64,000 nt of DNA from Tubulanus polymorphus. Its lineage: Eukaryota; Nemertea; Palaeonemertea; Tubulaniformes; Tubulanidae. This document shows, one piece after another, positions 1 to 64,000 of the stretch. The DNA lies in contig NC_134026.1 of the NCBI RefSeq assembly GCF_964204645.1, forward strand, positions 29,592,650 to 29,656,649, in the 5' to 3' direction. The first letter of the stretch is position 1; the number at the start of each line of letters is the position of its first letter. The notes beneath the pieces were generated by a model that saw only the letters and a program-made list of their open reading frames with translations, searched no databases and was not told the origin of the DNA. The translations under genes and the position numbers were made by a program.

Positions 1-717
<717 letters not shown>

Positions 718-1834
718 TTAAGTTATTCCATACACACCAACTACGCAGTACAACAAGGCACGGATTTACTTAAAGATTCGCTGTATATTTATATACATAT
801 ATGTATATATCATACTAATCTTAATCGCTATTGTTCTAAATTGTCAACCGTGATACCCACCGATGGGAAATCAAGCATTCGCCCGTTCTTGTAATGTTAT
901 GATTAGACTCATAAAGTTCACTAGAAATACTTTTTCCACGAGCGCCGTTACGAAAATAAACACTGATATGTTTGAATTGGATATATGGATTTTTGAATGA
1001 TATCTCAGGGAGTTTTGTGTATAGCATGGACCGGTTTGTTATGCGTATCCAGGGACTTTGTCGCAGTTTTTATTAGTCAGTTTTCGCATTGAACCGGTGG
1101 TTAACGCATTTGAAACATGCCGCTATCGGACCGAGCCTCGATCTATCCGAAAGAATTAAGTTTTGGAAACTAATTCATCTTAGTGTTCGAATTTCAAAAT
1201 ATTTTTCATTTTTTTCCGTCCGTTATATGTATTTGTAGGTATTGCTTCGATTTTCGAGAACAAGCACGCCATCCATACTTCAAAAACTTCAGAACTATTT
1301 CGATAAAGCAAAACAGAATAAGAACGAGTACTTTATATTAATTTATTTGTTTTTCAACATGATATATATCACACACTACAACATGTTTATAAATTGAATG
1401 CATGTCCGGTTATAAATCCTTTAGATTTGAGTATTTTAGTTTATGATACCAAATTTATAGACACTACCGGTATTCAGAAAAAAACTGATTGTTATTCACA
1501 GCAAAGTAACTGATGAAAACACAAAGCGATGAGTGCAATGGAGTTATTGCTTGGACGCAAGGTCATCATTTTCAACACCTACAAATAAGATAAAATAAGG
1601 AATGTTTATATAAAATACCACAATAGGAATGAAAAATTTCAACGTTTCATAAATATCCTAATATTCTTCTTCGGGAACTTCTTCGGGAATACTGGTTTCG
1701 AAATAATAAGGTTATAATATTGAAATCGTTGATTACACTAATACAAGGGAAATTTACATTATTTCTTTTTGAATGAGCATTTAACAATTACTGATAATCA
1801 TAATAACTTAATTTTCGCTCCATTTACTTACTTG

Positions 1835-2583
1835 TCATTGCAAGAGTACCTTTTCTTCGTTGTGACTAAGAGACGATTCACGATAAAAGGCAACAAGTTT
1901 ATTGAGCGAATTGAAGCTCATGACTCCAAAAATATAATTTCCATAACTGTCTCTCGTTATATCAAATTGCAGTACGCCATTGCTGCGTCTGAAACAAGGT
2001 TTATGACGTGTCAACCATGTCGCGGAAAGGGAAACGGTCGTAAATAAGATGCTTACGTGTAAACTGAAAGTGAGAAACCACCGGGTATCGAATCACTATC
2101 TCGAATGAAAAAATTCCTCTCCTCTCTTTGTTGTGCCATTAAGTCGGCTTCTTCGTACGTCATTTTGCCAAAGAACCACCTAAAAATGTTATTACATCAC
2201 TGTCTGTCCGTCATTGCATCAAATAAGAATGTGCACTGGTTTTGTTTGGATTCAATACTTATCATTTTATAAAAGTTGGGAGGTTGGATTAATTCTTACC
2301 CAATATCATCTATTTCTATGTGGTTCAGTGGAATGACCCCTTCTCTTCCATCTAATTCAGCCCTTATCCATTTTCTATTTTCGCACGGACGTTCTAAAAC
2401 CTAGAAAAGAACGGGTTGTTTTTTTTTAAGGAAAACAATACGGATGAGGAAACCGAATATTTGACGCATCCTACGATTTAGACCGTAGCCTGCCACGTTT
2501 ACTACCTTTACACATGTACCCTTGTTAACACTGAGTTCATCATTAGATCGCGCTTCGAAGTCTTGCGTCACCGTGGCTTCCAT
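1835..2583 (-). CDS. Truncated GRB2-like adaptor (SH3-SH2 only, 151 aa)
   Basis: Exons 2506-2583, 2300-2400, 2057-2179 and 1835-1988 join in frame and have the same lengths and phases as the neighbouring GRB2 gene, or nearly so. Start MEATVTQDFEARSNDELSV is an SH3 start; REGVIPLNHIEIDD closes it. SH2 follows with FFIRDSDSIPGGFSLSV, where FIRDSDS replaces FLVRES but keeps the binding arginine. The frame hits TGA at 1835-1837 just after SLSHNEEKVLLQ, the point where GRB2 runs on into its linker and second SH3. A good splice donor (GTAAGT) lies 3 nt past this stop, so the ancestral exon probably continued. The product would bind phosphotyrosine but lack the C-terminal SH3. It may be a functional short adaptor, a decaying copy, or a gene with an alternative 3' exon between 1500 and 1800 that I could not resolve. 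Confidence 0.75.
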
Positions 2584-3683
2584 TGTAAATGCTATATTGG
2601 TCAGAACCCCGATCCTGCCGCTTATGGGCCTACCGCGTTGTGTTTACACAGTGAATCGTTATGCGGCGTGCACGGGCCACATCGGCGATTTATGAATAGT
2701 AATAGGCTACGCTTTATAAGCGCAAAGGAATTAGCTTTACCATCGATGTTGTTTAAACTAAGAAAATGTTGTGAATCTTGTCTTATTTGGTGATTAGACT
2801 TAAAGCATTAACTAGATTGTCGACGATAGAGCGACCGGCCAGGGACCGGGGGGGCCTTGGCGACAATGAGATCTTGTTCTGCATTTGAAATGGCCGCCGA
2901 TTTTTTGGGTTGTGCGATGTGACGGCTACTAAAACTATTGCTAAACGAATTCCGTTTCTATATTTAATTGTCATATGCGCGTTGCGTTGCAGGGGACTGT
3001 TTGAACGATCCCGCTTGACGAAACTGGTTCGGTCCGTGCAGTAGTCCGGTTGCCAAATCCGAGGTGTGAGAGAAGAGAAGTTGTCCTAGATGTTTATTAG
3101 CCTTAAAAAGCAGATCCAACCTCAAATATCGGATGATTCAATTCTCACCAACGACATTATTCATAGCGGGTAAATGTCCGACGGAAATTGATGGTAAACT
3201 TATGTGGTGTCATAGAATAGGCTGGGTGCAAACTTTTAAAAACGAATGACACTATCAATAATATCACTAAGTAAATTCACAAAGCAGTTTCACTTCCGGG
3301 TTGATTCATTCACTCGGACCTGAATCATGAATGATTTAAAAGTCCTTTCTTTTTTCAAATGATAGAGCGTTTATTTCTGAGAGTCAAATATCGTGGGTGT
3401 TGTATAAAACTTAACATAGTTATTTACTCATAACCTTTAATATGATTGTAAGTCATTGTTGTACTTATTGTTGAAGAATCAAGTTGTATGATATTTTCTG
3501 TTCACGACACAACTTACTAGCAGTTACTCATTTCAAGTTAACGATTAGGTCATTCACTACTTATGACCATGACTGAACTGTTGTAATTAAATTTTCAGGT
3601 ATGATCAATTCATACAGTCTTACATGAAGAACCATGCGACAGATCACTTATGATAAGTTCAAGATAATCAGCAAAACTTGAAT
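2584..3683. other. Intergenic region between the GRB2-like pair and the GTPase-kinase gene
   Basis: No coding exon is supported here. It should hold the promoter of the minus-strand GRB2-like gene and the 5' UTR of the plus-strand GTPase-kinase gene; an AG at 3669-3670 just before the start could be a 5' UTR acceptor. A short GC-rich patch with a G run near 2835-2860 is the only compositional oddity. Confidence 0.5.
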
Positions 3684-6600
3684 ATGCTTAGAAATAGAAA
3701 CGAGAATATCACTTTCAATAATTGTGAAGAGTTTTCCGAGCAGTACCTGCAACAGATAGATGAATTGTACAGGCGATTTAAAAATGATCCGGAGTCACTG
3801 CATGCATTCCTGCAGCAGCAACATAGTTCGGGAAAGGTTTCTAAAAAGCGCAAAAAAACATGGATCAAGTTATTTTCACGTAAATTTAGTTCGATGAATC
3901 TTGACAAAAAGGGTTCTGCAGCTGTTGCAATGTCGTCACAAAAAGTGAAGCAAACCAAAGATGTTCAGAAACGGCCGAAAAATAGGTGTTTAGTTGCTGA
4001 CGCGGTATCCGACGGACTAGTGAAAAGTAAGATTGTTGTTGAAGCAAAGAAAACAAAAACGTTGAAGGTGAATGATGACAAGAATGATATTGATACCTTA
4101 GAGACTGCCTTGAAGAGGAATAGTGAATATAAAGAAATGCTGTATAAGTTGTTAGATGACACGGATAAGCAATGTTACAAATTAAGTGAAATTCTCTCTT
4201 CGGGACAAATGCAAAATCTACAGTCATTCCTCTTTTCTACCGAAGAGCATCAAGATTGTGAATATCATCTAAAAAAAGAGCACCTGATTATGGTTATGGG
4301 ACAAGTGAATTCGGGAAAAACAAGTTTGATAAATGAGATTCTCGGAAAAGGATATTTGCCGACATCTGAATTGCCGTGTACAGCACGAATAGTACGTATA
4401 AAGTACAATAAAGAGCCGTATGTACGTTTATTAGATAACGGAAAGTTGTTGGAAGAACAAAAACTTAATAAAAAGGTTCTACATAAGTTCATCGATTTGG
4501 AAGATGTGGAACGTAATGATTTGAGTGAAGTTAGTCATGTCGTCGAAGTTGGTTTAGATTGTGAACTACTGAGACGTGGATTACAAATAATGGATTCTCC
4601 CGGATTGAGTGAAAATGACGTATTAAATGAAAGAATTGAGATGTTGAGCAAAGAAGATTTACAACTAATGATTTATGTTATAGATGGAAACAGATCGCTC
4701 AATGAAAAAGTAAGTTATCAACAAATAGGTAAAAAATTCAGTGGAATCGCATTACAACGAACTTCAGGTGACCAGAAAATATGTTCGATATAACGAATTA
4801 TCGGTTATGACGAACTCAGAATATTGTCCCAAATAGAGCAGTTGTGATACTTTCATACTGGATAAAACACTTATTATACCTTCGTTTCTCCTTAACGGCT
4901 GGGTCATTTTGTAAACTGCGATAACTTTTTATAACTGCAAGGTCTGTTATGGTAAGCTTGATTATGATTTTAGAAAAAGTATTGTACAGAATAGATAGAT
5001 AGGTGGCCTCAACTTAAAAGTTCAGCAGAAATGAGAAACAAGGTTGCAGTTTTTTAGTCTAATAACGGATAGTTTGATATCCAATATGAAAGTATTACTA
5101 CAGTCCTATTTGGGACAAAATTCTGGGTTTGTAAAAACCGATACATCGTTATGTTTCAGTTCATTATCACAAGGTTCATTTACTACCGTATATTAAAATG
5201 ACAATTCTTCTGTATTTCAGGATCGAGTCTTTTTATTTAATGTAAAAGCCAAATCTCCGAAAATGAGAATCTTGTACGTTTGTAACAAATCCGAAGAGAA
5301 TGAATACGCGTCGTCGATGGATTGCGCTACGGATGACGAAGAAGAAAATCAAGTCAAGACCAAAAACTTTATCGATAAAGGAACATGGACGTTCGGAAAT
5401 CTGCAAAAGTTCGGACTCATCGATAAAGATCTTACGCGAGAGCAGTGCTCGGATTATTTTGCAGTTTCGTGTCACAATGTTAGGAGGGCTCGTCGAAAAA
5501 ATCAGAAAACTAAAGATACCGATAACTTCAACAAGTTCGTCAATTGCGTTGCTAAAAACTACATAAAAACAGGAAATCGACTACTAGAACACGCTGTCTG
5601 TAGATTAAATCTCATTCAAAAACGTGCATTCGATTTCTGTATCTCAGACAGATTTCTTAATTTGTCTCGGCCTCAAAGGCTGAAGGAAAATATCCAATCA
5701 GTTAAAACGCTCGGACTTAATCTGATGAGAGAATCAGTCGACGGTATGAACATGCGAGCTCGTGATCTAGCTCTGTCTATGAAACAAATGATCGAAAGCA
5801 AAGGAGGCGACCTTACCGAGAAAATCATTCACATGACATTCAGTCCAGTTTTCATCAAGAAAGAAGTTGAAAAGAATTTCTTGCTCGAAAATTGCCGGCA
5901 ACAAGTCCAAGATTTTATACTGGTTCAATTGAATTCAGACGTCGAGCAACTGTTATTTGATGAGTGGAAGAGATTTGTGGATTCAATTCTTTGTTGCATC
6001 GAGCACTTAGTTGAAACATTTCATCCGTACGAAGAATACGTACAAGATCATCTGAAGTTTTCATTTAACTCTTTACTGCAGTTTGAATTCGAAGCGATCA
6101 ACTTGGGTGAAGTTATGAATTTCGCGTACCTAGAATTCGCCGTAAAAACTTCTCGAAATTTGGAAAACGTGCGCGCGGCGTTGGTCGGCTGGCAGCTGAC
6201 TGACAAATGGAAATTACAAACCGCGAAGAATATTTTGAACGCGATCGACGTGGATAAACTCATTCAGAGATCGCACGAGAAAATGAAGAAGAGTTTGAAG
6301 GCTTGCGATAAAGAATTTCAGAACTGTTTGAACGCGCTTGAACAACTATCCAACACACGGTGTTTAGCTTTACCGAAAATGCAAGATGATTTATTGAAAC
6401 TGATGCCTATTTTCGGATTGACTATCTGTAAAACCGATGCTCTATCGCGTATTATAAAACAAGATCATCTCGAAGAAATGGGTGATTTCATCGCACAAGG
6501 TTCACGCAGTACAATTTATTCGTGTCGCAACAACGAAAATGTCATCATCAAGAAAACGAAAAATCCACAGGATTTTGCCAATGTGTACAACTTCATGAGG

Positions 6601-7791
6601 TATGTTCGATATATGAGTATAACATCAGGGTTCCAAATGTTGTTTTGTTTAAAGTCGTTTTTCAAGTGCCCTGACACTCTCTAAAACGATCCAGCCTTTC
6701 AGTCTAAACGATTACCGGTACTTTGCTTTAAGTCATAGAACCTTAAGTCTCATTTGGTGGATGTGCATTTGGGACATTAGTTTGTAGCAAACGTGTGGAA
6801 TTCCCTTCCCCACCTGCTACATACATGATATTGACTCCCAGCATTCAACGGTCATCAGCTCAACACATTGCTATTCAAGTCATCACCTGCGTCTAGAGTG
6901 CGCCTTGGTTTTTAACTATTCACGTGTTGTTTCTTATTCTCTTGTAATTATCAATTTTTCAGATTCGTAAATCACGAAGATCTGTTGAAGCCGATCGAGA
7001 CATCATTCGATTCCGAATTCGGATTGGTGCTGCTGTTACCTAGGTTACGATATACACCCGACTCGTTGGAAGCGTACAGTTTGTTCGATCTTCTGAAGGC
7101 TGGAATTCGTGAGTTTACGCTCAACGATAAAGTTGAAATATTCTATCAGCTCGTCTCCATCGTTTACGCTATGTCGGAGAAGAAATTCCGTCTCACAGAT
7201 CTCCGTCCTAATAATATTTTCATTATTAAACATGAGGTAAGTGAAATGTCTATTGCATAAAATGAGTCCGTGCTAAACCAATGATGTCATTTACGTTTAT
7301 ATCACCAGATGGCATGACAAGCACTCAGTCTTACTTTGTCAAAATTAGTTATACCTGTTATTCTCTTTTAGGAAGGAAAATTCAAAGTGAAAGTGAATAT
7401 ACTGAAAGTTATTTCTCTGGAAATTCCATATCCAGATGGCACGTTACCGTTTCACTTCGCTCCAGAGCGGTATGATTCTAGTATGTCCAGGGCTATCAAT
7501 CCGTATCACGAGGTTTACAGTCTCGGCGTGCTGCTATGGATGATGCTAAAGGGTACATTCTATCAGCCGCCGTGTTTACGTGACGCTAACCTCGCTCAAA
7601 TCAGATCGAAAGTCACGCAGTTAGCCGTAAGAGATGATATTGTTGCTAGTTTGGACGATATTTCGGGCACAAGTCGCGACATCACACAATTAAAGACTAT
7701 CGTAGTTAGCTCCGTGAACGAACCTGAAACACGAATTAGACTCGATGATTTATACTCAACGGTTGAGGAATACAGAGCACATTTAAACTAG
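3684..7791 (+). CDS. Dynamin-like GTPase fused to a kinase-like domain (about 1032 aa)
   Basis: Exons 3684-4709, 5221-6599, 6963-7236 and 7372-7791 join in frame with good donors (GTAAGT, GTATGT, GTAAGT). The N-terminal 200 residues are lysine-rich and helical. A GTPase domain follows: P-loop GQVNSGKTS (about 206-214), a switch I PTSELPCT, G3 DSPGL (about 304) and G4 NKSE (about 364, spanning exons 1-2). This is the dynamin/bacterial dynamin-like pattern. A long helical middle (about 380-750) leads to a kinase-like domain: loop AQGSRSTIY (about 769), VIIKK lysine (about 786), catalytic-loop LTDLRPNNI in place of HRDLKPxN (Asp about 881), APE (about 925) and EVYSLGVLLW. No DFG is visible between catalytic loop and APE, so it is probably a pseudokinase. 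The layout recalls DSTYK-type large kinases, but that identity is inference. ATG 3684 is the first in-frame Met. Confidence 0.8.
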
Positions 7792-9012
7792 AGCTTATCA
7801 TCTGCCTTTTGATTGAAATAATTCATAGATACCTTTTTGTTTGCTTTATTATGTTCACAGTGGAAGCGCGTTAAGACCTCAGATAAAATAACGATTTTTC
7901 AGATATAACAAACCTATTATTGGGATAATAGGCTATCCTGTTACATTTTTCTTCGTCTAATCATACTTATTTATCGTTCAATAATGTAACATCGTAATGA
8001 AAATAAATTTCAATTTCAATTATTTCATCCTAAATGAGATTACATTAGTAATATCATACTGACTGGATGTAACGAACTATCGGTTATAACAAGACGTAAG
8101 TTGGTTGAAATGAGGTTCCACTGTATAAGCTTATGAATGAAAATGTTTCCTTGAGTTTTTGTTGATTCTATGCCAATGAACTGCATTGTGCCATAATGTG
8201 AATTTGAATTTATTCTCTACTTACAGAAAGTGAAATCGTATTTGATGCATGTTACAGTTTATACATCTTATGTTTTATCTAGAGTTTAATGTTAATTTGC
8301 CGATATGTATATTCGTAATACATGTATATGGATAATTGTAACTGTATTTTGTATTTGGGTATATATTACGTTTTTGAACTATTACATAATTCAGCTATAT
8401 CTGGTATTTGAAATTTATGCTGAATTATGTAATAATTCACAATTCAAATATCTATTGTTATGGGGACTTGATTGAAAATTGTTGCTTCAAAATGAAATTT
8501 ACCTGTAAATGATGTCAGAATTCATAGTTCAATATTCATTACGTATCTCATTTCTCATAGGCCTATCTCATTGATCTATTATTCGCATGCATAGGGAAAT
8601 ACTTAGCTTCAAAAAATAATTTCAAACTGCTTCACGTTTATATCTGCAGAATAAATGAATAAATTAGAAGTTTTCTTTCTGTTGTCACTTGCTTGGAATT
8701 TCATCGTTAAAACGGAACGAACAAAGGAAGAGCTACACAATGTTTCGAGCTGCTGAGGATTCTACTTAGGTTTCTTTCCTTCTTTGCGTTATGCTTCAGC
8801 TTGGGTAAATCTAACAATATCAAGGATATCAAAGAACGAACGGGTATTTGGCTTGTTCGAGTGTTTATTTGATTTTCCTCTCAAATTAACGCATATAAGT
8901 CTTATTTTCGGAGATTGCTTCCAATCGACTGAGAACCAAATCGTTTGAACAGTCAGTTTTCATTCGGGCAGAAGAATTCGCTAAGGAGCGAAATGATGCA
9001 TATTGATGTTAG
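7792..9012. other. 3' UTR and intergenic region before the GPCR
   Basis: Beyond the poly(A) signal near 8002 this AT-rich stretch shows no open frame of note and no recognisable repeat. The final part should contain the GPCR promoter, since a TATA box begins at 9015. Confidence 0.5.
8002..8007 (+). terminator. Poly(A) signal AATAAA for the GTPase-kinase gene
   Basis: AATAAA lies about 210 bp past the stop codon at 7791, on the same strand, in AT-rich DNA with no gene until the GPCR. It is the first canonical hexamer I noticed after the stop. Confidence 0.55.
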
Positions 9013-9014
9013 TA

Positions 9015-9022
9015 TATATAAA
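9015..9022 (+). promoter_or_regulatory. TATA box of the GPCR gene
   Basis: TATATAAA stands about 80 bp upstream of a clean splice donor (AAG|GTAGGT at 9097), which pairs with an acceptor at 9370 just before the GPCR start codon. A start site about 30 bp downstream of the box would give a noncoding leader exon ending at 9096 and joining at 9371. Confidence 0.55.
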
Positions 9023-9382
9023 TGGCCCCGTTTATCAATTTCACTAATACTGCACAGTTTTTTGTCGAGAGAGAATATTTTCCCAGTGCGTCTAAGGTAG
9101 GTTTAAATCGCAAAGTTTATTTTCATATGACGGGAGAAGATAGATTAGTAGGAATATTAATAAAGAGCGTTTGATATTTCAAAAAGTACATCCGCTATGA
9201 TCGGTATTCATTTTTCAAATTAATTCGGTATATGACTAGCGGTAGAAACAAAACTATAATGGAAGTTAAAAATTCCTGTACTTTTTGAAAAAGAATGATA
9301 TAAGATTATAACATAATGATATCAAAGAGTCCGAGGATTTGGGCTATTCATAAATACGTAACTATTTCAGGATTTTCGGAAA

Positions 9383-10453
9383 ATGTCTACGACTAATTCC
9401 AGTGGTTTTGATTATTACAATTACATGGATTTGTGTTTCTTCGACTACTTTCCAATGGACTTCTTATTGCGATTGAGATGGTTTTATCGACACTCGAGAC
9501 TCTATTTCTGGCTACCACTCGGTGTCATCAGTAACATGTTAGCAGTAGCTGGAAGTTTCGAAAGGGCCAGGCGAAGTTCCGCTCATTTGTTCATGTTCGT
9601 TCTGGCTTGGGCCGATATTACAGTACTAATGAACAGAACCATATTTCACGATATCCTACAAGTAAGATTGCGGTACCAGTTCAGTCAGATCGGTTGTAAA
9701 ATAGAAGGATTTGTAGATAGGTTAGCATTTCCTCTATCGTCGTGGCTTTTGGTTCTGATGACGGTAGATCGTACAGTAGCTATTACTCGACCGCTCAGCG
9801 CTCATCGACTGTGTACGGCCAAACGCGCTTTCATACAAATTATTACTTTGGTTTCAGCGTTGCTTATATTTAACTTATCTTCAACTGTTTGGCTTTATAA
9901 AGCGACGAAGCATATATTTTGGATAAACTGCATACCAAAATCAGAATCGAAAGTACTAGTCGACGCCTACGAGGCAATTGTTAGAAGTCTCGAATCATAT
10001 TTACCATTTTTGTTGATAACGGTTTTGAATGGTATTATGGCCACTTCGGTTCGTAGGGCCATGAAAATTCAAGCCGAAATGACCGGCGCCAAAAAAACCA
10101 ATCAAGCCGGCAATAGAGTGACGGTTATGGTCGTTATAGTTTCCGTTTCTTTTCTGTTATTAATGGGTCCTTTTAGTTTATCATACATTCTATTTACTGT
10201 TGGCTTTGACAGTTCAAATGACGCGATTAATTACTATCTGAGCCATTGCGACGGACCGGGTCCCATATTCACCGTGTTGAAACATATCGCCGAATCGATG
10301 GTTGATTTGAATTATGTAATAAACGGATACATCTACGTGGCCACTAGTTCCCAGTTTCGCTCGGATATTGCTCGAGTTTTTTGTTCAGGAGGAATCGTCA
10401 AACTCAAAGAGTCAATTGGTGGATCATCTAAGAGTAATGATGGAAACCTGTAG
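9383..10453 (+). CDS. Class A (rhodopsin-family) G protein-coupled receptor, orphan, 356 aa
   Basis: A single coding exon encodes seven hydrophobic segments. Family landmarks: extracellular N-terminus with an NSS glycosylation site at 5-7; TM1 with Asn in GVISN; TM2 LAWAD with Asp78; Cys105 before TM3 and Cys183 in the second extracellular loop, the usual disulphide pair; DRT at 129-131 in place of DRY; Pro208 in TM5; Pro263 in TM6; and NGYIY (314-318) in place of NPxxY in TM7. The short Ser-rich tail ends at residue 356. Overall look is that of invertebrate peptide-type receptors (FMRFamide-receptor-like), but no ligand can be assigned. The start codon follows a splice acceptor by 12 nt, so an intron separates leader and coding exon. 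The gene lies between the GTPase-kinase and LHFPL genes on the same strand. Confidence 0.88.
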   Translation: MSTTNSSGFDYYNYMDLCFFDYFPMDFLLRLRWFYRHSRLYFWLPLGVISNMLAVAGSFERARRSSAHLFMFVLAWADITVLMNRTIFHDILQVRLRYQFSQIGCKIEGFVDRLAFPLSSWLLVLMTVDRTVAITRPLSAHRLCTAKRAFIQIITLVSALLIFNLSSTVWLYKATKHIFWINCIPKSESKVLVDAYEAIVRSLESYLPFLLITVLNGIMATSVRRAMKIQAEMTGAKKTNQAGNRVTVMVVIVSVSFLLLMGPFSLSYILFTVGFDSSNDAINYYLSHCDGPGPIFTVLKHIAESMVDLNYVINGYIYVATSSQFRSDIARVFCSGGIVKLKESIGGSSKSNDGNL

Positions 10454-10568
10454 CATGGGTTCCAGATCACTTAATACCCGAATCTGGAACTCGTTCTGGG
10501 GCTCGTTCTGGGACAACGGCCACGTTTTGCACTTTATTTCCTTACGACTTTCAAAGTGTCGCCGTATC

Positions 10569-10574
10569 AATAAA
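10569..10574 (+). terminator. Poly(A) signal AATAAA for the GPCR gene
   Basis: AATAAA lies 116 bp after the GPCR stop codon, a normal spacing for a short 3' UTR. Confidence 0.6.
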
Positions 10575-10947
10575 AAACATGTTAGAAGTTAAAGTTTACG
10601 TTTATTTGATATAATTTAATTCTATATGTTGTGGTAACATTGATGGATAATGTACTAACGCATGCTAAAAAATATATAAATGACATGTTTGATCAAGTTT
10701 CATGTTTGTAAGTTTCTCGCAGTGTTGTATTGGTTTTAACTGTTGCGCTGTAATTGGATGCTGGAGTGACCGGGATGCGGTAAGATTCTGCTGCAGGGAA
10801 TTCGCTACCTCCCTGTTGCACATCGCGTAGCGCGCAACAGGATAACAGATATCAACAGTTGACAATTTCAGTCGAGAAAAGCTTGCAACAATTTACAGAC
10901 GGAAGCTTTCATCTTTTCTAGAAAAATTATTTTGATAGTGATAGAAA

Positions 10948-13900
10948 ATGTCATCAAGTCCGATCGGTATTTTGTGGACGATTTTGTCAATTATGGTTGC
11001 GGGCATCTGTTCGTTTGCGTTTATGCAGCCGTATTGGATACTGGAACCTGATAAATTAAACTGTTTCGGGGTACTGAACTATTGCGTTAAAGATCCTCGT
11101 TCACAGGACAAAGTGAGACAATTTTGTGGTTTTTACGGAGGTGTTTTTAACTATTTTTCTATACCGAGCACGTCTTGGAAAGCTACATGCGCATTGTTTG
11201 GAGGGGGTATCGCGCTCATGGGTTTAAGTTGTTTATTCTGTTTCTTCATGAATGTTGCTCCGAAAGCGCACGTCCGAAGACTGTCACTTATCAGTGGAAA
11301 CATACAAGTTTTAGCAGGTAAGACTAAAAAAACAACTCATTTTACAATCAAACAATTGAAACATTTTTAATCATTCATCGCGATTTGAGATTTCAAAGTA
11401 AAGAAAGACTCGATCAAACTAATAAGCAGTATCGTCATGACGACACAACACGGCATAAACGAATTATCCTTCGCCGATTTATGTTTTGTAAACTGTTTTT
11501 TATTTTGAAAATCTTCCCGCCGCGACAAATCAACGTTATCCGTGCTGGGTGAATACATCCTCATCACAGCGTCTACGTATGATGATATTGGATTTGCGTG
11601 ATTTAAAACACAAAAACAATTTGCTGATCGACATAGAATTCCGAGTGGACACAAAAACTGCACAAAAAGTTCACCCGACTGCCATAAATCAAAGGCTGAA
11701 AATAAGATTACAGTTGTTTATAACAGCTCCTCCTTCTCACACTTGGATTGATAATGGGCAGTGATAAATGCGAAATGGGAGAATCTATCTAATTAAAAAT
11801 ACAACATGCGACAAAGTGACGTCATGACCCTTATGTTACTCAATACACTGATCGAATGTAGATGTTAATGACTGGGTTATCAGTACAGAGGATTAGCCGC
11901 TAATCTGATGTCTGCAACTATCAACTTTTCAAGCTGCTGATGGCCCTGCACGCCTTCTGAGTCTAAATATGAAACGTACGACCAGTTCGAAATGAATTTT
12001 CTTTTTTTTCCCAGTTGGTATTTCTTCATTAATCGATCTTCCCGACTATTTTCATGCGCTTTTTTCAATATTTAACTAAAACAGTTTTTGTCCCCTTTTG
12101 AAATGGATAAACTGATGATTTACAGCGATAGACTCGCGTTTCAGACTCATTCAACCATTGGCGCCATGCTTGGCTGATTTAATCGTCCTATGCGACAGAT
12201 AAATGCTCAGTGATTACACAGATTTTGACAGATTACTCAGTCTTATCTGTGCCGGAATTTACCAGTCTTGGACAAGATTAATCGAAGAGATCTCAGCCCC
12301 TTGCCTGTCAGGGGTGGTGCCATTATACGTGCTTAGATTAATACCATTGACCAACGACCGTATTTCTCATTATGCATCCAACAATAAAATATATTTATAG
12401 AATTTATACACATATTGTCACAAATAACACACTTAGAATGTATGTTAATTACTAATGCATTAGTTGGTATTCTACACGTGTTTTTGTGGTGGTAGTTTTT
12501 ATTTGTAGGTGGTAGAGTTCTAATCAGCCGCGATTACCGGATGTTACGAAAGGTTTCGCGTCAAATTAGCTTTTACTACATCGCCATACCATTATACGTC
12601 CCTACGTCCCTAAGCCCGAGTAAAAAATCTGATCAACCATTCAGTACGTGCAATAGCCAATCTCTGCTAATACCTGTCATAAAAATCACAGCAAATAACA
12701 ACGGGAGATAATGACTGTTAAGAAAAAAGTAAACGAACGGGATGTGTTATTAGTTTTTCGAATTTTCTTTCCGATGACGACGTCGTCACTCTGATTTTTG
12801 AGTTATTCTTACAATCTGAACTTAGCGACTTCTACTGAAGATGTAGGATTCCGTATTAATCATCAGTCAGAGCTCAACATGTGAGGAGGGAAGAGAGATC
12901 TGATGAGATCGATGTGTCTCGCTATCCTCTCTTTCTACTCACTTCTCCTCTGGGATCAGTTCCTTTTGATGCCACCTGATGATTATATTGATTGATAATG
13001 TCGATATATTTTACCTAATTTAACATGTGACTCATGCGCTCTTGAATATCTGAGTCCATCCAACGCGACGTATTGAAATTCTGATGTCACTTTAAGGATT
13101 TACTGAAACATTTTTAATTAATGATATAGTCCTGGGAATAGAAAATTAATCCTGCGAGAAATTACATGTCATCGTTGTATGTATGACTTTTTAGACTAAC
13201 ATCTCATCGGATCGATAGAATTTCAAGACATTTTTGCTAGTAAAAGGTTGTGATAATCCATCCCACCTATGATTCAACAATGGGCGGGATCTGGGCCTGT
13301 CCGAAATACGACAACCAAGAACAATACATTAATTCTTTTTACATTCAGGATGTTCAAATCACCAAAACTAGATTTTATGAGAGGATTTTATATTTTTGCC
13401 TCTGCGACTTGAAGAATATACGTAAATGATTACGAAAATATCAGATAGATTTTATGAACTGTTGGTAACTAATCAACTACAGGAAAGACTGTTCATTCTC
13501 TCGACTTTATTGATAACATATGTGACCGATTCAGAAGCGCGAAGTAAGTGATATATCCAAGTGTTAATGAGATGTTAGGGTGGAACCTATCACGACGAGA
13601 TGCGTCGACTGTGGTCAGTTTGCGATGACTTTATTGACGATCGACTGTAACTTACTGATGACTCACATTTCTCGTCTGTTTGTCTGATTAACTGTTATTA
13701 ATATCATAAATCATTGTGTGAGTGTCAAACCACGTCGTATCCTCAGAGATTTCTCCGTCGTCCGTTTATTTGACTAAAAGATCCATTTGATGCCAAACAC
13801 CAAAAGAGTGGCAGGTATTCATCACGCCATAAACCATCATGAAAAACTTTGTTTGACCTTATCGTTCTTGAAAATAATTTTCTTTATGAATATTAGTAAA

Positions 13901-16680
13901 TTCTCGTTGGCAAAGACGTATTTTTCGAATATAATTATTGGAACAATTAAAACTTAGAATAAGCAAAATGTTGGAGGACAAGAATTTAGTCGAGTTCGTA
14001 TAAAAACCTCGATAAATTAGCATCGTACGATCATGAGGTGATCGTGAGGTGATCGTACTATCTCACTCGATTTGAAATGCAAAAATTGACATGCGAATGT
14101 TGTCGCTGAGATGGGAGTTTGTGTAATTAACTTGTGTCCGCTATAAATCAACTGATCCGTGTAAAAGACTGATCAACTGTATAATCTAGACAGTTTCAAA
14201 CTGAGTCATTTCAAATGGTTTAATGTCCTCGCGACCCCTCCAACAGCAACTTTGCGCTGAAACGTTTCTACCACGTCATTTTACCATTAGGAATCCCTGG
14301 CGCACCATTTTTGGACGGAGTAACGGAATTTGGAGAGCCATTCATATGTAAATGTGGTTAGATTAACCGACCAATGAGCGGAAATTCAACACATGTTGCG
14401 TGAATCGTTACCCGCGCAACGATGATTCAGCACAAAGTCACCAAGTCATAAACTAATGATAAATTACTTTAAAAACCGTGAAGCCAACAGCTTGCAGGGC
14501 ACGTAATTTGTGCTTTTAAAAACCTGTCTTTGACAAGTTCTGATCACACGGCGCTATGAAATATATCTGCGTCACAAAACGCCGCGGTATGACGCGTCTC
14601 TATCGAGAGCAACAGCATCTGATGAAATTGAGTGAAAAATCGAGAAATGCCACATGAAAACATGCAAACGTTTTTTGCCGGTTTCAGCTGAAATAACGAA
14701 GCTTAATCGCGAAAATAAAGAGCGATGCTTGTTGCGCATAAGCGAGAATTCGTTTGAAGTTAGAATTAGTTTTTCGATGTTAAACCAACTAAATAATACG
14801 TATCGACCAATGAAGCACTTGCAACTACAGTAGCTGAACCAGAAACTAAATGCAATAACCATATTTATCACGCATCCCTTCCGCTTGCTCTAACTGCGCG
14901 ACTCTATTTTTTTCGATAGAACATGTTATTCAGTGTTCCCTGTACAAGAAGTACGTAATATAAACCCGAGATTGGACCTCATTTACAACACCTAGGATTA
15001 TCATCTATCAACACTTTATTATCATTATCACCATTTTTATCATCTTTTACTAGTTTATTTCCCCATGATTTTTATACCGAATAGTTTTTTTCGCTCGTTT
15101 TCAGTCTGTAGCGGAACAGCATCATTTGGGCTTTGCTGGACTCGGCTATTTTGTACATGTTCATATCAATGCCAATAAAGACTATTGTATTGTATTGAAT
15201 CGTTACATAAAACTCGACCACGAAGCGTCAAAATGTATTGTATATTTTTCATTCATGACATAGAGTTTTATTCATATGCTTTTCAAGTATAAATGCGGAT
15301 ATGCATTAATTGTATTAGAATGTATTCCGGATGCTTAGTCATTATCAGTGTTTGAGTAGTTTTTTCAACTCCATTATTTCATGAGTCATAATTTGACTAC
15401 GATCCTTGAAACAATAGAATTCTGTAATAAGCATTGTGTTACTTTTATCATATCGGTCGCATCGCGCTCGTAAAACAGTTGTGGATAACGGTTCGAAAAT
15501 ACGCTGTAGAAAGTACAGAGATATCGACACTTGTTCAACCGTACCATTTTCAGGGTTCTTCACTATCGGTGTTCGATTCTGGTTATATACAATACGACAA
15601 TATTCATCATTACTAGTTACCCGACCCCGATACTGAGTGGCAAAGAGCAATATCTCTGCGAGCATTACAGAACGCTAAACATGCCACAAATTGACTTATC
15701 GTGTTCGGCAAATACCAAACAATCTCCATCTGGCAACTAATTTCCTCGCAGTTTTTCGGTTTTATAACAGCTACACCGAAACTGACACTTTCACGTTTTA
15801 TCCACATTTTCTATCAATTGAATACTATATTGGATTAACACATAGCGCCATTGACTAATGGAATCATTCTTTATTAATTTGAAGAAATATGAACCAACAC
15901 TGGCGTACGTTCAATTTTCTTAGTTATAGTTATGTATACATTAAACTCAAACGGGTAAGATTTTGCTTCTCTTTGGCGCTAAACACCAAAACCAACAATA
16001 CAAAGGTTGCAACAAATATACGTTTACCATGATCAGACTCATGTAATGTTTATATGTAGATTGGTTCGTAATCAAAATCAAATCGGCGTAAAATTAAGTT
16101 ATCATTTGATTAACTAATCTTTCTAGTGTGCGGGTTTTTTTTTCACCTCGGGGAAATTATCATTTATCGATGACCGCAAATCTGAGGGTCAACATCTCTT
16201 TCCACAGACGGTTGGTGTACTGTTACTTCCGTTTTAATTACCGTCTGCGAGGGTAAAGTTTGGTCACGTGTCACGCGGGCCAATCGATTGATTGACAGGG
16301 GCTGAATATACATTGAATCATTACGTTTTGCCATTTGTACAACAGTTCTGACCGATTCGTGAATTTCTTCTTCATATGTACACTACAAATGAGTAAAATT
16401 TGATTAAAGAATTTATGATGCTTTCGATTCTTGTTTTGCAGTAGCGTCACTGATTACTGGATTGGTAGTATACCCACTAGGTATGAAATCGCCGTTGATA
16501 CGTCACTATTGCTACGGAGCTGACTCGTTTGATCCCGGAACCTGCCAGGTCGGATGGGGCTATATGCTCGGTATAATGGGCACTGGACTATCGATATTTT
16601 GTCCAATCATGGCCCATTATGTCGATGTGAAAGTCCACGATGAAAACCCAGTGATTGTGACTCCTGTTACTTTTGTTTAA
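10948..16680 (+). CDS. LHFPL-family tetraspan membrane protein (202 aa, two exons)
   Basis: Exon 1 is 10948-11317 and exon 2 is 16442-16680; donor GCAG|GTAAGA and acceptor TTTTGCAG join in frame (phase 1). Four membrane segments are visible: about 7-25, 79-103, 111-135 and 158-180. The first extracellular loop carries the family's QPYW motif (27-30) and paired cysteines at 39, 46 and 60. The second half has VVYPLG, a Cys-bearing loop, and CQVGWGYMLGI, which match the LHFPL (lipoma HMGIC fusion partner-like) family pattern. Members are small membrane proteins related to claudins; vertebrate ones associate with mechanotransduction or GABA-A receptor complexes. The length matches the family (about 200-220). 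Which LHFPL subgroup it belongs to is not resolved. Confidence 0.85.
11367..11663 (-). CDS. Possible small tail-anchored protein ORF inside the LHFPL intron (98 aa)
   Basis: This minus-strand ORF begins 50 bp past LHFPL exon 1. It encodes a polar stretch with a basic patch followed by a hydrophobic segment CCVVMTILLISLIESFFTL near the C-terminus, as in tail-anchored membrane proteins. No family is recognised, no splice partner is certain, and an ORF of this size can occur by chance, so it is listed only as a candidate. Confidence 0.15.
   Translation of the reverse strand: MQFLCPLGILCRSANCFCVLNHANPISSYVDAVMRMYSPSTDNVDLSRREDFQNKKQFTKHKSAKDNSFMPCCVVMTILLISLIESFFTLKSQIAMND
15345..15665 (-). CDS. 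Hypothetical nested ORF in the LHFPL intron (106 aa)
   Basis: A 106-codon minus-strand ORF with a protein-like composition and no low-complexity bias. It contains LYFLQRIFEPLSTTVLRARC and ends in a lysine/leucine-rich helix MELKKLLKH. An AATAAA on the minus strand lies about 75 bp past the stop (near 15266-15271). No family is recognised and there is no sign of splicing. It could be a chance ORF or part of an old retroposed copy. Confidence 0.22.
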   Translation of the reverse strand: MLAEILLFATQYRGRVTSNDEYCRIVYNQNRTPIVKNPENGTVEQVSISLYFLQRIFEPLSTTVLRARCDRYDKSNTMLITEFYCFKDRSQIMTHEIMELKKLLKH

Positions 16681-17271
16681 TCCCTTCAAATATTTTCCAA
16701 CTAAAAAGAATCCGGTGTTTGTGGGTTGTATATTGAAGATTTTACCCGCAAAACCAACAAGAATTATATCGGAGAATGAATGAAGATTATTTTGGCAGAA
16801 TAATCACGGATGGCTAGGTGCAGGTATAACCCTAGGGCTAGACCAGTCATTACACATTGAATCGTCTAGTCGCAGCACTGATGTCACCACGGTACCGGTA
16901 CGTACTATTGATGCAGAATTGATCAGAGAAATTACTGATGAAAGGAACAGTATATCCCGCGGGAATGTTTTTCCTATGATCTTATTGACCGCTGTTTATT
17001 ACTGACCACATAAAACAACTATTAACATTGAACGCGTACCACGAGATTTGCCATTGAGAGCAATGGAGGACTACTCCCTAAAGGGGCATAATGGATTTCT
17101 TGATTGAAGGAACCGTGAGTCCTTATACAATTATTTATAAATGAATCACATATTCATCAAAATATCACAAATTTTCATTTTTATGATTATTTCAGTTACA
17201 ATGACCCAACCGTTTACTTCTATGTATATATAAATATACATATATTTATATATACACACATATATTTATAT

Positions 17272-17612
17272 CCATCCTCCCTCTGCAGGGACTCGAACCT
17301 GATGGCATCGCTACACTCAGCCACGGCACGAACCCCTGCCATAGACGACCATGTGCGCAGTTACATGCGCACTATCCGAACGAAAACTGGCGGCACCAAT
17401 CAGATTGCTCGTTGTATAATCGGTGAGGCAAATTTCGAGGAGGAACTATAAATGGGAAAACCCGGGCTAAAATAAAACGGGATTTCTGATTGGCTAAAAA
17501 TCACATCATCTGAACTGCGCATGTATCTGTGCACATGGTCGATTGTGGCAGGGTTTCGTGCCGTGGTAATCTCGATGCCATCAGGTTCGAATCCCTGCCG
17601 GGGGAGGATGTT
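17272..17612. mobile_element. Fold-back element with about 95-bp inverted arms
   Basis: The segment 17272-17370 is repeated in reverse complement at about 17512-17612, with a roughly 140-bp spacer. Both arms hold GATGGCATCG, CACGGCACGAA and CCATGTG in matching order, and the right arm carries GGTTCGAATCC, a perfect Pol III B-box; the left arm has GGTTCGAGTCC in reverse. A solo arm-like copy lies near 46085-46145. This is the look of a nonautonomous fold-back transposon whose arms may derive from a tRNA-like sequence. The element sits beside an AT microsatellite. Confidence 0.7.
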
Positions 17613-17824
17613 TTATATCGCAAATGCCTTAAACTGACAAAGTACGTGCAATGTGGATTTCAGTCGAAAAAAAGATTGGATCACGTCTTGCGTAATTCTC
17701 ATCAAGACTGTGACTTGTACATAGATTGTGTCATATCTATCTTAAACGGAGGTTTTTCACTGACGTCTTGCGTATTGCTGGCACATGTGCGTCATATTGG
17801 CCGTATGATGTCTAGTAAATGATT

Positions 17825-17955
17825 GTAGGAAAAATGCCACCGGTAAAATACCACCAGAAAAAATGCCACCGATTGAATTCACCAATGATTTCCCTGGTGG
17901 CATTTTTTCCTACTTTACAAAAAATGGCATTTTTTATCAGTGGCATTTTTTCCAT
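17825..17955. repeat. Short fold-back repeat rich in AAAAATGCCACC
   Basis: An arm at 17825-17841 pairs with 17896-17913 with a single-base length difference in the A/T run. Further copies of AAAAATGCCACC or its complement lie between and after (near 17859-17870 and 17925-17953), so the block is a cluster of direct and inverted copies of one 15-20 bp motif. Confidence 0.7.
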
Positions 17956-19341
17956 ATACCTAAGTGAATAACCTATGTCTGTTGTCCTCGTCTGAAAGTT
18001 GTCGAACAATGCTTCCAATGTTGTGTGTAATTGAGCGATAAATTATGATAAATCACGTCAAAATATTTTATCAAATGTGTAGTTTTAGATACTGATAGCA
18101 ACATTTCAACTGTTATTATCAAACGCTCTTGTAAACTCTGTGTATTTCATTCGTATCTTATATACGTTTTGTGTATGACGCATATACAAGAAATCTATAC
18201 TTCAAAATATGAGTTCCTTTCATGTATTTTTTTTTTTGGTATTGTAATAAGTGTTCACATGACGAGGTGTTAAACATTTTCTACTGTTATTTTAAATTAA
18301 CGCCACAAATCAAATACTCAACTGATAAAACGTTACGTTCATGTCATCGTACCATTCTTGCCTGTCGATCTCAGCTCCGATGCCTTATTCACCCTATAAG
18401 ATTCTTCTCATTGTGTTTTTGTTTTTATTCATGACATATACAGTTTTAGATGGAGAGTTTTTGCATCTGATTTTTTACAGTTGCGCCAATTTTTTCATAT
18501 TTCATAAATCAGGTGCCATGCTGTATATCGTGAAATATAAGACCACTCTTGCAGCATGTTTGTAAGCAATATATATGTAAATTTATGAAAATATTGCATT
18601 GTATATGAAATATAATTTACTATAGAATGTGCCTCAGATACGTACTCACTTAAGCAACAACAAGTCCACGCGTGTTTTTGATAATCATTTTACTGAAAAT
18701 GCAAGTAGTGTACTCTTGATAATATGTAGGTATTTTGATAAATCAATATTTTTCTCCATTTTTTGGAGTTGAATTTGATAAAATAACTTTCAAGATATAA
18801 TCATGACGTATATATTTACTATGTGTACCGTGTATAACATCAAGGCGAATCTTGTTCAATCAAAATGCATTCATCCATCGCATATCATTTTCCATGAAGA
18901 ATATCTCAGAATTTTTATGAATTACAATGCAATAACTAAGTACATATAGATGTATCTATAATCTTACGTTATAACATTTTTCAGTATGTATTTGATATAA
19001 TATTTGTAAATATAAATGTAGTTTGTGAATTAGGATCTATCGGCATTTCTGTAGTCAGTGAAACAACAATTATCTTAATTCGGTAATGTATGTGTTAGTT
19101 GAATAGCAATAGAATACTTCCTTTTTGTAAGAAAATGAATACAATCATTTGCATTTGTTGGTTGTGAACTAGAAAAGGTTTGGTAAAATATGAGAAAACA
19201 TTGTCAACGAAAATGCAATTTTTCTTGAGGAAATGACGTCATTGCTAAGGTGACAAGGTGACGTAAACGATTGATGACTGATCAAAACACATTCCTAGAG
19301 TCGCGATAATTAATCGTGGTATTACTTGCTGCATTATTATG

Positions 19342-19475
19342 TAATCCTGAAATAATCGATGGCAGATCTGGATTATTCCCTGGATTACTGGATCTACACA
19401 CAAATCTGGTTGAGCCACCAGAGTCGTGACACATCACTGCTGCACGATGATCGGTCCTATCACCGGCTGGGATTA
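19342..19475. promoter_or_regulatory. Cluster of four Otx/K50-homeodomain sites
   Basis: TAATCC at 19342-19347 and its complement GGATTA at 19370-19375, 19382-19387 and 19470-19475 fall within 134 bp. Otx, Pitx and Goosecoid-type homeodomains bind this sequence. A neighbouring TAATTA-like tract lies near 19308. Chance alone would give well under one such site in this length. Enhancer function is inferred only. Confidence 0.35.
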
Positions 19476-21368
19476 TTGAAGAAGTTAGGCCGATAATTAT
19501 TGAATAACCTTGTGAATCATATCATTATAAAGGCCAACGCTTTTTTCGTCTCGCATTTACTTCATTGAAGCACTAGAACTACTAAGCCCGTGATTTATAT
19601 ACCCCTAACCCCATCCTCTGCATTCGCGACTGTCAAAAATTGTATTCAACCCATTTTATCGAGAAAGAAGCGAAAGGAAAAATGGACAGATCCGACTGAA
19701 AGAGCAAGACAGCTCAGGTCTCTGGGGAAGGTGTTATGAATTAATTATTGAAGGAGATATGGTTATTTTACGGTCTAGTAACATCGCAATATGATTCATA
19801 ACTCTAGGGAGGCGATACCTCTCCTATAACTCATAAACTGTCTCCATCCAAGCCTTAAGTGATTCTTTACTGTAGATTCGTCAAAGATTTATCGTAGAAG
19901 TTTGGAACATCTAAGCCTGGCGCGGTCGAAAACGAACACACAAATATATCGGGGGAGATATTTGAATGAGCGATCATATAAAAAAGGAGCATGATCATTG
20001 TGTCATCTACGTTTATTTCAATTAAATTGCTTTAAATCTTTTAATTATTCTTCCACGGCACCCGGAATTTCCATTATTGAGTCCGCATCAGCAATAGATT
20101 AACCATATTTAGGTGATGAGAGGTGGTGATGATTTACAGTTCGTGGCTCGAGTCGAGCGCAATATTCGTTTAGAACCCGAGGCGTGATCACCAGTCGTTT
20201 GGGGTCCAATGATATTTTCAATCACCAACACCTACCCGATAGACATTTCCATAATTTCAATTAAACTTGAAGACAGATTAAGCCGCGGGATGCCGGGTGA
20301 TGGGTCTGATACGTGACTAGCAGCTACACACACATCTATCCTCCCGTTACGGTTAACACCTCTAAAACTGACGTCATCTCGCCGTTAAGCGACCATCCGT
20401 CAAAACCACTTGTAAAACTTGCTGACTCACTTGCTCAGGAGCGCGTTTACGTGAAACCATACATCAAATTACATGGGTAAATCGCTCCCTAGTGGTATAC
20501 GCCGTGTGCATCTTAAAACAACATCAAACTAACATTTATTAGCCCCCAGTTTAATAGCTCAATTTGTCGCTTCGGGGAATTATTATCAACTAAAGAAATG
20601 GCTATGCGTTATAAAGTTCTCCCACAGAATAAAACTCACACATACCGGCAACAATCATACGTCGAGCACCGAAAGTGGAAGCCAAATTCAATCTCATTGA
20701 AAGCCCAACTATGAATATGTCTATAGATTTCCAGCTTTGATCTTTTGTACACGGCGGGCACTGATACTACTGATTCGTTTGGATTCCGAGGACGGGCAGG
20801 GCGGGTTGTCCTTCACCAAGAACTTTTTGGGTAGCCTACACTAGAATCGGGAGATTACTGGAAACAGACCACTGCCAGGCTGGGGTGAAGGTGTCCCCAC
20901 CTCGAAGGCCGGGGATTAATGACAAGTCCGGACGGGTCGGTGTTGGTGGCCGGAGGAGTCAAAATAAGATATTCTAACTATGTGTGTAAATTCCTGACAG
21001 TATTGGTTTTGAGTCTAAGATATTTTCAGGCGTTTTCGTATAACACGCCTTAACCAGGATGTGCTGCCATCTGCAATAAGGAAGAATAAAGAAAGTTTGA
21101 ATTTCGTAATTATCCATACGCGCTTTGAAATGTAGTTCGTAACTGGAAGCCCAAATAAATGCTACAGTAATATCTATAGAAGCGATCAAGATTATTCGAA
21201 CTTAGTTTATTGTTTGCCATAAAATTTGAATTCAATAGAATAGCAGAATATTATGAATTAACTGATGTCAAGGCGCAGGAACAATTGTTTACATGTGGTG
21301 TTGTTAGGTCACAGCTGTTGTGTGATTTATTTTTTTTCATTAAAATATTTTATTTTGGATTACAAATT

Positions 21369-24300
21369 ATGATCGAAGATGCGGATTACATCACAGGTTC
21401 GTTTTGATCGTATATCCATAGACCGAGACTGGAAGTTCATCGATACCTGCTTCGACTTCGAAAATTCGAGTCGTTCGTTCGGAGTTGACGTTCTTCCGTT
21501 GGCTTGCATCTCATCTTGAAATTCACCCAATTTCCGCCCTTCTCTTCATTCATCTCGATCTCATCGCTCGACATCGGCGTTGAGACAAGTATAAAAATAT
21601 GTAAATGAAATCATTAATTTTCTAGTTGTTGAGAGCCAAATCAGGCACAGCACCGCTTCACTCAGTCAGTTTTGTTGATTTGAAAAATCTTTCAATTGGT
21701 AAGCGTCCATCCATCATTGTCAGAAATCAAAACTGTTGTCACAATAGATCATCATAATCATAATATTGATGAATTACTGTGAACATTTTTTGCAGCTGTC
21801 ATTGAGAAATTAGAACTATGTCCAAAGTTAGAAAGCTTAATTCTAAGAGGAAATGATATTGAATCAGTGATAAATTTGGAGCAAAGTCATCATCTTTGGA
21901 CTCTGGATCTAACTAACAACAAGGTTTGTTTTCCAATCAAATCTAAGCATGACTGTTTTTGTTTAGACCTAAATGAAATGGACAAAAATGCTTTATTTCA
22001 GTATTTTGGTAAAGTTTTTTTCCCTTGTAGCCACTACTATACTGCGCACAGAAGGCCTACTTTTGATTTTTTATGAGAGCACCTTTAATATTCTATAGTT
22101 GTTGGTTCTGCGTTCTGATAAATGACAGGAACTTCGTGACACAAGATTTGTTGTTTGTTATACATGACTGATATATGTAAAATACAATACTAGAAAAATG
22201 CCTGAAGCATGAGTATTATTAACCATGGGAAATAGAGCTATAGACCCTGAGAGCGAGTTCTCTATTTACATACTAGATTAGACTTTATAGAAATTTTAAC
22301 TGGGCTTTATACTTGCATTGATTTCTTTCTCTGAAAAGTAAATTCGTGTTACACCCTTTTATTTGTCCAAGATTTAACAGATCATGAAATATACTGAACA
22401 TATTTTTTAAGGTAAAAAGTTTAGACGGACTATCCAGATTCGTCGCTTTCGGGACACTGGTTCTATCTCACAATGCTTTAGACTGGCCAGAACTTGCCAA
22501 ATTAAGACACATGCACATATTACATTTGAGTCTTGTTGGAAATCCACAACTTGAAAATGATCCACATTGTAAGTAGTGTTGTGAGAAGTTACAGTCTGAT
22601 GTTACTGCCCTAAAAACCTTGAGAAATAAAAGATGAATACATTTTCAGATCGAATGCATGTTATTGATTGTTTACCACATTTATGGATGTTAGATGGTGG
22701 TATCATTACATGTAGGTCAATCATTAAATGAGTCTTGAAATTTAAAGCACCTTCAGCACTACCTGGGCTGTATATATTTGATATCTGTATATCTTGCAGC
22801 CAAAGAAAGGTTACAAGTTGAACAGTTTTTTGAAGATACTGAATTTTCTGAACATCCAGTTGTAAGTTCTTAGCCTGTAACAACTGAAGTACCTTTTTCA
22901 ATGTAGTTGAAAAATATATTTATTTGCATCATATTTTAGTATATTTTCTCTATTCTTTTTATATCTTTATAGAGACACAAATTCCCAAAGGATATATTTA
23001 TTCCTTCTTCATTACAAAATATCCATGTGAAAGGTATCTATGGTAAAAATGCAACTGAACTTCTCAGAAGATTTCCAACAAACGGACCTCAAAACATAGG
23101 TAGTTAACAAATGAATAGATCTAAAGATTAATTCATAGATTTCTGAGATTCTTACTAGGCTATGTCCACCATGATTTCTGTTTTCTTATAGAAATGGATG
23201 TTCGTCATTTAAAGTACATATCCAGTCATATTCAGGGATTTCTCGAACAAGAAGAATCCAACAGAAAAAGGTGGACATCAATCAATCCTTGAGATCTCTA
23301 TTCAATAAAAACATGCCTTGATTAATGCTCAATATATCTGGTGATTTTAGGAAGAATCGACTAGGAATTTTAGGGAGAAATTATGGGTTTATAGATGAAT
23401 TACTAGGTGGACGTGAAGATGACAAGGAAAGAGGCAACGTTTTTCTCATTTTACTTGTTGCATCACTAGAATTTTTTATCCCAGTTCATTTGATGAAGAA
23501 AACCCTTGAAGTTTGTCGTTTGACTAAAATAGGGTAAGCTTCTTAACAACACCACAAAACTGTCAGTCTCAAATTATATTCAGTCAAAGCATAAGCTGAT
23601 CTTCTAATTTCTAGTGATGTTGAGACTATGGATATATTCCTGTTACCAAAGGATATACGATGTACTCTGATCTGTATTTTACTGAGTGGTGCTAAAATTG
23701 ACCAGGATAAGGGAGAGGTAAGAGATAATACCTTTGCACTAAAATCACATTTAAATCATAATTTTGAATTAATTGGTTTTTATTTTATTTTAGGAGGGTG
23801 GCTTGTATAACCGGTTGTATTTAAGTTTATACTATCTTATGCAAGAAATCGTTAAACTTCAAATATCTTCACATCAGTCGTCCAAAAAAATTAAGAAAAC
23901 TACGAAATCTCAGGCGTAAGTGTCAAATCAGAAAGAGTTATCAGTCCGTGAATGGAAGTAAGTTTCTGAAATTAACAGTAATTTTGCATTAAAGAACTCA
24001 AGATTGTCGCAGTTTGTTAGCGTCTGAGGTTGTACAGTTGTTCTGCATTGTACCGGAGTTCTTCGAATACTTGGATAAAGATTTAGGTATAATGAATATG
24101 ATCGCTTCAGCTGCAGGAGATGTGTCTGTAATGGTCAGGTTACATCAAATATTTGATCATCTCAGTTCACACAAGGTCAGTAGAAGAGACTGAATTCGTA
24201 CGTAGCATTTAGACATTCATCGATCGATTTACTATTGAATATTTTCAGGAAGACGCAAAATCCCTTCGAGAAGAGATGTCTCAGTTATTGCATAACGTAG

Positions 24301-27300
24301 TTCAAGCTCACGCCTCTAAAGTTCTCAATAAATCTATAGTTAGTATAGTACGCGATCAGCACACGGAAATCGATGCTCTGCCGAAACGTAGTAAATCTTC
24401 ACGTTTAAATTCTGCTGAGTTTTTAGCGATTGGTCGCCATACTCCGCAACGCGAGAGACCAACAATACGACCGGTCAAACCAAAAATCAAACATAAAATA
24501 CCCGGTCAGTAAAATAACGTCCTAATGAAATATTTTAGTTAAGTATCATTTTGCAACTTGGTTAGTTTTAATACAATAATAAATTATTGGTTATTACAGA
24601 TATAGGAGATAGCGTGCTACTTGGACCTCAGGTAAATTGGTTCATATTGCATAGTGGTACATAAGTCAGTTATATACCTTCAAAATGGGCCTATTCTAAA
24701 TTTGTTCATGGTTTTTCCAATTTCAGAATATTGGACGAATCATAACAATTCCAGAAACATATTTAGCTCAAGTTCAGATGGATGTTATTCCAGGTACAAT
24801 GATACACCGGAGAATAGTAAAATCTTTGATACTTCCGAGGGTAGGGGCCTAACTAGTATTATTGTAATCTCCATCTTTCAGTGGCTAATGGTGCGATGGT
24901 GAGCAATGTGAAAGACAGCGATGAACATTACGTCTACATAGATCTTAGGAAAGTAGAATGGGATCATAAATTGTTTTACTGGAGACCAAAAGGGACCATC
25001 GGTGATAGGTACGATCCTCGATGATAATTCGTTTATCCTGAAGTTTTTTGTCAACACTTTTTCTTCATGAATTGAACTATTTCAGACTCAGTATTCAACC
25101 GGTGGATCAGGAAAAACCCGATGAATTAATGGAAGTCGATGTAGATTCAAGGAGTGAAAATTCTCCTCGTGTTCCATCTGTCTCTTTCTCTCGACCTACG
25201 ACTGTTAAACAACGTCCTCATACATCTAGACCTACAGTTAGTACCGCATGCTATTTACTCTTAAAACATCCTAAAAACAAACTTCTTTCAGATCAGGGAA
25301 AATTGCGAATTCCGGCTTTAGTCAGGAATATCTGCCGGTAATAAGTGGCACAATGAACCTCTTGAGAAGGAAACAGTCCCCACTGGATTCCTTGATCTGT
25401 AAGAACCCTGTAAAGAATGATATTTGTTGTTAATTTGAATGTTTTGTTCTAGTATTCTGAAACGCCACGTCCGATGTCGGCCGTGCTCGCTGAAAAATTG
25501 CAACTCGAAATCGAACCCAAATCGCTCGAGAATCTCCAACAAGGTGCCGACATTCTCGAGAAAAATCTGTACGATTGCATACAATGTGCCGTAGAAACAG
25601 TTACCGCTAATCTACCGTCAAAAAAACAGACAGTTCCGGCTCAAGTGTTCTTAGGTGAATTACCAGCCAGTGTATGGAGGACATCGCACGGACAAATTAT
25701 AGAGACTACCACTAGTCAGCCGGGGTAAGTAAAGGACTCAACTCCTTAATTTGCAGTTAAGATTGACTGAAATTATAAGCGGAGAACTATGGAACTGGAA
25801 CTAGAGGACAGACATAATGTACTGTATAACCTATATTATAGTACTCCACGTGTTGGAAGCGCTTCCACTTATGAAAGAATAGACCAAATACAACAAGCAC
25901 CCGTTCAGAAATCGGGACTTACAGAAAAAACTTCCGAAAAACGAATTCGATCCAGTCAACCGACTCCGCGGAGAGAGAAAACCCCAGAGATTCTAAATCG
26001 TCAAAGAGAAACATCTAAAAGTGCAGTCATGGTAGGAACACTACAGATAAACTGAATATATTCACAGGGTGCCGCCACTTTCAACCCATTTACAAATCCC
26101 CTGAATTTTCCCTGGTTTTTCCATCTGATTACACAAAATTTCAGAGTGAATCAGAGTACGTGGTCAATAGCATTATCCAACATTGAACTTACAGATTCCT
26201 GCAGCGGATGAAATAACGATTCATCAATCTGCCTGTTCACAATGCAGCAAAGAAAAACTACTGCAGTCTCCGGCAATAAGCCTGAATTTCGACCGGGAGA
26301 CAACGGATGAATACCGAGCCAAAACTCCAACTCCAGTCATCGCGAAATTCTCATCGGAGCTGAAGAGTACTCGCCCGATGAGCGCGATCGACGCTTACAG
26401 TTACTTCCGTCGTCAACAGAAATTAAAAACAGAATCGGAAGATGGAGTTTTTCATTCGGAATATCAACATAGAAGAACTGAAGCTTGGCGAGAATCGGCT
26501 AAAGATATAAGAAAATCTCCGTCTAAAATCGGTTAGTCAAACAATTATTAATCCTACCGTAAACTTCATCTAATTTGGATATAGCCTAGGGATCATTCAT
26601 TTATTACGTACGCATTAGGGGAGGGGGGAGGGGTTTGTGCAATTGCGTACTGTAATGCTTACGTATAAAAAAAATGGCTGAAAAAAAGTTAAATTTCATG
26701 CGTATGTAATAAATGAATGATCCCCTACTTAGACTTTTACCTAACTTAGACAAAAATAAAATCATTTTCTGATTTCTTATTTCATTTTCCGATTCCTTAA
26801 TCCTCTTTTTTGTGGTCCTAGTTTGGCAAGGTTAACTGTATTTCATTGTAAAATTTTTCTATGTTTTCATAGTTGTAAAGGATGAAAGTATGACGAATAT
26901 CTCGGGATCCGCCGAACCTCCGAGCACCGATCATACGGCAAAGTTCCGAATCTCAATAAAACAGGGAGATGATTGGTTAGCGAGAGGACGAGATGTTTAC
27001 ATCGAAGAGGTGATAAAACGTACTCAACCGGCTCCTATACCCGGCTGGAAGGATGGGTTAAAACATCGCGCTAAATCAGCTCAAAGACCTTGTTCATCGT
27101 AAGTGTTATTATCATATGTATATAAAAAAAACATATAAACAGGCTTCATTCAATCATTTGAATGTTGAATTTTACAGACGACCAACAACTCCAAATTATC
27201 TCACCACATCTATGATCAATAGTTCAGTTGCAGGTAAAGTTTTAATCAACTCACTTTCTTGAAATACCTCGAATGCTTTCAATGTTGTAAGGATTATTTT

Positions 27301-28280
27301 GAATATTTTACAACAAAATTCATTTCTCCGTCCGTTTATTGATAAAGTATGTATGCCCATATATTGTTTACAGTGATACCGATGACACCAGTGGCTACAC
27401 CGCTTTATATAAGCGAACCACAAATATCTTCTCATAATATCAGAAGGTTAGGAACTCTACGGTCTGGCAAAAAAATCACTAATTTGGATGATTAATACCT
27501 AACACTGAGAACGCTTTGATTTATGATTAAAAAGGGATGAAATAACTGAACGTAAATGAACTGCTGCACGGTTTTTGACCGGAAATGATCTGATCTTCGC
27601 TTGATTTGAATACTGCACGAATGTGGTTCTTCTGCGCTTTATTTCTCACGATGTAAATACTATGCACGCTGAATGAAGCACACGCGATTCACCCGAATCT
27701 CTCTAACCCCTTCTATTGCTTCCCTCTCTACCTTACTATCTATACTAGCTGTGACATTTTCCTACTCTCTGAATAAAACAAGCCAAATCACTTAACTGCA
27801 CAAAGGTATGTGTCTTCACATCGATAATCAACATTGTTTCAATTCATCCTAACCGAAATCTTGATTCAAAAACATTTGATAAAATGTGCCTGTAATTCAA
27901 ATTTCAGATCAAGACAAAAATCCCCGGCAAGAGTTTTACCCAGACATAGTATGGGTGTGGTATGTTTAGACTGTCACAATTCACAGAGTATTTATGATAT
28001 AGACGACTATTGTTATTACGGTCACACAGTTACCCCTGAACCGACTGAGGAATTATCACCCGAACGAACTGAAACAGTCGCCGCGTTACCGGCTGTGAAT
28101 GATCAATTATCATCAGAAATCGAGAGAACTGAAAACAAGTCTGCGAAACAAGCGAAGAAAGATCACTCGAGTTCGGCCAGTAATAAAATAGAACCAGGAC
28201 AAGTGATGTATTTCTCTAGTAAACAACCTTATTTCACTACAATGAAAGTAGTAATAGAGTCAAAACAGACCAAACTCTAA
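21369..28280 (+). CDS. Leucine-rich-repeat protein, 25 exons, about 1181 aa, family not identified
   Basis: Exons: 21369-21396 (start uncertain), 21636-21698, 21796-21923, 22412-22568, 22649-22699, 22800-22861, 22973-23099, 23192-23270, 23351-23533, 23615-23717, 23794-23915, 23995-24175, 24249-24504, 24600-24631, 24727-24793, 24882-25008, 25086-25240, 25297-25337, 25453-25724, 25785-26031, 26195-26531, 26873-27098, 27178-27233, 27374-27446, 27908-28280. All phases agree to the TAA. The N-terminus has leucine-rich repeats (LESLILRGNDIESV, LWTLDLTNNKVKSLDGL, LHLSLVGNPQLENDP) closed by a cap-like VIDCLPHLWMLDG. A helical middle follows, then a beta-rich SH3-like stretch with LLGPQNIGRIITIP. The C-terminal half is Ser/Pro/Arg-rich and looks disordered. 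Such LRR-capped proteins are often cytoskeletal or ciliary, but I do not recognise this one. The first exon and the 25297 exon are the weakest calls. Confidence 0.8.
26589..26724. mobile_element. MITE with 27-bp terminal inverted repeats in an LRR-gene intron
   Basis: The left end 26589-26615 (starting GGGATCATTCATTTATTACG) and right end 26698-26724 are inverted copies with one mismatch in 27 bp. CTA flanks both sides, consistent with a TA or CTA target-site duplication. The 136-bp element has no coding capacity and lies between exons 26195-26531 and 26873-27098. The class (Tc1/mariner-like or PIF/Harbinger-like) is not certain. Confidence 0.8.
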
Positions 28281-28511
28281 TTATACCGTCCTTAACTGTT
28301 AATTTTATGAAATTATCAGATTTTTTAATGAATGAATTGGCTTTATTTCTATCTGTCTCATATTGTTAATTCTTTTTTGTATGAGTGCAATGATGAATGA
28401 TGTTAGGTGTTTTCCGTTACCTGTGATATAAATACAGTAATTAAATCAACACAGTGTATGCAAACTTATATATCTATATATGTACATTTGTGAATTTTAA
28501 TTTATGAATTT

Positions 28512-28517
28512 AATAAA
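28512..28517 (+). terminator. Poly(A) signal AATAAA for the LRR gene
   Basis: It lies about 230 bp past the LRR stop codon at 28280, in AT-rich 3' UTR-like DNA. Confidence 0.5.
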
Positions 28518-28673
28518 CTATTGATACACAAAATGAGAAAACTGTTTGATTAGCATCGATTTCATAGAGCGGATCATTATACAGGTCATTTCTACTATCA
28601 ATAAAGGATCATATGATGGAAATCCCGAGACATGGATGAAAATCAGGACGACAAACTGAACCATATTTTATGA

Positions 28674-28679
28674 TTTATT
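28674..28679 (-). terminator. Poly(A) signal AATAAA for SZT2
   Basis: The minus-strand hexamer lies about 185 bp past the SZT2 stop codon. It is the likely 3' end signal of the 29-kb gene. Confidence 0.5.
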
Positions 28680-28861
28680 GTCAATTCTTCTCACATGCGC
28701 AGAATCAAATAAATTTACAACTTACATGAAAAAAATTCAATTTTATCAAATTATAATCATTCGCATTATTTACACATTATCATAATGAAAGACTCAATTT
28801 TCAATACTTTTCCTTCCACTTAAGACTTACTGGCGCTCACTAGTACTCATTTAAAGACGAA

Positions 28862-31800
28862 TTAGGGGCTGACAATTCCACTCCACAGATGATAACAACA
28901 AGCGTTTATAAATCCTTCGATATGAGTTTGCATCGATAATGCTGGAATATTCGGTTGACTCGGTGTGTGAAATTGTCCTGAAGTCTCTTCTTTGTAAACT
29001 GCTGATAAATCCTGAAAAACGAAAACCACAGGAAATGAAAACATCTTTCAATGACTACAGCAAAGGCAGTTCTAGGAATTTATGAAAGGGGTTGACCTGA
29101 AGAATGGAATAGGCACTTTATTGAAGAGGGTGTATTTTGCCATGCGAGTGTCACAGGTGTAGGCCCTAAATTTTTAAAAGTTAAGGCGGAGGGCCTTTTT
29201 TCGATAAATTTTCATTATCTAAAATTTTTCTTTGCAAAAAGTTTTTGGAGGGCACATTCGAATTTCGAAGGGGTGGACTGGTCCCTTGATACAACAAATA
29301 CTGGATACTTACAGCAGTTTTATGGATGCCATCTACTGATACAAGAATAAATGTATCTAGATAGTTCGGATTCAGTACAGCCTATTAAATAAAACAAGCA
29401 GTTTCCATCACATATCATACAATAAAAGAAATGTCAATTTTGTACATCTAGATTTAAGTAAAACTTACAAGATACTGAACAAGATTATCAGCGCTGGTGA
29501 AATTACGATGAGTTTCTGGATATTTATTGACTAGAACACGAATCAGACCTTGGTACCACGCGAGAGGCATATTAGTTAATGGTAGCAGTCTCTTATCCAT
29601 TGACTTCAACGGTTCTTTATACACCATTCCTAACATCTCTTCGAACTCGGTGAATGACAGCTTCGTCAGATACTGAAGAAGAAAAACATGGAAATCATCA
29701 ATATCGAGTGATTCCTAACTTCGACAATATTTTCTTATCAAAGTTAAACTTCTGAACCCGGTTCCATAGTTGTGAGATAAGATTTGACACTTAAAATATT
29801 TGAAATTAACTAATTTGATGAACAACTGTGAAACCGGGTCCCGTATATGACATACAGTATCTCTTGCTTCATCTGAGTCGTTAGTATTGCGTTTTCTACG
29901 AAGTCGTTCCTCATCAGCGCGATCTCCGACTAAAGTTCGATCCCACAGAATATCGCGTCTACATTGAGCCATTGTGTTATCAACCATTGTCTGAATTCTA
30001 GCCCTGTTTCATATGAATATGAGAATACATTAATCTTCACAGCAAAATAAATTCCTTCGGTTCTCAATTTTAAAAGCAATTCATTACACTTACTTGGCTT
30101 TGAAGGCTTCTTGTTTCATGACCGTGTAAAGAGGAGTTTGGTGCATGTTTGAGTAACCTAGATAATTGGTTGTTGTAGCTGATTTACTTCCAGGTTCAGG
30201 AGAAGCATCTTCTTTGTCTATAAACGCAAATATAAAACTTTACATACAAGTTGGGTACAGTACATGTATACCATCGGACAACAATAACTAACCTGCTGGA
30301 AATCTCTTCGATCCAGGAGCAACTTGTAACGTTATAGTTTTCTTCTCGGCGGTTAATTTCGGAAACAATTCGCGTTTACTGCTCAATAAGAGGAAGTATT
30401 TCAGTTTCAGAATGCTTCGGTCGAGATCTGAAAGTCTTCCAAACATCGGCGTGTTCAGAGTGAATACTAATCCAACGTCGTAATCTTCCGTTTTCTGATG
30501 TATTCCTTCAATTTCTTCCATACAACCGACATGATACGACTGACTAACTAATGCATAATCAAAGTCCTACAGATTCAATACATAATATCAGCGATTAGTT
30601 TTACATATGCAAAACTGCACTCAGTTCTCCAGGGGCCAGTTGCACAGTCGTGACTTAAGTCCAAAAGGGGTCTTAAATCTTAAGACTGGTCTTAAGTTGT
30701 TAGATCGGCTTTAGAACTAAGTTGGTCTTAGACTGGTCTTAAGTCTAAGCCACGACTATGCAACCGGCCCCAGGTGCTAATCTAACAATTAACAATAACA
30801 GATTATTCGTTTTTTCACTTACGACGATATCATCTTCCGGAATTTGAGTTTGCAACATTTTGATCGCTCTCATTTTGTAGAGTTTGTCATGGTTCAACAT
30901 GTATTCAAACAACTGATGCGGAGCACTACTCGGACTCAATACAACCAACGTATCTGAAACAGAATAAATCCATGAAATAACATCCCAAATATTTCAATAC
31001 AGCAAAGAGTTTCCATTGATTTCTACTAGCTCCGTTACCATTAAAAGCATAATTTCTGGAGAAATTCGGAGGTCTTGGATAGTATTTGATGAAGTCAGCG
31101 AGGAAACTGGATAGATGGAAATCAGCTTTGAAGACATTCTGTCGTCCGCCGATGTAAGCTTGGGCCGTTCTCAAATGGAAGTCGTGCGCAAATGAATGAA
31201 CGTGAATCAAATCTTTAAACTTGTCGCATTCATCGGTGAAGAACATCGCCATCTAGAGAAATAAAACCATACATAGTTTCAGCAATAGCTTCTCGATAAT
31301 GATTTTACATTTTGTGACGAACGAGGTTTAAACTACCTGAGGAGAAACGCTGCTTTTAACGACCGGTATTTTTGTACATTCAAACGCGTAGAGTTTCACA
31401 CAGAAATAAACATCGCGGAACCCGATTTCTACCAGTATTATTCCACCTAATATCGCCTTCTGTAAGTGATATAAATTACTCGTATCCTGCAACTTCTTCT
31501 CGTAACTGTGTTTGCGTTTCTGTTGTTGTGAATGGGGTTGAGTTTGGTGGATTTTCTCGGGATTCGGTGCCGTTCCACTGCTCTTACGAGTTCTAAAAAT
31601 CATCCAGGCAGAAATGTATCACGATCATTCAGTAATTTCGTTCAAATCGACTTCAACTCAATCAATGATTTAGCCTGTATATTCTATTTCAAAGAAACAA
31701 ACCTTTTAGGAGATGGCGGCCTAGTTTGTATCTGTATGAATCCTATTGACTGTAAGTATTGAATATACTGTTGTATCATACTACTGCGTAGATCGATGTG

Positions 31801-33701
31801 CCAACCTTCTTCAAACCGTGAAGTTCGTCTCCTACGACTGACGTCGGGGGATGATGTCTGAATTCCCGTCGATACCTTTTTGATACTCGAACCAGAACTA
31901 TGACGTGAACGCTACAAATATTTAAACAATGCAGATTATCTGAATCAGGGTCAATTAAGACAATTTCAGGCGAATAATACGAAATAAACAATTCATGACA
32001 TATACCGGCACAATTTATTAAAATACCCAAAGGTGACATAATCAACGACATTCAGGGATTGATCTAAATATCAGGGATGGTGGGTAGCTCTGAATTGAGA
32101 CTGATACTGAACCTCAGATTAAGAATTTAAGATAATGCAAAATATAGGTAACTCTAAACACGGTACCAACCTTTCCTTCAGTAACTGTAGCAGATAGAGT
32201 AGGTGTACTGAGAGATAGTGGTTTATAGCTGGTCGATGGTACGTAGGTTTTAATCCGTGCTACAACTCTCTTTCTCCACTGAGGACTGAATAGAAACGGT
32301 GTCGCCACATAGTGGATTAAACGAGATGATTGTTTCAATAGTTCCAGTACATCTTCCTGTAATTACAATCAATGCATTCACACTCATTGTATATCTACGA
32401 GTTGATGATAATTCTGAGGATACTTACAGCTATTGGAACATGAGAATGTCCAGATCTTTGTTGCCACAATACGTACAACTTTTCTAATTTCAATCTTTTC
32501 TCCGAATCTATAGAAAAACGTGAGACACTTTCAATAAAAGATCCTCCACCATAATTCATGATATAGATTATAGAGTAATAAGACAAGAAGCCTGTCGGCT
32601 TATATAGCTCCGCTGTCTTTGTTGTGGCTTGGAGCATAGACTATCACATCAGTATCTATTTGAAACTAGATGTTCAGGGACATTATAGCCACTTGGAGAA
32701 GGGCCACAATACCAATAATCATACTAACATACTCTAAACTGACAAACTGGAGGAGTAGTGATTGAAAGGAAAATCTAAAAAAGGCCTAATTTGCATAATT
32801 TATGCAAAATCAAAAATATGGCTCTATACTTTTGTAGGCACTCCCCAATAGATCATTCATATGAAGTTTGGTTGAAATCTACTGAAAACTGGAGTAGAAG
32901 TAGCAATTTAAGTGAAAATCTAAAAATAGCCCTAATTTGCATAATTTATGCAAAATCAAAAGTATGGCTCTGTACTTTTGTAGGCACTCCCCCATAGATC
33001 ATTCATACCAAGTTTCATCAAGATCCCATCAGAACTGTAGGACTAGTAGGGATATAAAGAAAAAGTTGACGCCGGACACCGAACACCGGACGGACGGACG
33101 GACGACGACGACGAACCCCCTAACCCATCAGCTCCGCTGACCTTCGGTCACAGCGGAGCTAAAAAACTAACCTCGTTTTTCAGAGTTTCTCGTTTCTAAT
33201 ATTTGCAGGCCATGTTTATATACGGGATCTTTACTGTTTCCATAGCTGGCGTTGTGGAGTCGTTTCTTCGGATGATTATCCCACAATAATTCGTGGAATG
33301 GTTGCCCTCCTCCAGAAGAGGGACGCGAACCATGAGATGTACGTGATAAATCTCTTAAAGGTGGTGCAGCCGATCGGATCAGAAACTCGTGATGCATGTT
33401 ACTGTTGTAAGGATTTGGCTCCTAAACACATGAAATTTTATATTTTAACGTTGTATCTTTATTTGGTCACGGGTTAGATATATAACCAGTTTTATGGAAT
33501 GCTTTACCTATCTACATCAGATCTGCCAAATCACTACAATGTTTTAATACTCATCTTAAAACTGAACTTTTCACCAGACAGTTCAACTAAATTATTCATG
33601 TGCATGTTTTAAATGTTTTGTAAGATGTTTTTAGCTTAAAGTTTTTTTATTTGTAAAGCGCTTTAGAGCCATTTTTGGATTAAGGCGCTATATAAATATT
33701 G

Positions 33702-33745
<44 letters not shown>

Positions 33746-36700
33746 TAATAATAATAATAATATAACAATAATTATAACAATTTATATATTTTCATTACCT
33801 TCACGTTGATATGATGTTGAAACAGACCCAGTTTCTGACTGATGATATTCGTCAGTAATGTGTCACGACTGATGTGCCATTCTATCAGTTTTTCAACTCT
33901 TCTCTCTAAATTCGTCACTAAATCTGATGCCCAGTTGTATGTATAAACGGTCAACTATAAATACATAACATAGCATTACACTTATACCAAATCTGCAGTC
34001 AACGATAAAATATCAAAGACTTACCAGTTTATCAGTTGTTTCCAGCAGTAAAAATCTCTGACGAGGGATGAATGTTTTATCAGCTATTGATAAACTGGAT
34101 AAGTCTCCTCCAGGGGGCGTAGAATCAAATGGTTGGTACCTTTGGAAACTTTTATGAGCTGTAAAAACAATTCAGAATTTATCATTTCCATAAATTGGTC
34201 CAGTACGTAGAAATATTAAACTCATTACTCAATAAGACTTGAACCATACTCTTACTTTTTGGATTAGTCAAAGACACGCCGTCTTCATCATCGATATCCG
34301 TGTACTCGATACTGTGTCGCCATTGTCGAACATTTCGCCCAATGCCGAAGAAATTAGCGTGTGACCCGGGTAGAGGTGAACTGCGACTGTGAGGTAGATC
34401 AAGCGGTTGTGGCTTCTTCTCTCCAGAGTGCTACGTAAGAGACGTAATGAATATTCTAAATGATTCATACCTCGATGAGTTTTGACATTTCAAATACTTA
34501 CGTGTCGTCCCGATATACGAACTGGCATATACGGATGAAAACTCATGTCCGAGTTGCGTTGAACTCCTTGGAATAATTTCACGACTGTATCCGAACAAAT
34601 ACTGTTGACGATATTCTGTATTTCTCTCAGCACAAAATCGACAGAATGTCTCGATTGTAAAGTCATCTGTATTTTGTACATTGACGGTACACCTGAATAC
34701 ATATAAACGATATCACTATTACTATCAGTTTACTATAACATGTAGAAATATTCATTGAATTTACCTAGTTTTATACAGAATTCGAACCATTCTTCCATTA
34801 ACATGTGATGTATCCGCGATAACATTCCAGTTTCTCCATTTTCAAAGCGTTGTATTTGTTGACGTCTTTCGACTTCTCTGCGACGTTGTGCTTCCATATC
34901 CTGCCAATTAGGACTCGTCTCCACCTAAGAATTGATCCTATATGTGCTAACGTGTTTTCGGCCAATTATTGAAGATATTTATGAAACGATGTAATGACGT
35001 ACTTGAGTAGTTTTTCCTTTAAGAGCTTCGAGGAATTCCTTGCCGAATGTTACCGGTGATGTTTTTTCTTTTGGAGTTTTATCTCCAGCTCTGCGAGGTG
35101 GACCCGGTCCTGGAGTAGTCGGACCCTTCAACGCAGCGGTTTCTAAAATTCGTTTGAGAAAATCAATCAAAATATTTCAGAAGAAAAATTTCAAGATCCA
35201 GCTATATTGTGCCATATGTGTGCCATGTACAGTTTACAATGTGAACTCATTATAATGAACATAAACTTTGACCCAATGAAAATAATTTCATACACATTTC
35301 AAAAGTTTCACTGCATTGCTCTTTTCATATTCAATTAAGCTATATAGTTTCCATATCCCAATCATGAAATATACATAAAGATTAGTAAATATTCTAAAAA
35401 TAGGCAAAATATACAAAAATGGAAAAAATGAATTTTTGGTTAGAGAAAAGCGAATGATAACTCAAATTCAGCTAAAAATCAAACGATGAAATAATAATAG
35501 AGGCAGCGGCATTGTAATGTGACTATATATCTAAAGCAATTCTTGAAAGCTGAAAATGATGAAAAATAAAATCATAACAAAACTTATACATATGAGGGTT
35601 CACACATTCAACCAGGCTCCAGAAAGAACATTCAAATCTTTAATATTCAGTGATTCTTCCACAAATCAAGACCCAAGTCGTGGAAGAGTCATAAATTATT
35701 CAGCTTAATCTACAACTGTGAAACTGAATTCATGATATTGATGAGAGTTTCTAAATGTGAGCGAAAATCGTTCAAAACTAATGGAATCTTTAAGGAGTGG
35801 AGACATGATAGAGCTGTAGTTGGACAGTGGATCAGGTAAAGCTGTGAATGCTATCTGAATAAAGCATGCGGACCCAGCAACATCATTACATTACCTGCTG
35901 TTATCGTAGGCCGTCTGGTGTGAAGGCCTCCTGATGCTTTCACTATAGCAAATAATGAAACAAAAACAGGAAAACTAAATTCATCACAAACGGAAAAAAA
36001 AACGCAACAAACATCATTCATTACTACATAGGTTAGAATTCTAGAATCTCTCTTCATCTGGATATAACGAGGAGACTGATTTACCCTTGCAAGTACAACA
36101 TCTACAAAGCAAAGCTGTTTAGTTATTTCAGTCAGTATCAGTTGTACACACATGCAATTAATATTACAGCTCAAAAATTTCCGAAAACAATTCTTTACTA
36201 TTACTTAAGATGTTTTAAACATGCACTTGATACATTTTCCAATCCCCCGAAGCATCAAGTGACAATAGCTGGGAGATGTTAGGACAAAGTTCAAGATCAT
36301 GAAGTATTGTAAACTGCACAGTGAGAAGTAAAGAACCAATGATTAATGCCCAATTTCAACAGTATTATAAACCCAAACCACCAGTAGAGATTCGATTTAA
36401 CATTCAAAAGACAAAATTCAATTCATTGATGGATTCTATTCATGAATTTGTGAAACTGAAGATACACGAATAAGAGTTCACACACCGGGATTACAGCGAT
36501 CTATATAGAACTAGATGAAAATCATCAAAAATAGTTCAAATCATAACTGTATTGGTTCAAATTGTTGAGAACATCAGAGGATTCATTAGTTTCCATTCGT
36601 AACATATCATCATTAATCAGTTTAAGCCGGCAAAACCAGGCAGGAAAATAATGATGCTAATAATTTGAAGCAGATGTGAGAAAGGTATATACACATGATG

Positions 36701-39700
36701 CATGTCCAAATCATGGAGTGCTCCGGATATAACTTACTCCGAGAAAACAACCTGCTCCAGTGACTTTGATCCTCGAGCGGAGCTAAAAATCAACACCATA
36801 CGTTAGTTTATGACCAAACTATGTCATTACCAACTTTGTTTACGAAGACAGATAATTGATGAATACATGATAGTTGAAAAATGATGGTTGTTCTGACGAT
36901 ACATACCCCCGTAAAGGGTTGTAGGTGTGAGTGGTTGCGCAACATTAGCAAACTGAATCCCTGATCATAAAAATGAACAAAACCACATTAAAAAACATAA
37001 TACAATAACGAAACATTCTATTTTCAATGCCTGTTGTTAAACCTACTGTATGCATAAACTCTTTGAAATCATCAGGATATAATGATCAATGTACATGCTT
37101 AAACAAAATGATTTCATTTGGAAAATTAAGAAAAGAAATATGAAAATATATCCTATCAAATGTGCACTACCCGTGTAAACCTAAATATCTATCAGAATTC
37201 GATGAGAATAACGACAGATTTCTAACACGATCACGCGCAGAGATACAACAATTCATTTACGAACACAACAGAATATCAGTTTACCTTTCATCGGTGAAGG
37301 TGGAGCGCTATAGAACGGAACATCCTGACTTCTAGCCGGGTATTGTATCGGTACGTCACAGATCGGCGCCGTCAGAAACCGATATTCCATTATGATATCA
37401 CATGTAGCGTGTTGAAGACAAACGTATAGTTTATCTATTAACTGTTTAATATCGACATCACCGCGTTCCCATATACGGAATTGTATCAAAGCAGTAGGAC
37501 CTAAAATGAAGAAATGAAGATATTTTCTGAAAAAATACGATTCGATCGTTGATGGTTTAGAAGAATCGGAGTAAAAATCAGACGAACCCGGTTTATTTTT
37601 GGCTGGTGATTCCGAGTATCTGGAAGCTGAAGTTAAAACATCGAATGGAGGAGCTTCGAATGAATCTTTATAAGCGGACAGTTGAGGTTTAGCAGTGCAG
37701 AGTAATTGAACAGGGTTCCCGCGTCCATCAACTAATGACAGGTGAATACATGCTAAACCTACAAAATATTACAAAATATATCAAATGTATAAAAGTCCAC
37801 TATGTATTCAAACCCTTATCAGTGATTGAGGCAAACCTTTTCCTCCTGAAGACGTTGGTCTGTTGTAGATGAAGACATCATTTTCTGGTAATTCAACTGG
37901 CTTTGATTTGGTGTAGTCCTACAAAATACACAGAAATAAATACATTTTCAATTCAAACATCATCTGAGCGCGTAGCTTTCGGATAACTGTACCTGGAAGT
38001 GACATTCTGCTCGGTTATCAGCATATTTCGGTGTTTGTATGACTTGCAGGAGATTTTGCCTCAGGTAATAACCGAGAGCGTACAGATATAAAGATGCAGC
38101 AGAAGGTATCGTGTACCTCACTGTCTCTTTCGGGTCAGTAAATGGCGTCTGTATGAACTAAAATATATCGATAAGATGACTTTACAATGTTTTTTATACA
38201 TTTCGTGGTTTTTGATGGATCGAGATGAGTTTTTCTACCTGCACGTCATCAGGGGTGAGTTTACACATAGGATTCCTCGACAACATGACCGTTATTACAT
38301 CCAGAACTGCTTCGTCTAAACGGTTCTGTAAAACTTGCACCAGATCTGAACGGATTTCGGGACCTGTAGTAATAACAGTACTCAGTCAATAGCTGCCGGG
38401 TAGGTGACTAGCGAGGATACCGGATAGTTGTTGAAAGGTTATTGAACTAACCTGCATTTGTAATACCATGTACGGATAATGTGACACTTTCTTCAACACG
38501 TTTATGCGAAGTTGTAATTGGTGCCCGGAATGAACTCGAAGAACAGGATAACCCATCATGACTCACATCCTATACAATACCAAATATGAAAATACCAGTA
38601 TACATTATACATATAAGTAGGACTCTTATTTGATCATCGCTTACATGAGTGTCATCATCAACTTCCGTAGCCCTTCGGGTTGCTAGTGATAACATAGAAG
38701 AACTACGAGATCCAATCAAATATCCCGTTTCTGGTTGATCTGAAGGTTCTAAATTCATACCAGCTAGTGGTTTTACTTCACACATTGATTCATTTAATCT
38801 ATAAATGGAAAACATGTTGTTTATTAAAACAGATCGAATTCATCAATCAATGTGAAGACAAGTGAACTGATTTTGTTAGAAAGTTTGTAATTTCTAATAA
38901 AATCAGTTAACCTTTACAAGTACTACCAGTCATCATGTTTATTGATTCGTTGCCAGGTTAACACGCCTTACTTTACAACACAAATTTATCAGTACTCTAT
39001 AAAAGATTACCGAATATAGAAGACATTTTCAGTCGTCTCTTTGATGACGAACATATTCTTTCTGTTGGCTACTGAGAATGGGTTCAGTACTGATCGCAAT
39101 GCCTGAAAACCTCGAGACATTCCCGTTCGACCGGGTCCAGTTTTTAGACGTGGATGTAGTACAAAATGATACTGCCACATGCACTGACACGCGAAGTGTC
39201 CAGGCATAAACTGCATCGAAGCCGCTAAATAGTTCTTTTGGGGGCCTTCTGATTGATCTTCTTCATCTGAATCTAAACCTAATGGTAAATAAATACATCA
39301 GTAAAATTCGTAATTCTCATTATTGAAATGTGATGATTTCTACTGACCCATAGCCACTGATCTAGACCGTGTGGGATAAGTGAGTTCATCTTTCCAGATA
39401 TCTTCATCAGCTTCTGGTACCAATAGACGATTACAGATCTTAGATTCATTCAGTCCTTCCAATAGCAACATCTACACAGTACAATAAATACACTAATTAT
39501 TCAAATTCTGAAGTCCTCTAATTCTAAAATTGTACTGATTGTTTTACAAACCTGATTCACTCTTCGACATGTGTCTTTAATATTGGAAATCATCTTATTA
39601 TACAAAGTTTTCTGCTGTACAATAACATCAGTTTTTAGATCACCACTTTCCCTGAAATAAACCAAATGAACAGCTGGTTTAATCCCTTCAAGCACCTACG

Positions 39701-42700
39701 TACATGTAGGCCTATATGAAAATAATCCATTATTCATCACCGAGTTGTTACTTTGAAGATATAAGATCATACATAATCCAATTCCCCGTAATGAAAATAA
39801 TAATTTCAGTATCATAGGTTTGAAAGCTGGGAAGATTTGTTTGAATATTTTTCAACTGAAAGGAATCAGCTTAAAGAAGTTGAGCTTACTTCAACCTTGT
39901 GTTCTTTAGATTATTTTTGTGATTGATTATTGTGATAGATAACGGTATTGAGCTTAGGTAGGAATAAAAGTGAAGTTTTCATTTGTGTTACCTTTTAATT
40001 GGTAATAAAGTTTTGGATCTACTTTCGACATAATGAAAAACAGAATTGCAGAGTTAAAAACCCCGTATCAAATATACGCAATAGTTTAACAATGATGAAA
40101 ACTGATCATCTTTGTGCTTAACACAATTTGAGGTTGTAAAATTGTACCTGGTATGGAAATAGATGTCTACTTTGTCTTTAGCAACTCTCATTATTAGCCA
40201 AAAGTTGAGAGCGTGTCTGTATTGTTGAACATGAGGACCAGGTGCAGGTTCCCCTTCACTGTCACTAGAGTCTCCATCGTATCCTATACGCATAAATACA
40301 TAATGAATTACCTATCACTGAAAACTGCATTTAATAACCACTGCCTCAATATGAAAATTATTCGAAGTTTAAGCTGTGGGCGTCCTTATCATCTTAGACA
40401 AATACCATATACACAAAATACTTCACTAACATCGGTTTATTACAACTTATTTAAACCAAACAGATAGAAAAGCAATTTACCGAACAAAGAAAAATATATA
40501 TCTAAGGACCAAAGCCTACATCCTACAATGACGCTCAAATAAACCGAAAGATCCTCGCAATAAAAACATTGACACTAATAATATTGGCATTAAAGCACAA
40601 TTAATCAGCGATCTAACATGCATAATGAATGACTGTCATCATTTCAAGTATCTCACCACTGAATTTGTTGTTTGCCTATTACGGAGGAATGCCATTACAT
40701 TTCTCGAAATAAAGACATCACTGATAGCCTTTGAGACACTTTGAGAGCATGCCAATAATAAAAACTTGGCACTATACCTTCCTCATAGTAACTACCGACA
40801 CTGCTAGTATCACCACCAGCTATTGGCAGTTTAGGAGTTCGTGGCGTTGAACACTTGCCTGATGTTTGTGAACCCCCCGACGGATGACGATGCGGTGTAT
40901 TTTCTGATGTTCCCGACGCGTGACGCGAGGACTGTCTGATCGGAGTTTGACTACCTCCGGATCCGCGCCTCGCTCCGACGACACTATCGGACGACGACAT
41001 CCGAGCTCGCACTTTCATAACCTCCTTTACTTTACTAGTACTACCATCTACTGGGTCAATCGGTGCACTGATGGTAGGTTTCGGAGTATTACCCTAGACA
41101 AATGCGTAAGAATATGGAAATTGTAGGATGGAAACATTTGTTTGAAATGGAGATTTTTGAGACAAAATACGACATACCTTTTCATCAGGATATGAAAGAG
41201 CTCGACGTACTTCTTTATTACTAGGTGTTCCAGTATCTGATGTATGACCCGATGATTGACTGCTCTTAGAATCTTCAGATCTCATTACGATTTCGCTAGA
41301 TAAAGCCTGAAACAATCAAACAAAATTGTTTCAAATAGTTGCTTAAGGTGCAGATACTTTTGTTGATCTAAAACAGGTTTCAATTGGACACATTGCAGTT
41401 TGGAGCCTGCAGTTTGATAATAGCAATTCTGGATTACAAACTCTCTACCAGCCGCTTGTTTATGCTATTCTGGAATAGGTAGAGCGTGTTCTGGTGGAAA
41501 CGAACGCGCCACCAATGAATTCTAGAACCGGTAGAGACCAATCGAAACCTTAATAACATCATAAGAAATCAAAGAAATTTTCACCTTATTGAGAACAATG
41601 TCAAGAGTCTTGGGTCGCTTGTCTTCGGGACTTTGAGATTGGTCGGCTTCGGGTAAACTGGAGATGGTCAATAATTCATCAGACACCGGTGCAATATTCA
41701 AAGGAGGTGATTTGCGATCAGAACCACCGGTAGCACCACTATCTAGTATAGGTGTTGACGTACGTTCTATTTCAGCTTTGATTAAACCAATTGGAAGTTG
41801 TTCCGTTTTACTCTCCTTAGATACAATATCCGGTGTTTCTAGTATCTTAATTGAACTATCACTCGCAGCATCGGATAAATTATATTCTAAATCAGGCGCG
41901 ACTTGAGATTGTTCTCGAGCCGGACTCGGACGTGTTAACGATATCACTATATCCTCCATTTTAAAACCTTCCTGATCGACTTTCGCGCTTTCTTTATCAG
42001 TTTCTTCTCCGGGAGTTGTTGAATCGTTCGGTCCGATTACGATGAATGATTCGTTTTGTTTGGCGGGTTTTTCACTAGCGTCAGTTTTAGGCGAATCGTC
42101 CGGTGTTCGATCATTACTGAGTTCCGCTAATGATTGTATCGTACGATGTATCGTAGAGTTCGTGTGTTTACGTGTTTTCTGTAGGTAATAGTAAACACCT
42201 TCTTTACACAGCGTATAGTTCGTCAAATCCATTCGTTCAAATTCCTAAAATACATAGATTGCATTTCATGTTAATATATTCGTCGTAGCTTCAAAAGTAC
42301 ATTTATCTCAAACTAAAATGTGATGTCAAACCTCAACAAATTTTGCGAGACTATGATCAGGTCCAAACACAAACTGCAATGATACATCTTCGTGGGTGCA
42401 GTTCGCCCAATCTTTTGAGTCTATCACGTGACGAGCTACAAATTCTAACATATCCGTATTCACTGGCATTATATAATGCATCGCTGACGCAATTTCATCC
42501 GACAGTAACCATTTTATCTGAAAATACCATTGCAGCAACAATTATGTGAAGTACATATTAATAATTTGCCTGTTATTTCAATATATCGAACCTGCTCAAT
42601 ACAATCAATAACTGATTGATGTTGGAAACTTGGAAGATTTTTCAGTCTATCGACTTGACCCATATGATTCAACGAAAATCTGAAATGATAACAAAAGCTT

Positions 42701-45700
42701 AGCATCAATGTACCACTTTTATCTAACTTGCATTTTCCCCCGACTATTCCCTCTGACATGCACATTGCTTTCCCAGACTTGATCTGCTATGAATCCAATC
42801 AATTTACACAGTCAAATTCGAAAGATGTAGATGGAAACTGATTGATTTTACTGTTTGAACTGCTTTTTCAAAAGATTTCCCCTGATTTCTAGCCCCTGAC
42901 TTGTTTAAAGAAAAGAAATTTCCAGGTTAGTGGCCACCATTAAATTGATTAGTTGAATGAACCTACGCAGCATCAGTGGAAGCCAGACAACTTTCTCTTT
43001 CTTCAATATCGGAGTGAGTAGGAGAGCCAGCGTCGTACGAGGTCAAACGTCGGAATTCAGACCGACGACGATTCGACGCGTTATCTACATTACTCGTATG
43101 TAACGTTAAACAGAATATATCGAGAGTCACTTGAGAATTGGACAGATCCAGATCGGAACCGAGACTCGCTACACATTCATCTAACTCAGCTAAAATGACA
43201 TCAACATTTCGAAATTTCAATATTTCGCCAAAAATAACACTGAAATGGTAAATCAATATAGTAAATAGAACTTACATAAACAACAAGGAATAGTTTTGAC
43301 GGACTGACTAGCCAATACACCAGTCTTATTACAGTAAGACACCGAACATGTCATATGTATAAACAATGGCGGAAGTTCATCTTCTTCTTCATTACTGAAC
43401 GAAGATTCCATATTGTCTAATATCGAACCCATGCTCTCAGTATCGAGGTTCGATTTTACTGAATCTTTATCGCTGGCTTTCACGTCGTCCAACTCGAGAT
43501 CAGAGACGAAATAATCACTTTCTTCCGTCGTTATTCCCTTACAATCTCCGGTAGTGTTACCCGCATCATCACAAACTCTGCTTTCACTCTCTTCCTGCAA
43601 CTAAAAATTAAATCTCTATCAATTATCAGGTATCTACTAATTGAATATGTTCATCCCTTTATACTCACGCAAACATCTTGCTGATAATTAGGCGGGCAGT
43701 AGAAGAAATAATCCTGATATCCCGGAATCGATTTGAAGGATTTTCGCAAAATTGCATCGAACTTAGACTTGATGGCGACGTGAATTCCTTTCTTAGCTTC
43801 ACACGCAGCAGTATCTGTTTGTAATGAACTTAGTGGAAAGCTGATTGCTTGGTGTCCAACGTTAGACGATGGATCTCTCTGGTCAATACTTGTATCACTA
43901 AACATATCAAAAATACTCAAATAAATCTCTGGCACACATTTAACTAATTAAAAGCTTTGATGAACAAATTGGTTTTGAGATAAGATTTAAAACATCAACT
44001 GATAGAGTTGATTCGGTTGGACTGAATTATTCCAGAGCACTCCGGCAGAGTATACTCCTCTATGCCTGACTGAAGATGAAACTGAAGATGGCATTTGATT
44101 TTGAGGGTCTGCATATTTAGGATCAAATTATTACCTCATGCTTGATTTAGAATCATCGTCTAGCGGTAATTTCTGTAAAGTAACCAAATATTCCTCTTTC
44201 ATCATAGCGTCTAATCGTGATTTCTCGATCACCGAACGCGTATGACCGCAGACTGTTTGTATGAACTGAGTTACATCAATCTCAAGAGGCGGAGACGATT
44301 CTTCACAAATATTATTGATAGCTGAATCGATATCGTGTGGATCAACTGGTAAACCTAACTGTAAACTTTTAAATACACCTAAAATAGAAACATAACACGA
44401 TCAACATCAGTACACAGTCTTGTATTGCCTGACATGAGACACTGGCATTCTCCTGTTTGTAGAATAGAATAGAATAGAATAGAATAGAAATCTCACAATT
44501 GACGAACTTAGAAAATGAATAAGATACCAACGTATTTCATCAATTGCGGGATTCATTATTGCCTCTTACCGATAACGAAACTCTTGAAGTAAGAATCAGC
44601 GACACAGTTACAGTGCTGTTTCAGATCGAAGCCGCTACTACTCAGCGTATCATCGATCGAACCGCGTTCCGGCGATCGACGCCATCTGTCGTTATTTTCG
44701 TCAGTTTTCGACCGATCGTCCAGGTCGTCGTTAGTTTCGTTGCGAGACTCGTCCGGTTTGAATGTATGATCCTGATATTGATCGTCCGGTAAATCTATGT
44801 TTCCCGCGTTCTCTAAATGTCGCGTTATTCGTCCTAACGACATGTAATAAACGTACACCGGTAGTTTCAATCCTAGTTTAGGTTTACGATCTACGAGATC
44901 ACTGTTTAATCTATCGAAGATTAACGGTGGTACGTTTTTATCAGTTGATGCCACTTTGTCGTCGAGTTCAGTATTTTCTGATTCTTCAGTTTCGCTATCA
45001 ACCTTTTCTTGTCTGATCAGCTTCTCGGGTGATGGTGGAGCGGAGAGAACTTTAGGCGTCGCTTCCCCGTCCTTCAGCTGACTGATATCCAGGCTTCCCA
45101 CGCCGGCAACAGTTTCACCGACCGATTTCAAATCCTCTGTTTTTATTTCATTACTCTCGTAATTCATGAGCGTTTGTAAATCTTGGAAAGTCGACGGTAA
45201 CATTGTTAACATCAACGTCGTTTCCGTCACTAACTTTAAGAAACACGACCATTTCGGAATCGGGTTCGAAATATGAACAGTTTTAGATTGAATGGCGCTG
45301 CTACTAGCTCCCGATTGATGATGATCTTTCTTCGAGTCACTGTCCGAATGATCGCTCATTTGCGTTTTTAATTTCGTCCACATTTGTTCGTTGTTCGACG
45401 TCGAGAATGGCGAAGGTAAACTGTTCATAGAATGAACGGTATCAGTGCTTACTACGCTACACTGACGCTGGGCTAATAAATCCGGAATCGCCGTTTCTAC
45501 CGGTTGTAGAATATTGGCTTCAATAAACGACTCGATACTGGTTGGAACAGTAAATGGTAAATCAGTATCAGTCATCACGCGATCTCTGTCTGATAACGCC
45601 TGCAAGAATTGAGCACATTCTAACTGCGATAGAGGTAACTGTTTATCGTGAGTTTGTTCGAGTTTTTCGAACAGAAGATCGAATAACGTGTTATTCGTCG

Positions 45701-48700
45701 ATGCTTGATCGAGACTGAGGCTGTGATGTCGTTGGCGTGGCGACCGAGGAGATTTCGTCGATCGTCCCGACATTCCTAACAAATCATCTGCCGAGAAAAA
45801 CGAAACATTTATTCAAATATTTCAGTTATATGAGGACTCTTACGTTTGACTGCTGTAATTGAGGATCCACCAAGTTTGCAAGACAAAGATGCTTTACAAG
45901 GATTTCTTCTCAGATTCAATTCAAATCTATTGATAATTTCATAAATTCTATGGATGATGAATAAAAATTGCTCCAGATATGAACCCTAAGGATCAATACG
46001 AGTTTATCAAGACACATGATCTGCCTAATTTCTAATGTCGAGGGTCCTCATTGACTTCACCGATCCTCCAACCCTCGGTATCGGGAGACTCTGCCACAGC
46101 ACACATCAATGCCATCAGGTTCAAATCCTTGCCGAGGGAGGATGTGACTACACATTTCAAACATGAAAACAATTTATTCAAATACCTTGTATGAATGTGG
46201 AGAAAAGCATCTCAACTTGTTGACTTTTCTGAATGATTGACATCAGATCGAATGTAAACGGAATATTAGTGATGGATATATCGTGTTGTTGAGAGAGTTG
46301 AGAATCTGATAATTGTGACATCGTTTTAGATCCGGGGGCCGATGGTGATATAGGTGACCTACAATCATTCCGTTAACAAATCGTAATTCTCGAAAAAAAA
46401 TCGACTTGTCTGAGATTTTGCTCGTAATACAAACCTATGAATAGTCGGTGATTCGATGCTAGGTATTTGACACATCGATGAAAGATGTTCAAATGTAACC
46501 ATATTTGATACGCATTCATAATCAACGGGGAATAACTGAAAATATAGACGGATTGGATTACAATAAGGATCCAAAGAGAATTCTAAAAAAACAAATCAAA
46601 AGGGACAGAATGAATCTTGTAGCTAAATAATTCAATAGTAAGACGTGGTTTGGTAATCTTGATGGAACACTTCGAGTCCGGGTTGAAACGATAATACGGT
46701 AAAAAGAAACCTTTCGCACTCATTTTTCTATTTGATTGTGGAATATTTACTGTATTGTGTGTTTTGGTAACACGTTTATTCTTGTGATTCATTAATCAGT
46801 TTGCATTTAGCGTCAAGGCTCGATTGATACAATCCTAGAGAGTATATTGTCAGTGGGAGAGAAGTTCCTCCGTTGTCAGTATCCCACCGTGTCGAAGTTT
46901 GGTGGAATCCTAGATTGTTTTTTTTTTTTTAATTTTGGATTTCTAATCAGGAAAACATAGGAGAGAATGAAATCAATCATCTTTTGATGGTGAAATCAGA
47001 AATTTCTTGTATCCTGTCAAGATAGTTTCGTTTCAATTATCGGTATCCCAACAAAAAATATAAATACCCTTGGGATACTAGGATACTGCCAAAATAGAGT
47101 GATTAGATCGCATTTGAGTGACCTTGGCTCATTATAAGCATTGGATATCTAGTCGTTAGCTTCAACCAGTTGGTAGAGCTGATATCTGGGGCTCAACCCT
47201 GGAAAGGCAGAGCGCAATCTATATTGCTGAAACGCCAAGCATATCAATTGTTCATACTTCATTTTGTCTTAGTTTTGTACATGTATCCAGAATTGTGAGG
47301 ATTGCTGGGGGTAAATTTATTCTCATATCAGACAGTTATTCACTGGGGGGGGGGGGGGGGGTAGTGGAAGGGTGGGATTTTTTCTTTTCTTTTTTTTTTC
47401 ATTTTTTACGACGTTTTGACACAAACGCACTGATTGCCATTTCGCATTTCCTTACAGCTCCTCAGATTCACTCACAACAGCTTTCATTTTATTCAACATA
47501 AATACTAATATATATGATCTATATCATTAATCTTACTACTACGAATATATTCAATTTTAGAAACCTATCAATGAACATATTTTGATTAAAGTATTTCCTA
47601 GCTGTGATAGATACCAGTAGATGAACTAGAATCCTTGCTGCTGCTGTTGTTGTTTAGACACATCCAAAGCAGTTGGAGGAGTTGAATCTCACCCAACACT
47701 AAATATATGATGAGATAAAACTCTCTCCACTGCTCTGATCTGTGCATTATTCTCTCATTCACAACCAATCATAAATATTGTCTCCACAAAATACGCATTT
47801 CTCTTTTTGTTGAGTATTCTATACTTTCAATCTTAAAATCGGCAAAATCTCTCGTGAAATACGTAACATGCTAGCTATAGCAACCATATAAGGTATGTAG
47901 ATTCCATGCTTATTGCATATAATATCAACTAAACTACATGCATCTGTCTCAATTCACATTCGATATCTCCAACCAATCACAGCCCTTTATACGTTAGTCA
48001 CGTCTTATCAGTTTACGAGCGGTATGATAATTTAAAATCCGACTTGAAAATCTGATTCGCTAGTTTAAAAATTTCCAGGCGGTGCCCGAAAATATACGTT
48101 GTTCAAACGTGACTAATAACGACGAACGAAAAGGAAGTATATTTACTCGTATAGGGACGGCAGATATACTGAGAGTGTAAGAGAAGGAAGCTGATAAGAA
48201 AAACAAATATTTAAACAATTTGTTCATATATCAAACATAGTCATAATTCTGTCTATAAATCCAGATACAGACTTGTCCATTGTTCACAATTCCCACCATT
48301 TTAAACCATTACTGATAACTTAAGCTGGATGATAAAAGCAGAGTTTGGTTAATAAGAAAATGCCTAAAATAATCAGTTTCTAAAATGATATTATTAGATT
48401 TGAGCTATCTTCTCTATCTATTCCTAGGTAAAACCATAAAATCTTTATCCTTTTAAACTAGGTACAGATGAATACTAAAGCTAAATGGAGCTATATCAAC
48501 TATCTAATCACATACACAGTTACCTGATGTCATTTCACACGATAGAATGCGATCTACGAGAACACTCAAGTCATCAAATCATTCATCTAAATCCTAAATT
48601 GACTATTTTCCAGAGAAAAGAATCCTTCAGAATATTCGCAATAATCCTAGTGCTGTTAGTTCGAACCGATATAAGCTGGAAGAGTTAGATCTGGCAATAT

Positions 48701-51700
48701 CAAATACAAGTATGCCAAAGACCCAATCCTCCAACTTACACAGATTCAATACACCAAATACTCAACTATCCTTCAATTGTAGCCATCTCTTATTTGAGAA
48801 TTAAACAGAAACTAAACTAAGAATTATGAATAAAGAAGATGCGATTATCAATTATCAATATGTCAAAGCTAAATCTAATAAACCTTGAAGAAATGTTTCT
48901 ATAAGAGATTCAAAAATTTTGAAATTGTCTTATGCCGAGTAAGCGAATCTAAAGTAACCTAACCAGAAACTACCTGACAGATTAAAACCCTGAGAGAGCT
49001 GTAAGAGCGAATAGATCCTTGGTGTCCAAGTGTAGAATGAATATCTACGCGTATCTACCGTCTTTTATACCTAGAACCCTAAGAAAATCGGTCAGCAACG
49101 TGCTTATTACAAAAGAGGAGAAAGGTGAGTAAAACAACAGTAAATAATCTTCACACGATCTGAAAAACTCTGTAAATCTCACACCTGATAACTTTAAATA
49201 CGCGATCATAACAATCAATAAGTAATTACCTATCATTAATTAGTTGTATTTAATTAGACATTAATTACTGCGCCTAGCTGACACCCCTAAAGTTCCACTT
49301 TTAGTGGAGCATGATTCGCCCAGGCCTATACTTGTAATAAATCTACTATAGTTGACAGTAAGACCGTCGCTTATCTGTTCTTATCAGTGTCGTCTACTTG
49401 TGCAAACTCGAGACCAAGATTTCGGTTCAATAGTACCCAACAATTCTATACAATATTTGCATATAACTAACAAACGCTATGTTTCTAACTGTATCCGATG
49501 AGTGGAGGGAGCAACGTTCATAGATACACGTTTAAAATTAAATCATAGTAACGCAGCTCACATCAAATAAAACAGTCGAATGACATTGGATCAAACTGGA
49601 GCCAATTCAAGGCATTTATAATCAAAAATGTATTTTTTCAACATTCTCACTTTCAATTATTTATCCGTAGTCACCCAGTAGGTGATAAGTTATTTATAGA
49701 TATTGATCTTTGACCTCGGTGATCAGTTTGACGGTATCGCGCATAACATAATGATATTAGATATGACTTGAGATTACCTGCCAAAACAGGATATTACAAA
49801 TTTGATTCCTAGCTCTAAACATTTTAGTCTAAATACATCTTGTTTTTAAATTTTAAATTTGTATATAGCATGAGATTCTAATTGAATCCCATATCTATTT
49901 TCAGTAATACTTATTAAGATGACTGTTTGGATGAATGATAAATGTCATGATGTGGCACTGAAATCTATTATATCTACGCTGAATAGAATTAGTTTGAGCT
50001 TGGATTAAGATAACATTGACTTAAACTGCCACATTAGAGGAAGGATAAATCTCGGAATTATGTAATAAGTGAATTGAATGTCACAAGAAAATACTGGTAA
50101 CACTAATTTCCGAGGCCCCATTCATTCCTGAAATACCCCAACCCCAGCTACAATATGGTCAACTAAATTACCAAATTTTTGTAGCGATACAGTACATTAA
50201 CATTTTTGTCTGTAAGGGATTCATTGGCAACCAGTCACCAAGCTTGACTGGTCACCACTGCACTCAGCTATTCACCACACTGACCAGACAAACTTTCAAA
50301 CATGAGTTTCAAAGTTGACAATCACTAAAGCCCGGTGGTCTAGTGGTTAGGAGACATGGCTGGAAAGCTGGAGATCCCAGGTTCAAGTCCTGTTATAGTA
50401 TTATTTTGAATTTTTACACGGCGTAAATCTAGATTTGTCTAGAATATGCCATCCTCGTGTCTCGAAATATCCCTCTTTCCAATAGAACTGAACTGTCCTT
50501 AAAAATTCCTGGCAAAGTATTCTTCCTATCACGATGGTTCAAGATGACTGGTTTATTCATTGCGATAGCAACTGCAAAAGTTGCAGTTGAGTTGAACAAA
50601 ATATGAACAAATCTTCATAAGAATCTCAGTAAAAGTGATTTATTTTTGTATTTCTTTCACGAGGATAAAGGTTGACACATGTCCGACAAGAATAACACCA
50701 AAAAGGTCGCAAAATACATGTCTTAAAACATGTTTCCAATATACTACTTCACTAGATATCTGAGTGGGTCAAATAATGATGAAAACTAAAGTAACCCAGC
50801 AAGATTAAAATTCAAGGGCTTTGCAAACAAATTCACCGAACTATTTAGGCTCATATATAAAATGAATATATGTTTCTAAATACACCTGAATGTCATTAGA
50901 TAAATGAGACATACGAAATTAGTGTAAAAGAAGAAATTCAGTGTTTTTCAATTCATGAAATTAAAGCATATTGGCTTTTCGGTAAATCTAAATTAAATAA
51001 ATGTTTATATCTATCTTTGAATGTCATTACATAAATTGTGTTCTTTGCATTCCCTTGTTCTTTGTATCTTTCAACCTTATGTTGTACCAATCGATGAAGA
51101 ATGATTAAAAAATGAATATTCTTATTTATGATTTATGAATGGTTTCAAATCAATGTTCAGTTTAATTGAAAACAAATGCAGTTCTCTTTAAATGTTACCC
51201 ATATCTTTCAGGATAAATTTCGTGTGGCCTAAATGATTTAGATCGTTATGTGCCACCGACTTGCAGGATTTTAAAAGAGAAATTTAGATAGGAATAATCT
51301 TATCACTCATAACACATGAGTAGTGCATGATGATCAAAGTCCTGTCAGGTAGGAGTCACACTGCCACGTAGTCATTGCACACTTTATCAGTTTAACACGG
51401 TCACTATCCATCTGATATTTGCAGTGGTAGATTTCATAATATGTGAATCAGTCTCTTTTAAATATTGAACACGAGATGAAACAAATAACGACATGAAACA
51501 AATAGACAATACAAACAAAACAACATAAAACAGAAAACCTGTAATAACAGTAAAACACATTGTTATAACAAATCTATATACAGGGTTCGTACCATTCGTA
51601 ATCTTTCATATTCGATTAACTTTTCCAGGGCCAAATATCCAAATGTACATAGCTACTTAATGAGGAACTCGCTTAGGCAGAATTGAAAGTTCATGAAATC

Positions 51701-54700
51701 TAATAAAGGTACAGTACTGCAATGAGAATAAATCATCCAGACCACATTTCTAAAATTTCATAGCTTCAAACACAAAACTTAAAATTTCATTAATTTTCCA
51801 AAATTATTAATTACTAATTTCCATAACTTTTCCAGGATCTTCAGGACTAGTACGAACCCTGTAAATAGGGACAGTAACATCTTCATGTTTTATTCACGTG
51901 CTCATTTTCATTGCATATATCATTTAAACATAGACGTTCCCACCTCCCACAACCAAAATAATCTATCATATATTTCTTAAATATCTATTAAGCAGGAGAA
52001 AAGTGAAACCTAGCGGTTGAGCAGGTCGACTAGATATGAATTAGTTCAGAAATACACCACTAAGCGTCACTACCTCCTGATCAATGACAAGCCCCGATCA
52101 CTTACAGCTTTTGGTATCTCCCAATAATGAAGGCCATTAAAGTTGTCCTGTTCAGTGACTGTATCAGTTATAATACCGCACTGAGGTTCAATCCAACATT
52201 CTGTTATTATCTGTAATTGTCCGTCTGCTTCTGTACTCTCCAGTGGTTCATCATCTAATAGTTCATCTTCAGACATACTACAAATATTCAAATCATTCCA
52301 TCTTCTAAGATACGAATTACTGAAGACACTATCCCCCATTTCACAAATTCCATAACACAAAATTCCATGTCTTAGTGGAATTCCAGACATTCCACTAAGT
52401 TTGTCTTAGACTGGTCTTAAGTCTAAGCCCTGTCTATGGAACCGGCCCCAGGTCTGTAGCCACCCTGATCAATTCAGTGTTATGGTACGGAAACCGTCAG
52501 CATCATTTATGAAAAGTTAAGCCAAAATTTCTACCTTTCGCTGCGTACTGTGTTTATAAATGGAGGAAATATGACGTATTGCATGACACATCCTGACATA
52601 TCAGAATCATCAGTTGTTTCATTATTAGATTGAGTATCTGAGCAGCTATCAGCAACATTTGACTTCATTAAACTCGATGAATTCTGAAATTATAATAACA
52701 AACAGTAAGAACAGATGAAATTAATATAATTCTAATTTAAATATCCTATCATTAGACAAACAGAATCTATAAGGTTACGGACACTTACTTTCATTTGAAG
52801 TTCAAGAACCAAATTCACTATACCAGATGCAGCATGGGCGAAATTAAATCCCTCTTGAAGTCGAATTCTGAAATATGAAATGCCTCAAATATTAAAATGG
52901 ATTCTGAGTCAGCAAAAATTATGATAAAGTCGAAACATCGAATAAACTACTAGCTCAAGAAAACACCTCAGACTTTCATTTTTCATTCTTAGAGTCGGAT
53001 TTTCATCTTAACACTTCATATTGAAGTTCGATTTCAAAATCAAACCCCCTGTTTCGCTCCCGGCAGGTGTGGTGGGTCTGTAAGGGACACTCAATCGAAA
53101 AATCAAACAAAATTTACCAGCCAAATAAATAAATAATGGGGACAATCCCTATTTTAAGATAAAAAAAAAACTCTTACTTGGCTAATGTTGAGAGAACTCT
53201 TCCTACAGCTTGCATCGTTATAGATACATGACTAGTATTCTGTATGGACCAGATCCAGCGGTGATGATGATGATATCGACTGAGAGCGGTGAACATACTA
53301 GAAGCCGCTTTCGATTGCGAGTTCTGATGATAATGCGCTCCGTAACTCGGGTAACTCGTTCCACCATCGTCGATAGTCAGGAAACTACGCGGAACTCTTT
53401 CATATCTATTGAGAATAAAACGGGTAAGAATAGCAGTACATCATCCAACTAGAACTAGAGAACACAATAGGTAAGAGAAAAACCCACAAAACTTTATTTC
53501 AACATTTCAACAATTGCTACGAGCCATTTTCAAAACTGATCTATACCCAAAAACAGTATCAACAATAGCAAAGGTTACAATTGTTTGTAATAAAACACTT
53601 TTGAAAACAGCTAGTAGTATATGTAATTGAAACGTTAATAGTTCATAAAACTTAAACTTCTTAGTTTTTATTTTGATTGTGGGGTCTCCGATATACGAAC
53701 ATAGATAGTCACTTGCCTAATGAAAACCATTAGAGAAAACACGCTAGACCTGTTCTTACCTCAGTAACATTTTCTCAACAGGTTTATCAAGTAATATACA
53801 GCAGCATATTTCAGACCAAGCTCGCTGCAGCGGAGGACGTTTTATTTCTCTTGAAACAACAGATCGACGCCGGCCCATCAATGATTTCGTTTTCTCATCT
53901 TTAGTTGGTCCGCGTTGAGGAAAAACTAAGTTACTGATTTTGCTTTTGAGTTCATTCACGATCTACAACAAGAATATAACAGATAATTCAATAATTTCAG
54001 ACGATTTATGTAGAATTTACCTGTCAGAAAAACACGTTACCTCATTACGCTTGTGCCCGGGAGTTCCACCCATGAACGCCAGTCGCAGTACAATACACGG
54101 CGATTTACCCGTCCATCGAATCAGGTAAAACGACTCCGGTTTCTCCGGCTCACTTGAAAAATAAGAAAATTCTTAACTGACATATCGGTCTCACAGAACA
54201 TTTCATACCTAGATATCTCTAGATTAGGGACTGACCTGTACAGAAATTTGATGTATGAATGATTCTCCATGAGGACGAATGTACTCCAATCACGCAGTAG
54301 ATTATTCAAAGCAGTTAATGCCTGTCTACACTGAACACCGTTGTATCTTCCACTAGAGTTCGGTACGTGTAAATACTTGGGTAATGGTAAATCATGTTCT
54401 AATATGATCCCGATACGATGTGTATGCATCCACTTTTGCCTATAATACAAAACCATTTTTAGTTTGGCTCAGTTTCATGTGGAAAATGAAGCGGAATTCA
54501 TTCAAACATTTCATAGATTTAGAAGATTCATTTTTACCAGATATTGATGTCCAACATAACCACAGGTTTCCAATAAGAAGCAAACTGTGACAGCAACGTA
54601 TCCCTACAATTCAGTAGATTCATGATTTTTAGCATCAGCAATTTTTTCCTCGAATTCGTAAATCAATACTTACTTCGAACTTTGCTGTATGGATAGTTGA

Positions 54701-57700
54701 ATATTTGCCGAGTTTGGAGGCAAATAAAATAGAGGCATTCCATTCTTGATACTTTCCGGTACGGAATAGTTTGACGAGTTTAATGGAAATGATTGTAGAT
54801 GCACTAACAGATGATCTGTCTGCGATAACCTAAAAATAACACGGATCAAAACTAAAAACACTCTCTAATTCATATCAAGGATTGATGTTAGGTTCGTTAA
54901 TTACCCTTGTAGATACTGCCAGAATTTCTTGAACACAGCTATTCTATGAGTGCTTTTGATCGGTATTTTACGCGGCCACGTCACGTCATGTAGGAAATCA
55001 TAGCTACCTTCCAACACTATCTCTACGTGCGTGTGCCTTCTGCGAATTGATCAATTCAACACATTTCGTATCTCAATAAGTACAATTGATAAATTTACGC
55101 ACGATTTCACTTTAACATCTGGTCAGGATTATAACTTACTTGCCAGAGGTCAGCGGCCAAGCGGATGAGGCTATGTATTCCACTTTAGCATTGTGTGACC
55201 AAGGCAGCAAAAGATGAACCTCTAATTGTGTTTCATCTGTAAATCAATAGTTGAAAAGATCAATAAAACCAAAACATGATCAATGATGAATGAGGGATCA
55301 CATTTATTATGTCAGGAATTCAGACAATTTTCTTTCATTTTTCACACATTTTCATAATTTTTCAGATTCTTCAATTTTCAGACATATGAACTCATGAATC
55401 TTCACATTTTTGACAAGACAATTTTCTTGAATTTTTTTTTGCAGATTTTTCACATTTTTAGAAAACATTTTTGTAAACAGAATAGTAAATCTCTCACATT
55501 TCCTACGTCAATCTAATTCCTGGCTAGTAAGACTTACTTTTACTGAATATAACATCTTTAATCGTGTATCCCTCGCGTAAACGAACGTACATCAAACTGA
55601 ATATCGACGCTGCATATTTAGCTTCACAATGAGTCTTCCTTAACATCGGCATGTCACAGTTATACGTCTGAATCGGTTTATCTATATCTGGTGACAACTG
55701 CCTCCTAAAATGAAACACACCAAAAAACCTTTTATTCATAATAAACTCATAAAACCGAATCGATGTGGAGTAAAATTATACCTGTTGATGACGGCTAAAT
55801 CTTCGCTGAATTCATCACTTGTATTGTGTTTAAGATTATCAATTTTAAATCCTTCTAATCCTTTCTGAAAGTTCCAAGTGAACAGGGCTCGATGAAACAC
55901 ATTCATTACTTTATCTTCACTTTCAACCTTCAAATAAACAAATATACAACAGATTAAACAGCGAATTCTTCTTTGAAAGAAGAAAGTCAATGAAGTGGAT
56001 AGATGCTGAAAATGTAGGTACCACTGGTCGACTGGACGCGAGGTAAGCTCCAAACGTTGCAGTCGCAATGAACTGCATCAATTCTGTATAGGGTACGTCA
56101 CCGAAACCACAAGACGTCGGATTATTATCACTGATCTGTACGAATGAACAAGCTACAGTCGATCGTCTGAGTTGTGACATTAATCCTTCGAATACCATCG
56201 TATCCGGTACACTTATTCTACCATCGGTGATTACTACTATTCCTACAATAATTACAACAGTAAGATACCAGTTATTTAAGGTTCTGGGCCCAGTTTCACA
56301 AAAAAGTTTAACTCACATTTTTGGTGTAACAGTAATACTGGTAAACCTTAAACTTTTCCATAAAACTGCACCTTGGCCTGTAGTGTGTTAATGATTTAAA
56401 GCATGCTTTAAAAACTCGTTTTCATCAAAGAAATTTAGTTGATATTTGACTTGTGTCTGTTTTATTCAGCATGTAAGGTGCAACTCCATCTTGATTTTCA
56501 AATTCTATGTAAAGCGCTTTAGAGCCTCATAGGAATAATAAGCTTTAAGTTAGTATGATGAGAATGAATGAATATGTGATATAAGTGACAAGGAACCTGC
56601 GCTAGAATTTTCCGGTAACAATTGTAGAGCTAAGATACTGTATCGCAGCATGTTTACGAAGCCTGCATCCGGTGTGATGATCTTAATAGCTTCTTTCGGC
56701 GATTCGGGTCTTTCAATCAGATCATCGAATAAACCTCCAGTAATAATCTGATCGTCCTCATCGTCAAACATCTAGCAAAATATATCATATCAAATCTTCA
56801 GGTTCGCTTAATTATCCGCGGTAACGTGCGGTAGGCATCGAAAAACTTACATCTGGATCATCTCCCGGTAAAACTTCAGCTAGTTTCATAGCGCAACAGT
56901 TCTCAAATCGGTCCAATAGGTGGTGCACGTGTGCTAGAAATTCTTCAACATTGTTGCGGGTCAGAATGTAGCCTTGAACTAACACCTAAATGAGTTTTAT
57001 CAAATTCATAGCAAGAGCTCTACGAAAATAATTGTTGGAATACGAAGACGAGATGTATTAATACAGACCTGATGTATTTTAGGTGAAACTAAAGGAGTAT
57101 AGGCAATCACTGTAACGTATAATAGTGGTTTATATACCATATTACACGCTGGTATACAAAACTAAAAACAAAAATAGATACGTCGATTATTTCTATTGAT
57201 TTAGAATTCTGTTTGAGACTTCAATAAATTCTTACCGATTGCACAATACCGCGTATAACATTCTTTAACGCTTTAAACGCTTGCGATATCAGAACATCCC
57301 CAGACTTTATATCCTAAATGTATAAACATCCATATCATTATATGAAATCTATCAACATCTTAGAATTCCTAAATATGATACAAAATATGAAAAGAAATAT
57401 TTCTCTCAAGTACTTACGACGCATGCCACCGACGGACTCAAATCAAGAGCGAATACAAATCGATATTTTCTAGCGAGAAACGTCACGATGGTCGACGGCG
57501 TCAAACGATATCGATATTTCTTATCATTATTCGGAGTGATTTTGATCGGCTCTTTCGGTAATATCGATAATATACTGAGTTCATCTTTGTGTTCATCCTG
57601 AAAATATTCAAGGAAAATTTTCTAGGCCTCTTCGGTGCGACAAATATACATAACACATCCATAAAACTATAGACAGAGTTAATTATAACTTACAAGAGGT

Positions 57701-58019
57701 TTATCAGGTATAAAATCTAGATTTGTGTTGAGATGTTTGAAGAACCATGCCGCTCTTATATTCCTCGATATACGATATTCTTTTTTCATTAACAGGTACA
57801 CATGACCTGCTTCGACAACCTGTAAATATATCATCAATACAATAATCTCTCCTTTCAGCAGTTCGCAACAAACAGTGTCTCTGCTGCCAGGGCCAGTGCT
57901 GGTGTGGTGAACTGTCAGTGTCAGTTGTCAGTCAGTTAAACAAATCAGTTTTAAGACATTGGCATTTGATTGACAATACGTACTTCAGTTTCAGGTGGTT
58001 TAACCTCATTCTCCGCCAT
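28862..58019 (-). CDS. SZT2: SZT2, large subunit of the KICSTOR complex
   Basis: The start ATG is at 58017-58019 and the stop at 28862-28864. First exons: 57984-58019, 57694-57819 ([20 protein letters not shown], a hallmark of the SZT2 N-terminus) and about 57419-57598 ([17 protein letters not shown]). Later ones include about 56850-56987 ([16 protein letters not shown]), 56596-56771, 56020-56244 ([28 protein letters not shown]), 55540-55704, 54236-54438 ([20 protein letters not shown]), 53759-53962, 53181-53404, 52100-52290, 46180-46535, 44560-45789, 44140-44380, 43270-43600 ([14 protein letters not shown]), 42965-43190 ([11 protein letters not shown]), 41580-42240, then dozens of short exons to the last, 28862-29011. 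SZT2 (about 3,400 aa in vertebrates) is the scaffold of KICSTOR with KPTN, ITFG2 and KICS2; it brings GATOR1 to the lysosome to switch off mTORC1 when amino acids are scarce. Acidic Ser-rich linkers around 43.2-45.7 kb look disordered. Confidence 0.95.
30632..30771. mobile_element. 140-bp MITE with GGGGCC termini in an SZT2 intron
   Basis: The ends are inverted copies over about 21 bp (GGGGCCAGTTGCACAGTCG at the left; two mismatches at the right). Inside are repeated CTTAAG-centred motifs such as GACTGGTCTTAAGTC that also fold on themselves. The right half is present again at about 52398-52450 in another SZT2 intron, ending in the same GGCCCC. Confidence 0.8.
32769..33160. repeat. Composite repeat: 145-bp tandem units plus a GAC-rich tail and terminal hairpin
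   Basis: Two copies of a unit of about 145 bp start at 32769 and 32914; each contains the near-palindrome TTTGCATAATTTATGCAAAA followed by ATGGCTCT and TAGGCACTCCCC. After the second unit comes a (GGAC)n/(GAC)n tract (33088-33117) and a hairpin at 33130-33160 with a 10-bp perfect stem, AGCTCCGCTG against CAGCGGAGCT. The same terminus, GAGCGGAGCTAAAAA, recurs at 36775-36789, which marks this as the end of a mobile repeat family. Confidence 0.8.
33495..33764 (+). mobile_element. 3' end of a 5'-truncated non-LTR retrotransposon
   Basis: Codons 33495-33590 give [14 protein letters not shown]...[10 protein letters not shown] and a stop, which is the C-terminal tail typical of LINE reverse transcriptase ORFs (W-N-x-LP, then a helix ending in LK...LF). 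The 3' UTR has GTAAAGCGCTTTAGAGC and AAGGCGCTATATAAAT, and ends in a (TAA/AAT)n tail from about 33706. It lies antisense in an SZT2 intron. The class is probably L2/CR1-like. Only this tail remains, so it is not active. Confidence 0.8.
44463..44489. repeat. (GAATA)n pentanucleotide microsatellite
   Basis: About five tandem copies of AGAAT/GAATA in an SZT2 intron beside the 44560-45789 exon. Confidence 0.9.
46085..46145. repeat. Solo arm copy of the 17.3-kb fold-back element
   Basis: GATGCCATCAGGTTC-like sequence (ATGCCATCAGGTTCAAATCC) followed by GCCGAGGGAGGATG matches the right arm of the element at 17512-17612, without a second inverted arm nearby. It lies in an SZT2 intron. Confidence 0.6.
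47345..47361. repeat. Run of 17 G residues
   Basis: An uninterrupted G17 tract followed shortly by T-rich DNA. Homopolymers like this are slippage-prone and the exact length may be an assembly artefact. Confidence 0.9.
50330..50402 (+). repeat. tRNA-derived SINE head or tRNA pseudogene
   Basis: A Pol III A-box-like TGGTCTAGTGG (50336-50346) and B-box GGTTCAAGTCC (50380-50390) are spaced as in a tRNA, with a 4-bp T-stem CAGG/CCTG. The acceptor stem does not pair (GCCCGGT against TATAGTA) and the anticodon stem is poor, so it is not a working tRNA. It is best read as the tRNA-related head of a short retroposon. Confidence 0.6.
52398..52450. repeat. Truncated copy of the GGGGCC-ended MITE
   Basis: It shares the CTTAGACTGGTCTTAAGTCT block and the GGAACCGGCCCC terminus with the right half of the element at 30632-30771; the left half is missing. 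It lies in an SZT2 intron. Confidence 0.7.
56287..56385. repeat. Degenerate fold-back element with GGGCCCAGTTTCAC ends
   Basis: The left end GGGCCCAGTTTCACAAAA and right end (complement of AAACTGCACCTTGGCC) are imperfect inverted copies, with AAAGTTTAA shared in both arms. It lies in an SZT2 intron and resembles a palindromic MITE family. Confidence 0.5.
56395..56545 (+). mobile_element. Degraded LINE 3' end
   Basis: The stretch holds TTAAAAACTCG..., readable as a LINE C-terminal LKTRF, a stop, then TGTAAAGCGCTTTAGAGCC, the same 3' UTR motif as in the LINE tail at 33495-33764. It appears to be an older relative in another SZT2 intron. Confidence 0.5.
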
Positions 58020-58576
58020 CACTCTGTCCCATGTGAATATCAATTATTCAATTTAACAGTTCTGAAAACACATTTCCATAATAAACCAAACCAGACCGTG
58101 AAACTTGTCAAAATCGACATTTTGTCTTGGCGCGCCGTCTAGTGTTTGTGTAGAGTAAACGTTAAAACGCGGATCTAAGAGTTGAAAGTTTCGGAACGCG
58201 CCTCGGACAAGGCGCACCATTACGCCCGGACCAGAAGCTCGGCAACACCGAAAAAGACAACGTGCGCTTCCATTTCGTACTCGATTGCTTTTTTTTTCAG
58301 AAAAAAAGATTGGTTGCATTCGTGACATGAATTGTATGGTAAGAAGCGATAAGCTGACATACCTTTGGAGTCAATCTGGTAGCAGGTACTACCCAGTGCG
58401 CGTTTTGGTTTGGTATCGTTATCTTTTGAATATTGCATTAGTTTTATTAAGAACGGATAATTTGCCATTTTTTGGGCAGGGTATTCTGGGAACCAATAGT
58501 CGAATAACCACGAAACTTCTGACGAGAGAATCGACATAAGTTCGAAACCCACTTTGGCAACCACTTTATGCCGGCT

Positions 58577-58785
58577 CCCTCGATTGTCGCGATCAGCTCC
58601 GACACCGCTCCTAAACCCTCGATTGCCACAAGCAGCTCGGCCGACACCGCTCCTAAACCCTCGATTGCACGGTTTTACCGACAACATCAGTTCTTACCCT
58701 CGATTGCCACAATCGACCAGGTCTGACACTGGGCCTTAACCATCGATTGCGGCCATCATCAGTTGTCGCACTGCTACTACTTTGC
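58577..58785. repeat. Degenerate minisatellite, about five units of 39-43 bp
   Basis: Units start at 58577, 58616, 58658, 58697 and 58740 with CCCTCGATTG (CCATCGATTG in the last) and share the following CAGCTC..GACACCGCTCCTAAA pattern, decaying to the right. The unit lengths are not all multiples of three, so coding use is unlikely. Confidence 0.85.
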
Positions 58786-59351
58786 CCCTGTCGAACTGCC
58801 GCACTAGGGACACCGCTCCGTCCGACACTGTTCGAAAAGCCCTGAATGAATTTATGCGCTTCGAAACATTCCGGGTCCTGTATCACCTTATTTGCCGTGC
58901 GATCTGGCGCGATGTACCGGGTCGGAATAAAGGATGTCTCGAATGACCGGGCAAGTAAATGGGCCTTGCGCAGGAGCAAGCGTCAGTGTCGGAAACTTAC
59001 TGCGGCCAGTTGCATCCATCCAACTAACGAATCGACCTCCTGAACCTGGATCGAGAAACATTTCCAATGTTTCAGGGTGAAAAACTGAAGTTGAAATTTT
59101 ACTCTCAGCTCAGTGGAACCGAGAGCCGTAATAAGCAATTGCTTGGGTGCCGACGTAGACCCAGTGATTCGCATAAGTCGTAGGATTCTACCACGATGTT
59201 GGTAAATAGTAACAGTTGTTACTAAAGGTTAAGTAGTTATTGCTCCTCAGCGATTATGTTGTACGGGTTAATTAGACAGATCGGTGCTATATGTGTCTAG
59301 TCTGGCGTCTTTGTGTCGCCACCTACAAAAATACTCATTTCTACAGCCACG

Positions 59352-59549
59352 ATGTCTGAAACTCGTCTGTACGAAGAGGAACATAAACTCAGTATCACCA
59401 GCAATTATTGTAGACCCTATCGCGAGCGTTTTGGAAAAGAAAAAAGTTTTGTTGTTTATCCTAAAAATATTCAGCTTTTAGAAAATAAAGTTTACAAACT
59501 CCACCGGAATTTTTATGGACTGCGGAACTCTTTTTCGTCGTTCGATTGA
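59352..59549 (+). CDS. Small hypothetical ORF upstream of SZT2 (65 aa)
   Basis: It opens MSETRLYEEEHKLSITSNYC and has a charged, protein-like composition with a basic, aromatic-rich C-terminal half. No signal peptide, domain or family is recognised. It could be the first exon of a gene reading rightward, a small gene, or chance. Confidence 0.2.
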   Translation: MSETRLYEEEHKLSITSNYCRPYRERFGKEKSFVVYPKNIQLLENKVYKLHRNFYGLRNSFSSFD

Positions 59550-62500
59550 AAAAAACTGTCTGTTAATTCTTTTTCCCGCCTTTAACTGATTAGTTATCGC
59601 AGTAATAAAACTACTGGCGCGCAGTTACATTGCTCATCGATTAGTTAAATAACTTCAAACAATCTGCATTTCTAATGGGGCAATTATGTACCATGACAAG
59701 CATGGCGCCAGCTAGTTGGCATCTTCCGACTTCACAGGAATGTATGCGCGCACGATTTGTTATAACATAAGAACGGTCGGGCAGAAAGTTACTTTCATCG
59801 TTCAAGCTTGCAGTTAAAACATTTCTACAGAAAAAGCGTTTTCAAATTGCTGTTATGTTTAAAGAAAAATATTTAAGAATGAAATCGTGGAATTGCGCAA
59901 CGCGATCAGAAACGTATCAAATGATAATGAAAAGAATGAGAGGATTTACGCCAGTTTCTTCCTTTTACAAAATAAAATTTTCCTTAAAATAAATAGAGAC
60001 GAAAAAAGGAACCATTTATTGCAGCTGAATCTGGATGTGAATAGTCTGTGACGGCCATGTACCGGTAGTTGTGTATTATTGTCGCAGGGAGGTGCGCTGG
60101 TGTTATTAAGCTAGACTGGGACAGGTTTGATCTCGACCCGCATACAGCGAACACAGCGATACAAAATATCACAAGAGTCGCCAGTATTTTGTTTATTTGG
60201 TCTGATTTACAGTTTCGGTCAACAAATTCGTGTGTACCCGTTCGGTAGGCGATGCGCCGGTTTGAACCTCGACGTCCGTGAGTCTGTTCGCGCGGCAATA
60301 TTTATTACTAATGACTGTATACTTTGCGTGGCGTCTTACAAACGCATAATTACTAGAATCACAATTAGCTACCGTTATCTTCAAGCTGCGCACTAAATAT
60401 ATGAAACAATTTTCTGGTCTCGGTGTATGCCTTGTTTATAAACAGATGTTGGCGTGAGTTTGTTTAATTCTCATCAGGGGTAACTAGATAGGTAAACAGT
60501 TTGTTTAACATGTCATCAACTCATAGCTGAGGTAAGATAAATGGAAGTAGCTGTAGCGACTCGTCTGAGAGACCCTGATCTCCACGTGTCGGCGACGGGA
60601 GGTTAGAATAACCTGGCTCCATCCTGCTGTTTGTAACATTCGTATAAAAAAAACAGATACATCATTTCTCGACTGAAGCTTATTTTGCGGTTGTTGATTG
60701 ATGGATAGATAACGAATTAGTCGCTTGTAAAACACTTTACAATCTCAGAATCAAAACTCACCTATACCATCGACTCCGTGCATATACTCTCCAGCACTTA
60801 ATCAAAATAATGAATTTCATCGTCATATGCATTGTTTCCCAGAATATAAAGAATCGCTTTAACTTTCGGTATGAAACGTTGAGGATAAAGAAGTTGTGTG
60901 AATGGAATGATTTTTACTCGTAAAACATTAAAAGACATAAACGTTTTGAGACGAGATTGAAAATGGAATCAGTTGGGTTTTCGCGAACATTCTTTCGAAG
61001 AGAATTCTGTAATGCTCAGATTCGGCGCTCCAAATAAACACACGATTTTTTTTTAGTAATGAGCGATTGTGAACATCTAATTTACGGAAGCTCACCTTTG
61101 AGAGCGAATAGCCGTCAAGCTCATATAAAACTATTATCGGTTGCTTTATTACTTCCAAACTCAGTGGGATATGACTTCCTTAAATACAGCTATTCATTGA
61201 AAATTACGGCTCTATTTCTCTCAAAGAGCAATCGTGCGTTATTTGTTCAAGTTTTAAAATTGCTTCTCGTGCAGTAATTATGAGATTATTTGATTTTCTA
61301 AACGCAGTTAAGTGATCCTACCATGAAACATTCATTATTACAACGCTTAATGCTAAGCACACAATCAATTCAGATTTCAGTTTACCGAATCGGGGCTAAT
61401 ATGAACTTTCTCTCCGCATGAAGTAACCGATATTGGATTCGACTGCGATATTGCTTTCTTTATAGCCATATTATCTCATTAGGTGCTATTAGTTCTGTAA
61501 GAAATTGGTAATAGTCAATTTGAAGGCACAGCGTTTCGCGTACAATGCTCTAAATTGCATAAATGACACAAACCGGATGTTCTGAGTAGCCATGCTAACC
61601 ACGTGATTATTTCTCCAGGCTTATCACTACTTCCGGCGCGTGTATTGCAGGCGTAATCGAGCGGCTATGAGATTATTGTGACTGTAATTGAATCGAAAAC
61701 GATTCTTTACATTTACTTATTAATGGGATTATAATGAAAACTTTATACACATACAGTTCGCCCGTTCGCGTTTGGTAGGGCGCCTTTATTACTGGCACGG
61801 ACAGCGCTAATTACCCTGTTATTGGAGACTTTTCAGAAATACAGGACATTCGGTCAAATCATTGTTCCTATTCCACGTGATTAAACATCGACATCGGAAC
61901 TCCCGTTGTGCCTTAGATTTCAATTGAAGCCGTTTACAATTGAATTTTAATTGCAATCGCACGAAATCTCAATTGCACGTCAGTAGGCTGTCCGGGTAGT
62001 GACCAAATTCTACTGCTCCAAGGCTTTGTGCTTGTATATAGCATATATAAACACCATCCACAACCCGAACGTTTTGAAGTTGGGATGAAAAGTTTTAAAT
62101 GTATCTTAACAATGATACGAATATTTCCTTTTCGTAGCTATCGTGACTAAAATGTGAAAAGAATAGACTTTTGAAAAAATCAGAAATTAAGAGATATAGA
62201 ATTGAGTCTTTTATTTAGTTGTTCTCACACTAGAGATTGGATGCATTACTAGGAAAAACTTCAAAGTAAAACCGTCTTTATATTTGGAGAACTAGCAGAC
62301 ACGTCTATACGAGACGGCTAGATTTAAATACCGGTTCAGAAACTTCGGTAATTGATACCCTCTCATTAAAATAATCATATATTCATGCTCGATTTGATTA
62401 GTGAAGAGTCTCGACGTGTAGTATGCCTCCGCGTCTCCAAAACTACCATGTATCATTTGTATTATTATAATTGTTAACTCCTCCATTAAATTGTATTGAA

Positions 62501-64000
62501 ATTATCTCGACAGAGCGTTTGGGAAGCCCTTTAGGCGCTCATGATTTTGACTCCGCGTATTCAACAGGAATGAAATGTTAAGGAATTAAACCAATTATAC
62601 ATGAATTGATCGGATAAGGGTCCGTGATTGTCGTTACAATGGGCCACTTATAGTCAGGGATAAATGGTAGCTACGGTTTTCGACGGGAAAAAATTGCTGG
62701 ACAGAATTGTAATTCTAGAGACTCGTTCAAGCCGTAACAAATATCGCATAAATTACGAGGCAAACTGTTCTCGAGTCATTGCAGTGTGAGGGTTAGTGAA
62801 TAGAAACCCGCTCAGTTTGGTGCCGCGTAGACGCGCTCGGCTAGCACAACACAACAATAAACATTTACAAATTTCCACCAATTTTTCAATCGGTTTCGAA
62901 TAATAACAAGTTAGCTAAAGTTTGCCTCATTAATCTTCGAGGCTTTTTCATACACACCAATACAGATTTCTAAAGGCCGTTGTTTTCTGATGAATGCTTA
63001 GTATTTCACGCCACAATAAATTTCGGTTTCAAACTTTACAACCCTGTAATTTGCCCAGAGCGATTCAAACAAGAGATCTTATCGCATCTATTTTGTCGCT
63101 CCTTGCCCTTATCCATATGTCGAAGAATTGAGATAAATTTATGCGCGAACGGTCGGCCTTAATCTCATCAAAATTCATAGCACGTCTGCGGCCCTAGAAC
63201 GTAATTATACTTCAGTAAGTACACCTTATTGTATATACATCTAAAAAAAACAGGCGATAAGATAGCGATCTGACGCTTCGCTTTGACAAAATAACGATCA
63301 CAATCTAGCGGTAGATATTATAAATGCACGGCAGTAAAACTGTCGTGCGATCCAAGAAATATGGAGAGAAAAGTTTTGTTCATTCTTAACATACGTACGG
63401 AAAAATCTTACTATCCTGAACATAAGTGTATATAATAAGAGTAATCCGGAAACACAGATATTTTAGCCTAGCATCCTTGCTGAAATATTCGTATTTAAGA
63501 ATAAAAGGTAGGCTCCTATCGATAGTAATTCGTGATTAATTTATCAATCATCACCGGAGGCGCGTCATCGCGATACGGGAACTGTTTCGAAAATTAACGC
63601 GGGAAAATGAAATAAAGATCGGTATATGGTAGAGATGTAGGTCACAGACATCAATTTTGACCAATCATCTCCCATCTGGGTCTTTCATTGGCGAATTTAG
63701 AAATCTTTTTCAGGGACATTTTTTTCGGTAGTCTGTGCCATGTGCTAAGATCGTGCATTTTCTTTAGATCCGGAAAGCGTCTTCGTATGTTTCATTATCT
63801 TTTTGGACCAGTGGCATAACGTTTTGTTTTCAATGGTGCCGGTTAGGTCTGGGCCCAGTTCTCGTGGGAATGACCTGATACACCTCGCTGTCTGTTTTCA
63901 TCGGACCAGAAACATTTTCTGTTCGCTTTAGTAATTTCTTATTTCTTATAGCTGTCACTATACATGTATAGTGGAATTGTATTTAGTATTTTTGACATGT

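Follow-up and report, generated by a model that had tools for sequence, protein, structure and literature searches.

A dynamin-like GTPase joined to a pseudokinase in one predicted protein, a probable divergent paralogue within the DSTYK family

The window, a 64,000-nucleotide stretch (C2:29,592,650-29,656,649) of the 268-Mb animal genome that was searched, holds a plus-strand gene at positions 3684-7791, rightly placed there by the first-pass annotation, with four exons and a predicted product of 1032 amino acids. The exons join at GT..AG sites in a single frame with zero stops, the splice sites of introns 1 to 3 being GTAAGT/TTTCAG, GTATGT/TTTCAG and GTAAGT/TTTTAG. At the stop frequency of the window (6.1% per codon), an open frame of 378 codons has a chance probability near 5e-11 and one of about 459 codons near 3e-13, and the odds for the 140 codons of the N-terminal extension are about 1.5e-4. 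The gene region contains the following features.

3684..4709, plus strand: exon 1, N-terminal extension and GTPase G1-G3, aa 1-342; donor GTAAGT, phase 0; open frame of 378 aa
3684..4091, plus strand: lysine-rich N-terminal extension, about aa 1-136 (gene models)
4287..5286, plus strand: GTPase domain of the Dynamin_N type (aa 202-364), interrupted by intron 1 (Pfam E=2.5e-22)
4299..4325, plus strand: G1 P-loop GQVNSGKTS (sequence motif)
5221..6599, plus strand: exon 2 (aa 343-801), coding for the last part of the GTPase with G4 NKSE, the middle region and the beginning of the kinase N-lobe; acceptor TTTCAG, donor GTATGT, phase 2
5422..6459, plus strand: middle region common to DSTYK-family members, aa about 410-755 (profile of L024 and L028, E=6e-5)
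6490..7620, plus strand: pseudokinase domain, aa 766-976 by Pfam Pkinase, split by introns 2 and 3
6963..7236, plus strand: exon 3, coding for the kinase from alphaC through the catalytic loop LTDLRPNNI; donor GTAAGT, phase 0
7192..7218, plus strand: degenerate catalytic loop LTDLRPNNI, HRD replaced by LTD (sequence motif)
7372..7791, plus strand: exon 4, pseudo-activation loop, APE, C-lobe and stop; acceptor TTTTAG
7459..7467, plus strand: APE motif, preceded by PDGTLPFH in common with L022 (sequence motif)
8002..8007, plus strand: AATAAA, candidate polyadenylation signal, about 210 nt past the stop

Two tandem GRB2-like SH3-SH2 genes, identified by eye, lie head-to-head with the window gene (1-2650, minus strand), and downstream of it are a single-exon rhodopsin-family GPCR (9362-10453, plus strand) and an LHFPL-family gene (10945-11370, plus strand). 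The lysine-rich N-terminal extension is absent from the gene model of the nearest paralogue (L022) and is possibly a membrane- or protein-binding tail.

The dynamin-like GTPase that the first-pass annotation had read from motifs is matched by Pfam Dynamin_N at 80.1 bits, against a cut-off of 27, and every motif it had named was found (GQVNSGKTS at aa 206, PCT at 231, DSPGL at 304 and NKSE at 364, followed in the kinase half by VIIKK at 783, LTDLRPNNI at 879 and APE at 923). The G1-G4 set is complete (GQVNSGKT, PCT, DSPG, NKSE), G4 carrying Glu for the Asp of NKxD; the G4 of L022 is NKVE. The closest solved structures are the bacterial dynamin-like protein BDLP (2j68) and then mitofusin Fzo1, and a profile of the family GTPases also matches MFN1, MFN2 and other bacterial dynamins. 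BDLP and the mitofusins lack a kinase, which the window protein has; in the window protein, by contrast, neither a transmembrane nor a paddle segment is evident, and hydropathy reveals no clear membrane anchor (maximum KD19 1.17). LRRK2-type ROCO kinases likewise join a GTPase to a kinase in one chain, but they use a Ras-like Roc domain with COR where the window protein uses Dynamin_N (Roc matches at only E=0.053 in Pfam), making the two designs convergent at most. The middle region corresponds to no generic domain and is presumed to be a dynamin-like stalk or neck. Single-sequence AlphaFold2 models had mean pLDDT values of 34.5 (exon 2) and 39.4 (the GTPase part of exon 1), too poor for fold comparison.

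The C-terminal half matches Pfam Pkinase at E=2.2e-7, in keeping with the kinase-like fold proposed for it, although the score of 31.0 bits falls 0.7 below the cut-off of 31.7; the domain aligns along its full length with the kinases of L022, L024 and L028. An alignment with active relatives confirmed the reported absence of DFG (Asn plus a deletion) and of the HRD His and Arg (LTD), and added the loss of the alphaC Glu. The 1032-aa frame, the Pfam matches and the motifs support a dynamin-like GTPase and a pseudokinase in one predicted polypeptide. A gene-model error is unlikely to lie behind the motif loss, because the region from the catalytic loop to APE falls fully inside exons 3 and 4 and L022 has lost the same motifs in the same place. 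The VAIK Lys (K786) and the catalytic-loop Asp (D881) and Asn (N886) are retained, which would suit a pseudokinase that still binds ATP and performs atypical catalysis through D881 and K786; this is made improbable by the altered DFG, by the missing alphaC Glu and by the closest kin, L022, in which the catalytic Asp is also lost (FAE).

Whole-genome searches with the window protein, Dynamin_N, the L024 kinase and the DSTYK orthologue as queries showed that the same genome has, besides a distinct and clear DSTYK orthologue, no fewer than six other relatives. Their gene models were built with a purpose-written spliced aligner, which also reproduced the window exons. The genes are as follows.

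Window gene and L022 (C2:23.2 Mb): all GTPase motifs present, kinase half a pseudokinase
L024 and L025 (C4:24.277 and 24.287 Mb), in tandem: both domains motif-complete (Dynamin_N 1.8e-17, Pkinase 1e-39)
L026 (C5) and L027 (C9): GTPase complete, kinase remnant barely recognisable (best E=0.044, for L026)
L023 (C3:18.17 Mb; exon at 18.166 Mb): GTPase exon of the family found alone
L028 and L029 (C3:7.78-7.79 Mb): DSTYK orthologue
L031, 480-5740 (C3:4.84 Mb): more distant gene with a dynamin-like GTPase and an active-type kinase (HRDLK, DLG)

L022 is 40% identical to the window gene in the GTPase and 27-35% elsewhere. L024 and L025 belong to the same family, with a GTPase 37% identical to that of the window gene, but keep a motif-complete kinase where that of the window gene is degenerate. 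Their kinases are 98.5% alike and 13 of their 16 codon differences alter the amino acid, too few for a dN/dS reading; assembly duplication is a possible source of this near-identity. The GTPase exon of L023 is followed by long tandem repeats (RPRQFIILVLSPATIH...), and the approximately 13 kb downstream of it yielded no middle or kinase exons.

That this family does decay is evident from the GTPase-only L023 and from L026 and L027, whose kinase ends are readable as fragments only, and the window gene might be a decaying, functionless copy, a pseudogene in the making whose kinase motifs were lost by plain decay. This appears unlikely for a frame intact across 1032 codons in four clean exons. Moreover, PNNIF and PDGxxPFHxAPE are conserved between the window gene and L022 at an overall identity of 32%, so the dead kinase site looks constrained.

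The DSTYK orthologue (L028/L029) is 75-79% identical to human DSTYK in several kinase exons and 36-38% identical in the N-terminal half, a comparison that in itself makes the name a lead. The name is backed independently by the spacing of 96 from the VAIK Lys to the HRD Asp, which equals that between K681 and D777, the residues altered in the published kinase-dead mutants K681A and D777A of human DSTYK, as given in the available text of PMC11933320. The kinase of the orthologue is intact (HRDIK, DLG; Pkinase 7e-36). Its N-terminal half is matched by Dynamin_N at only E=0.085 in Pfam, but a profile of five family GTPases, built without the orthologue, detects it at E=3.9e-17, calculated for a database size of 177,635, and reported zero shuffled copies. 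The P-loop reads GQTSNAKA and G3 reads SPCR, G4 is missing, and the P-loop Gly, DxxG and NKxD are lost. By these profile and motif data, DSTYK in this genome has a dynamin-like G domain that is dead and goes uncalled in Pfam. The two genes, side by side in this genome, are thus opposites: an active-type kinase with a motif-dead GTPase in the DSTYK orthologue, and the reverse in the window gene. The presence of this separate gene at C3:7.78-7.79 Mb rules out the window gene as a strict one-to-one DSTYK orthologue.

The two genes share the same order of regions, with a homologous GTPase-like half, middle region and kinase and three common introns, and the DSTYK kinship first suggested from the window sequence is supported by homology in all three regions and by intron positions and phases. 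When the DSTYK orthologue served as query against the whole genome, L024 was matched in its middle region at E=8e-15 and in its GTPase exon at 1.6e-5, and L022 at 9e-7 and 2.7e-4, respectively; the GTPase exon of the window gene was matched at 5e-4. For L024 the matches cover all three regions, for L022 two, and for the window gene this exon. All three window introns match in position and phase in L022, in the L024/L025 tandem pair and in the DSTYK orthologue, lying after the 'YVIDGNRSLNEK' strand of the G domain (phase 0), in alphaC (phase 2) and before DFG (phase 0), with a few residues of alignment slack at intron 3. This sharing of introns places both domains in one ancestral gene.

An independent fusion, in which a dynamin-like GTPase gene captured an unrelated set of kinase exons and the likeness to DSTYK reflects only that both are kinases, would account for the weak matches of the window kinase to all solved kinases (best chain E=0.017). 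It would also account for the whole-genome scan with the window kinase alone, which matched only L022 and did not pick out the DSTYK kinase, so that the evidence for kinship with DSTYK lies in pairwise and profile scores, in the two other regions and in the introns. Fusion may have occurred more than once, since the GTPase of L031 groups with BDLP, apart from the window gene, in the GTPase tree; L031 may be a second lineage or fusion. We nevertheless consider an independent origin of the window gene improbable given the homology of the middle region across the family and the three common introns of equal phase. The kinase itself argues in the same direction: it scores 48 bits against the DSTYK orthologue by blastp and less than 18 bits against any solved kinase, a rough comparison between different programs, and a kinase profile of L024 and L028 matches it at E=4e-4. 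L031 has a strongly hydrophobic stretch (KD19 1.98) between its GTPase and kinase.

The dead-kinase clade of the window gene and L022 has 100/100 support in the kinase tree; in the GTPase tree some forks stay open and branches are long, and it does not order the deeper splits. Because L024 and L025 keep both enzymes, an ancestor with both followed by reciprocal loss would be the simplest history, the GTPase being lost in DSTYK and the kinase in the window/L022 clade and in L026 and L027. The design that the first-pass annotation had called unusual and possibly DSTYK-like would then be DSTYK-related, as it had proposed, yet no new fusion, being instead the ancestral layout of a family whose DSTYK orthologue still has a cryptic GTPase.

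With a probability of roughly 0.65, the window gene is a divergent paralogue within the DSTYK family in the wide sense, descended from an ancestor that would have joined a mitofusin/BDLP-type dynamin GTPase to a C-terminal kinase, and its product would work as follows. By binding and hydrolysing GTP, the dynamin half would assemble in mitofusin/BDLP-like fashion on a membrane, the probable site being late endosomes or lysosomes. The pseudokinase would be a docking or allosteric, regulatory module, through which the protein could perhaps join assemblies with kinase-active members of the family.

DSTYK has been tied to kidney malformation, spastic paraplegia SPG23, scoliosis and STING signalling. 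Genes for it have been reported in tick, sea urchin and bee, and it was called a single-copy unique kinase in vertebrates (2007, PMC2100071). According to the available text of the respective reports, DSTYK is involved in the fusion of pre-vacuolar carriers (PMC7012607), resides in mammalian cells on late endosomes and lysosomes, which its overexpression enlarges (PMC6981171), and phosphorylates STING at late endosomes (PMC11933320); these portions ascribe the effects to the kinase and leave dynamin unmentioned. This biology fits a membrane role. A half resembling mitofusins and BDLP would tie the protein directly and physically to membrane fusion. The chances are about even that DSTYK is a kinase on a degenerate mitofusin/BDLP-type dynamin and that GTPase-only, kinase-only and bifunctional paralogues may cooperate on late endosomal membranes. 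If true, such a split-enzyme family would explain the control of vacuole and lysosome fusion by DSTYK.

The window gene would be a variant within the known DSTYK family and not a new kind. No literature was found linking DSTYK to dynamins, and the available part of a paper on RIP-kinase evolution mentions no GTPase for DSTYK; unindexed annotation may exist, and automatic pipelines elsewhere may have assigned Dynamin_N to DSTYK-like genes already. In the accessible portions of the DSTYK literature most of the chain is without an assigned fold. Should the N-terminal half of DSTYK prove to be a dead dynamin GTPase, its effects on lysosomes and on vacuole fusion could be tested as membrane assembly of the dynamin type; the window gene and the bifunctional C4 pair (L024/L025) would serve such work as relatives with a presumably living GTPase. 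The family would also be a tidy natural example of a two-enzyme protein whose activities were lost reciprocally.

The DSTYK orthologue (reverse strand, C3 approximately 7.780-7.781 Mb) contains two tandem 156-nt exons coding for the kinase hinge region. Both have the same phase and canonical splice sites and they are 54% identical in nucleotides, making them candidate mutually exclusive exons.
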